64,000 nt of DNA from Paracyclopina nana (lineage: Eukaryota > Arthropoda > Copepoda > Cyclopoida > Cyclopettidae): assembly GCA_019096065.1 (NCBI GenBank), contig JAGUCH010000004.1:2914001-2978000 (forward strand). Direction: 5' to 3'. Below are positions 1 to 64,000 of the stretch, piece after piece; position 1 is the first letter of the stretch; each line of letters begins with the position of its first letter. Under the pieces are notes generated by a model, which saw nothing but the letters and a program-made list of their open reading frames with translations, did no database searches and had not been told where the DNA came from. Position numbers and translations under genes: made by a program.

Positions 1-519
1 AATCAAACACCTGTTCTTCCTTGTTGAAAAAAAACTATATGTGTGTCATTGCATTGCTAGATGATAAAAAATGGACCATTTTTTGTGATGAAAAAGAGAG
101 GGACTCTAGTTTACTTATCGATATATACTACTTGTGGGTATTACACAGATTGTAGAGTCTCAATTTTATCAATGTGCAAATGCTCTTCCCCCTCCTGATT
201 GATGCCTCTCTATTAGCAGATACCCTGATACGACATTTACCGATGCATTTTGATAATAAGGCCTTGTATTTAAAAAAATGACACCCCTTCGATCACCACA
301 ACTAAACATACTTAATGATAATTGCTCTTAAAGAATACTATATAAATTATAGCATATCAATATTACTGTGTAATCACTCAGCCCTGTGACCAAGATTATT
401 ACTACTATTATCTATCACCATTATAAATGTTGGAATACATGCAAAAAAAGCCATTATTCAAACTTTTGCCCTGATTTCCGAATTTTTCTATTTTGCTTTT
501 TCTCTCTTCCATTATAGGT
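1..519. other. 5' flank of Hop2, no gene seen
   Basis: AT-rich sequence without a credible exon. The last 35 bases are pyrimidine-rich and end in TAG just before the Hop2 start codon, which looks like a 3' splice site. An untranslated or short coding first exon may therefore lie further upstream, inside or outside the window. Confidence 0.4.
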
Positions 520-1213
520 ATGGGTAAAGCTGACAAGGAGAAGGATGGCAAGCCCACTGTGCTCAAGTACTTGACCGCGCAAAATAGGCCGTACTCAGTG
601 AACGACATCACTGCCAATTTGCGCAATGAAATCCCTAAAAGTATGATACAAAAGATACTTGACGCGCTCGCTGAAGAAGGAAAGATAAAGGAGAAAGCTA
701 ACGGAAAGCAGAAAGTTTATGTGGTAAATCAGGACGATTTTCCTGCTGCCTCTGACGCCGAGCTTCGGAGCGCTGAGGCCGAGATTAACTTGCTGCAAAA
801 TGAGCTCAATGCGGTGAATGCAGAAATTCGAGGAAAAGAAGAAAAAATGAGGGCCTTTAATTCCCAGCTGACGACGGAGGAAGCGAGGCTAAAGGTTGAT
901 GAGGTTAAATCTGAGGTTGCAAAGCTCCAGGCTAAACTCGAATCGCTTAGTGGCAATGCTGAAAACATGATTGATCAAGATACCATGAACAAAGTTAAGG
1001 CTGAGCAAGGGAAAGCTGTCAAGGTACTTATTTTTTCATCATCTCGAATAGGCATCCATAAAAAATTTTTAGGAGTGGAGAAAGCGAAAGAGGATGTTTG
1101 ACAATGTGGCTGATGCAATTTTGGAAGGGTATCCTCACCCAAAGAAGGCATTTTATGAAGAAGTCGGAGTAGAAACTGACGCAGATGTAGGCGTCGTAAT
1201 TCCTCAAAATTGA
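520..1213 (+). CDS. PSMC3IP: Homologous-pairing protein 2 (Hop2/PSMC3IP)
   Basis: Exons 520-1023 and 1073-1213, separated by a 49-bp GT..AG intron, give 214 residues; human PSMC3IP has 217. The N-terminal third is the winged-helix DNA-binding domain, with the family-typical NRPYS segment and a KIKEKxxGKQK stretch. A long coiled coil follows (about residues 75-165). Exon 2 supplies the conserved C-terminal helix, WRKRKRM...ILEGYP..KK.F.EEVG.ETD. Hop2 acts in the nucleus with Mnd1 to stimulate Rad51/Dmc1 strand exchange in meiosis. The ATG at 520 is chosen because homology begins there; the frame is open nine codons further up, but that part reads as a splice acceptor. Without the intron the frame ends at 1101 and loses the C-terminus. 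Confidence 0.93.
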
Positions 1214-1482
1214 ACGACGTGATCTCATAAAACTAATCACTCGCTCAGAAACAAAATTATTCTTGTGTACTATGTTCTTTGCCGCCCTTTAGAAACTCGA
1301 TCTGAAATAAAGTCAAGTGGCGTATTGTTTGCAAGTGCAATATTCTGTATTTTAGATGAAATATTTGATTTGTGGCACATTTTGAAACTCGGGGATTTGT
1401 TGTTCAGATTTCAGATACAACGCAGCACTAAATCTAATTTTAAGCACAAAAAAGACCATGGTAATACTTGTTTGAAATGTAA

Positions 1483-1632
1483 CAATACTGTCCTGATGAC
1501 GAGTCCATATAGGGTTTTTCGCTCATGAGTAGTCAAATGAAAGATCACCGAGTGGCGAAGCCACGAGTGATCTGGAATTTTACTACGAATGAGCGAAAAA
1601 CCCTATATGGACGAGTCATCAGGACAGTATTG
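1483..1632. repeat. 150-bp nested hairpin (MITE-like palindrome)
   Basis: Two arms of about 45 bases (1483-1527 and 1588-1632) are reverse complements, apart from a three-base swap near their middle. Between them sits a second hairpin built on GTGGCGAAGCCAC. There is no coding capacity. The form suggests a miniature inverted-repeat element or a structured RNA; the sequence alone does not decide. Confidence 0.7.
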
Positions 1633-2107
1633 ACATTTTTGTCAGCTTCGTGACTGTTAAAAGTCCCAATGGCACTGTTAAGTGCTAAAAATTGATTAAT
1701 TTACAAATTAAATTGGCCTTAAAAATGATAACTCGTTTGCAGGTAAAACTTTGCGGTCAATAGCGCGCGCGCATCTCCAGTAAGAACTAAGCACTTGAAG
1801 GGTAACCAGATATTTTGAGGGATATTTAGCCAAAAAAAAAATTCCAAAAAGCACCAAAATGACGAATTTGCAAATTTGGCTTGATAGTTATAAGAAGTTC
1901 CTTATGCTTCGATTTTTTAGCAAGACCAATTTAAGTTTTTTGCAAAGTAAACTTGAAAAAAAATTGGTCTTCTGCAGACTTTGCTTAAATAAAAGGTATT
2001 TTGGAAGACTTTTCTAAAATGAGAAAAAGGAGTTTATTGGGAAGGCTACCTTGAAATGGAAAGTAATCATTTTTAAATATGCTAGAAAATACTGCAGAGT
2101 ATGTGAA

Positions 2108-2176
2108 TTCTGATAGTACAATGGTAGCATGCAGACCTTTCACTCTGAAGACCCAGGTTCGATTCCCGGTCAAGAC
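2108..2176 (+). tRNA. tRNA-Glu(UUC)-like sequence, probably degenerate
   Basis: A B-box (GGTTCGATTCC) and an A-box-like AATGGTAGCAT surround an anticodon region with CTTTCAC (anticodon TTC, Glu). The acceptor ends pair at six of seven positions, counting wobble. A run of six T follows at once, as in a Pol III terminator. The anticodon loop has one extra base and the stem is weak. A decayed tRNA or a SINE head fits better than a working tRNA gene. Confidence 0.4.
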
Positions 2177-2461
2177 TTTTTTAAAATTGAAGAAGGAATT
2201 CTCAAGTCGCCAACTGTACAATAATGGATATTATTTCTTCACATGTGACGAAATAAAAGTCATTATTGTACAGTAGATGCGAGCGCACGCCAAATCTCAG
2301 CAAAATACAGGGATTTTCGCTTCACTGCCGTATGTAGTGAACCCACCGCCAAGTTGACAAAAATGGACTTTTCTCTTATTCCCTCAAGTGCACAATCTCA
2401 AAAATCTCAAACAAAAAAAATAATGTACGTATTGTTACTATATACTTGAAGGGAGCATATA

Positions 2462-2854
2462 TACCGTCTGACCGTTCAAAATTGGACGGTGCGGGAATCA
2501 AAAGTTTGTGTTATAATTTCATGAATTTTGAGGCTTAATGGGTATCGTTGCAAAGCTTGAACCTTTGGACATCTTTTTTGTTTTCTGACAAAATAAAGAA
2601 TATTATTGTGAATTCCTCTTGACAGTAAAAAATAAATGAATCATCAGTTTTTTCGTGACAATTTTATGGGTTGCCTTGGGAAAATCGAATTTTCCCGGTT
2701 TTTTCCTCTTTCAATTGATTTTTTCTACTTTTACAAAAAAGATGGAAAAAGGCTCAATCTTACCAACGATATCATTTAAAAGTCCTGTATTTCTTGAATA
2801 TGTGACAAAAAGTTTAGATTCCCGTACCGTCCAATTTTGAACGGTCAGACTGTA
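2462..2854. mobile_element. Non-autonomous TIR element, family A copy 1
   Basis: About 35-base terminal inverted repeats begin TACCGTCTGACCGTTC and end GAACGGTCAGACTGTA, with TA at the outer ends as in Tc1/mariner insertions. There is no transposase. The sub-terminal sequence (AGTTTGTGTTA, then ATCGTTG followed by a purine/T-rich run) is shared with the element at 43726-44306. Confidence 0.72.
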
Positions 2855-3290
2855 TTTAAGCCTGCTTTGAATTTTCCAGTTGGCAGGCTTTTTTAAAGGC
2901 AAACAAATGACATTAAAAAATCCATTTGATTGATAGATGCATGTCGTAAGTTCAACGTTTGCTTACAAATAGCAGCGTAGGTAGAGCCAACATCACAACT
3001 TACAGCGGCGATCGTAATATTCGGCTTTGCTAGGTAAACAGCCTTTAAAATAGCAACTAGTACATACTGTCCACATAGAATACACTTGTGGTCTCGTAAC
3101 AAGGCAAGGCGCGCTGATATGGGCTTACTGTGCACTGGTCATGAAAGCTGTGTAGCATGAATTTGAGATCGAAAAAGATTACTTCTGTCAGGACGTCGCA
3201 TCTCTAGGTTCAGTGTAGGCTCGGCCAGAAGGCCGCATTCACCTACTAGATTTTAGCAGGTGCTATAAAGGCATAAACCATGTGAACAGC

Positions 3291-4287
3291 ATGAGGCTAA
3301 TTTTCCTCCAACTCCTATTGAGCTTGGCTCTCAAGGCTAACGGCCTTTGGGACATCGAGCCTCCGATTGAGTGCTGGGAAGAATGTTTCCACGAGGGCGA
3401 GTCTCAAGACAAAAATGCCTACGGAGAGTTTTACCAGTTGGGGAATTTTGTCAAGATGCACAGGATTTTCAACAACGTGAATGGCACCGCTTTCATCTTG
3501 GACACTTCGGTGACAAGCAAGAACGATGTCAACCGATTCCGGTTCCAGAAGGACCTAATCAAGCTCTTTGCCATGATGGGACCCGTGGGCGCGTTTGAGA
3601 ATCCGTTTTACTTGGGACAGTTCAACCAGGACTTTGCTTGGTAATTAATATTAAAGATCTTATCTCAAATTGAATAACAGCTAAAGAAATGAGGAGGAGG
3701 TTGTAAAAGTGGCTAAAAATGATTCATCCAGGACTTGCGATACTTGGCATGGCCTTGGTAGGTGCGAGGCCACTAATCAGCTCAATGATTACGTGGAAAT
3801 GGTTGACCCTAAGAAACTAACGACCTCAATGGGAAAAGTGCACGACGCATGTGGAATTTTGGCCAAAAGCAGGGGAGAGCCAACTGAGGAGGAGGCCAAA
3901 GTGGGCATGGCAGTCATGGTTGTCAGCCACAGTTTTGGCAGCCTAGCTGGCTCTGCTGACCACCATCACTCTGACTTGGCTGACTGCGAAGAGTCATACC
4001 CAGTTCGCATTGGCATTCTGACGGGCAACTCTGACGAGCTGGAGATGTCCACAGTTGTCAGCCAATTCGCAAAAGTAAGCAACTTGCCGAAACAATGAAT
4101 GAAAAGTTTAATAAAAAAAATCGACTTGCAGATCCAAGAAGATGAGTACCATGCCACAGCTTTGGCAAGGCTCACCCAATGCATGCAAGATTCATGCTGT
4201 GCTGATAAGAAGGCCATGCCTCCCAACAGTTGCACGAAATCGACCCCTGCTGCCAGAAAGACCGAGAGGTACTCGGGCAGAACATAA
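3291..4287 (+). pseudogene. Secreted Cys-containing protein of unknown function, reading frame interrupted
   Basis: Likely exons are 3291-3640, 3681-4074 and 4132-4287. Exon 1 opens with a clear signal peptide (MRLIFLQLLLSLALKANG) followed by WDIEPP and CWEEC. Exons 2 and 3 join cleanly in phase 0 and carry seven or more further Cys, including an SCCADKK segment. At the exon 1/2 boundary the donor (GGTAATT) and the acceptor after TAACAG are in the right phase, but a TAA follows immediately; the next AG, at 3686, would create TGA. Either the gene is broken in this haplotype, the base calls are wrong, or splicing is unusual. I do not recognise the family. The ATG at 3291 is chosen for the signal peptide; an upstream ATG at 3280 is followed at once by a stop. 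Confidence 0.5.
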
Positions 4288-4678
4288 AGAACAGTTTGCA
4301 GTGCTTAGATTGTAAGAAAACTTACTGTACCATTTGACAATACTATCGATGAGACCAATAAAAAAACTTTTTGCCATCTAACTTGCAACAAAAGAACCAT
4401 GTGCAGAAATAGAACGGCAGACACTTCAGGCCTGTCAAAACTCGACGTCGCGCTATCAAAATTATAGCCTTTTACCAAAATAAAAAGTGGACCACTTTTG
4501 CACTACTGAAATTCGACGTCATTCAGCTAAGAGTTACGTTCCGGGCAAAATTCACCATGAGGTAGGAAAACTCACTTCTCTTGACGCTGTAACGCACATG
4601 GTGTATTCAACATTCAGCATGGACGTCCCGAGTAAGGTATTAGGAGACACTGTTAAATCACACTTCAAAAGACCAAGA

Positions 4679-4684
4679 TTTATT
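4679..4684 (-). promoter_or_regulatory. RPL37 polyadenylation signal overlapping the stop codon
   Basis: AATAAA on the minus strand includes the TAA stop of RPL37, so the 3' UTR can be only about 15-30 bases. Confidence 0.65.
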
Positions 4685-5135
4685 CCTTCTTCTTGTGTGA
4701 AACGGCGACTGTGCCTTCACGGAATCCGTTGCGGAACCTCCTTCGGACGACGGAGAGATGCCTCATGCGACCAGTTCCAGTGGTATTACGCCTCTTGGCC
4801 TTCTCACTCCATCCGTAGCTACGGGTCTTGGCTCCGGGGAATCCACAAGCAGCGCAGACTTTCTTCTGGATGTGCATGCTCACGCGGCCGCAGCGACGGC
4901 ACAGAGTGTGCGTCTTGTTGCGACGTTTACCAAATGAGCTTGTTCCCTTAGTCTGTAAAAATGCAAGATATATTTAAGTTGGTGAACTACTGGAGTTTCA
5001 AAAAAGACAAATAAATGAGGCATAAGGCATTTGAACACCCTGTCATTTGACGAGAAATGACAGTGAGGAATATGAAAATTAGCACCAAGATTACGTAGAT
5101 TTCAGCCGATTTTGCGAGAAAATATTTCTTACCAT
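4680..5135 (-). CDS. RPL37: 60S ribosomal protein L37 (eL37)
   Basis: Coding exons on the minus strand: 5135-5133 (the ATG alone) and 4952-4680, giving 91 residues. The protein starts [19 protein letters not shown] and holds the zinc-binding pairs C..C (CRRC) and C..C (CAAC), then the [16 protein letters not shown] block typical of eL37, and a basic tail. It is a cytosolic large-subunit protein with a C4 zinc finger. The first intron (4953-5132) falls directly after the start codon, as in RPL37 genes of other animals. A pyrimidine-rich TOP-like tract lies upstream, and the polyadenylation signal overlaps the stop codon. The gene is divergent from the phosphatase gene at 5755. Confidence 0.95.
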
Positions 5136-5754
5136 AGTTTATTTGATCGAAGGAACCGGAAAAGAGAAATAAAAATTGTAAACACTGAAAATAGTTACCA
5201 GATAGACTGAATAAACAGTAATGCTCTCCAAAAGAGACTGAATTATATTTGTAGCCGTGAAAGTGTTGCGAAAAGAGTTTACTTCAATTTTATATAATTA
5301 ATATTTCACAATTGGAAAAAGCTTTAGTGATTCAAGATTTTTTTAGCTTTATAGATGAATCAATTGGCTATTTCGAGTAGTTTAAACCTTATAAGCTGAA
5401 GCTAAGCTGGTAGCTCTGTAGAACAGCTGACTGTCTTTTGTTGTTTGGCAGACACTAGCAATTTGGCTTTTTCAAGTAAAGTACTGCCTAAATTGTATCA
5501 GACGAGAAATCACGGCGACAGGATTTGTGCATCGATTGCCAACCAGCAGCCGCAGCAGCTTGAGCACGCATAATTGGTGTCAAAGCAGCAAGGCAAGCCG
5601 TCGAAGGCCTCCCTGCTAAAGTTGATCATGTTGCCCCGTCATCATTGAGACTGATAAAACACTCAATCCGGCAAGATCACGCGGCCATTTTGCCACCTTG
5701 GTAGACGTCATGTTTTGTGAGCACATCTGGAAACCACCTGAAAATTAGCAAGGG
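5136..5754. other. Divergent promoter region between RPL37 and the phosphatase
   Basis: This 620-bp stretch lies between two start codons on opposite strands and holds both 5' UTRs and promoters. No TATA box stands out. The part after 5500 is less AT-rich and is probably phosphatase 5' UTR. Confidence 0.5.
5156..5166 (-). promoter_or_regulatory. TOP-like transcription start of RPL37
   Basis: The minus strand reads CTCTTTTCCGG about 20 bases before the ATG. Transcripts of ribosomal proteins usually start at such a 5' terminal oligopyrimidine tract, which couples translation to TOR signalling. The start site itself is inferred. Confidence 0.5.
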
Positions 5755-8700
5755 ATGGACGCCATGTTTGACTCGTTAAGCAAGACCATGAGCAAGTCCG
5801 GCCTCATGGCCACTTTTCACAACAAGTCGAGCAACGTGTCCTCCACCTCTGGAGGCTCCAGCACGCTGAGCCGATCCTCGTTGGGCTCAAATATGAGCGG
5901 GTCCAAGACGTTTGCCGCTAGAGTCGTGTTTCTCGATGGCACCAGCCAATCCTTTGACGTGGACAAACGAGCCAAAGGCCAGTTCTTGATGAACACCGTC
6001 TTTCGACACTTGGATCTCGGCGAGCAAGAGTACTTTGGCCTCATGTTCAACGATACGGGCGCTGACAATGTTCCCAATGGACATTCGCCCGATGTCATGC
6101 GATGGCTTGACCCGGCGAAGCTGGTGCGTAAGCAGGTTCGCATCACTGGTGGCCACAAAGCCGGCATGACACCTGTGGCAACGCTGTACTTCCGAGTGAA
6201 GTTCTATGTAACGGGTAATAGCAATGATTCATCCACTTCCTTTGTGCTTTGTTAAACTATTTACACCCTCTCTTAACAGATCCCTCGCGGTTGAAAGAGG
6301 AATTCACCCGGTACCAGGTGTACATGCAAGTGAAAAAAGACATTAGTGAAGGACGCCTCAGTGCTCCACTTTCGACCATTTGCCTCCTCACCTCTTATGT
6401 TGTGCAGTCCACAATTGGTGACTACGACCCAGACACGTGCGGATCCGGCTACCTCAAGCCCTACTACGACCTCCGAAAGCATTCCCAAGAGAGTTTGATG
6501 AACAGTGACCAGCAGAGCGAAATCTACCCTGACGACGAAATGGATAGGAGGATAGCGGAGCTGCATAAGTTGCACAAGGGCCAGAACCCAGGCGAGGCGG
6601 AAATGAACTTTCTCGAGCATGCCAAGAGGCTCGAGCTGTACGGGATCTCGTTGCATCCAGGAAAGGACTCCCAGGGGCGTGTCATCCAGCTAGGAGTCAC
6701 TTGCATTGGTCTCGTGGTGTTCCAGAATGCTGTCAAGATCAACACGTTCAGCTGGTCCAAAATCGTCAAGATCTCCTTCAAGCGGAAGCAGTTTTTCATC
6801 CAATTGCGAAAGGAACTGACTGAGAGCTATGACACTCTTTTGGGCTTCAATTTAGCGAGCTACCGATCGTGCAAGAATCTTTGGAAGTCTGCAGTGGAGC
6901 ATCACTCGTTTTTCAGGCTTCACGCGCCTCCCTCCAAACGAACGCCAGAGCCCTTTTACAACAGCGGCTCGGCGAGTGCACGGAAGTTCCTCACCCTGAA
7001 TTTAGGCTCAAAGTTCAGATACAGTGGCCGCCATATGGATTTGCGGAGGTCGAAAACGCCCGAAGGAACTTTGTCGAGCGCCAAAGCCTCTGCTGATAAT
7101 CAGTTTGCAAGGTCGTCTGCGTTGCGTAAAACGCTGCCCCTTCATTTGGAGCCAGTGTCCATTTCTGACGAGAAAAAGCCTCTGTCTGGCGGTGTCCCCC
7201 GACTGGCAAGTCCGGAGACATCCAGCATTGGCTCGAGTGTCCACAGCAATGGTGGTTTGAAACCCAAATTGCCTAGCCATCCGCCAAAACGAGGCCAAGC
7301 CTTGGACGGAGATGTCACCCCGACCAACTCGAGCAATTCCCATCAGTCACTGGCACATCGTGCAATAGAGAGCTTTAATCACAAAGTACAAAGCTTGAGC
7401 AGCAAAATGCCTAAAAAAGCATGGCAGGAGGCCACTTCCGATGATGAAGGTAAAAATCACGTGCTATTTTTGACATGTCTCGAACGAGTTTTCTATCTTA
7501 GGTGGATTTTTGGACTCGCATCATCGCCCCATCAATTCTCTGAATCGAGGGCCAAACAAAAGGAAATCGACCTCTGCTGTCTACGCATCCAACTCTGTGA
7601 ACTCTACGGCCCCACCGACGATGACTAATGCTTCAATCATCCTAGCAGGTAAAAAAATACGCTCTCACTTTTGAACTGTGTGATCGTGTCGGCAAATAAT
7701 TTCGTGAGCTCCGTATCTATTACAATTTTTTTTCGCTGTAACCTTATCAAGAAAACCCCAAATATCACTGTGTTGACGTAGAACATCTGTTTCGAAAACA
7801 CAATGGAGTGTATGCGAGCTGGTTTATGCAAATGTCGAGTGTCGACAGCTGAGAAATTTCATTTGCCCCTCTAAAATGGTTATTGTAATTGTTGCAGATT
7901 CTCCACAATCCTCGGAGAGGACACTGAATAGCAGCAGCCATTCTGGCTTCAAGGGCTCCGGCTCCATACACTCAAATGCTACGAATGGTGGCACTGCTGT
8001 CAAGCTGACCCCGATTTCGCTCAAGCTACCGATTGGGCCCGCTGCGGCGGCCTCGGTCAATCCTAACAGTCCAGCAAACTCGTCTGTTCTGACGTCTTCT
8101 CCAATCAACTCAAAGAATATCCGACATAAGTTGTTGCCCACGACAAATTTGGAGTCGCCCATTGCTGGCACCACAACTACTTCTCCCGCAGACGCTACTG
8201 ATGCCAATGCTGGCCTTGTGATAATCACGATTTACCCCGACGAGCAAGGACGCTTCGGGTTCAACGTCAAGGGAGGCGTTGATCAAAAAATGCCCATCAT
8301 TGTTTCAAGGGTGGGAGCGAACACTCCGGCTGACAAGTAAGCATGATTTGTGCGCGCTTTCATGATATATACACGGTTTCGTGACGGTTTCCATTTTTCA
8401 GATGTTATCCTCGGCTAAACGAGGGCGACCAAGTTGTCATGATCAATGGCCGTGATGTGTCCCAACACACTCATGACCAAGTGGTGAATTTTATCAGAGC
8501 TTCCAGTGAGCCGCATTCCGCTCAGCTCATCCTCGCTGTCAGACAAGTATGCTGTCACTTTTTTCACTGCTATTAGCTTCCTTACATTATGTTATGCTCT
8601 TGCATTTGCAGAACGTTTACATGGGAGAAGATGTGGAAGAGCCCGAGTTCCAGTACGTACCTGATACCCCTCATGTTAGTCCCCTTGTCCCTGGAACGCA

Positions 8701-9703
8701 AGCTCTCTCCCAGTCGATGCTCTTGCTCGAAGAGAGCATCGAATCTGGGGCAGTCATTGGCCAATTCGAGCAGCTCTACAGACGCAACACCAACCTGGCA
8801 ATGTCCATTTGCCACAGTGAGACGAACGTGAACAAAAACAGATATAGAGACATCAGTCCCTATGATACCACCAGGGTGATATTGACTGAGTGTCCCAGCG
8901 GTGACTACATTAATGCCAACCACGTGGTCATGACGATTCCCGGATCAGGCATTATTAACCGGTAAGAGCTGCTGCAGTGGTATCGGGAGAAAACTCCTCT
9001 TCTAAATATTGGAGGAAATCGGAAACTTTTGCCAATTTTGAGTGAGGTGCATTCCTTCCTTTATTTCAGATATGTGGCGACGCAAGGCCCTTTAGCTACC
9101 ACGTGCATTGATTTTTGGTACATGACTTGGGAATGCCAATCCACCCTGATCATAATGCTGACAACGATTGTGGAGCGAGGCCGCATCAAGTGTCATAAAT
9201 ACTGGCCCGATGTGGGAGACACGATCGACTACGGCCATTTGGCGGTGACTTGCATCACCGAGGACGCCAGGGAGAACTTTGTCTTTAGGGAGTTTTCGAT
9301 TTTGCACAAGGACTCTGAGGAAGTGCGACAAGTCACACAGATGGCATACTTATCATGGCCTGACCACGGAGTGCCTGAAAACTCCGAGGAGTTCGTGGAC
9401 TTTGTGGAGGCCGTGCGGGCCCACAGGCAGGGCTCAATTTGTCCTACCATTGTGCACTGCTCGGCGGGCATCGGCCGGACAGGCGTTGTGATTCTTATGG
9501 AGACTGCGCTGTATTTGATTGAAGCGAATCAACCCGTCTATCCCCTTGACTTGACTCGTGTCATGAGGGACCAACGAGCCAGCATGATTCAAACTCCATC
9601 CCAGTACAAATTTGTCTGCCAGGCTATCCTCAAAGTTTTCAAGGAAGGCAAGGTTAAGCCGCTGCCGGAATTTTGTCAGACCGCAACAACTTCTTCAACT
9701 TGA
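5755..9703 (+). CDS. PTPN4: FERM-PDZ tyrosine-protein phosphatase, non-receptor type 4/3 (Ptpmeg)
   Basis: Seven exons: 5755-6214, 6280-7449, 7502-7648, 7898-8336, 8402-8546, 8612-8961, 9070-9703; all phases match, giving 1114 residues (human PTPN4 has 926; the extra length is Ser/Pro-rich linker). Order: a Ser-rich N-terminus of about 50 residues, FERM domain with C-lobe ([14 protein letters not shown]..., [19 protein letters not shown]), FERM-adjacent block ([10 protein letters not shown]), a long low-complexity linker, PDZ ([10 protein letters not shown] to about residue 787), then the PTP domain. Catalytic landmarks are KNRYRDI.PYD, WPDHGVP and [10 protein letters not shown] with Cys1034. 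The enzyme removes phosphate from tyrosines at the membrane cytoskeleton. Its acid/base Asp and nucleophile are intact, so it should be active. It is divergent from RPL37 across 620 bp. Confidence 0.95.
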
Positions 9704-10160
9704 GCTGGTTGTCAGACTTTTCACTGGAGACTGATAGCACACATCTTACTCCTTAGCAATACTACCAAAAAGACCACGATGAACGTTTCCCATATCCCAC
9801 CAATCCCTGATGAACAGCATTATTTAGAATAATTGTTGGATGTTGTACATATCATCATCTTGAGAATTCCATACTTCGAATTAATGCAAAATTACGATCA
9901 TTTTTAGTGCAGTAGCAACTTCTTTCGGTTTCCTTTGATACCATTAAAAAATAATCAACTCGAAGAACCCCTTACCTTAGCCAAATACTTCTAATCCTTA
10001 ATTAGTATTCCTTACCACATTTTATGTGTCCCCCCGCAGGAGTAAAAAGACGAAAAATAAACTTTATAGAAGAACGCATTTTGTTGCCTTTTTGAATTTC
10101 CCGCGCCGCGGCCAACAACTCGTACTAAAAAGAAAAACAAATGTGGCAGAAGTTGTCAAA
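9704..10160. other. Phosphatase 3' UTR and GDPGP1 5' flank
   Basis: No ORF of note. Several A-rich stretches such as ATTAAAAAATAATC near 9942 could serve for polyadenylation. Confidence 0.4.
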
Positions 10161-11183
10161 ATGTCACAGGTTAGCAGAATTGACATCAACAAAGTTGAGG
10201 ACTACAGGATAAGTGTCAGTGGCGACGAAGCAAAGCTTTCTTGGCTCGATGAGCTCATCAAGTCGAGCTGGCGGCAAAAAATGGACCTCGGATGTTTTCG
10301 GTACAAATTCGAGCATCCCGAGTGCAAGAAGTTGCCCGGCAAGATTGGATATGTCGCCCAATTAAACCCTTTTCGAGTTTCTGCTCGACGACAGCCTGAG
10401 GCCATGATGTCGGTTAAGCAACCTTTTCAGCCTGAAAAGTTCAACTTCAACAAAGCAGATTTGGTAAAAGAACTAGTCTTTGAAGTCGAAAACACTGATC
10501 ACATCTGCATTATTAATGTGAGTCCGATCGAGTTTGGACACTGCTTGTTTGTCCCCGATGTGAAAGAATGTCTCCCGCAACTGCTATCATTCTCCTCCAT
10601 TCTGTCCGCTCTCAAATTAGTCCTTTTGAGCTGGGACCGAGCCTTCAAAATGGCCTTCAATAGCCTTTGTGCCTATGCTAGTGTCAACCATCAGCACTGG
10701 CATTTGTACTATTTGCACGAGGCCTTTCAAGTTCCAACAGCCTTCATAAAAGCCTCGAGGCCACTAATGGCTGCAGCCAATTTATTTGAAATTTCATCTG
10801 AGGACTACCCATCTTCTGGGTTTGCACTGCAGCTAGCACAAATCGAGGATTTGGAGACTGTGGCAAGAGACGCGTTCAAGATTGTTCAGTATCTGAGCGA
10901 AAATGAGATTGCTCATAACGTCTTCATTACGAGGGGAGCCAATTTTTTGCCATGTGATGATGAAGTGATCAGAATTTTCATCTGGCCAAGGCAATCTGTC
11001 TATGGCAACAAACACCCCGGAGACTTTTGTGTGGCTGTTTGCGAGTTGTCTGGCCAGATGTTGATCTACAATCAGGACACCTATGACAGCATCACCGAGG
11101 AGGTGGTCATGAAAGCGCACGAAGAAACATGTGCAGAGGTCTTTACTGCCGTCAAACCTGCCATTCTCGATCTTTTCAAATGA
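10161..11183 (+). CDS. GDPGP1: GDP-D-glucose phosphorylase 1 (GDPGP1)
   Basis: One intronless frame of 340 residues from the first in-frame ATG; the human protein has 385. The frame runs further up (from 10026) but without an ATG, and homology starts only after MSQVSRI. Recognisable parts are LGCFRYKFE / LPGKIGYVAQLNPFR near the N-terminus, the INVSPIEFGHCLFVP block, and the HIT-superfamily catalytic segment NHQHWHLYYL. The enzyme cleaves GDP-glucose with phosphate to GDP and glucose-1-phosphate in the cytosol and is thought to clear GDP-glucose formed by mistake. It belongs to the same family as plant VTC2. The central His of the HIT motif is present, so activity is likely. Confidence 0.9.
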   Translation: MSQVSRIDINKVEDYRISVSGDEAKLSWLDELIKSSWRQKMDLGCFRYKFEHPECKKLPGKIGYVAQLNPFRVSARRQPEAMMSVKQPFQPEKFNFNKADLVKELVFEVENTDHICIINVSPIEFGHCLFVPDVKECLPQLLSFSSILSALKLVLLSWDRAFKMAFNSLCAYASVNHQHWHLYYLHEAFQVPTAFIKASRPLMAAANLFEISSEDYPSSGFALQLAQIEDLETVARDAFKIVQYLSENEIAHNVFITRGANFLPCDDEVIRIFIWPRQSVYGNKHPGDFCVAVCELSGQMLIYNQDTYDSITEEVVMKAHEETCAEVFTAVKPAILDLFK

Positions 11184-11450
11184 CCGCCTTTTACGAGTTG
11201 TCAACGATGCTGATCCGTTATGGCTACAGCACGTTGTTGTCACGTATTGTAATCTGCGATTTGCATTCATTTTCTATTGTTGCATTTATGTGCTCTGCAT
11301 TGTGTTGTTTACGACATTAGCACATATAGTATATTGTATATGGTGTAAATCTACAGCGTGCGTGGTGGAGAGAAGCTAAAGCAGCATAAGCCTCTCGATA
11401 AGAGATCTTTCAGGGCCAAATATCAGAAGGGAGCTTCCCATGGCATGCAC

Positions 11451-12679
11451 CCCCACCAGAACTTTTCCCTTTTTCTCGTTAAATAATCGATTACTTATCA
11501 TGGTTGATTTTAGTTCTTGATGATTACTTGTCTTGGTAGCAAATCGGTGACGGAATTCAATGCTGAGAAATCAATTTGCTAATGAAAAGTAACTGATATT
11601 CAAAGTTGATTATTTCCTGATCATTTCTTATGCTTGGTCACTTTCAGCAGATTATTCAAGAACTTTTCAGGAACTTTCCAAGAATTGAGTTCAGTTAGTA
11701 TTCAAGGACTTGATTTCAGCTCCCAAAAATTAATTTTTTTGCAGCTTTCTACCTTTTTATTAGGCTTACTCATACTTTAAACAATGATATGGGTTATTAC
11801 TGATGGAAAGAAAGTTAGAAAAGCCAATATGAAAGTTTACCCAGGGTGGACTCGAACCCATGAACCTCAGATTTGGAATCCAGTGCCTTGCCTCTAGACC
11901 ACAGTTGCCTCACACTGATTTGGGCTTTTATAGCTATAATATTGTGCAGAACATACTCTAGATGGAGCTAGCTTTAATTTTTAGAGTACTTGGACATATT
12001 TTTTAAGTCCAGATGTCACTGAATAGTTCTTGACTGCTCAAGAAGCATACATAATTGAAAGATTGCTGAAATTAAAAGTTCATAAGTAGCTCTTGAAACT
12101 GTGAAAAAGTATTTATAATGAATAGTTCTCGAGCAAAAGTATGTGAATAGTTCTTGAACAAAGAAAAAATGATCATTCTTGAAAAGTTATTGACATGAAC
12201 ATTCCTGAATTGTTATTGAATATTCAAGTTTAATTCATTATTGAAAAGCTACTGAACATAAGCTCTTGCATACTTCTTGAATTGTCAAGAAGCTTATGTT
12301 GTTGAAAAGTTGCTGAAATGAACATCACTGAATATTTCTTGAAAAATGAAGCATAATTTATTGTTGACAAGTTGATGATTAAAAGTTCTTGAATAGTTTT
12401 TGAATTATCAAAAAGTATTCATTATTGAAAAGTTGTTGAATTGAACATTACTGAATAGTTCTTGAATAGTCAAGTAATATTCATCAAAGAATGTTTATCG
12501 AGATTTGTGTTAAAGATTCTTAGCCAAGAATTCGAGTAATAATCATCACTGATTATTTCTTTGAGTCAAATTAACCGACTAATCGAGACAAAATCGTAGA
12601 ACGATTCTTTACCGAATACGTACTCTGGAGGAATCGTGTAACATTCGTTCTCGAATCGGGAACCAAAGTTCTGGTGGGG
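11451..12679. mobile_element. 1.23-kb TIR element with tandem repeats and a tRNA-like module
   Basis: The ends are CCCCACCAGAACTTT and its reverse complement (AAAGTTCTGGTGGGG). No transposase is visible. The inside contains a minus-strand tRNA-like segment (11838-11912). From about 11960 to 12490 it holds degenerate tandem units of about 60 bases around TTGAAAAGTTGTTGAA..GAACATTACTGAATAGTTCTTGAA. It is a composite non-autonomous element. Confidence 0.65.
11838..11912 (-). tRNA. tRNA-Trp(CCA)-like sequence inside a TIR element
   Basis: On the minus strand an A-box-like TGGTCTAGAGGCAAGG, an anticodon loop TTCCAAA (anticodon CCA) and a B-box GGGTTCGAGTCC lie at tRNA spacing. The two acceptor ends do not pair. 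It is therefore more likely a decayed tRNA or SINE head carried in the repeat than a gene. Confidence 0.35.
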
Positions 12680-13279
12680 ACAGTTGGGATGGTGTGAAAA
12701 AAGGCACATCAAAGTCATTCTCGGCGTAGGTATGCTCTGTCTTGAGGATGTTCATGGTATTACTTTGTGTTCGGCTCCTTTTTTACCTACCGTCATCTCC
12801 ACGTGCAGCTCCAGCTCGCATTGTGTTAGGAGTAGCCAACAGTGAGTATTGGTCTTCTTGGGCACCACCCTGTCCTTAGATTCTTTTCTTCTTTACGGTG
12901 TTGACTTCTTTGTACCAGCAAGCGTGGCACAGCACAGGGGAGCATACACGCACAAAAAGTCTAGCCTAACTTGCAAGGTGTGCGCTTTGTCGGAGGGCTA
13001 CCAAAATTATCTGGCTCCAGCTTTTCATTGTGAATTCAGAGAATCTTGTCAACCTCTTTTTTATAGTATCTTGCTGTTTCAATATTTCCCCAGGAATCAT
13101 CATAATCCAAACTTTGACATGTTTCTTGCGATCCAATTGATTAAGAGCTGTTTTTAGGCCATAATCGCGTATTTTAGTAGGTGTGCATACAGTTTAAAGG
13201 AGCGCGATGGAGTGTGCAGCTCCACCTGAGCAACATAATTAACCAATGCTGTAGCCTGCAAGTGAGTGCATGCCGCCCA
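12680..13279. other. Gene-free flank of the cuticle-like gene
   Basis: Open frames here show no family likeness and no convincing splice structure. It is probably upstream regulatory DNA of the gene at 13353. Confidence 0.35.
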
Positions 13280-13287
13280 TATAAAAG
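13280..13287 (+). promoter_or_regulatory. TATA box of the cuticle-like gene
   Basis: TATAAAAG lies 73 bases before the ATG. A start site about 30 bases downstream, around TTACAGTTCT, would leave a 5' UTR of about 45 bases. Arthropod cuticle genes commonly have such a TATA box and a short first exon. Confidence 0.7.
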
Positions 13288-13352
13288 GACTCGTGCGTGA
13301 GTGATGCTTTACAGTTCTCATCGAGCTATCACACTTCGTACTCCAATCCACC

Positions 13353-13712
13353 ATGTACAAACTCGTAAGTGCACCAATATACCAAATCAGCGCAATTATT
13401 GCTAATTGTCGCGTTACTTAGGTCGTTCTCGCTGTTGTCTTGGCTTCTGCCAATGCTGGAATTGTCGGGTATGGAGCACCCTACCTTGGAGGTGCTCCCT
13501 TCCTTGCTGCAGCCCCTTTGGCTTATAACACTGCCCCACTGGCCATCAACGGAGCTCCCCTTGCTTACCATGCAGCCCCTTTGAGCTATGCCATCCCTGC
13601 CCCCGTTGCCACCAACTATGCTCTTCCCCCCGCACGTGAAATTGAGCTGGCCCCAATTGTGGAAACTGCAGTTGAGCCCGTTGAACAACACGGATACTCC
13701 ATCCGTTACTAA
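13353..13712 (+). CDS. Small Ala/Pro-rich secreted cuticle-like protein
   Basis: Exon 1 (13353-13364) encodes only MYKL; a 57-bp intron follows, then exon 2 (13422-13712), for 100 residues. Residues 1-16 form a textbook signal peptide (MYKLVVLAVVLASANA). The mature part is rich in Ala, Pro, Tyr and Leu, with repeated APL-Y motifs (APLAYN, APLAIN, APLAYH, APLSYA). There is no chitin-binding Rebers-Riddiford consensus. Intron position in the signal peptide, TATA box and composition match low-complexity cuticular proteins of insects and crustaceans. The likely role is an extracellular exoskeleton component; the exact family cannot be named. Confidence 0.82.
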
Positions 13713-16700
13713 GCGCAAGACAGCAGAGTTTAAGCATGGAGATTTAATTACTGATGTGTGATGATATGATGAAACTGTCATAACGGACAGACACACCAAA
13801 AACACCCTTTTTTGCTCTGTGTGGTTCGAAAAATCTCATCAAAAATTTAATAGAGCGAGCTATGCTGAACTTTGTTCCGAAAAAAGTTCTGCTCGCTCTT
13901 AGCCTCCATGTGTGCCGAAATTCACATCAGCCGACAACCTCGAAAAGACACCAACTTTGCGAGTTATATACACCAACAACTGTGATTTTTTCACACATCA
14001 CCTCTTTCATTATATGCTATATGTACCAAAAACCTAGCACAGATTCACGATGGATTTTTAAATAGCTCAAATGTGTATACCTTCTGATCTCCCTAAGAGG
14101 CGGTGAACTTATGTGTTTTCAGTCATTTTTGTGAATATTTTGCCATTATAGCACATCCTGATGAGATATATAAAAAAGATTGTCAAAATTGCCTCGCCTG
14201 TTTTTATTGGTGCTAATATCGAAAATGTCAAGGCCATCTCTGTGAGAAGGTGGTTTCAGGTTCAACCACTAAATCACCAACATGCATGCAATTTTTGGTG
14301 CATTTTTCGCCAACTCGTTCCACCATTTCGCGTTGAGTATGTACGTAGTAACTTGAGAGTTGCCCTAAAAGGAAATTCTCAAGTAGCACAGTAAAATGGG
14401 CCGTCTTTTTTTCATTTCATTCCCCATTTACTACTAAATTGGGTAAAAGATAAAATTGCGAAAAATAATCCTAAATAAAATTTTTCAAAACCTGTTTAAT
14501 CCTCTGTGCTTTGCCTTTCGATCACCAACTTCTTCATTTGCTTCGAGCCGAAAGCAAACTTTTCTTCGCAAGATTTCAAACTTTTTTCATCTTTAAAAAA
14601 ATACATTTTTTGGTCTTCTTGCAGCTATTTTGCTGCTGAGCTGCTGCGCTCCAAAGTAGCCATATTTCAATTTCCCATTTCATAAATCTCCGTGAAACCC
14701 CACTCGAAATCTGTCAGGGAGCTGGTGGCAATTTCGAGAAAAATGGAACCTCTTCTCCTCTTCCCTTAGATGCTTTCCAACTAGTCCACATATTTGTCAC
14801 TTGTTTCCAGGAGGATGACACTTTTGAGGCCACAGAAGAAAATGAAAGTTAGTCGGCACAAAGGTGGGAAAATTAATGTTTGATGTAGCGCACATTTGTA
14901 GCATAAAAGAAGAGCCTGCAAATTGGACTACATCATGAGCCGTGGGCAACACGAGCACGTAGGCAACTTTGAAATGGGGAAAAAGCAAGGAGAGAAAGCT
15001 CACGGAAAGGCAAGAAAAAAAGCTTAATCAATTTTCCGTCTACTTCTTCCTACGTATAGACGAAGTAGCATGTACGAATGTATGCAGATGAGGGCTGTAT
15101 GACCATAAATCTCAGAAAATGCTGGCTGTCGCTGAAGATCCTCCTCGCACACTACATATGGAGGCCGCCGCCGCCTTGGCAGCCTTTATGATGGCCTTGG
15201 GAGGCCAATGATGCAAATGCGGCGTAAAGAATGAGAATGAGCTGAGTAGAGCTGCGAGATATGGGACAAGTTTCAAAGCCCCTAATTCAATTAGCGAGCA
15301 TGTCGCCCAAATCCCTGCTAATGCACACACACAACACTCCGCGTGCACTTTCCCATATCATATTAAGTTGTGCTTGTGGTTTTGACAAAATGCTACTATA
15401 TAGTTGAGATAAGAGGATTTTCTTCTTCGTCTCTCCCTGCACGCAGCAGCGCAGTATTATGCTCAAACTTTGGGTAATTAGAAAGTTAGAAGGAAGAGAA
15501 GAGGCATACACTTTCTGCAAAAAGTTGTGCCACAAAAATAAGCCTGAAAAATCCATTCAAGTCGCATTACAGCCCAAATGGAGTATTTTGTGAAAGGTAG
15601 TACATATTTGCTTCTCAAACTGTTGAATTTGGTACAACAAAAGAGGCCGATGCTGAAGAGCCCTTGGGAGTTGTGAGCAACCGCGAGTTCCTGTTTGTGA
15701 CAGGAAAGCCCTTAAAATATGATCATATCATTAGACTCGCGGCGTTTCCTAAACGAGATTTGAGGTCATATTCTCAAGGAGGAGAAACGAGAGCTCAAAA
15801 TGATACTGCATTCTCCTTTAAGCAATGTGCAACCAAGGCAATATTGCCTTTTTTGTACTGCCCATTTTCACAATCCATTTTCGTTTTGACCCTACATATT
15901 CAATGACCTGTCCATTATGCTAAGTGCGAGCTAGAAGAAAAGTGTGGTGTTCTACTGATGAATGTTCAGTGACCTCAAAAGTGCATCTGTTCACAGGCAG
16001 ATGCAATAATTATTTTATCTATAATACGCACAAACTGGCTAGAAGAAAAGAAGTAATATTGCTGCAGTCAGGGAGATATTTTCCCACTGAAAGGGTAACA
16101 TCTAAGATAGCATCCATGGTTGAATGGAGGAGAAAGCATGACCGGATCCCCTTTTTGAGTCGCCCCAAAATCGAGCAAGATATCGATCTTGTCCTCCTGC
16201 ATAAAAATCCACCTCTTGCGAGATTTCAGACAAACTTGTCATTTATCATTAAAATTAAGAAAAGACAGCTAGAAAGGGGAGATGTCTTGAAACGAATTTG
16301 AATTTCCCGCCAAAATCCGACAAGCTTTCTAGACTCATGTGGCCCTTTTGAAGATGACCGCCAAAACAAGAAAACTGTCTCCAGTTTTTGCTCTCGTTTT
16401 TGTGGAGAAAAGTTGGGTGTTACTGGTGAAGTAGGCCAAATGCCCCAAACTGTAAATGAGCTCGGGCAAAAATGAGACTTTTCCACGACTTACAAGCGCT
16501 AATGAGCTCTTCTTCTTATACCTTTTCAACTTTCTTAAAGACTTGTGTACAGTGTACAAAAGTTGCTAAAAATAAATTAGATATTTTCCCAAGACTTTTT
16601 CAATGTGCAAAGATAGACTCTCATAAATATGAGATTCGTAAATATATTAGTTTCATGTTTAGCAAATATTTCAAAAATGGATGAGTTTCCAAGTGTCCCC

Positions 16701-18311
16701 ACTCGCTCAACTCTCGAGGAACTTCATCCTATGTAAACAAACAAGGCAAAGCAACTCGTTTTACACCTGAGAACAACTGCAAAATCAACAAAACAAGGCT
16801 AAAATCTTTGTTTTCCTCAATAGCAGCATATTTGAAACTACTCGTATTCATACCAGAATAGCCAAGTCAGCTGATTACAAAACGCGGGAAAATTCAAATT
16901 ACCCCAGGGAAGCCAGCTCTGTTAAAAGGTACCCCCGCAAGTTAAATAAGCCCTTTTACCACATTTTATTAGAATTGAGGCAGAAAGCACGTATCTATAG
17001 GGGAAGAAGAAGTCTTGCTTGAGAAAGTTGCAATACCACCTGCTTTCTCCCGATAGCAATGAGATTCGCAGCTAGAGCGATAATTTCACGCGGGCACTCT
17101 GTATGGGGTTGGGCCAGCCTTCACTTGGAGTGAGCTGAGGCTGCTGAAGTTGAGGCCGGCCTACATTATGGTCCCTCGAAGCAAAAGAGAAAGCCCTAGA
17201 GCCGATGAAGGATGTTGTGAGAGACGACAAGACTAGTTTTTGGCACGTACGCGAACTGGGAAAACAGTGGAGCCAAAAACAGCTCATTTTCACGCCAACA
17301 ACTATCGCGAAGAGATCACCAACACCAAAAATCAAAGCTCCGAAAATCATGGCTAATCTTCAGCTTCCACTCAACCAGAACCATGAGAGTGAGTAGTAAA
17401 CAAAACATTTGAAAGGGTGAAAAGCAGGCGAGAGCCTTTTTAAAATGATTCTGCTGCATTTCGGGGGGTTATTGAACTCGCGACTTCAAAAGGTAAAAGA
17501 AGTATATAAAATGTAGCAGCCTTGAAGCTGTTGCTAAATAGTCCATCAAAAATGTAAATGTTATGCTAATAGAGATGACAAAATGTCCACAGAGTGTTTC
17601 AGCTTTCCCCTGTTGTGTCCCATGGGAGTATTAATGACTGAATTAGCGAAAGTGCAAAAAGTTTACAACAACAACAATAGCACAAAAGAGCAGCAGCAGA
17701 AGAGTGCATCAACCAACCTGAGAGATAAATACGCTAAAAGGAGCTTTCAAGGATCAAAGGAGATCACAGAACAAAGCTATGTAGCCAAATGTCTCCCTTT
17801 CTAGGGTAAATGAATTTTCCAAGCATCCAAAAAAAAAGAATTGTTACATGATTCCATGTCAGTTAATTGGCTTTTCTAGAGCGGCGTAATTAGGTAGCCA
17901 GAGGGATTTTTGATTGGCTTTTTTAAAGGAGGCAATTTTCAACTTCGTTAAAAATGAGTGACAGTGCCCTTCGTAGCAACCAATATTGAATTACCAATAA
18001 GAGCATTTTCCATCAAGCTCTAGTGGAAAAGTGTGAAGAAAAATTCCCTTGGCTCCTAGACCAGAAACAAGTTTCGGTAAAAGCTTCTAAGTTGTAACTC
18101 AATAAAAAGCCGAATTTCACGCCTCACCTCCAACTCTTTCTTGAGGCCACAAGGATGAAAAAGTTACAAAAAACAGCGACAGCACACATGGAAACGAGCG
18201 TTTTATGCATTTTTAGTATATACGATAATGTTGCATTTTTGGCCAACGCAATATTTACATAGGAAAGGCATCTCCCCATGTAAAGGTCGATATTGAGCGC
18301 GTGTAAAAAAT
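13713..18311. other. Gene-poor region between cuticle-like gene and shisa
   Basis: About 4.6 kb in which open frames are short, in mixed phases and without recognisable domains. An ATG-led stretch at 17349-17392 ends at a GTGAGT donor and could be an unrecognised first exon, but nothing confirms it. I see no repeats with clear ends here. Confidence 0.4.
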
Positions 18312-20799
18312 ATGAAACTTTCCTGCATGCATTCTTTATTCATGGTATTTTTTCGCATATTTTCAGCGGTTCTCGGCTCTGAATATTGCTCAGGTTATAT
18401 GGACGCCCTTGGGAAATGGAACAATGGGTTTTATTGCCCGAATTCAGACGAAAGCAGCGATGTCTTTTGTTGCGGCTCTGAAGTGCACAAATACTGCTGC
18501 ACAAAAAAGGACAAAGTTATCCAGTCAGAAGTGCAAGAGTGAGTATAAAAAACAATAATTCATGCCCGGCATATGCGAATAGCTTTAGTAATCATACATG
18601 ATTGTGGCCATACTCCTGCTCAACCTGATTAATTGACAAAAGTAACCTTGAGTGCTCAAATACAAAGGAGTAAATATGAGACAAAAGACACTTGATTAAC
18701 TAGCTTTAGGCTTCAATTACTCACGAGCCAATTTGTAATCGAGACCTTGTTTAAACACCGTGGTGATGAGCATGTTTTGGAAAAAAATGAAAATCAATCA
18801 GAGTTCACTTTGGTGCATCTGTTGAGGAAAACAGAATTACCATAAGTGTTTTTTTCCCACCAAATACATGTTTTTGGCATTTTTGACGCTCAAACGGCGA
18901 AAACAGTCAGGTCGAGCGCGCAACTCCCGCCAAAACAAATCGCAGCGCCATCTAGCGGATTATTGCCGCGCATCGTGTTTTTATAAAATTAAAGTTTGGA
19001 AGAATTCTTAATTGATGTCATCATCATTAATTGCAGCCTGACAATTTACATTGGTATCATTGTCGGTGCAGCGGCCGCACTTTTAATTATCACTCTGGTC
19101 TCGTGCTTCTGTTGTTCCTGCTGTTTTCTGTACAAAAAACGCAATCCGTCATCAGGTACGTGGGCAATTACTCACTGATCACGACGTCTCTTCTGACAGC
19201 CTGTTTTCCTATGCTTTATGCAGCTTCAATGTACCGTCTTCACAATATCAGTGAGCACGGCAGTGGAGTCACCAATATGTACAGCCTTTCAAACGCGGCC
19301 TCGAGGGCGGCCACGCCCTTGCAAGTTGGGGGCAATCACGAACAGCTCGTTTTGATATCAGGAACTAACGGCCAAGTTGACCACCATTACCACCACCACC
19401 ACCACCTCGGTGGTCAGCTGTTCTTAGAGGACCGAATTCACCCGAATAATGGCGACCTCATTGGCCTCAGCCATTCGCATACACTCCCACATAACTTGTC
19501 GCATCACATCAAAGGTAATGCACACTTTTTGACGCATATACATTGAGTGAATAGAAAGCAAAGAGACTTTCCTTTAGGGTATCGCGAGAATCCTGACATA
19601 ATTAATCACCAATCAATAATGAGGGAGTATGGAACTCTGGGAAGAATGCCAAGGGAACAGCCACCGCCGTACCAGGACTTCCTGGGCGGACATGAAGACC
19701 AAATCCTCATTCGGTAATTTTTTATGGCCTTTATATTTATAGGAAAAAAGTTGGCTGCAGCCATTAGCTACAACTCACATTTTCGAGAAATGCTTTCTGC
19801 AAGCTTTTCCTATATTGTATGTACTATATCTACCTTGAGCGGATTCTACGTATACATTCCTGATGCAAATCTAAAGCCATAAAAGCCGTTGATTGCAAGC
19901 AGCTCCCACGGTTTCCCCCCTTATAAGAAAAACCAAGAAACTTTCTGGCAAGTCAGCATTAATGTGGAAGACACTAGATTGCTGCTCTGCAAAAAATGTA
20001 AACGCGTAGCTGCTGCGGGCGAAAATGCTGTAGTAGCTTGAACTCTGCTGGGAAAGAAAGTCATTTCATCTCTTGGTCACACTGCTCGCACAACGGACAT
20101 GTCCTGTCGGATTCCTCACATTCACTACCGTTTATCCGAATATTATGTAGGAATTTCAGCATATTCCCTCGTCGTCTGAGGCTGTGAAAGAATGCATATC
20201 CCGTAGAGTCTGATCCGGAAAAAGTTATTTTGCACTTTTTAGAAATCCTTGGTATGTTACGGGAAGTACGTGAATTTTTAAAAATCACATTTTCATTGCT
20301 GCGGTTTTGAAATTAGCCAATGTTTACGAGTTTTGAGTAACTTGGAATTACTTCATAATGCTTTGATTTTTTAGAATACCAAGTTCAAAACTTGAAATTT
20401 CAGCTGCATTAATTGATGGCGAATTTGCTTTCATAATTAAGGCATGTGAAGAAGTGCGACTTGAATTTTTCCGATCAGACTCAAAGGTCTAAAAAGAGGT
20501 GCTTCTTATATGTCTAGCCATTGTGCAGACTGACAATTGACAAATGGACACAAAAAAGTAACAGCCTAGCCATCTGGGAATCAATGAGGTCGCCTCAAGT
20601 ATCCTTAAGTAAATCTTTTACTCCTTTCAGCCCAATGACCGAGGACAACCCTGCAGTGGTCTCAATATCTCAAGCACTCAGTGGTTCCCAAACGTTGATT
20701 TCTACGAGTCAGCAGCACCAACCTTTGGTTTTCACCACCACAGCAACCATGGATGAGCCGGACAACCCACAACAACTCTTCCACTCGACAAAGTTTTGA
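18312..20799 (+). CDS. shisa: Shisa-family transmembrane adaptor
   Basis: Five exons: 18312-18538, 19037-19155, 19224-19514, 19578-19713, 20631-20799; phases agree, giving 313 residues. Order: signal peptide (about residues 1-22); the Shisa Cys-rich ectodomain starting YCSGYMDALGKW and containing FCCGS and YCC; one transmembrane helix (IIVGAAAALLIITLVSC) followed by a run of membrane-proximal cysteines and KKR; a long cytoplasmic tail with a five-His run and a PPPY motif (EQPPPYQDF) that would bind WW domains. Shisa proteins sit in the ER or plasma membrane and control trafficking of receptors such as Frizzled, FGFR and, in vertebrates, AMPA receptors. The partner in this animal cannot be told from sequence. 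Confidence 0.88.
18945..18958 (-). promoter_or_regulatory. CTCF-like binding motif in shisa intron 1
   Basis: The minus strand reads CCGCTAGATGGCGC, matching the AGATGGCGC core of the insect CTCF site. A related motif occurs at 49162-49175. Confidence 0.4.
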
Positions 20800-20936
20800 A
20801 GTGTGCCAACATCAACTGATTCTACTCAATTTCGGCTTTTTTCCATTCATACTTTTGCAAATTATTGTTGCATCCATTCAGTTTGATTGATGTCAGTTTC
20901 TTGCCACAAGCTTTAGTTTTGTAGACATTTGAGGTA

Positions 20937-20942
20937 AATAAA
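20937..20942 (+). promoter_or_regulatory. Polyadenylation signal of shisa
   Basis: AATAAA lies 138 bases after the stop codon and is followed by a T/G-rich stretch. Confidence 0.6.
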
Positions 20943-21428
20943 AATGTTCTCCAAAAATTGTGACTAATTTTGAACGGTGATTTTTAAAATAGTTTAATAA
21001 GAAGTTTTAAACTAGTTACCTGCAATCTTGAATCTTCTTTCCTTTTTTAGGCAGTTTTTACAAAAATCTTGAAGGTATCACTGATGCAACGCCATATCTT
21101 AATATGATCATCGATGATCCTCTTTTGCAGATTAAAATTCTTTGAGGTAAGCACAACAAGCCTCCGATAAATCTATGCTTGATATGCACTTGCACAGGAC
21201 AAAAAATCGGTCTTCGAGATTCCAAATAGTGAATGACTGTTCGCTGTCGATGAAAGACGAGAACTAATATTGATGGACTTATTGAACAAATTACTGAGTT
21301 CATTGAATGGCTGTCTTACTGAGTTAAATTAGATGCTGAGTTTGTTGCTGAAAATGAAATCTATTGAAGCGAAAGGTTCAGAGATAAATCTCGAGTTTTT
21401 TCGATCAAATGCGCTCAACTAAATTTAA
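20943..21428. other. Intergenic, nothing recognised
   Basis: AT-rich DNA between the shisa polyadenylation signal and the foldback element. The minus frame at 21058-21303 has no recognisable domain. Confidence 0.4.
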
Positions 21429-22427
21429 GGCTGAAATGTGTTTTTTAGGGGGTAACTTTGGAGCAAAATTGAGCAACCTTCCCCTGGTGGAATTTTTTTC
21501 TTTTTTTGCACAGAGTCAGCCAAAGATAAGTACTTTCAAATAAAAAAATAAAAAAAATACACTTTTTTGTTTGAGGGCAGATATTGTCTGTCAAAGTTAG
21601 CCCATTTTGGCCCTAATAACTTTGTTAAACAGACTTTGAATATAAGAGCTAAAAATGAAATTTTATTATAATTATAGGGACAAATGAACAATATTTATTT
21701 CTGTCATTTTTTATTTTGGCGGCGTTTTGGGGCACTTCCTTAATAAATAATTTTTAGTTTTTTGAAAATATTGAGTAAATAGTCATTAAGTTTTGATTTC
21801 ATTAAATGAACATGCAAAAAATGAACTGAAATTGAAATTTTATTATAAATATGGTATGTGATGAGCAACTTTTATTTTTGTCATTATATTATTGAACCAA
21901 TTGTTAGGGTAGTTTTACAGTAAATGCATCATAGTTTGCTTAATTTGTACGATTTAAGTTGATCACATCAAATTATGGCATAAGCAAAAGTTGTTCATCA
22001 TACCCCATATTTATAATAAAATTTAATTTTCAGCTCAGGTATTTGCACTGTATCCCTAAAAAATAAGGTTTTACAATTTGCTCAATATTTTCAAAAAACT
22101 GAAAATTGTTTATTAAGGAAGTGCCCCAAAACGCCGCCAAAATAAAAAATGACAGAAATAAATATTGTTCATTTGTCCCTATAATTATAATAAAATTTCA
22201 TTTTTAGCTCTTATATTCAAAGTCTGTTTAACAAAGTTATTAGGGCCAAAATGGGCTAACTTTGACAGACAATATCTGCCCTCAAACAAAAAAGTGTATT
22301 TTTTTTATTTTTTTATTTGAAAGTACTTATCTTTGGCTGACTCTGTGCAAAAAAAGAAAAAAATTCCACCGGGGGAAGGTTGCTCAATTTTGCTCCAAAG
22401 TTACCCCCTAAAAAACACATTTCAGCC
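21429..22427. mobile_element. 999-bp foldback element with 347-bp inverted arms
   Basis: Arms 21429-21775 and 22081-22427 are almost perfect reverse complements over their whole length. The 305-bp centre contains a second, imperfect inverted pair (about 21835-21873 and 21986-22025). No transposase is encoded. Nearly identical arms imply a young insertion or gene conversion between arms. Confidence 0.8.
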
Positions 22428-22979
22428 GCTAGAGCACAGTGGGCATGAAGGACAACAACTTTTAGTCCATTCTCTGAGACACCCATAGGGGGCCTAACAA
22501 TGCACAAAAAATGGGTAGATAAAAGTTGATTCATATGGCAGTGAGAGGGGTCCAAAGTTTTACTACATAAGAATTTCCCCAAACTTTGAGGGCCCATATC
22601 TCCCCTCCCAGGGGCCCGAGGGCAAAACCCTTTGGTACAGTTACTACCTAGGGGTAGACCTTCCAAATGGCCCATAACATTTTCGGAAAGCTCTCGGGTC
22701 TACTGAATGGATTCTTCAAGGGAGCCAGTCAGTGGCCCTTAATCAGAGAAAACTTATCTCTGATTAATTCCTATACTTAATAAATAATAATTTTTTAAAC
22801 CATAACAGCTTTTCACGGCAGTTTTTAAGGGACATCATTTTTTAAATAATTTTTAGCAAAATATAGAATAAGCATGAAACCAAATGGTTTCAAATTTAGC
22901 TTGACCTAAATTTTCGAAGCTTCATTTGACGGAACTTTGTAAATAAACAAAAACTGACTTTTCGGACATTTCGCCAAAA
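22428..22979. other. Region between foldback element and mRpL35
   Basis: The first 250 bases are richer in G and C (runs such as GGGGGCC, GGGGCCCGAGGG) and look unlike the neighbouring DNA, perhaps another repeat fused to the foldback. The rest is mRpL35 promoter and 5' UTR. Confidence 0.35.
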
Positions 22980-24093
22980 ATGTTTTCGGCATTGAAGTCG
23001 ATCACCTCGTCAGTAGGCAGGTTAAGCCTCGGCTCAACCATCAAGCCTCAAACCAGCTCTATTCTTGCGAACTCTCCTGCAGCTGCCAACAATTTTCTTC
23101 ATCCGGAAAGGCTGTCGCCATTGTTTGATGTACCGTGCCGCGGAGTGAGAAGACATTTCAAGGGATTTCGTCGCAACTCGCAATTGTTCTTTCACTACAT
23201 CAGAGAAAAGAGGCATCATTATGCTAGGGCTTACGCCATCAAAACAACTCGCTCTAAAAGGCTGAAAGGCCACATCGACGTGTATGATAAAGAGGGCAAG
23301 CGAGAGTTTTTGTTGCCAGCTGTGGAACGATTCAAGCGCCTGGATTTCGGCGCATATATTTCGACCATGGTTGGTCGCAATAATCTAGCCCATCAAAAGA
23401 CACCAGCTCAAAGATGGAGATTCGAACAGCATGTTTTCACCTGGCATGATTTCTGGTGAGCCCCTTAATTATATTAAAGCGGTGTAAGAGGATCTCTTAA
23501 AGACAGCTCTAGTTTCACTCATATTTATGATCTTCGTTAGCGTAATTATCAATTAATTAGATGAGTTATAATGGCAACGTCTTTATTCTTCTCTCTCATC
23601 CAGGAAAAAGTTGGATAGGATGTTCACGCATCCCTTGAAGGCCAAACGCTACTATGTAGATGATCCATACAGCAAGTTCAACAAAATGTCATTTTTGAAA
23701 TATCGCGAGACTCTATTGAAAAACAGGAAACTCATAGAGAAATACGGCAACAAAATGTACAAGTTTGACCGGTATCGCATGCATATGGACATCATTGGCC
23801 CGTTCAACAAGCCACCGAAAGAGTTGTACATGCCTCCAGGATTTTTGAAAACCGTAGCTGATAACGGAGGAGCTTACGTGCCCAAAGGTGATAACATTGT
23901 TCCAGAGCCAGATTGGATGGCGTCCCACTTCCAACGAACGCAAATACGAATCCCTGACTTCATTGACGATCAGAAAAATTTTAAGAAAGTCGGATTCCGT
24001 CTGGATAAGGATTTGGCAGACATTAAAAAAGCGGAGCTGTACTACGGAAGACTGAAGCCCTGGTGTCGAACAGTTCATAAACTTCGTTACTGA
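22980..24093 (+). CDS. mRpL35: Mitochondrial large ribosomal subunit protein bL35m
   Basis: Exons 22980-23455 and 23604-24093 give 321 residues. A Ser/Leu/Arg-rich N-terminus without acids in the first 40 residues fits a mitochondrial transit peptide. The bL35 core follows: TRSKRLKG..., VERFKRLDFG, KTPAQRWRFEQHVF, and the hallmark ending KAKRYYVDDPYSKF. A further 110 residues (YGNKMYKFDRYRM... to the Cys-containing end) form a C-terminal extension longer than the vertebrate protein (188 residues). It is a structural part of the mitoribosome. The intron splits a Trp codon. Confidence 0.85.
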
Positions 24094-27000
24094 ATTGTCG
24101 ATCTGTTGTGAAGATTCCGCCATTAAACCATATAAGCGTGAGTTGCGTCTATACTAATGCTAAATTTGAGCCTATCTGCCATTTCCATCTGCTGTATCTA
24201 CTATTTTTCAACCAAAGTATAAGCGAACTACCACTGAGTTATGTGGCATTTGACCATGCATGAATTTGCTGCAATTTTGCTAAGGCTACAAAATTGCATG
24301 CTCCCTGGGAATGGCTCCATTTTTGGCCACCTTACTTTTTAGTCGGCCATCTCCAGAAAAGGCAAAAATTCTTATCAATATGGGTACGAGCAAATAAAAT
24401 TGCGCAAACTCTACCATGGAAGGTCGTCAACATAATGATGGTAATTTTGCACATCATTCCTGCTATGTTCGCCATGTTCTATTTACAATCTGTACAGCAT
24501 AGCACATACCAAAAAAAGAAACTTTTTGCGAGTGTCTTGTCAAGGATCGCGGGATATGTTGATCCACTTTGCACTTTTTTAAAATCCTTATTATGTAGGC
24601 TGCAATGGAGTTTGCCCTATCTTGTTGGACGCTCTGTATTACTCGATGAGTTTTCAGCGTAGGCGTTAATAAAGGGGAGTTTGCAGCAGTGCGGCAATGA
24701 CAAGCGGTTGATTGACATCCAGATACTTTTTGCACATCACAGTCTCAAAATGGAATGATAACAGAGGATCCGACCGAAGCATTCTCGCACTTGTACTTGT
24801 GGGTGTGAGAAGTCAAAACTCACTTACCTTTTTTTGCGCTCGATTATCTCAGAGCTGAAATGAACCACGCCAATTCACTGCGATCTCCGCAGGAAATCCC
24901 CGAGCTTCAAATTCCATAAATTCAAGTGTTGGCCGAGGCAAATTACAAACATGGTTCGAAACACTATGAACCCTTTCAGCCACTTTGAAATCCCTTTTTC
25001 TAGTCATTTTTACATATCCTATTGCTTAGTGTAAATAAGCAGCAAAACTAAGAAATGGGCAGTTTGAGTGACTTTAATCCACTGTGCAGGTGGCACGGTG
25101 TTTCGCAGGTGCCACACTTTGTGATTGATGACGAATTCAATGTTCAATGTTTTGATTGTTGTTTCACTTCAGGGTGAAATTGATTTCAAACCAAGTAATC
25201 ATCAAAGGGTGTCTTTGACTCGGATGTCTGTGTATCGCAGACTGAATTATAATTATAAGCCGTTCCACTTCATTGCAAGAGCAGAGCGGCAGCGCCTTAT
25301 TTGTCACTCGCATTATTTTGAAGCTATATTTAAGGTGTTGACTGACATTTGATGGAAAAATTGGTGTATTTTTGGCATCACGGGAAATTAGTAACGCCAA
25401 GCAAACTCTTGATGATTGCCGATACTTTTCTGCTCAATTATCACAAAAAATTGCTTCCTTCAGCCCATATGCAAAATGGCCGTCCATTTTGTGAATTCAA
25501 CTTTAATTACAAAAACCTCTCTATCTCGCTACATTTGAACGAGCTTCAATTTATGTTGTTATTTCACGTTTCAAGAGCTCGTTTAACATTCTCAAAGCGG
25601 AGAAAAAATAATAGAACTGTTATTTCAGCCAGCTATGGAATGATTTTTTTGCTCTCCACCCAAAAAGTCTTTTATGTGTCGAAAATTGATGTGCTTTGTA
25701 TAATGTTCTTTCACACAGAAGAAATCGGTTAAATATTACTCCGATTTCCTTACGAATTGTGAAGCGCAGACAGACAATGCTACAAATGTGGCGAGAGCTT
25801 GCGTGTGGTCTACTACTACTTAAAGGACGTGTGTGCCTCGTTATCTGTTCTATACGGTATTGCTGGCAATAATTCTTCGTAGACAGATCATGTCCATGAT
25901 ATTCCTAAGCTCCCTGGCCATCATCGTCATTGACATACCTTCAACCCTACACTCTGCCAGAAGCAAAGAAAATTGGTCTAAATTGGAATCTCGACGTGGC
26001 CCCGCGCTCATTAACAGCTCCACTTTTTTCCACCTCTACAAAACTTTTAATAGATCAGCTCCAATTTAGAACATATTTTTCTAGGCTGCATGTGCATTGT
26101 TCAGTATTTGTGAATAGTTTCTTTTCTCTGTTTGTCAAAGTGAATCAGCAGAGGATTAAAGCATGACGAGCCTTCAATTATTCCGCAGCAGTTCCAACAA
26201 CAACTGCTGCGCTGCAGCAAAATCTTTCATAAAAATGTAGTTGCGGCTTCACAAAAGAAAACGCAATTGGCAGCCAGGCCTCAGGAATGCACTTTGTGTA
26301 AAACCATTCAAGAAAAAGTCAACTGCAAAATATTCTTGCTATGATGTATTTCATAGTAGCTTATCATAAAGTGTCATGACGCATCGAATTGTGTGGTCTG
26401 TTGACATCGCGTATGGTTAATGCTCGCGTATGAGAAGCGGTTGGTCGGGATTATCCCTATATAGCCTCCAGCTTTTTTCCCCAAAGTAATTGAGCTTTAT
26501 TGTCACTCTCAACCGTTGACATTTGGAGAAAAAAACCTCAAGCTGTCGTGATTGAGATAAGAACCGAGAGCTACATCGTTTATCACCAAATAGTTAGGCA
26601 AAAAGAGGCGAGAGAAAGAAGAGGAAAATTAGGTTAAATAATGAGTGCATTTCTGTTACTTTCTATCATGCTGATTCTCCTATTGTTCCCCCATATAAGG
26701 CCAAGGTTGGAAAATGAAGTAGGTTTTTGCATATTGTCCAAGAAGACCAAACCTACTCGCTTATTTTTCGGTAAATTGAGTCTCATTGGGGGGTCGTCCT
26801 TGCTGATCGTTGGCTAAAAACTGTTGAGCTGGTTGCCTACTAATTTACATAGCAGCAAGCCATGGCTCAGGTTCAAGTTGGCTCTAAATTTTTCTATTGT
26901 TTTCCGGTTGGGTCGCACGGCTTGGGAGAATCCTAAAAGTGATTTTAACTACCTTGGACTCCAGGTTTTGGGCGGTCAAAGCTGAGAGCTTATAAAAAGG

Positions 27001-30000
27001 AACTGTGGGATTAAATGCAGCAGCATCCTGTCTGTGAATTTTGAGATGATGCCATCATATTCCCTTTGAAATGCTGCCTAATCTCACATTTATGAAAAAT
27101 CTTTTACAACAGCTTTGGGACACTTACTGCCATTCTTATTATATTGAGCTCCTATAAAAGATGTAAAGTAAATATGGTATATACTCAGCATTTGTTGAAA
27201 ATTCAATGGCTCTTGAACTGTTGCAAAAATTGAATGAATGCATTGATGGGTATCAAGCTCGCCTTTTTTCGTTGGGTAAAACGAACGTCTTGACCCTTTT
27301 TGACCTTCGACCAGATCTTTTCAGACAGCTTGAGAATGGATCAAACTCCAAATTGGGAAGGAAAAACCTGAATAGAAAAGGCGCTATTATGTGAAAAAAT
27401 GGAGCTAATTATACCACAGATTCTCTATTGAAAAGATTGAGATTACTAGATTGTAGCATAGTATACAATTATTTCATTAGAGGAATGATTCAAAATGAGT
27501 GATTTGAACGCTCAACATTTTTAATGTGCTCCAATTACTTACATAAATTATGATTGTTTGATCTGTTACTACCCTCATTTGGCAGTATTTTTGAATGCTA
27601 CATTCGTCGATCTGGTATCAAATTGGCCATAAACTTGTGGTCTCATCATCTTTATGCTCTCTGACTTTAACGTCGGCATTTTCAAGATTTATGGCGGAAA
27701 TTTGAGTGTCTCGGAAATCTGCTGAATTAATGCTCATAGCGTAGTTTTTACGGTCCATTTTCCTGACCTTTCAGCATATACTACTCCATTTTTTCGAAGC
27801 AAATCAAGATTTCGCTCCAATAAATTGAGCACCATTTTTCGAACTTGTGGATTATATATTGGGAAGGAACGGTTATGGCATATTTATTATAATTGGGAGA
27901 AAATAGAGGTGTTGAAAAAGTATTGATTGCTATCTCTTATTGGTTCTGCTGACCTGGATTTTTTGCTCCCTTCCCTTTGAAATGAGATTTTTTCAGCACT
28001 TACTCCATGCCGAAAAAACCTGATGCAATTCTGAGAATCAATTTTCCAGACGCGAAATCTCAGTTTAAATTATTCACTCTGCTTATCAACTTGAACAAGG
28101 AATAGTAAACGAGTTCCCACTATCGGAAGTTTCATCATTCCCAGAATTGGTCATCACGCAACCTCTTCTTCATTAATGAATGTTGACAACGTATCAATTG
28201 TCAGTTGAAATGGAGAACTGGAAATATTTTGCTTCTGCCAATCTTGCCAGAGAGTGCACAATGCTTAAGAGCCTCATATCATTACACTAAATTAACTGGA
28301 AGGCAGCAGCCTCATAAAAAGCTCACAAAATACCCTTCAGTGGCTCTGAAGGCGCGAGTGTCAACATTAATTAACCACCTTGCTTTGTGGTTTAACTCCA
28401 ACACCCACATTTAAAACCAAGCATTTCTGCTTATCTATTTATATACCCCTTTAAAACTCACAGCTACTCTCAGAAAAGTTATTTTGAAGTCTGCATCAAA
28501 ATTGGATCACATAAATATCCTGAGGACAAAGACAGTAAATGTTTATGGCTTTTTTGAATTTTGCCGCTCAAGAACAACAGATTGCCATCAATCAAGGCTG
28601 GATTTTTGGCACAAAATCACCATGACAAGCAATCTGACTGACGTACGTACGTACGCAGCAGCTAAAAAAAACATAAGCTGCTTTGACAACATAAAAAGGC
28701 AAAGAATTTCCTAATGGACTTGAGCAAAATTATGGCGGTCTATCTTTTTTGTTTCTACCTGAGACATGTAATAAACCAATAAATAGTTGCTGGTCCACTT
28801 TCATGCAACAAAACTGATGTTTTGGCAAAACTTCAAGAGCTTCACGTCAGAAATTCGTGATTGTGGGCAATTGGAGCCATGATGGAACATCTTGATTGGA
28901 ATCCCAGAATTTGGCCCTAATATGTCACTGTGTAGTATATTATGCTAACAGTATTATTTGTTTTTCAATTTTTTCTCCGCCAAGAAGGAGTTAATTAATT
29001 CCGCGAGCCATATACAGTCTGTCTGACATTAACAATATTACAAGTTCAGCCTTGTCATTTCAGTCATTTACATTTAAAAGAGACAGCAAAAAACTTGTAA
29101 TCATTCCAAATGGGATATTGCCCCCAAAGCTGATTTGGGCTGGGAATATAATTTAATTTCAACATGGGCCAAATCATTGCCTCCATTTATGGTAGGAAAT
29201 CATATTGATTGACCTTCCTAGTCCAGAATGGAGTTTGGTGATAGGCATCACAAGCAATTGGGAAATCTTCTGCTTGAGCACTTGCCTAAAATCCCATGCT
29301 GAAAGGCTGCTGATGAGAGCCACAATTTAAGGGGTTCTAATTGAGATTGTAAATGAGCTTCTGTCTTGACAGCCATTTTGCCAGATGATTAAAAACTCTC
29401 AGGTCCTCCCGTTCAAAACTCCGCCTTTTTGCCCTGGGTTATGAATTGTGAAACTTTTCTCAAAAGCATCATTAGATTGCAATAAATTGCGTATCAATTT
29501 GGATCAATAAAATGCTCATCACTTGCAGTTCCCACCAGAATTTCATGCCTTTTAAAAGTGGTTGTACAGGGTGTCTGGAATAAATTCTTTGATCAGACAG
29601 ATTTGAATCAGATTTCAAAGTCTGAAGAAATCCCAAAATGGAATGGGTCAATTCTTCTCATTCCCAAGAGAAAAATGATATCAAGCTTGGAAATCTCGAG
29701 TTGAGTTGTCAAACTTGTCAAGGTTCATTTTCATGGCAACCTGATGCCAAACGTAAAAAAGCTACCTTTTTCAATGGATCGAATTTGTGCGATTTATCAT
29801 GCCATCTGTCAAATAAGAGGAGCCGCGTGCACTTTCATGGTTTTTCTTCATAGATCTTCAAACGCACTAAAAAGGGAGAGCCAAAAAAACCTTATTGAAT
29901 GTAGTATTTTTGAAAATGCCAGGAAATTCTATGCAGAGTTTGACAATTGAGCCCTAATCAAAATATTGAAAGTTTGTGAAAATGCACAAATGTGGCCGAT

Positions 30001-31808
30001 TTTTGGCACCCTCGACTCAATGGTAATTGGTGTTTTGCAATATATTTTAGCCAGGTTATGGAAGTGGACTTTTGAAGTGTGCCAAATAGTTGGCGGCCTT
30101 TGGCCATGTCGAAACCGAGCTAGATTGATAGCATTTCAACAATGAACGCAGATGAAGCCAAATGGGTTAAACTGATCATTATCCGTGGCTTGATGGGCTC
30201 CACAGTTAAATTGGACACCATCAATTCGCGGAATTTGTTTCTTTCCAAGCTATTTTACCAATATAACTAGTATTTTTTTTTGTCGGGAGTGGAGAAACCT
30301 AACACTGCAAAATTAATTCTCCAGAGGAGAAATATAGAGTGGCCGCACCTGTTGTTGTGTGTATTTACAGTTGGTCAATAAAGATCATTTAGCCGAAATT
30401 CAACGCAAAGTGGAGCTATAGATATCCGTTGATTTTAACACATGCACGTGCGCTCCCGCAAATTGACCACCCTGTAGGCAATATTTTTGCGGCGCATTAT
30501 TGACATGACAGCTGAACAACAGAAATCGTCGCAGTTTTCCATTTCCAAGGAATTTCATCCATGAACGAGTAGTTGGCAATTTTTATGCAAATCAACTCAA
30601 TGTGGGTCATCATCGCGCAGGTCTGTCACTTTTGTTTTCCAACCTCGTGACACGTGGCAATGGAATTTTTTAATTACAAACACTGTCCCCATTTCACATG
30701 GAAGGAGTGAAGGAGCAGAAAAACTAGCTGTTGACTTTCGAGCAATTTAGATTATCTGTGACAAGCTGCCCATTTATGTACTATAGGATAATCCAATCAA
30801 GATGGTTCGAGTGCCATGCGATTAAAACGCCATTCTGGCTGGAGAGCCTTATAGCATTAGCTCATCTTGATCTCACATTGTTTTTCTTCACCACGTGTCC
30901 ATAACTAAAAGTAATCGATGCAATCTATTCCTGATGAGAAAAAGGGTTGAGCATCTATCTTGAAAAAAGGCAGACACACCCCTTCAAGTCTCCAGCTCAA
31001 TTTACTGTCTGCACTTGAATCAAGATCGCATAATATACTATAAAGAAGTAGTTATATTTCAGTTCGATATGCACACAAAAAGAGATACGTTTCCGTTTTC
31101 AGTAGCATCTGTATTTTTACAATATAATACCCTTGACTAGAGAGAACTTACAAAGTGAGTTGACCACTAGGTAGTACAGTATGCAATAATAAATGGAAGA
31201 AAAACAAATTCTTGTTTATTTTTGTTTGCAGCTCAGCTCGACGTTAGCTGCTGTGCAGGAGGAGGGTCAATCTAAAAGTGGACAAAATAATGCAATGGAG
31301 GGAGGGAAACTTAATGAGAAAACATTCCAATCATGAGCATTTATTAGAGGTGATTTTTCATGGTTATTTTGGGAGGATAGTGCTACACTACAGAAAATGA
31401 AATTTTTCACTGCACAGGAGGTCAAGTCACAAATAGTGGATATCAGTACTGATTAAGCCATTAAAAGTCAGTTTTGGTCACAAAAAAGTCTTGCCCATCC
31501 ACCAAAACATGCACTTCTTCAATGAGGATGATGATATGATGGGTGTGCATTGGTGAACAACTTGAGTAGTATAAAAGTCTGTATGAAGCTAAGTAGCAGC
31601 TCTTCACTTGACAGAGACAAAGTATAGATGAGCAACCGGTTTTGCTTCCACACATCACTCAATGGAGAGAACATTCATTGCTCGTGAAAAATTGCTCCTT
31701 GTCATTCAAATAATTTCAATCTGACAATTTTCAGCACTTCTTTCAACAGGGAAGAAGCTAGAACTGTATCGAAGGGAGATCACAATCATATTGTTCATTT
31801 TTTTCGAG
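24094..31808. other. 7.7-kb gene desert
   Basis: No open frame here shows family likeness, and I could not assemble a chain of short exons with matching phases. A strong donor (AAAGGTAAGTGAG, minus strand near 24830) may mark an untranslated exon. Repeats are few; a TACAGTCTGT fragment near 29015 resembles the end of TIR family A. The stretch may hold enhancers of the neighbouring PDGF/VEGF gene. Confidence 0.4.
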
Positions 31809-34800
31809 TCAAGTCCTTCTGTTGCTGTTGTGATGGTAATTTTGGCCAGATATGATCATTGGTGCTGACGCGTTGGAGGGCACCAGAACTTCAGCTGAAT
31901 GCCTCAAACGTTGCCTCAGCCTTTTGATGTGCCTCGCCAGACTGATGAGGCAAATGAAGAGAATGACCACAAACAAAGTCAGCCCACCAATGGCCATGAT
32001 TTGCCAACTTGGCTGACTTGTGGTGTGACTTCTTTCACTTCTCTCCCCTGGCAATTCATTACTCTCCTCTGGGATGCATCTGCAAAAATAAGATGGAGCT
32101 GATGAAGTCAAAAACCATGATGATGGATGAGGTCAAATTGGGAGGTAAACAAAGTTTCAGCAGCTGCTTGAGGGGGTGAAAAATAGCATTAGCCAGGGCT
32201 GAAATTCAACATGCTCTAATGGATAATTTCTCCTACAATTTCAAAATGATAGAGTTAATTATGGGAAGATGACGCAGGGCTAGACCTTTTATCATCCACG
32301 AGAGCTCTCGATCAAAAAAGACCTTGACATGACTGGTGAGAAAAAGCATAATAAAATCTAGTACAGTCTGAAACATTGGCCATAATGAAAAGATGTGCAC
32401 CAAAGTTATGAGCTGGCTGTATTTTATGTTATGTTCTGCGCCACATATTTTTCCCATAAGCCAAAGCAAAGTAGTTCTTTTGTAAAAATAAAAGGCGCCA
32501 GAATTACTGTTGTTTTGGTGGCACAACAGAGCAATGTTTGGGTTCACAAAGTTGAGCATATCAAATTGGTCAATAGGCTCTTTGAATGGAGGGGAAAAAG
32601 AAGAAGTTGCCCTAAATTGCTACAAAGAGGATTATTTGTCAGCAGCAATGCGAGCAAAATCTGCGTTGTTATGCTGTTGCCCACATTTATACTGTAAGAA
32701 CGATGTTGCAGTTTGCTTAGCTTCATATACATGCACATAGCTAAACATTGAAACTCGAGCTGAAGGCTATTGTTTCGTCTCCAAATACGTTTCCTGCTAT
32801 GCAAGTGCAAAAGGAAAAAACCATCATCAAATCAGCTCTTGTGGAAAAGTTCATTTTTCAAAAATTGAGCAATTAACAAGTTCAGCCACCGTACTAGTTA
32901 ATGATGAGCCACGAGGCTCGATGCCTTCTTTGGTCATCATCTGTATGCGGTAGTCGGTTCCTCTTGCATCAGATAAAATGTGGAGCTTTTTCTTCTTCTA
33001 CTAATTGACACCTCTACACACAAACCTCGATCCATACAGAGAAAATGAACAAAAACCAAAATACTGAGGCCACTTTGCTCGCGGGCTTTTTACATATTTG
33101 CCTACGTATTTGGGGAACCTGACTATTTACATTGACGAAGCTTAGCTTTGCCGTCAATCGGCCGAGGATGACAATTATGTTCGCCCTTTCATATCAGCTT
33201 AAAGGCAGAGCTTTGCCAAGCTTGCTTAACATTAGCACTGTATGCAGCTTTGAATCGAGCTTGTTTTTGAAAACCAGAATTAACACACAATGATGGTATA
33301 TCTGCATCAATTTATGGAGAAAGTGGATTGATGCATGAACTGTGAAACTTGGGGCTGAAGAAAATTGCGATCGGTTCACATCACTCAATCATGCTGCATA
33401 CGCATATTTTTACGCAGTCAAAAATAGAGCTCTCTCTGGTGGAAAAAAGGAGGATATAATATTTCAACTCTAAAGGGACAACAACTCTCAATTAGCCATG
33501 TTACACCTTTCCTGTTTACTACAATTTGTAGCAGCAGTACGGAATTTTGCAAAGCACCTGCTATTTGCCTGAAAAAAGAAACATGAAGGGGACAAATGAT
33601 GGGGCCTACAACGACAAGGGAAACAGTTCCTCCTCCTTTAATTTGTGTGTGTGTGTGTGGATAGTTGAGCATGTCAAGAGTGAGCTTTGAAAAATTGAAA
33701 AGAAATACTATTATATGGCGTGAGCTGAGTGCAAGTTTTATGGCTATTTTGTAACAAAAAAGGGGTCATTCATGGGGAAGTGTGGCTTTGTTGGAGAATT
33801 TCTAAAGTTGCTCACCCTTTTTTGACTATGTGTGTGTGCTCAGAAAGACAGCAGCATTATTACCATAGAGTATCTGTATGCCAACTGGTGACACATTAGC
33901 AAATTCTGATTAATTGGGAGAAAGTTGGAAGGATTTGTCTCTCTCAGCAGGTTTATGATACTATGATAAAAGTGCATCCAATAATCTGAATGAGCGTTGA
34001 GGGGCAAAACTTGGCAGACTTACTTGCAGCTGTTAGTGAAGTCAAAGACATAATTTGTCGAGCATTGCTGCAGGGAAGCCAATGGACATCGGCACATGCA
34101 CATTCCGGGGTCCCAAACTCGTCCCGTGTCGTGGCAAGCTTGGACCTCACTAAGGTCACGACAATGACAGCTGCACAATTCTTCTCGGTAAACCTAGAAT
34201 AGGAGGGAAAAAGTGAAAGAAAATTCATACATCACGCGCACTGTGTAGAGCTAGTACATATGAGAGTCGAGGGATTATCAACAACTCAATATCATTATCA
34301 TTGTTGTCGACGTGACGCGATCATGAGTAGACAAAAACGCCTATAGCCTTTTGTTGTGGACTTTTTAAAAGCACAAAGTGTACAGACTATGTATTGCAGT
34401 AATCTTATTTCCTAGAGCCATTTGTCATGCTTATAGAAAACATATTTAGTAATGCTCTGCTGTCACCATATGGACCACATGTCGTCAGCATTTCTTTGTT
34501 TGCTTTTCCGTTTCCGTTGGAGATTCGCTATAGCATAACCAGTATCAGCAGACCTCATACTAGATGTGATTGTCATGGTCAAATGTGCATATAAGTGAAA
34601 ACGCAAGAAATGCATTCGCTGCGCGCCACGCCACCGAGTGGTGTCAAATAAATTTTATGCGAAATTCTACACTCCTTTGTTTACGTTTCCGTTTCCTTAT
34701 GTTATCAAAAGCTGCAACGCTAGTGCATCGTCATTCCACAAAAAATTATGTTTACAGTGCATGAGTGCACTTGATTCCAAATTCTTGAAAGAGGTCGTCG

Positions 34801-37800
34801 AAGCCACAAATGCATTTTTAGCTAAAACCGTGAATAATTGAGAATTTACATGCGCGCGCGCGCATTTCACGGAAAATAAAAACATGCTAAACCTCAAACA
34901 CAACAACCACACATCTTTAACTGAGTCGTGCTGATATCAATTAATCCATTAAACGCTTGAATGGCTTTTGTAATAATCGAGGGAAAAAAGCAGGTGATAT
35001 CTGTTGTTGGAGGATCGGATATTGATCTTAACTGTGATGTGCAGTGATTAGTTTTCACGCCTAGATCTTCTTGACTCCATCCCATACCGAGACATAGGTA
35101 ATGAGTTTTCCTCAATACCTAGGCTCTGAAATTCCTGTGATCGTAATCTAACAACAGCGGGAGCTTAACTATTCTTCCATACATCTTCATCACTTACTTA
35201 GCACGAAACAGTTAGGTTATTTAAGTAAGAATAGCATTTACCTGCTTGGCATTGCAGTGGTGCCTTTTGATTTTGCATTCGCAGCCACAATCGAGGTGCT
35301 CATCAATTTCCACCTCGGCGCAAATCTTGTCACATTTCCCACTGTGGATGGTGCATTGTGCCAAAAGAACCTAAAATAGGAATTACAAGAAGAAAAGTCA
35401 ATGTAAGCACGACTGCGTGATGTAAATGCAAGTAATGATAATTTTGAGGCGAACAATTAGGCCCCGGATTTTTGCCATTAGCTTTCAGAGAGATCATCAA
35501 GGCTCTAGTCTATTTGGAGCAATCAAGTTTTGTTGTAAGTGGCCATGTCTTGATAAAAATAGCACGAAACCAGTTTTCAACTCAATTACGCTTGGCTCAA
35601 GGGTGGGTGAATGTAAAGTAGTGGCACAATACTTTATAATACAACTATTAAGAAGGGGAAGATTCATGAGCCACCATTTATCATGGTCCAATTTGCATTC
35701 AAGATTTATTTTCAGCCAATTCTCAAAAATCGTGACTTGCTCATGAGAAGACAAAGTCGGATAGGTTTCACTTAAAACGACAAAGATCTGTTGTTGTCCT
35801 TGCAATGGGTCATTGTTTTCCCTCGAAGCTGCTTAAATAAAGTCCTCTGCCCAAAAAGTGTTCCAGCTTGAATTAGCTTAAAAAGAGCCAGATTTATTTG
35901 AAAGAGATGCTGCGATAGCCAAATCTGGCGGCGTTCTAGCCTAAATCATCCAGTTAGTTTTTATGTGAAAACTCTTCTTTAGCTAAGTGGAACAAATCAG
36001 CTATCTATAGCTCTGGCTCGAAACAGTCGTAAATTGAGTTTTTCAATTTGCCAAGCTGCTTATTGGCTCTACACCAACAGCTAGTTTATGCATATAAATG
36101 GCAGACTTATGAAGCATAAAATTGGTCTCAATTCAAAGCAGGGCGAGCTGCAAAATTTAAGGCCGCGAAAAAGTTGCCAAAGTGAGAAGATGGCGTCGAA
36201 TCCAACCATAAAATTAGAAATTATATGCGTTCATCTTTTGAACGTGGCGTCTTTTGCATTGCTGCAGCTAGTGAACCATTTCATTGGAAGTTCGTGTGCC
36301 AAATTGAGGCAAACCGCAAAATTGGTATCTTGGCTGGGTCCAAAAAGCGGCGCGTTTTCATAACAAAAACAACAACAACAGCGGCGAAGACTTACTGGTA
36401 TTTTCGTCTTCTTCACCCGGGTTGCCATGCAAGATTGCTGTCTATGAGAGCATTCTCCGCCACACCGATTGACTTCAACATGGCTGGGCGTCATCTGTAA
36501 CAAATTAAAGAAAGGTTAGTCCCCATCAGCTTGAGCCAAACTTCAAATAAAATGCAAATGAAGCGCGTTATTTGCATGTTGACACTGCTCTTTACAGGTG
36601 TCTTCAAGGCTGTAACAGCCGAAATTTGTAAGCTGTTGCGTGACTGATCGAGTGCTTAGGCAAAAGATCACGTCCACTCCTGAAGCTACTTTAGATAGAC
36701 TCCAGCAAAAGTTATCAAACAAAGGGGAAATGTGAAATGGTCACTTTGTTTTGGCATAACTTCTTCCCAGGCCAGGGTCAAATTCCAAGTGTTGGCAGGG
36801 GGGCCTCGTTCAGCAGCACTGTTGCTCCTCTGTGTGTTTGGCTGTGAGAATTGACAAACCACCCAGACAAGTAAGAAGCATACATAGACAAACAAATATT
36901 TGTATTTTTGGCAGGAGTTCAAGGGTTTTTCTCTGGTCTTTCCCTCTAGAATTTTAAAAGGCAAAGTCTATGTGCTGCAGTCTGGCCACAAAACTTGCTA
37001 TTCTGGCTTTTGCGATTTGAAAGATTTACACTTATAAGTGAGCCACATTGATGTAGTATGTTTTCTCGAAACCCACTTTACTATCAGACCGACCTCTTAA
37101 GGGCCATTAGCTCGATTGCCGAGTTGGCTCAGGTTTTGATGTTTAGTTGGGAATTTGCAGAGTTGAGTAAAATCAAACAAAAGTTGAGATTTCCATTAAT
37201 TGGCCAAAGATTTCCGTGATTTATGGGCCATTTTGCTGGGAGGATTCCACTTGAAACCACAAGGAAAATCTGGCTCCAGACTTTGAGATCAAAATGCATC
37301 CAATTTAGGGCCCCATGCTGAGCCGTTCAGCTAACAATTCTCATCAGTAGTCAGCAAAGTTGAGGCTTTGCAAAACCTGCTCCAGATTATTATACTTTGA
37401 TCTAATGCTGGTGGCGCTTGCTATCATCGAAATCTCCTCTCGCGCAAGATCGTGAAATGAATTTTAACAACGCACTGTGGACAATTTACCACCCACAAGC
37501 TATAGGTTTTTCAGATGCAATAAAAGTGCCATGCTTTATGTTGTCCATGTTGTTTTTGCAAATTGCACCAGGGTTTTTATGGCAGTTGAACTAGCATAAA
37601 AACCGGTCCACAACAAACAATGAAAGGATAAATTAGTGTCATCAAGCTGTAAAAAGGAAATTTCTGACGAGAACTCTTTTTTAAAGACTTGGTTTTATTG
37701 GTTTGGCTCACAAGAATCAAAACCACCTGCCATAATTTCTGCTTAACTAAGGTAAGAGCAAATTCTCTGCTTTAAAGATAGGCTAAAGGCAAAATTCTTC

Positions 37801-40800
37801 CAATATAAACCCCAAGCTTTGATTTATGGCAATTCTATACAATAAAACTCATGCTGAGCAGAGTCACAGTTTCAAAGCTCCTATTTTCAACCAGGTTTTG
37901 AGCTGGTTTTTCTTTCCTTCAGTTTTTTTCTTTTTAAGAGATTCAATTTTAATGTCACTCTATGAGGCTTTTTTGGTTAGAGTTTCTCCCCAAAACACAT
38001 AGGAGTTTTTTGGTCACCGAGTTTCCTTGTCTGCATCCCTTGTACAGCTGTCAGTGTTATCCAAGACCTCCAAAAGCAACAATTTGAAATTCAACTGACA
38101 AAAAGCAGGCGCCACCACATCAGCCACACTTATGGAAAATCTTATTTTATGCATGAATCAAAAGATTACAGCAACCCCTTTTGTAGCACAATAGTAGAAA
38201 TGAATCTCATGCTGGCAAGGCAAGACTTGGAATATTTTAGTTGACCCCAACTCAGCATGTTTTGTGAATGGTAATCAGCACAACTTTGCCCCCAGCAGAG
38301 ATTGTTCATGTGAGTGCTGTCATTTGAGAAAACTCATAAAAAACTGGATGATTATTTTCAATTAGCATTGTTTGCCAATTCAAAATATTGTTATTTGCTG
38401 TCATGATCTCAGCATGTGCAATGTTTTGAAGTTTTTGGCATTTTCTTCTTCAGCTGCTGTCAGCTTGTCAAGAGACTCAAAAGTCACATTTTTTGTAAAA
38501 ACAGGATTTATATCCATCCAATTATATCCATATAGTAGATAAATGGGTCCACGTGTGCTCTGTATATTCAAGATAATGATCTGGAGATTTATTGAGTACT
38601 AGTAGGGGGCAATACAGCCCTAATAATTTCTTCATCATGATCACAAGAGAGTTTTTGCTGACCAAACTGGTTGCTGTCATGGCTTTTTGTTAACTATGAT
38701 GGATTTTGGCCATTTCACAGAGAGCTGGGGTCAACATTCAAGTCCCTTGTTAGCTGTCATGTCTGCTAAATTATGACCATGGGTCACATCTTTATTTTCA
38801 GCACACATCCATAAGTGGAGCAGGCTTCACTAATAAAAGTGAAAATATTGAAAAGTGGCTCCAAAAGATTAGGCCAGAGATTGTGACAAGTTTCTCATGT
38901 AAGAATGACAAAAATGTGGATTTTTGTCTCTCAGTGGCCATAAAAAGCCAACTAACTCGAGGCAGAAGCTACTAGGTTTTCTTGACCATTATTATTTACA
39001 TTTCCAAGACAAATTGGAGATTCTTGTGCTCCCATGAATTGCTTATAGGCTGGAGGCTCCTGCTGTCAAATAAAAATGTGTGTGCTGAGTAGGATCAAGT
39101 GAAAGGGGGTGAAAATATTTTGATTTTCATAAAAGTATGCAGCAACTGGCATTAAATCCCATCAACTATGCAATAATTCCTTATTTGTCAATGTACTAGT
39201 ATCAGAGATTACTTCAATCACATTTCTTGGCCCCACGTGGTAAATTCTTGATCGGAGGAGCAAAACGCCACAAAATTGTACACAGTGGCTGCCATTTCTG
39301 CCTCGATTTTCTCATGTCACAAATACTGACAGCTAAAGAAAATAAATGCTAGATCCCTTGATCTACAACAACTAGCCTTCATTTTTTCCCGTCAAAATAC
39401 TGGATTTGAGTATCTTGATGGCAGATTTTCCTTTTTTCAATTATGTGTTAATTTCAAGCCCTCATCATGATATTTGAGTTACGTTTCTCTTCATCTGAGA
39501 GTTGTAGCAAAATGCACTTGGAATACAAAAAGCCATTTTCTTGGAGCCAAAAAAGAGAATGGGAGAAGAAGAGGTAGAGAAGATTGCAGTGTGGAGTTCA
39601 GGACCTCAAGCATTAATTACCTTATGTACAGACGTGTCATTTGGCCAAGGAAGCCTGACCAGTGTGGGTCTGGGTTGGCAGTGAATTTTTGACTTTACTG
39701 CATTATGTGTATGTTCCCTTGTGCAAGTTACAGGCGGCAAATAGCTCCGTTTTTCCAACCTGTGCAAGGCATTCAAGTCCCAATTGTCTGTAGGGTCTGT
39801 GCACAGCTCATGGTCTCCATGCTCGCGTAGAGAGCTCGTCGAAAAAGGGTTGTAATCTGTAAAAAGGCAAAAATGACAAGTTAATTACTGTTAGCATGTG
39901 GAAGAAAACGCTTTTACGTTTTATCCACCTCAATTACACGTGGGAATTCCAAAAAGACCCGAGTCGTGTGCAACAAATAGTTATTTATTTCGAGCTGGGG
40001 CACGTAAAGTAGGGTCATTAAATAGCTGAGCGAGGATTTTAAAATGGAAAAACTCGAGTACAGCTTTACTAGCCCGAGCCTGCGAGGGCTGTAATTGTAC
40101 GAGTGTTTTTCCATTTTTAAATCCGAGGTCAGCTATTTAATGACCCAATTTTACGTGCCCCAGCTCGGAATATACAATTTTATATTCTGTAATACGATTT
40201 TTGAGTGTTTTAATGAAGTTACCGGGCTGCCCCGTGCCCTAGAAAATACTGCTCGGTTTTTAGTTGCTATGTGAATATCACTGGCTCTCATTAGCTAATA
40301 TCCAGTGGGTTGGGAGCAATTAAATAGACTTTCAAAATCCATTTCTTCAGATGTGTTCCTATGGCACATTGGTTAGAGCGCTAGGCTCTTGATTCAGGAG
40401 TCTAGGGTTCAAACCCCAGTCATTCCTCAACTAACTTTTTTTCTTTATCTGGCTAAAATTATGGTTAAAGTCCTATACATAGCATGCAATTATCATGATG
40501 TTTCCATAGCTCAGTGGTTAGAACATTGGGATGCTAATCCAACTGTCTGAGGTTCGAATCTTGGATGATCCTCTTTTTCCAACTTCTTTGGAATTTGCAT
40601 TACTTCCATGGAATATGAGGGGCATTAAATTACTTAAAATCCCTCAAATTTGATTCAAGGGCAGTTAAGTATTTAATATCCCCCAAATTGCTTAGAAAGA
40701 ACTGTGATATAAAAGAGCTGAGTCGGATCGGTAAACTGAATTATAACACGAGGAAATCGTATTACAGTATATAAAAGTTTTTAATTGGACTTTTTACGAT

Positions 40801-43800
40801 ATTTTCCAGGAAACTTTCAAGTACTTCTAATATATATTCTGAGAAGCCAAAAAAGTAATTTTCGTTCCTCAGGCATAAATACTACTGTGGGGTTCAATCA
40901 CGATGATAAGTAATAAAGTACATGTTTTTGTTTTCACATCATGTCTTGATGACAGTCATAATATGAGGCTCTTTGACCCTGGTAAGGACCATGATTTGCA
41001 TGTTGACTCAGGTTGCAGGCCGAGATGTATATGGTAATTATGATAAAGGAGCTCACGCACACACAAAAAAGCTCTCAAGTTGAAGAGTCATTCATTCAGA
41101 TAAAAGTAGAGAGAGAGGAAAAAGTACAACATAAAGCTGAAGAGAGGATTATTGATGGTGAGCTAGCGCACAAAATTGAAAAGAAAATGCGCACTGCCCT
41201 AATTTAAGGCAATATGTCAGTCGCTCCATCTTTTTTCGTTCCATTCCCCCAAAAGCTTCAACAGTCGTTTAGTCAAACGTGATGAAAGTGAAGACAAAGT
41301 ATTGAATATCAAGCGCTCGAAAAGGGGTGAATTCCGCTTGACAGGTCATGATATTATGCTACTTTTCACGTTTTTACCAAAACGCTTGTTTGAATGCTGG
41401 TATGACTTATGCCTTTTTAAGCCATTCATCCCATATTTGCCAAGATTTGGTCATCTAGATATATTCTGCACTTACAAAGAGATAGTGTAAAAAATAACCA
41501 GCAACGCTGCAGCCCTTTTTGAACAGTTAGAAGATGTTATCAAAACACTTTTCAATTCCTTAAAAGGGCACCAAGATCTTTACTTGTACCACCTTATACT
41601 AACTTTAGTAGTATGAGAAGGATGCTGGTCACTTTTAACACTGCTATGCAGTAAAGTTGTGCCAAATCTTTACTCAGGCGGTGTAAGGGTAAAAGACCCC
41701 GCCGCTCCTCTCATCATGCTGCACCTATTCCAACCCCTAACGCTCATTTCTCAGCTGCTTAGCAGCCGTGGCCAGTTGTTACACCCATAATTCACCCCCC
41801 TATTTTGGCCAATTTCCTGAAAAGCCATCAAAGATTACGATTTTCAGCACCCAACTCACTTGTGCAGTATGCTTTTTATGAATATATGTGCTACCTTAGA
41901 AATAACAAGGGAAAACAACCTCATAAATTCAAGTATGCTAATGTCTGTAAGCAAATTAGGCAAAAGTGGCCCAAAAATGCCAAGAACTCTCTTTACGACT
42001 TTCAAAGGGTGTGAGAGAGTGGTGGCATTTTTCACTTTATTAGCATATTATCAACTTTACTCCTTCACCACCTCCTTATACAGCGGCTAATGCAAGGGCT
42101 AAAAAAGGAAGGCGAATGCTAGCTACTATAAAAAATGGGAGTTTTGAATTCCTGAGGTCTATTAAGATTTTAAGCCTAACAAAAAATCATGGCTCGAGGT
42201 TGGGGGACACCGAAAAGTAAAGCCCCAACCAGAAATTCTGGGCCCTCATACGGCAAAAAAATCCTCAGTGAAACTTATACGTTTTATCAACATAGAGTTC
42301 TAGTCGTTATGTAACATTAACTGCCTTGACACCTAGGTAAAATCGAAAATACAAATTTTCCGTGTCACATTCGATTTTTCTCAAATTTTTTTCATAGGTG
42401 GTACGGAAGTTAATGTTACATAACGACATAAACTCAACCTGGGTAAAACGAAGGAGTGCTAACACGTTGAAATAACTTTCAGAAAACTTGGGAAAATTTC
42501 TGGTTGGGGCGCGGTACTCTTCCTAGAAATCTCATTCTCAACCAGTAATAACTAGCGGATAGCCAGGAAGAAATCAATATTATACCAGAAGAGAGCTAAG
42601 CTACACCACTGAGCTTTCCAATTTTTGAGAGCAAAACTGAGAGTGTAGTAGAGAGAAAGGCCAATAACAATCGCGAGAGACTACACTAGGGAGAGCCTCA
42701 TTGTGCGTTTGCATTTGCGTTTTGAGGGACGTGTTACATTACCAAGGGACAAAAGATGGGAAGAACTAAGAAAACTCCCAAGCAAAATGTCAAGAAACCT
42801 GCCACCAAAAAGGCCAAGGGGCCTGCTGCCAAGGCAGCTGGAGGTGCCAAGAAAAAGGTAAGCTCAAAAAGCTAGCATGTAGTATGATGCAAAGATCTAT
42901 TTTTTTCTGTTTCCAGACCAAGGAGTCTTTAAAAAAGAAGGCCAAGGCAGCAATTGACAATGACAAACAATGATCAGCAATACTGTCAAATGATTGCCAA
43001 ATGGCTGGTGTGAAGACTGCAAGTTTTTCATTTTACATCAACAATGCATTACATTATGATTTATCCCTCTCTAAAATAAACATTTGAGACTCTTTTCATT
43101 TCACAACAAACGTTTCTTTAATTGGAAGCTCCAATCATGTTCTTCCCACCTGGATGAGCAAGAATCTGAAGAAGTCCTCTTGTCTGACATTTTTTATTTG
43201 AGCCAATTTTGAGAACAAAAAGGAGGCAGGGGCAACATTTGATGAGACAGTTCAATTTTCTCACAGCTTGAGCCTTATACTACAAGGCTATATAACGACT
43301 TAGTTTTGAGCAGCTCACCAGATTTCACAAAGCTGCCAAGGCACACTTGAAATTCTGCTGGAGTCCAGATCATCACTTGATTTTATAAGGCCCATTGGAG
43401 ATGAAATGTGACCACTGTGAATACAATTTAGACCGCCAAAGCAATGCAAAAACCATCACTTTTCATCACTTTTTATGGCTGATACGTGAGAGAACTGAAG
43501 GAACAAGTCTAAGCTCCCAATTTGTTTATGGCGCCTGAAAAACTTTTTTAACAAGCTTTTATGAGTTATGGAGCTTAAAAAATAAAACAAAAATATTTGT
43601 AGGTGTAAAAATCTGTAATTTTTATTTTTATACACATTCTTTATACTAGTACATACAAAAGCATTAACTGCAGCTCTCAGTTTAAGTGAGCCTATTTGTG
43701 TATAAAGTAATTAAGAAAAACTATACAGTCTGTTTCAGAGAATTCTACGCACTTTGAAATCATAAGTTTGTGTTACGGATTTGATAAATGCTAGACAAAA

Positions 43801-46347
43801 TGGATATCGTTGGAAACCTTGAAACTCTGGTCTTCTTTTTTAATAATATCACTTTTGATAAAAATTACATTTGAAGATTTGGATTACAAGCCTAAAATAA
43901 AAAAGCACTCAAAAATGGCACCCATTTTTCCTATTTTTGGATGGCAATGCACACATTTCAAAATGGTCAAAATAGCGAATTTTGACTTTGGCTTTTTTGC
44001 GATAAAGGATTGTTCTTCTCAGTATTAAAATAACTAATGGTTCATCGGTGATTTTGATTTTATTATGAAAATACTTGATTTTAGCTGCATTCAGTAGGTG
44101 AAAAATTGCACTTTTGCTCTAAAACATTATGTTGCCTCGGAAATATTTTTTTATTTTTTTTTACTTATATCTTGTGATTTTCACTGCTACAAAACAGGTG
44201 GCAAAAGATTCAAGCTTTCCAACGATATTCATTTTGTACCGCATTTCTAAAATCCGTAACACAAACTTTTGATTTCAAAGTGCGTAGAATTCTCTGAAAC
44301 AGACTGTATATCCAGCTTATGCAATCGCTAAATAAAAAATATTGAACCACATAGAAGCTATTTTATGGGCTGCAACTAGGTTTCAATGAAAAGCTAAAGT
44401 AAGCTAAAAACCAAGCATTGAACATTGCTAAAAAAAATCTATATGCTAGCAAATTGATTTGATGCACTTTATACCATGCACAACCACACCTAGACCTAAA
44501 AGCTGAATGCCTTAACCATTTTCATGGTTTTCCGAACTCTAATTTTTCATCTCTGATAAAAAAGTGTGTAGGCCCTGCAAAGCTCAAATGGCTTGCCAAG
44601 CCAAATCCATAAATGCATCAGTCAATTTGTACTTGTCTCGGTAATGTAATTGTCCAAACCATTCACTACTCACTAGAATGACAGCCATTTTTTTTTATTT
44701 AGATGCTGATTAGTAAAAAACTGAAATTGATCATGAATCACAGCATATTGCAAACTTATTGCAATGGTTTTGCTGGTGGTGGTGAGTGATGTTCACCTAA
44801 AATGCTGACTGGACAAGCTGGCGACATCTGAGAATTGTACATTGCAATCAAGCCTTTTACAATGCTGACATTTATCTTATTCTTGATCATATCTCAAGTG
44901 AAATAATTTTTTATTCCCAGGCATGACCTTCTCTGTTTGTGTGTACACAGAGAGGATGTCACCTTTGCTTAAAAATATACTTGCATTGTAAAAAATAAAA
45001 ATCCAAATGTTTTGAGTAGGAAGGAAATGCTGTGATTTTTGGCCAAAAGATTTTGACCAAAACATTGCTGCCAGCGCATAGCACTATCTGATTTTAAGAA
45101 GTAATTAGCCGGAAACCCCAAATTAAAGAAAATATGGAACAACAGAACCCGAGTCAATATCCTCTTAGCAGCAAAATCAAAGTTCAGCTCAAAATCTCTC
45201 CTCAACTCATTTAGCAATCAGGTTTTTGATGCACTTTTCAGCTGGCAGCACACAAGTTAAATCTAATAGGGAATAGCTTCATTTTAACACCCATTTTTTT
45301 CTTATCACACAAGTGCAGCATAGCAAAAATTGGACAGTTGAGACGATAAATTGAGAAAATATCATAACTCCCCGACTGCATACAACTCCCCAGGAGGTCT
45401 GTTTACTAGTTCAAGTCATTTACTGTGGCTTGTCAGCACCCCATTTGGCCAGCAAAAAAGCAAATTATAAATTGAACTCTGCTACAGATAGTAAATATCT
45501 TTATTGTGCTGTTTTGACATGGTGGAAGTAAATAAATCATGAAAGTCTGTCTGAGAGGAAAATCCAATAGGCTACGGGAAAAAAAGCTCTAAATTTGACA
45601 ACTTATTGACCAATTTAGAGAGCTGAATTATGGTACTCTAGCATGCAAGGTCTTATGGTCAGAATTGATCCAGCCAAAAGAATAATGGGTGGGAAGATAA
45701 GGATCATCTGAGAACTAGTTAAAAGAGAAGCGAAAAAGCGTAATTTCAAGATTTTCGGGCGAGATTAGTTTCGTCAGTTGAAGAATTTGAGGTGAAGTGT
45801 GATGATCTTTTTCTACTTTTCTTTCGGTCCCTCTCTTCTTGGGGATTAGCCGACGAATGTCAGATTGAACACGTGCTTTTCACGAATTTTTACAAAGTAA
45901 ATACGAAGTAGTAGTAGTCCTCCAAAAATCTCAAGAAAACAGGCTTGCCAATTGCTCAGAGTGCATTTTAAAGCTAAATAACAGCGGCAATTTATAAACT
46001 CCTGCACTGCCCTAGGCCAAAAGCTTTTTAAAACATGGAAAAAGCTGGGAAATCTGTGTTATCATCAACATGGAGCAAGTGTGTCCTTTGAGTGCCCAAA
46101 ATGTGAAAAAAGTTGACCTATAAAAGGCAAGTCCTACATACACCCAGCAAGACACAAAAACCTGTTGGTCCCAAAGTGCATGCAGCACTTTTAAAACCTT
46201 GCATTATAGTTGCTGCCGAAAAATTGCAGTCCCAAATAATTGCCTTGAAAAAAGAAGAGAACAAATCTTACCAGAATAAGGTGGAGTCATTTGTGCCAAG
46301 CAAGTTGACAGCAAGGCCAGAATGGCCACAAGTAGCTTTTGTGCCAT
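31809..46347 (-). CDS. Pvf: PDGF/VEGF-related factor with C-terminal transmembrane anchor
   Basis: Six minus-strand exons, all phases matching: 46347-46272, 39856-39621, 36494-36396, 35370-35242, 34193-34024, 32079-31809; 326 residues. Signal peptide 1-19 (MAQKLLVAILALLSTCLAQ); prosegment ending in a dibasic site (LEKR62/S63); PDGF/VEGF cystine-knot domain from Cys85 (HCQPRPTLV) through RCGGEC (115-119) to CGCEC (165-169); two CxCxC clusters (187-191, 212-216) like those of VEGF-C and insect Pvfs; then a hydrophobic helix (about 264-285) and a basic 41-residue tail. The six knot cysteines are present, but the two that link VEGF dimers are His109 and Glu118. Expected role: ligand for a PVR/VEGFR-type receptor tyrosine kinase, here membrane-held unless cleaved. 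A separate small gene and several repeats lie in intron 1. Confidence 0.85.
33645..33659. repeat. GT microsatellite
   Basis: Seven GT units in a row inside intron 5 of the PDGF/VEGF gene. Confidence 0.7.
39991..40167. repeat. 177-bp palindrome in intron 1 of the PDGF/VEGF gene
   Basis: The left arm starts CGAGCTGGGGCACGTAAA and the right arm ends with its complement (TTTACGTGCCCCAGCTCG). The arms extend over about 65 bases each with few mismatches; the centre holds CCCGAGCCTGCGAGGGC. It is MITE-like and directly abuts the TIR element at 40171. Confidence 0.7.
40356..40428 (+). tRNA. tRNA-like module 1 in a TIR element
   Basis: An A-box-like TGGCACATTGGTTAGAGCG and a B-box GGGTTCAAACCCC are at tRNA spacing, with an anticodon arm GCTCT/GGAGT around TGATTCA. 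The acceptor ends do not pair, so a functional tRNA is unlikely. Anticodon identity is uncertain. Confidence 0.3.
40501..40573 (+). tRNA. tRNA-like module 2 (Ser GCT-like) in a TIR element
   Basis: TAGCTCAGTGGTTAG (A-box) and GGTTCGAATC (B-box) flank TTGGGATGCTAATCCAA, which presents the anticodon GCT. T-rich sequence follows. The long variable arm expected of tRNA-Ser is missing and the acceptor does not pair, so a SINE head or decayed copy is likelier. Confidence 0.35.
42222..42510. mobile_element. 289-bp MITE-like element
   Basis: Ends GCCCCAACCAGAAATT and its complement; an inner inverted pair GTTATGTAACATTAACT / AGTTAATGTTACATAAC sits about 90 bases in from each end. The tips resemble those of the element at 11451-12679 (CCCCACCAGAA). 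Confidence 0.65.
42756..42973 (+). CDS. Small lysine-rich protein nested in an intron
   Basis: Exons 42756-42857 and 42917-42973 give 52 residues. The protein is very basic (MGRTKKTPKQNVKKPATKK..., then KKKTKESLKKKAKAAIDNDKQ-like end) with Lys, Ala and Pro dominant and no hydrophobic core. The composition resembles histone H1 tails or HMGN-like nucleosome binders, but I cannot assign a family. Canonical donor and acceptor, an AATAAA 100 bases after the stop, and a low-repeat upstream region support a real gene. It lies on the plus strand inside intron 1 of the minus-strand PDGF/VEGF gene. A retrogene is unlikely because it is spliced. Confidence 0.6.
43075..43080 (+). promoter_or_regulatory. 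Polyadenylation signal of the small basic gene
   Basis: AATAAA 102 bases after the stop codon. Confidence 0.6.
43726..44306. mobile_element. Non-autonomous TIR element, family A copy 2
   Basis: Inverted ends of about 55 bases run CAGTCTGTTTCAGAGAATTC...CTGAAACAGACTG, flanked by TA on both sides as for Tc1/mariner insertions. The sub-terminal stretch (AGTTTGTGTTA..., ATCGTTGGAAA) matches the copy at 2462-2854. No transposase frame. Confidence 0.75.
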
Positions 46348-49207
46348 TTTTGTGGCCTCCAGGATTGACTGTTGAAAACTCAGCTTCTTGGCATTATCAC
46401 AAAATGTCTGGCTAATTTCGGGGCAACAATGACCGGTCCGCACTGCACGAGTCACACAACAAAACTGAGACAAGTCCAGGTTTTCTCAACCGGTCACCGC
46501 GCGCCGATTCCCGGCTGAGAATCCACGCGGTGTGCCACGCGCTCGCTACGATCACGCTCGGAAATAAGCAAAAAACTAAATTTATAGGGCTTCAATGAAG
46601 AAGCTGGGCGAGTCTATGGGATTTTTTGGCTTGCCAGCTCAACGGATTCATCAATGAGTATCACTGAAGCCAAACATTGCAACCAGAGAGGATTATCCGC
46701 GTGGCATGACTGGGTAAAATATTTACTACTATCTTTTGATACCCTTTTTTCTGTCACGGATTGATTGATCAATGGATTTTTATACTACGTAGGGGGCTTC
46801 AATTTTCAAATGGACGCTCACATTGATGTCATTTCCTTTTATGCACTTTTATAGCCTGGGCAAGAACAATTCACCTGCGGCCCTAAATACGTAGTAATTC
46901 AAAAATTGACGCAAATTTCCTAGGTTTTGGGAACGCCAACAGCTATAGCTGTCCTATTTGATGTTTGGGGGTGCTCCAGATTACATTAAACTCCCATAAA
47001 TCAAACTATTTGTTGAGCACGCTACTAAATCACCACTGTTTCCCCTGGGGATCAATCCATTACACAAGCAGGCATCCACTTGGCAAAATTCAAGCATTAA
47101 AAGGCTTTTCTGGTTCTCTGTCATGATTGAAAGTCCTGATAAAGAAGTCTGGCACTGAGAATTATTCATTAGCATCCTACTTTAGTGTGCTCAGTTCAAG
47201 AGCTGCTCAGACTTTCAAATGATGAGTAGAAAATTATAAATTCAGTCCTGTCATGAAATCTAAGGCAAATATGACATGAAGCAGAAGAGTTGTCCGTTGA
47301 CGACCAAGGAATAAGCTCTCGTAATAATGAAAAGGAAGATTTTTCATTATTGCCCCCCACTAACCCTACATCCTTTCTTTGTCCTATTCAAATATGTGTC
47401 GTATTGGTTGGAGATTTTGTTCACAATGTGCTGCTGCTGCTGCTTCTCCACACAATTGATCGATACACAGTGGGCGGCAAAAAAGCCATTAATGTCCAAC
47501 TTCCGATTGCTAAATACTGTACTTTACACCATAAAGCTGTTGCTTGGACCCCATTGTGCATCATTTCTATATTTTGCGGCACAAAACCAAGGCTTTCCTT
47601 TGTGTCATTCTGCTGTACTGCGTATTTTACAAATGCAGTCAAGGGGGGTCAAAACAAAGATGGGGGAAATCAAAGCTGGCGAAGAAAAAGTGCGATAAAA
47701 ACAGCAGCTCAAATGTAGCAGCAGCAGCAGCTGGCAAATATTTCACGTTATCTCAGTTTTCAATTTTTCGAGGATCCAGAAAAAAGAGAACCTACGCACA
47801 GCAGCAAATGCAATGATGTACTCCTAAAACTGGCCCAATAACATATAAGTAGAATTGTGTCACTGCTAAAGAGACAGTGAGAGCAATGATTGATGTAACA
47901 ACCCTTATTTTTGACTCACTCAGCAACGAGCATCGAGATTAATGATACAGAAATGGGTAGAAAAATGCCAGTTCTACACTGTATAAGGGGATTAGCATTA
48001 GCCAACGCGTTGTTTCTGTTCCTTATAAGAAATTCAAATCCCTTGACAAAGGATGGGTGGTCAACAAACCTTTGCTGGAGGTGCTCTAAATAATGATGAC
48101 ACTCGCTGTGAATTGATTGATGACCATTTTGGGGTAGTCCAAAGGAAACAATGGATCGGGGATATTGCTCAATTATTCCATTCTTGCATGTACAGCTCTT
48201 CTTGAAGACATTGTGAGGTGCTGTCAAAAGTGCGGATCATTTTTACACGCTTAATGCAATTCTATTTTGTCACTGTCTGGCAGAGTTAGTTGAAAAAAGA
48301 AGACTTTTGCGACAGCACCAGAGGCAATATCACAAATGCAGCTTGGCGGCTTCCTCAATAGAATTATTATTGCAGGTCTCGTAACCACTTTGTTAAAGTT
48401 TACTACCATTTCGTAGTAGCTACAGATCAAATGGCTGAGCCAAGGGGTTGACTATCTCACGTGTAGGAATTTTAATTTCTTTTCCAAGCTGAGCGCAGAG
48501 TGGCAAAATAATTGCATTGGGAGACTCCAATTAGCTTTTAAATATGGGCAAAACATTGCTTTTCAGAGCATGCTAATCGTGATCTTATCAGTTGCAGTTG
48601 GCATTTGCCGCCAAAATAGCAGCAATCTTTGAGCTGATCAATCATCAATTTTCAGTTAGCTGAATTTCTCAGAATCTCCGCGCGCTCCTCAATCGCTTGC
48701 GTAAATATAGTTTTGTTTGCCAAAAGGTGTCATTATCCCTTTTTGTCCGATGCTATTTTTAGCAAGTGGTCTTAAAGGATTTTCTGTCTTGTTTAAAGAG
48801 CTCAAATCATAATTTACACGAGGATACAAGCTAGCCAGCAGCAGATGGCAAGCAACTACAAATTACTCCTCATCTGAATGTTGTCATGTCTCAGTTTTTG
48901 GCAGGCAGGCATTTTTAAAAAGAGAGATGTCGGTTGGCACGCAAAAATTACCAGAAATTTGAAGCCCAGCCATTTTGTGCTCGGAGAGAGAGAGGGACTA
49001 ATTTTGGTGGGCCAGACTGGTCACACAAACGGCTCAAAGGTGGCAATCCAATTTGACCCAAACAATTCTGGCTGCCAGTAATTATATACACCTAGATCGG
49101 CAGACTTGCAATTCTTCTCAAGAATCCTTCCAATCTTCACGAAAAGAGAGGTAGATTCAGAGCGCCATCTACCGGCTTAGAAACGCTCAAAACTCGGAGC
49201 ATCCCGC
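46348..49207. other. Upstream flank of the PDGF/VEGF gene, no gene recognised
   Basis: The first 300 bases include a GC-richer patch (about 46490-46560) fitting a promoter. Further on are CAG/CTG-type short repeats (47425-47440, 47717-47732) and open frames without recognisable domains. Confidence 0.4.
49162..49175 (-). promoter_or_regulatory. CTCF-like binding motif
   Basis: The minus strand reads CCGGTAGATGGCGC, the same core as the motif at 18945-18958. The two share 13 of 14 positions. Confidence 0.4.
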
Positions 49208-49954
49208 TATATATATTAGGCTCTGCTGGTAAAAGGCACTTTTTGTGAAAGGCACCTACATAAATTGGCACTGCAACAATTGGCACTTTTTGTGAAAGGC
49301 ACCTACATAAATTGGCACTTTTGTACAATGGCATTGCAATAAATGGCACTGCCACAACTAATAGCAAGCAAGACAAATGAGCTTTATCAGGTACTCAAAA
49401 TTCCGCAAGGTGGTGACACGGTATTTTTGGGGTGCAAATAGCTTGCTGAGGTGTTCGCAAAGTTTGCAAGATTTGCATGCATGCGCTCAATGGCAAGGTA
49501 AGTGACCAACATCACATGATTTTTAGCACAAAAAAGGGGCATTTTCCGTTTCTTGAGCGTCAGTTTGCTATAATAGTTTCATTTGGCAAAATGTCCGATG
49601 TTAACATTCCTGATAGTAACTTTGTAATAGTAACTACCCAACCAAGGTTTTTGAATCTACACTTTCAAAGCATAAGGCCTCTCAGCAAATCAAGTATTGT
49701 TTCTAGCCAATTTAATCGACATCTTTCATATGTTGACCAATCTAATGTCATTTCAGCCAAGCGTATCAGAAAACACAGATTTTTTTAATCAAAAACGATC
49801 AAATAAATGAGATGGGTGGCTTATACTAAGGGTGCCAATATTATACAGTGCCTTTTATTAAAGTGCTAATATTGTATGGTGCCTTTTACAGTAGTGCCAA
49901 TTTATGTAGGTGCCTTTCCCAAAAAGTGCCTTTTACCAGTATACCCATATATTA
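49208..49954. mobile_element. 747-bp inverted-repeat element with GGCACTTTT modules
   Basis: The left end contains CTGGTAAAAGGCACTTTTTG then GAAAGGCACCTACATAAATT; the right end is its reverse complement. Both arms continue as short tandem variants of TTGGCACT / AAAGGCAC. The middle has a 103-codon frame without recognisable features. Confidence 0.65.
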
Positions 49955-49966
49955 TTATGCGACGAA

Positions 49967-50329
49967 ATGTGTAGGATATGGCAATTTGGTTTTTCAGCTG
50001 CTTTTGGGGGATTATTTTTAGCAGATCCAATTTCGTTTCAAAAGGAAATTGCATCGCAAATCCCAAAGGGTGCCAAAGAGAAGAATGAAATTGATGACAG
50101 GGTTTTGACTGACACTATTGAGCTACTGGGATATGTCAAACTTTTAAAGATGACCTCTCTGACACTCGCAGATGAATTTCCTGCGGCGGCGGCGCAAAAT
50201 TGTGAGAATGTGATGAATGCTCCATATAATTACCTCCTCAAACTATTTTATTTGCTCGGGAAACTTGCTACCGAATTTGCTGACAGGAGAGTGTGCAAAA
50301 TGTTGGGCAACACGCGAGCTTACAATTAA
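49967..50329 (+). other. Open frame of unknown nature beside the GGCACT element
   Basis: About 120 codons starting MCRIWQF, with coding-like composition (SFQKEIASQIPKG, DRVLTDTIELLGYVKL). A second frame continues downstream (to 50534) in another phase, as in a frame-shifted remnant. The position next to an inverted repeat suggests a transposable-element fragment or a captured exon. No family is recognised. Confidence 0.2.
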
Positions 50330-50674
50330 AAGCGAAAAGCAGATGTTGCTCCGCGATCACTTTTTGCCTCTGTGTGGACCGAATTCGAGATTGTACTATA
50401 TTACATATCTCGATATGAAACAAATGTGCTTACTTAGCGGAGTGACAGCCAAGCCATCCATTTCAAAAACGAGATATATACTCATAAAAAGTATACTAGC
50501 AGCCTTAGTAAATAATATAGAGAAGTCATGCTGATTGGAATTGGGTGTCAACCATCAAAAAGACCCCAAGAATTTTTTTAATCAGGCTCTTTGCTTAATC
50601 TAATCAAGCATGCAAACGCAAGATGATAAGAAGACATCAACGCTTCTCAGTCTTGACACACCACAACAACTCAA

Positions 50675-52634
50675 ATGGGAGTAAAAACAGTCTGGTCTCT
50701 TTTTCTTCCTGCCCTGTTTGCTTTGGCGCAGGTATTACTATTGTGAGTGGCTCCTGCATGCATTAACCTAATCAGAATTTTTCACTTAACAACAGGGGAA
50801 TTATTACCACGAGCCCAAATGTGATGGCAAGCAAGTCATCGTTCATCTTTTTGAATGGCCATGGGAGGCTGTTGGCAGGGAGTGTGAGGAGTTTTTGGCT
50901 CCAAAAGGTTTTTGTGGAGTTCAAGTTTCGCCGCCAACGGAGGGAATTCAGGGGACCGAATGGTGGACGCGATATCAACCAGTTTCATATCAGGTAACTT
51001 GGCAATCGGAATTCTCTACAAAAGAGTAGTAGTACGTAAAAAACCGACCCAATAATCGCTCAATCCGGATTCCAGTGATGAGTAACTGCACATCTATTGA
51101 ACTAAGTACAAAAGCATGTCTAGCTTCATTTGGGCAATTTTGCAAATAATGGCATTCTAATGGGGTCAAAAAGTCCGAAAAGTGCTTTTATCCATCAATC
51201 AAACACAATTGGACCTAATTTGAAAATCGGCTTCTTATATCAGTGATAAAAATCGCGAGAGGTTGCGCGAAAGGCTAGTGGACTTTTTAAGTTTTTTTGC
51301 GAAATGCATAACAAGTTGTAATTTCGCAGCTGAATTCACGATCAGGAACTGAAGAGCAGTTTAAATCAATGGTCGAACGTTGCAATGCTGCAGGGGTCAA
51401 TGTCTACGTGGACTTGGTTATCAATCATATGACAGAACACTCTAAGGTGGGGGAAGGCAATGCAGGGTCCATTTACAATGGCACCTTTCAAGACTACCCA
51501 GCTGTGCCATACATGGCTGAACACTTTAATCAGCCTTTTTGCGTCATTGAGAATTTTCTGGATGCTGAGCAACTTCGAAAGTGTGCTTACCTTGGACTGA
51601 ATGACCTCAATGGTGAAAATGAGCATGTGCAGGAGATGATTGCTCAATATGCCAATAAGCTATTGGACATTGGTGTCAGAGGGTTCTTCATAGATGGAGC
51701 TACTTTCATGTGGCCTGAGGCCTTACATACCATCCAAGTAGGCATACTTAGTCATGCATGTGATACTTATTCACAGCCCTTGTCTATATAGCAAAAGTGG
51801 AAAAATGAGCCTTTCGTTTACTTGGATGTTTTCAATGATTACGTAGCTCAAAGGCCAGAATACTATGACCTTGGAAAGGTCACTATGTATGACTTTGGAG
51901 CTTATTTCAAATGTGCTTCCATTGAGGGCATTGCTTGCCTAACAAATATAACAGCACTGGACGTATGCAGCTTTTGTTACCGTTTTTAAAAACTAAAGTA
52001 AGGGGAATTTTTTAGGCCTTGTTTGCTGATGATGCCAATGACCTTAATTCCCTCATTTTCATTGACACTCATGACACCCAGAGAAGCACTAATGTACCTA
52101 GCTATAAAGACGAATTTGTGTACAAAGAAGTGGTTGCATTTATGCTGGGCTACCATAAAGGTTTCAAAAGATTGATGTCCTCTTATTATTTCGACAATCT
52201 TGACCAAGGACCTCCAGACACTCCTCCAGAATCTCATCAAAGTGGGACTTGTGGAGATGGCTGGGTATGTGAACATCGTTGGGCAGAAATAGCAAATATG
52301 GTCAAGGTACTGAATTTACAAATTCCAGCTGAACAAACGCTACATGATATTAGCAATTCATCGATTTCAGTTTGCGAATAAAATGGCAGGATTCGGCATG
52401 TACAACTTCCAGCACAAGTTTGACTCGTTTGGATTCAGCAGAGGGAATAAAGGCTTCTTTGCTGTGGGTCGTCTGGATAATGTGAAATTTTACACCGGTC
52501 TTCCAGATGGAGAGTACTGTGACATCATTCAGAGCTGCAGCAGAAAGATCGTCGTTTCCGGAGGAATTGCCGAGATTAACCGGGTCAACGAAAATAGTCC
52601 TGTAGTGGCAATTTGCGTGAATGATTGTAATTAA
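50675..52634 (+). CDS. Alpha-amylase-like protein (GH13) with altered active site
   Basis: Six exons: 50675-50731, 50796-50993, 51330-51737, 51792-51962, 52016-52306, 52371-52634, all joined in phase 0; 462 residues (animal amylases about 490-510). Signal peptide ends near Ala18. Family landmarks: [33 protein letters not shown], [14 protein letters not shown], [19 protein letters not shown]. The nucleophile Asp (207) and the transition-state Asp (298, DTHDTQR) remain. The acid/base Glu is Asp233 (FVYLDVF for FIYQEVI), the chloride Arg is Phe205 (GFFID for GFRID), the chloride Asn is Thr296, and Lys-His after the nucleophile is Thr-Phe. It is secreted. A weakened enzyme, a different specificity or a binding-only role are all possible. 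It ends four bases from the minus-strand gene. Confidence 0.9.
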
Positions 52635-52638
52635 AGTA

Positions 52639-53594
52639 CTACTCATATTGTGGAACAATAATTGTATGAAACGATGATCGGTATCTTTTCATATGTTCTG
52701 GATTTAGCTCAACTGACAATACTCCGGTTCCTTCATCCTTTTCCTCGGTATCCGTAGCAGTTTCTTTGATGCTTTCAATGCTTGAATTCACGGTATCGCA
52801 TTCAACTGATAACTTGGGCGTCACAGGCCTGAACTTATTCTCCAGCTCTTCATAGACTTCTTGCTCAAAGCTCAAATCACTCCTTTGGTTGCTAGATGAT
52901 AATTTAGAATCATCAGCAATTTCCAAATCAAGAGAAGAAACTGAAATGGTTTCCTCTATGCCAAACTTGCCAGAGGACGAAATGTTTTTGATCACATCAG
53001 GCTCATTGTCAATACTGATCCTAGAAAAATCCAGAATAATTTTTGGATATAATAGTTTCCGTAGATAGCATATTGTTACTTGTCAGAGTAGTCCAGATCC
53101 AGATTAAGCATTGACGATTCAGACTCGGACGATCCATACCATGATTTTGTGTGCATTGGGGAAGCAGTGGCTTCATCATCCTCAATGATGTCATGCAAAG
53201 GAGCTATGGATCCAATGTAACCCAATTCCTCTGGACTGAAACTTATCTCTGTTTTCTCCCCAAGGGTATTATCACCATCTTCTTCTGGAGTGACAGGAGT
53301 CATTGCTTTCAACTCCAGCTTGATGTTGTTATTGGTAATTTCCTTCTGTTGTTTGGTCTCACGAATGACATCATCGATTTGGGTGCAATTTCCATTTGCT
53401 ATGCTTGTCCTCTGTCCTATGTCAAAATGCTCCTCATAGAAATTTGTCAGAGTGGACACTTCTCTCATTTCGTCTGTCCTTTTCGGCTCAATCCGGATGT
53501 CTTTCTCCGGGTCAAATTGGTACCGTGAGTCTTCTCTAAAGCTAGGCGAGACCAAAGGCCACTTGCATCTTTTGAATACCCAGCAATTTCCCAT
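52639..53594 (-). CDS. Acidic protein with N-terminal MGNC myristoylation signal, unknown function
   Basis: Exons 53594-53080 and 53020-52639 (59-bp intron) give 298 residues. The start MGNCWVFKRCKW offers Gly2 for N-myristoylation and Cys4 for palmitoylation, plus basic residues, so membrane attachment is likely. The rest is acidic and Ser/Thr-rich, low in hydrophobics and probably disordered, with repeated VTP-E motifs (TPVTPEEDGD, RPVTPKLS) and several DxD-like acidic clusters. No known domain is seen. The stop codon lies tail to tail with the amylase-like gene, so the mature 3' ends must overlap or abut. Confidence 0.7.
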
Positions 53595-54153
53595 TTTATT
53601 GGAAATTGTGCATGACTCACATAGCGCGTACCACTACTGTAGCATAAATGTGCTACCTCTAAAAAAGTAGTTCAGGGCCTCACAAATTTCACATATGTCG
53701 AGTCAAAGGGCCTCGTGATGATATTGTAAAAATAGCGTACAACGAGCTCTCACACGAATTATGTAGCCGTGCACTGGCTCTCTTTTCATCGACTAACCTC
53801 GCAGAAGTAGTTTGCAGTTTTATCACTATCAGAACAGTCGATAAAGCTTCCTGTTTCAAAAGAAAAATTCACATTTAACTGTGCAGTTATGTTATTTTGA
53901 AATAGGATACGTTTTCTTTGTATCGCCTTGCATTCCGCGCGAGTCATCTATACATATCTTATTAGCGTACGTAATAAAGCATAGCGCGCGCGCACTTCCC
54001 ATCAATTATTGCAAAAAATTATTGCATAAACTCTCACAGAAAATAGGAAACTCTTTAATTTGTCGACACTAGATGGCATTACAATATAAAGATGGCAAAA
54101 ACACGCTGTACAGCACACAAATACATATTTCGATCATTCAAAGAGGGATATCT
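53595..54153. other. Intergenic, nothing recognised
   Basis: Upstream flank of the MGNC protein and 3' flank of the calcyphosine-like gene. It contains an alternating GC run (GCGCGCGCGC near 53983) and a weaker partial match (TAGATGG) to the CTCF-like core near 54069. Confidence 0.35.
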
Positions 54154-55261
<1,108 letters not shown>

Positions 55262-55920
55262 TTTAATGCCTAGCCTAAAGGGTTAGCTTGAAAGTTTGTC
55301 AATGAATGTGGTAAGATTTTTTGATAAAATGGAATATTGACTTCCTCTGTCCCACGTACACTTAGATTGACTGGTTAGACAAACGACTTTCACAGTCTTT
55401 TTATAATGAAAGCCCTCGCTCTTATATGTCGCCCTACAGAGTTTGCAACATACTGCATATATGAGCTTGGCTCAAGCCAAATAGTATGAGGGTTTATGCA
55501 CGACTACCGACACAATGACTTGGTAAAAAGGTACTAGCCTCCACTAAGCAATCTAAGCTTTCTCCAAGCATACCAATTGGTAAATTGTAATTTTATGACT
55601 CTGCTATAGAAACTTTAGATTGATGGAAGTGTGCCATACAATGGAAAAAAAATCAGAGACATTGGCTAATTTCTATTGCACAATAAGTAAACATCATTAT
55701 TGCTAAATATGCTTCTTTGTAAAAGTGGCCAATAATACATGCATAGTTTTAAAAGATTCTAAGCATGAAAGGCCTTTGTCAGTGCAAAGATTGACATGAC
55801 ATGAAACCAATTCATAATGTGAGTGTAGCAAAAAACCTTTGACCTAGATTCGAAATCTAAAAAGGCCCTTTGAAAGGTTTGCGCTCACACAAGAATCAGG
55901 AAATTGGGTTAATGACTTAC

Positions 55921-56044
55921 TGGTTACAAAGGCTTTTGTGATTTTAGCTTTAGGCATGCTTGCTTGCACTGCACTCTTTAAAGCCAACTCATTTTGATTT
56001 TTTGGTGGTTGTCGTGATGAAAAATCGTAGCAATTAGGGGTCAT
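55921..56044 (-). CDS. Possible alternative first coding exon of the calcyphosine-like gene
   Basis: An ATG-led frame (MTPNCYDFSSRQPPKNQ...) ends at an exact GTAAGT donor in phase 1. The acceptor CTAG at 55270 would join it in frame through ATTAAA to the start of the calcyphosine-like protein, adding about 44 residues. The upstream part between the exons contains no competing coding signal. It could equally be a chance frame. Confidence 0.3.
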
Positions 56045-56455
56045 TTTTATCGATTACTGCTAAAAGGTAAAAGGTTCATCTAAAAAGTAAGATTGACATT
56101 AATAGCGTTTTCCGGTAATTGTCTTGTCAACACCATGTTGCAAAAACGCTATCTGGTAACGAAAAAAGTGACACGAATACCGAACGTAACCTACAAAATT
56201 GAGGCTTCGGTGAAGACATAAAATAACTTGATTCCCCTCTTATGAGAGCATTATATGAGTTTTAAGCCTTTAAAACTATACATAAAAAATATGAATCAAT
56301 TAGAAGATTCAAATGAAAAACCGTTTACCGTTTATTTGCCATGACAGGCTTGAAAAAAATCAAAGAAAACTTTGGCTTGACTTTATTACTCGACTCAGTT
56401 AGCAAATCAAAACATTGAAAAATTCGTCAAATAACATCTGTCAACGAAAAAAATC

Positions 56456-58444
56456 ATGGGTCCCGAAGACAAGCCGCTGGAAAATGACGTTGCTCAAGAC
56501 AAATCCCAAGGAGTTCCTCCTAGTCAGACAATTTTGGCGAGGAAAATGCGAAAAGTTCTCGACTCTCAACTTGAGTCAGATTTGGAAACTCAAGAAGCCT
56601 TGAAAGAGCTGTCCAACTTTTTCACCGAAAACACGCTGAAAAATCGCCGTTACCTTCGTGGCGAAATTGAGAGACGCTCTCTACAAATAAATGTCGACTT
56701 TCTGGAGAGCTTCTCCAAAGTGAAAGAAGCTCTTGATGAAGTAATGGATGAAGTGAAATCTGTGAATAAGGCATGCATCACCATCAAGGACCAATTAGAT
56801 GCTACCAAAACTCGAACGAGAGATTTGGTCGCACAGACAACTTTATTGCAAGAGAGAGGAAATACTTTGCAAAGAAGAGAGGAGCTGGTAAAAGAGTTCC
56901 TGAAACGTTATCAATTAACTCCTGAACAAATAGAGGCCCTTCAGTCCAGGCCGATAGGTTCAGCCTTTTTTGAAGCACTGCAAACATGTTCGAGCATCCA
57001 TGCAGAGTGTCGAAAATGGCTAGCAGCTAGCGGTGGCCAGCAAAAGACGGCACTGAACATCATGGAGGAAATGACAACAAGGCAAGAGGCTGGCATCCAA
57101 AGGCTATTTCGTTGGACAATTGATGCTTGTCGCAGTACTAGTAGTGGATCGGGAATAAGTCCCATTGACTCTGACTTGCTTCCGATGGCTTTGTCTCATT
57201 TGCAGCAAGCAAGACCAAGCCTAGTACAAGATGTGATTGATGAGTACTGTCAAGCTAGGCGGACATACTTAACAAGAGCGTTTTTGGATGCTTTGACCTT
57301 AGGCGGGCCAGGTGGGACTCCGAGGCCAATTGAACTTCATGCTCATGACCCCCAACGATATGTTGGTGACATGCTGGCCTACTTACATCAAGCCACTCCC
57401 ACTGAGAAAGAGAACATATTTGCCTTGATCAAGTTGTGCAATCCAGTCCAAGTCAAGAACGGGGCTGAAAATGAGACCAAGGATAAGGCGCAGATTTGTG
57501 AAGAATCTTTGGCTTGCATCACTGAGGGAGCTTGTCGCCCTCTCAGATCAAGAGTTGAACAAATATTGCTATCAGAGCATGGTGCCTTGATTTTGTATCA
57601 ACTCACAAACCTCATTAGGTTTTACAGTGGCACCATTGGTCAGGTCATACCTAAAGGCTCTGAGCTGATTAATATGCTCGAAGACTTGGATCAGCTTGCT
57701 TACACCCAATTTCTGTCGGTTCTTCAAGCTTCCGTTCAGCATCAAACGTCTTCAAGAATGGCAATTGAACGAACCCCAGATCAAGACCTGGCTCCCACAC
57801 AATCGACTCTCGCTTTGTTGACTCTTTTGAAAGAACTTCTCAATTCTACGACCATCATTGATGAGAAGCCCGAACAGCAAGAGGAAATTGTTGGAACCAT
57901 TCTCGACCCACTATTGGCGAATTTATCTTCGGTTGTCACCAACTTTCCATCAACAGATCAGGATGTGTTCATCTTGAACAGCCTCTACCAAATCCACACA
58001 ACCCTGTCCCTTTTCAAGTTCAACGACGCAAGGCTCAGTAACTTGGAAGCTCAAATGGACTTGCACGTGGACACTTTGTCCTCGGAACAGACCAGCAATT
58101 TAATTGCCAATCTTGGACTGCAGCCCATCTGCTCTATGATTGCATCGAACCAAGGGCAAAAGCCTCTCAGCCAGGTCGAGGGCATGACAGTGAAAACTCT
58201 GAAAGCTTTTCTCAACAAGTTCGATGCTTTCCTGGTGGCTCCAGACGAATATTTGCTCCCCCAGATAAAACTGCTATCTTCATCTAGCCACAAAAGGGCC
58301 ATTTCGAAGCGGTCATTGCAACTAGTTGCTGCCACCTACAAGCAGCTCTATGAATCAGTTTTCGATCCTGGCAACGCGTATGCAAATCCAGAAACTTTGA
58401 TGAACAAAACTCCAGAGCAAGTGGATTTGCTGCTTCACTTGTGA
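56456..58444 (+). CDS. COG6: Conserved oligomeric Golgi complex subunit 6
   Basis: One intronless frame of 662 residues, close to the 657 of human COG6. The N-terminal coiled coil is typical: LARKMRKVLDSQLESD, then ALKELS.FFTENTLKNRRYLRGEIERRSL. Next come LLQERGNTLQRREELVKEFLKRYQLT and the helical body with LDALTLGGPGGTPRPIELHAHDPQRYVGDMLAY split over two conserved blocks. COG6 belongs to lobe B of the COG tether, which captures retrograde vesicles at the Golgi. The cationic transporter starts 130 bases downstream on the same strand; the two have separate frames and an apparent acceptor (TTCTTCTAG) just before the second start, so they are separate genes. Confidence 0.95.
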   Translation: MGPEDKPLENDVAQDKSQGVPPSQTILARKMRKVLDSQLESDLETQEALKELSNFFTENTLKNRRYLRGEIERRSLQINVDFLESFSKVKEALDEVMDEVKSVNKACITIKDQLDATKTRTRDLVAQTTLLQERGNTLQRREELVKEFLKRYQLTPEQIEALQSRPIGSAFFEALQTCSSIHAECRKWLAASGGQQKTALNIMEEMTTRQEAGIQRLFRWTIDACRSTSSGSGISPIDSDLLPMALSHLQQARPSLVQDVIDEYCQARRTYLTRAFLDALTLGGPGGTPRPIELHAHDPQRYVGDMLAYLHQATPTEKENIFALIKLCNPVQVKNGAENETKDKAQICEESLACITEGACRPLRSRVEQILLSEHGALILYQLTNLIRFYSGTIGQVIPKGSELINMLEDLDQLAYTQFLSVLQASVQHQTSSRMAIERTPDQDLAPTQSTLALLTLLKELLNSTTIIDEKPEQQEEIVGTILDPLLANLSSVVTNFPSTDQDVFILNSLYQIHTTLSLFKFNDARLSNLEAQMDLHVDTLSSEQTSNLIANLGLQPICSMIASNQGQKPLSQVEGMTVKTLKAFLNKFDAFLVAPDEYLLPQIKLLSSSSHKRAISKRSLQLVAATYKQLYESVFDPGNAYANPETLMNKTPEQVDLLLHL

Positions 58445-58574
58445 ATGGCCAACACACCTGTGATCGTTTTTAGCTTACTAAGTTGAATGAAGTTTTCGTG
58501 TGAACACGTGTTGATTTTACCTTCTTATACCTAACGGCTGAAATTCGATTTTTGTTTTTCTTCTAGAAAGGCTA

Positions 58575-60473
58575 ATGTGGTCAAGCGTTTACAAGAGGCT
58601 TGTACGAAAGAAAACATTTGAGGGAGATGCGAGTGCGGCGACCAAGTTGGATAGATGTATGACATTGTTCGACTTGACAGCCCTGGGCGTAGGTGCCACC
58701 ATGGGGGTGGGCATCTACGTCCTTGCTGGTGCTGTGGCTAAGGATGTGGCTGGACCTTCGGTGGTTTTATCATTTCTTATCGCAGGAGTGGCCTCGAGCC
58801 TTTCTGGGTTATGCTATGCTGAATTGGGATCAAGGTATCTTGTTGCTGCAGCAGGTATTGATATATTTTCTGCATCATGTCTTCATCCTCTTTCCAGAGT
58901 GCCTAAAGCTGGCTCGGCTTACATTTACAGCTATGTCACTGTTGGAGAGGGAGTTGGCTTTGTCATTGGCTGGAACCTCATTCTTGAATATGCTATTGGA
59001 ACAGCATCTGTGGCAAGGGGCTACTCTGGCTATTTGGACAGTCTTATGAACAAAACCATGGCCAACGCATTCCGATCAGTTCTACCCATGAACATTCCAT
59101 ACTTATCTCCATACCCAGATTTGTGCGCATTCGTCATCACCCTACTCCTTACATTCATCCTTTGCATCGGTGTCAAAGAGTCGACTCGTTTCAACAATGT
59201 GTTCACCTCGCTCAACATTTGTGTTGTCGTATTTGTCACCATCTGTGGGTTCATCAAAGCTGACCTTCACAACTGGAAGCTCACGTTAGACGACTTGCCC
59301 TCAAATGGGAAGTATGGAATGGGAGGATTTTTTCCATATGGAATATCAGGAACATTATCTGGGGCAGCCACCTGCTTCTATGGATATGTGGGATTTGACA
59401 GCATCGCCACAAGTGGAGAGGAAGCGCAAAACCCACAAAGAAATATTCCTCTTGCCATCATCATGTCTCTTGGCTTTGTATTTGTGGCTTATTGTGGAAT
59501 CTCTTCTGCCTTGACGTTGATGCTACCCTATTATCTGCAAGATGCTTCTGCGCCGTTGCCATTCGCCTTCCATGAGACAGGTTGGGTGTTTGCTGGCTAC
59601 ATTGTGTCTGGAGGCGCTTTATTTGGACTCTCGACCAGCCTCTTAGGGGCTATGTTTCCTTTACCAAGAGTTTTGTATGCAATGGCATCCGATGGACTCT
59701 TGTTTCGTTGGCTGGCTCATGTTCATCCTAGATATCAGACACCTTTTAGGGCAACATTGGTAGCTGGCACATTAGCTGGCACCATGGCTTCCCTGTTTGA
59801 GCTAAAAAATCTCGTCGATATGATGTCAATTGGCACTCTCATGGCGTACACAGTCGTATGCATGGCTGTTATTATTCTGCGTTATCGGCCTGATGATGGA
59901 AGCTTTAAAGGTGACTATATAGCGTTGACAGCTCATGCCAAATTACTAGCCGATGACACTTTAGACTCTGAAGAAGATGACGATGAAGAAATTGTTTATT
60001 GTAGTGATGAGCACCCAGTGCTTCCCACTAATGATCCTATTCCACAAAAGAAAAAAGCCCCAAGTTCATTAATGAGGTCCTTGCTCTGTCCTTGGACCAT
60101 TTCAACTCCTGATGATTTCACTGCTTCCGCTGCAAATGTGCTAATTTTCTCTTCCTCCCTTGGAAGCTTCATCCTAGCTTTGATTTTGATTCACGCTGAA
60201 AGTAAGCTTATTCCTTCTCTCGTTTTCTTCGCTTTTGTGCTTTTATGTTCAATCTGGACGTGGTTTTTACCCTGTGGTGACCATAAGTTGTCCTTCAAGG
60301 TACCTTTGGTGCCATTTTTACCTAACATCAGCATTTTCATTAACTTGTACCTGATGCTCAAGTTGAGCCCGGCCACTTGGGTCAGATTTTCAGTGTGGAT
60401 GACAGTTGGAGCTTCCATTTACATCTTCTATGGATGGAAAAACTCGTCTGAAGAGAAGAAAAACAGATACTAG
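58575..60473 (+). CDS. SLC7A: Cationic amino-acid transporter (SLC7 CAT type)
   Basis: Exons 58575-58834 and 58898-60473 give 611 residues. The 63-bp intron (58835-58897, GTATCT...TTTCCAG) is a multiple of three and has no stop, so the unspliced frame also reads through. Splicing restores the family sequence AELGSR-VPKAGSAYIYSY. Landmarks: TALGVGATMGVGIYVLAG (first helix, substrate-binding Gly-rich segment), GWNLILEYAIGTASVAR, FYGYVGFDSIATSGEEA, PLPRVLYAMASDGLLF and the extra C-terminal helices that distinguish CATs from smaller SLC7 members. It should carry arginine, lysine and ornithine at the plasma membrane, like Drosophila slimfast. An acidic cytoplasmic loop (SEEDDDEEIVYC) lies near residue 455. 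Confidence 0.93.
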   Translation: MWSSVYKRLVRKKTFEGDASAATKLDRCMTLFDLTALGVGATMGVGIYVLAGAVAKDVAGPSVVLSFLIAGVASSLSGLCYAELGSRYLVAAAGIDIFSASCLHPLSRVPKAGSAYIYSYVTVGEGVGFVIGWNLILEYAIGTASVARGYSGYLDSLMNKTMANAFRSVLPMNIPYLSPYPDLCAFVITLLLTFILCIGVKESTRFNNVFTSLNICVVVFVTICGFIKADLHNWKLTLDDLPSNGKYGMGGFFPYGISGTLSGAATCFYGYVGFDSIATSGEEAQNPQRNIPLAIIMSLGFVFVAYCGISSALTLMLPYYLQDASAPLPFAFHETGWVFAGYIVSGGALFGLSTSLLGAMFPLPRVLYAMASDGLLFRWLAHVHPRYQTPFRATLVAGTLAGTMASLFELKNLVDMMSIGTLMAYTVVCMAVIILRYRPDDGSFKGDYIALTAHAKLLADDTLDSEEDDDEEIVYCSDEHPVLPTNDPIPQKKKAPSSLMRSLLCPWTISTPDDFTASAANVLIFSSSLGSFILALILIHAESKLIPSLVFFAFVLLCSIWTWFLPCGDHKLSFKVPLVPFLPNISIFINLYLMLKLSPATWVRFSVWMTVGASIYIFYGWKNSSEEKKNRY

Positions 60474-60757
60474 AGAACACAAGCTGTGATTATTGTTCAT
60501 TATTATCATCATCACAAATTTTAATGTAGAGTATTGAATGGTGTTGTGAATGTTTATATGATTTTTATAGGCCTAAAAATATAGAAATACTAGCATGCAA
60601 AGGCTAAAAAGCTGCACTTAATCAGCGGAATTTATTTTCCGACAAACTGCGCAACCTATTGTATGACTCACGCTCCATTGATTTCGAAAACATAACAAAC
60701 TTTCGATTTTTCGCCAAAAGGTCGATTTGAAACACATGTTAAGATTTTGATTCGAAA
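60474..60757. other. Transporter 3' UTR and TXNDC9 promoter
   Basis: Short AT-rich spacer; no recognisable element other than A/T runs suited to polyadenylation. Confidence 0.4.
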
Positions 60758-61462
60758 ATGGCCGGAGCTGCACCCTTAGACGTTGGAGAGATCATGGCGA
60801 GCCAGCTGATGAAGGCCGCTCAAATTGTGGAAGATCAACTTGACGCCGAAATTGATAGGCTAGAGAATATGGGCGATGACGAGCTGGAGGTTTTGCGTCA
60901 AAAACGGTTAGCAGGTATGAAAAAGCAGGCCGCTAAGAAGCAGGAGTGGCTCGCCAATGGTCATGGGCAGTATGAGGAGATCCCTGAGGAGAAAGAATTC
61001 TTCAACGTGACAAAGAAAAGTGAAAATGTGGTGGTGCATTTCTACAAGGATGACTCTTTTCGGTGCAAAATTCTGGATAAGCACATGGCATTATTGGCCA
61101 ATAAGCATGTGGAAACGAAGTTCTGCAAGATCGATGCTGTCAAGTGCCCCTTTTTGACAGACAGGCTCAAAATAAGGGTTATCCCTACCATGGCTGTCAT
61201 TAAGGACGGAAAAACATTGGACTACATTGTGGGATTCACTGATCTTGGCAACACGGATGAGTTCTCAACTGAAATGTTGGAATGGAGATTGGGAGCAACT
61301 GGCATCATCAACTACTCAGGGGATCTCATGACTCCTCCGGATGGATCAGGTGGCAGTGGTGGCAAGAAAAAGGTCAACATTTTGGGAAAGTCCAAGAACA
61401 AAAGTATTAGAGGGAGCAATGTCGCAGGTGGAGACGATTCAAGTGACAACGATGATTGGTGA
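60758..61462 (+). CDS. TXNDC9: Thioredoxin domain-containing protein 9 (PhLP3)
   Basis: Intronless, 234 residues (human 226). The N-terminal helix MASQLMKAAQIVEDQLDAEI and DELEVLRQKRL lead into a thioredoxin fold with VVVHFYKDDSFRCKILDKH. There the usual CxxC is replaced by the single-Cys pattern of the phosducin-like family. FCKIDAVKCPFLTDRLKIRVIPTMAVIKDG follows as two conserved blocks. The tail is Gly/Ser-rich and ends SSDNDDW. PhLP3 proteins regulate the cytosolic chaperonin CCT in folding actin and tubulin. The stop lies 298 bases from the end of the minus-strand ArsS gene, tail to tail. Confidence 0.94.
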   Translation: MAGAAPLDVGEIMASQLMKAAQIVEDQLDAEIDRLENMGDDELEVLRQKRLAGMKKQAAKKQEWLANGHGQYEEIPEEKEFFNVTKKSENVVVHFYKDDSFRCKILDKHMALLANKHVETKFCKIDAVKCPFLTDRLKIRVIPTMAVIKDGKTLDYIVGFTDLGNTDEFSTEMLEWRLGATGIINYSGDLMTPPDGSGGSGGKKKVNILGKSKNKSIRGSNVAGGDDSSDNDDW

Positions 61463-61670
61463 TAAGTACCTTTCTATGCATTTTACTACAATTTTTATGA
61501 TTTCTTACTCACTTTTGAAGGCCTACTTCTGATAGGCATAACTCCGCTCACATCGATCATGTTAATAAACACAGAAATTATGCACAAATTCCATTCGGAA
61601 AGTATAAGAGTCATTTACGTACAAAGAAGTTAAATATTTTAAGATTTCTTCAGTCTTGTTTCAGCTCCTC

Positions 61671-61713
61671 ATCAGATATGAACGGCCAATAGGCTTTCCA
61701 TTCACAACGTCAT
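61671..61713 (-). promoter_or_regulatory. SECIS-like element in the ArsS 3' UTR
   Basis: On the minus strand, ATGA (61713-61710) and TGAT (61674-61671) bracket a stem of about 11 pairs (GTTGTGAATGG with CCGTTCATATC, one mismatch). The apical loop starts AAA and holds a small CC/GG mini-stem. This is the arrangement of a form-2 eukaryotic SECIS: the UGA/GA quartet, a stem of about 11-13 pairs, and AAA at the loop. Flanking bases (GTTT..GCT and AGC..AAAC) can extend a lower stem. It begins 68 bases after the in-frame TGA of the ArsS gene. Confidence 0.7.
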
Positions 61714-61760
61714 TAAATAGCCTCAAACTATTTAGGAGCGAAAAAGCTGCTATTCTCGGA

Positions 61761-63185
61761 CTATCCCGTCAGAGCTCCCAGTCAGCTTGACCCTTTGCCA
61801 GCTGTACACCCGTAGCAGTGATTGTCAGTTTTGATGGGGACTTTCAGAAGGTCATCGCAACTTTCAATATCAAACACACTTTTGGCATTGCCTGCAAGGA
61901 AGTTGGAAATTTCAAGTTCAAATGTGCTTTTGCTGCAGACATATCATACCTGAAATCGATAACGCCAATTGTTGATTGAAGTCGCAATCATAAATGAGTC
62001 CTTCGTAGCTAACACTTATGAGGTTAACGCACATCAAGTTGTCAAGGGTAGAAGGGCTAAAGTTGCGCACAAGCAGGTCCATGTAATCATGCAATTCATC
62101 TCTTCGATGAAGGAAATCAGCAAACCTTTTGATGGGCATATTTGTCATAGTGTACAGGGAATTGAAATCAATATCAAAGGCCTCTTTCAGTTCAGCCTTG
62201 TACTTTGTCTCCAGGTCACTTTGCTCAGGAGGCAAAAAGGCTCCCAACGGATTGTACACCAAGTCCAATTTGAGGCCAGTCCCATCAATGCCATATCCGA
62301 GGTCATTGAGCAATTGAAGAGCGGAGATGCTCCTTTGGAAGACTCCACTGCCTCTCTGAAGGTTGACGTTTTTAGCTGAATAGCATGGTAGTGAAGCCAC
62401 AACTTGAACTTTATGCTCAGACAAAAAATGAGCAGTATCCTCTTGACCAGGCTCCAAAAGAGCAGTAAGATTGCATCTGTCAATGATTGTTTTGCCAAGC
62501 TTGGACGACTCCTCAACAATGTATCGAAATTCTGGACACAACTCCGGTGCTCCACCTACAGTTGCACAATTAAAGTTCTTCTTCGGTTAAGAGAGGGTTT
62601 GAGGTAGTACCTGTGATGTCAACAGTTGTAATAGCCTCAGAATTCTTAAGAATATGAATGCATCTCTGAGCAATCTCATTGCTCATGACCTCTTTGATCT
62701 TTTTGGGCGAACTTTCAACGTGGCAATGAGAGCAAGCTTGGTTGCAGTACAGCCCAATGTTAAGTTGCAGAGTTTTAGCCTGCTTGCGTACCAATTCCTG
62801 AGCAGAGCTCTTAACAAATTGATGAAAAGGGGGAACTCCCAGAGCATCAAGAGCTCTTTGGCGTTGCTTCCTTTCTTCTCTAGTCAAAGCCTTTTGGCCT
62901 TGTTCTTTTAGGGCTTTTTGAGCAGCTTGAAATTCGGTGTCATTGAGCATCTCCCTAAGAGTTTCAGGAATCAAAGAACCCTAGGCATAAAAATCATGAT
63001 GTATAGCTTGACACATTGGCTAAAAACTTCAATACTTGAGGTGCAGAAGCCAATCTTGTTTTTCTAGTTGGCCGGGTTAATTTGTGCTCGTGAATGTTGA
63101 TTGTCGTAGGTTGATCAATCCCAGAGGTGGACATAGCACGAAAGGGCCATCTCACCCTCATGTAGGGCAGCCTCAGCGAAATCAT
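61761..63185 (-). CDS. arsS: ArsS-family radical SAM protein, probable selenoprotein
   Basis: Minus-strand exons 63185-63036, 62980-62611, 62555-61950, 61891-61761; phases match. Reading TGA 61784-61782 as selenocysteine gives 418 residues; stopping there gives 411. Residues 1-25 are Arg-rich without acids up to Asp24, possibly a mitochondrial presequence. The radical SAM cluster motif is CNQACSHC (Cys129, 133, 136), followed by TVDITG-GAPEL spanning an intron. The C-terminal domain carries YDCDFNQ and ends HCYGCTAGKGSS-U-LGALTG, where bacterial relatives have Cys or Sec. Bacterial ArsS converts methylated arsenicals toward arsenosugars. A SECIS-like fold follows. Four introns-bounded exons and animal neighbours on both sides argue against contamination. 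Confidence 0.9.
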
Positions 63186-64000
63186 CTGAAATTGCGTGCT
63201 CTTAACTTATTGTTTGTAATGATATTAGGATTCAAGAGAACTTGAGAGGAACATTCTAATTCAAACAATGTGGTAGATAGTGAGAATTTATATTCATTAA
63301 AAAGCTCTTTTGACATGTAATTTTATTTATACTTTTTTTAATTTTTAGTATCCGCTAACCGCTTTAAGCTGTTCTACAGCTGCGTTTTTTGTATTGCGTA
63401 ACAAAAGGCGAGTGTGCGAATTAATATTTCTAAGGTTTTTTTATCAAAAAGCTTACGGAACACAAATTTAAAAAATCGTTCAAAAGGCTAAGCAAATTGC
63501 TCACATTTTGCTTTATTTCTCTCTTGGTAAAAAGTATGAATTTTTCATGAGTCTGAACTGTTAAAGAGGGAGCTTTTTTAAAAATATTACAATGGGCTTT
63601 TTCGATCTTTCATTTTATGGCCAAACTCTGGCGCGGAAAATTGACTAAAGAATCGAGCTTGTTGTAATGAGGCCTAAAAAGGAAAACAGCATCAAGAAGT
63701 AATAAAAGATAAATTGAGAATAATTCATGATACTTTGTTTGAGTTATCCTATTCAATAAACAAATATGGAAGAATTGATTGTTTTGATGAAAACACCGAT
63801 TTCTTTAGTCTTATACAAAAAAGCACAATTGGCTTGATCTGAGACTGTTCCATCACGTTCCAAAAAATCAAAACATTTCCAAAAATCTAGTAAACTTCAT
63901 CCAAAGGAAGAAACTACGATCTCTTTTTGCAATTGCCGCTTTCGCTGCTTTCGTTGGCTTGGCTAGAGGTAAGAAAATAGCTTAGGTGCGGGAGAAGTCA
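63186..64000. other. ArsS upstream flank and window end, no complete gene
   Basis: AT-rich sequence. The last 110 bases contain a plus-strand stretch encoding a hydrophobic LFAIAAFAAFVGLARG segment that stops at a GGTAAG donor near 63970, like the end of a signal-peptide exon. No ATG is found in that frame nearby, so I do not call a gene. Confidence 0.35.

Follow-up and report, generated by a model that had tools for sequence, protein, structure and literature searches.

Does the gene for ArsS, a radical-SAM enzyme of arsenic metabolism known mainly from bacteria, in an animal genome use an in-frame TGA to encode selenocysteine (Sec)? This question is raised by a minus-strand gene in the window (the whole 64-kb stretch of DNA that was analysed), whose last exon reaches HCYGCTAGKGSS and then a TGA codon, which the original prediction read as Sec. 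We infer, with a probability of roughly 0.92, that the gene encodes a working animal selenoprotein ArsS of arsenosugar biosynthesis, in which UGA codon 412 would be decoded as Sec under the direction of a SECIS element. Below, the gene and its family, the TGA codon, the SECIS element and the decoding machinery are considered in turn, followed by the evolution of the site and its meaning.

The arsS gene and its genomic context

The gene and one convergent neighbour have the following features:

63185-61761, minus strand: ArsS coding chain, from ATG at 63185 to TAG at 61763-61761; four exons, 418 residues, one in-frame TGA
63036..63185, minus strand: exon 1, with the ATG start at 63185; residues 1-50, N-terminal extension
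62981..63035, minus strand: intron 1, 55 nt, GT-AG
62611..62980, minus strand: exon 2, with the radical-SAM CxxxCxxC (residues 129, 133 and 136) at 62746-62723
62556..62610, minus strand: intron 2, 55 nt, GT-AG
61950..62555, minus strand: exon 3, with C349-x9-G359-x4-C364 inside DUF3641
61892..61949, minus strand: intron 3, 58 nt, GT-AG
61761..61891, minus strand: exon 4, encoding the C-terminus HCYGCTAGKGSS-U-LGALTG
61782..61784, minus strand: in-frame TGA codon, proposed selenocysteine, residue 412
61761..61763, minus strand: TAG, proposed true stop, seven codons past the TGA
60761..61462, plus strand: TXNDC9/phosducin-like gene, convergent neighbour with an ordinary TGA stop (context)

The exon chain of the original prediction proved exact in its coordinates. 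Once its three GT-AG introns are removed, the frame is open to HCYGCTAGKGSS, followed by TGA (61784-61782), LGALTG and TAG; apart from this TGA, the 418 codons contain no lesion. The spliced protein, in which C was entered for the TGA residue, scored 421 bits (cut-off 300) against the TIGR04167 (rSAM_SeCys) profile, matching positions 2-303 of 303. It contains Radical_SAM and DUF3641 domains (PF12345, DUF3641, 177 bits), and its radical-SAM CxxxCxxC consists of C129, C133 and C136. Judged by these sequence features, the four-exon gene on the minus strand is an ArsS gene of radical-SAM family TIGR04167. A search of the 92-Mb assembly found no other ArsS gene.

A combined FERM, PDZ and tyrosine phosphatase architecture is known from animals and their close kin. 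Because adjacent reading frames in the 64-kb window carry FERM, PDZ and tyrosine phosphatase domains, and because the introns are short and spliceosomal, the host is taken to be an animal. The arsS gene lies in a 9.7-Mb contig, near COG6, amino-acid permease and TXNDC9-like genes; an origin from a contaminant was ruled out by these neighbours, the size of the contig and the three spliceosomal introns.

Some further details of the neighbourhood were recorded. The ATG of arsS (63185) stands directly 3' of TTTCAG, which looks like trans-splicing, with possible operons. The ATG of the permease gene (about 58560-58580) likewise follows a CTAG acceptor-like site, some 130 nt after the COG6 stop, and has the look of trans-splicing or an operon. 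A tRNA-Pro (TGG) was called at window positions 20308-20404 with a length of 97 nt, which leaves room for an intron.

Family fold and predicted substrate

The spacing C349-x9-G359-x4-C364 is presumably that of a twitch/SPASM cluster and, together with C401 and C404, its presence in the protein sequence suggests a second cluster. A structure model of a bacterial ArsS homologue, built on an alignment of 35 of the 80 genome loci described in the next section, had a mean pLDDT of 85.4 and resembled the structures of SkfB, BlsE, MoaA, EpeE, PqqE and SpeY, which we take to be radical-SAM enzymes, and for the most part twitch/SPASM ones. Confidence dropped in the tail of this model (mean pLDDT 53 over residues 291-300 and below 50 from residue 298, the Cys being model residue 297), as would be expected of a mobile tail.

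ArsS is associated with arsenic methyltransferase. In arsenosugar biosynthesis, a radical SAM enzyme adenosylates arsenic, according to the excerpt of a review that cites Cheng et al. 2021 on ArsS (PMC12159101). Two AS3MT-like genes, unlinked to arsS, were found in the same genome (G000 C2:3601962-3602492 and C2:5937616-5937926). Scored exon by exon, they fall short of the cut-off for the family. Compared with solved structures, a fragment of one hit arsenic methyltransferases (4.6e-52), and the other was assigned by its resemblance to the first. Such genes could supply the dimethylarsenic substrate.

The protein might also be a selenoprotein that performs a radical-SAM transfer on some other substrate, outside arsenosugar synthesis, a reading that overlaps with ours on the matter of Sec. 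The identified neighbours of arsS (the COG6, amino-acid permease and TXNDC9-like genes) include none of arsenic metabolism, and the search for the arsenic pathway covered AS3MT-like genes and ArsS only, both of which were found. On the other hand, the family matched at full length, with 421 bits, is curated by NCBI as an equivalog, with a single function, and the AS3MT-like genes are a potential source of substrate. We consider a different substrate unlikely, at a level that still deserves attention, and favour a role of the selenoprotein in arsenosugar synthesis.

The TGA codon at a Cys/Sec position

The residue aligned with the animal TGA is Cys in 84 of 84 related loci (80 genome contigs, 3 plasmids and 1 viral contig). 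This set combined the best 80 of 592 confirmed loci with four others (3 plasmid, 1 viral), and the query used for ranking bore Cys at the column, which favours Cys forms in it. One pattern identified the codon in 72 loci (48 TGC and 24 TGT), and a further 12 Cys were recognised on a second look. The preceding residues in the 84 loci are GSS, except for one GSG. The C-terminal alignment with bacterial ArsS proposed in the original prediction used 83 ORFs extracted from 86 loci (L061, L065 and L082 are missing, as the pattern failed on them; one ORF duplicates another). The TGA column is Cys in 83/83 of them, and C129, C133, C349, C364, C401 and C404 are each equally invariant (83/83); C136 is present in 82/83, with one gap. 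The reading of LGALTG plus TAG as the ending of the family also held, with Gly at position 414 in every one of the 83 ORFs.

Sec forms were sought in 395 bacterial genomes of the phylum of locus L071 (titled Desulfuromonadales), which are the sole source of the Sec-form rows. ArsS was detected at E<=1e-60 in 120 of these 395 genomes. Among the 124 matches listed, 39 contained exactly one TGA, 1 contained a TAG and 84 were without a stop. The TGA lies at the identical column in all 39 single-TGA genes (27 by pattern, 12 separately), within the motif (H/Y)CxxC(T/A)(A/S)GxG(F/S)(T/S)-TGA-xG, and is preceded by GFT in 36 of the 39. The new stop-free bacterial loci (L126-L152) have Cys at this column in 27/27 cases (26 by pattern, plus L150).

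The animal TGA takes the Cys/Sec position that follows the GSS of the C-terminal HCxGCTAGxGSS motif. Since Cys occupies the column in Cys-type loci and TGA occupies it in 39/39 single-TGA bacterial genes, column 412 of ArsS is, on these alignments, a site where Cys and Sec naturally replace each other, and it is exactly this site that holds the animal TGA. The view that the codon sits at the known Cys/Sec position of ArsS and not at a random place is thereby upheld.

The SECIS element

A further feature was found downstream of the coding chain:

61663..61722, minus strand: SECIS element in the predicted 3' UTR; Rfam SECIS_1, 23.6 bits (Infernal), gathering score 35

The match lies on the sense strand of ArsS and begins 38 nt beyond the TAG. 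Its parts occur in SECIS order: AUGA at 61713-61710, AAA at 61697-61695, the ministem GCC-UAUU-GGC, and UGAU at 61674-61671, with 9/10 core pairs of helix II formed and one U-U. The minimum-free-energy fold of the single sequence contains helix II, the AAA bulge and the ministem, with isolated pairs through the AUGA/UGAU region. The fold energy of the hairpin is moderate and not exceptional (z -1.42), and 21 of 200 shuffled sequences fold equally well. The gap between UGA and the SECIS core is short, 68 nt, compared with 88 nt in thioredoxin reductase. Between 61662 and 61200, the sense strand has no AATAAA or ATTAAA, and the nearest listed variant of the poly(A) signal past the SECIS is CATAAA at 61499.

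A chance hairpin was addressed by a scan of the window, a genome search and controls within the genome. At E<=10, SECIS_1 has no match in the 64-kb window other than that past the arsS TAG. In the 92-Mb genome, where the search scored 133 of 2603 first-look candidates, two matches were reported at this threshold, the second lying behind a glutathione peroxidase (GPx) gene with its own in-frame TGA. The genome-search E-value of 1.38 (both strands) translates into a rough chance estimate of about 7.5e-7 for a match of this score in a given 100-nt sense stretch. Both the ArsS score and that of the GPx element (26.3) are below the gathering score. Of the controls, the GPx element was found; the thioredoxin reductase SECIS was missed by cmscan with Rfam SECIS_1 at E<=10, and no SPS2 SECIS was detected in its 5.5-kb locus, either by cmscan or by a layout scan for AUGA...AAA...UGA. 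The layout scan returned the thioredoxin reductase and GPx elements, plus a further hairpin from the GPx locus. Its limit of at least 28 nt separating AA from TGA left the ArsS element, which has 23, unlisted. Because the thioredoxin reductase element was missed and none was found for SPS2, the SECIS_1 model is insensitive rather than permissive in this genome, which may, given this insensitivity, contain further selenoproteins. The probable thioredoxin reductase SECIS missed by SECIS_1 at E<=10 lies at L025 3050-3096.

These results bear on whether the TGA might be a real stop, in which case the gene would be decaying or would encode an ArsS truncated by seven residues. The neighbouring COG6 and TXNDC9-like genes do end at ordinary TGA codons, so the genetic code is standard, and such a stop at arsS would be in keeping with this. 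However, the TGA of arsS replaces a residue that is Cys throughout the aligned ORFs, and the codons that come next still spell the ending of the family. The absence of other lesions and the intact splice sites argue against decay. In addition, a SECIS match lies immediately behind the following stop codon, and the search of the 92-Mb genome reported just one other. Termination at this TGA is accordingly improbable, and decoding as Sec is the reading retained.

Selenocysteine machinery and other selenoprotein genes

A genome devoid of Sec machinery had been named in the original prediction as grounds for rejecting it, along with the suggestion to look for tRNA-Sec and EFSec. Both were found: the genome carries a tRNA-Sec with anticodon TCA (78.8 bits) and an eEFSec gene, as well as genes for SepSecS and SPS2. 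The SPS2 gene has an in-frame TGA in LKG(TGA)GCKVPQE, which we take to be its known Sec site. The thioredoxin reductase gene ends in GC(TGA)G, and the GPx gene reads NVASK(TGA)GKT, with the second genomic SECIS_1 match downstream. In the GPx locus (L021 2757-4635, G000 contig C4), the catalytic exon and the last exon flank a same-strand short-chain dehydrogenase-like frame, which appears as if nested in a GPx intron.

The proposal that the in-frame TGA encodes Sec is thus well supported: UGA 412 is very probably read in this way because the codon lies in the TGA column of the family, a SECIS element follows the TAG at the right place and on the right strand, the machinery genes are present, and the genes for SPS2, thioredoxin reductase and GPx have TGA where Sec is known to lie in these proteins. 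The UGA could instead be read through by a near-cognate tRNA or by general read-through, with the hairpin there by chance; the unexceptional fold energy and a Rfam score below the gathering score would allow this. Yet AUGA, AAA, the ministem and UGAU stand in SECIS order, the position is that of the TGA in all 39 single-TGA bacterial genes, and the Sec machinery is encoded in the genome, which makes this explanation very improbable. A Cys codon (TGC or TGT) misread as TGA in sequencing or assembly would need just a single-base difference, but it leaves the downstream SECIS unexplained and can hardly be credited.

Evolution of the proposed animal Sec

A tree of 81 rows was built with 30 of the 83 earlier rows, 26 of the 27 new Cys rows and 24 of the 39 Sec rows. 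Animal ArsS grouped with 23 Cys-type bacterial rows (support 99/94), while the bacterial Sec rows fell into a single clade of 22 rows (100/100) and, apart from it, a pair (100/99). The residues before the animal TGA are GSS, as in the Cys form, and not GFT. Since the tree puts the animal protein with Cys-type ArsS and apart from the Sec clades of bacteria, a placement with which the GSS flank agrees, the animal Sec probably arose, within this sample, by a Cys-to-Sec change of its own, either within the animal lineage or in an ancestor.

The twelve nearest bacterial rows share 55-58% identity with the animal protein over residues 113-418. As to a close donor bacterium, no firm sister appeared in either tree: the Omnitrophota row L062 stood with animal ArsS at 85/91 in the earlier tree, which omitted L061, L065 and L082 (ORF not extracted), L114 (a fragment) and L115 (a duplicate), and was unpaired in the 81-row tree.

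The separate pair of Sec rows, L153 and L154 (bacterial genomes G167 and G303), has GST before the TGA and stands on the Cys side of the tree. Going by these sequences, bacterial ArsS too may have gained Sec on more than one occasion.

Proposed mode of action

In the proposed model, the four exons would be spliced into one arsS mRNA, whose 3' UTR SECIS hairpin would recruit the animal Sec machinery; UGA codon 412 would then be decoded as Sec, and translation would stop at the TAG seven codons on. The predicted product would carry one radical-SAM cluster, on C129/C133/C136. Its C-terminal half, twitch/SPASM-like with C349, C364, C401 and C404, may hold another cluster, and the protein would end in a short tail, GSS-U-LGALTG, that is probably flexible. 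Animal ArsS probably adenosylates dimethylarsenic from the animal's own AS3MT-type methyltransferases, as the bacterial radical SAM enzyme of the pathway adenosylates arsenic. The Sec of the tail might, in its selenolate form, bind As(III), the substrate, or might act as a redox selenol that resets the enzyme. Taken further, the animal would make arsenosugar precursors itself, with dimethylarsenic from its own AS3MT adenosylated by a Sec-containing ArsS whose Sec is independent of the bacterial one; we put this forward tentatively, at somewhat less than even odds.

Relation to known selenoproteins

The nearest known system is the bacterial Cys-form ArsS (TIGR04167), which the animal protein resembles in its full-length profile match, the same set of cysteines and the GSSC-xG ending. 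The animal gene differs in having spliceosomal introns, TGA in place of the Cys codon, a SECIS in the predicted 3' UTR, and an N-terminal extension of about 112 residues, part of which aligns with some bacterial rows. With the bacterial Sec-type ArsS it shares the TGA at the identical column (39/39). That form mostly has GFT before the TGA (36/39), whereas the animal has GSS and falls within the Cys clade, and the bacterial SECIS is located in the coding region, as described in an excerpt of PMC13188914, in contrast to the predicted 3' UTR position in animal ArsS. Thioredoxin reductase (GCUG) of the same genome offers a parallel in its Sec on a short C-terminal tail, encoded by UGA with a probable 3' UTR SECIS, although it is an unrelated enzyme and ArsS is a radical-SAM protein.

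Among prokaryotes, TIGR04167 is a listed selenoprotein family in excerpts of PMC13188914 and PMC9312934; the former names it 'Radical SAM domain protein, TIGR04167, GxxU' and lists apart from it a Fe-S oxidoreductase-like selenoprotein (PTHR43551, UGH motif). The algal FeSoxR, as described in an excerpt of PMC7539508, is alike in being a eukaryotic selenoprotein called FeS oxidoreductase; it may or may not be related to ArsS. For animals, the family list of SelenoDB 2.0, as given in an excerpt of PMC3965025, is without TIGR04167 or another radical-SAM enzyme, and the excerpt of a metazoan selenoprotein survey shows no radical-SAM enzyme (PMC3473315). Among the matches listed in a search of open-access titles and abstract starts, arsenosugar literature included and subscription papers mostly outside its reach, no eukaryotic selenoprotein ArsS was found.

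Significance

If the reading is correct, a radical-SAM enzyme would be added to the animal selenoproteins. Ordinary gene prediction would probably stop at the TGA of such a gene and lose its key residue. The proposed Cys-to-Sec change, outside the bacterial Sec clades, would run against the direction Sec-to-Cys, which an excerpt of PMC13188914 describes as more common in eukaryotes. With arsS and AS3MT-like genes in one genome, arsenosugar synthesis by an animal becomes a directly testable question. If true, the finding would link selenium supply to organoarsenic synthesis in an animal and would provide a genetic route to animal arsenic compounds.
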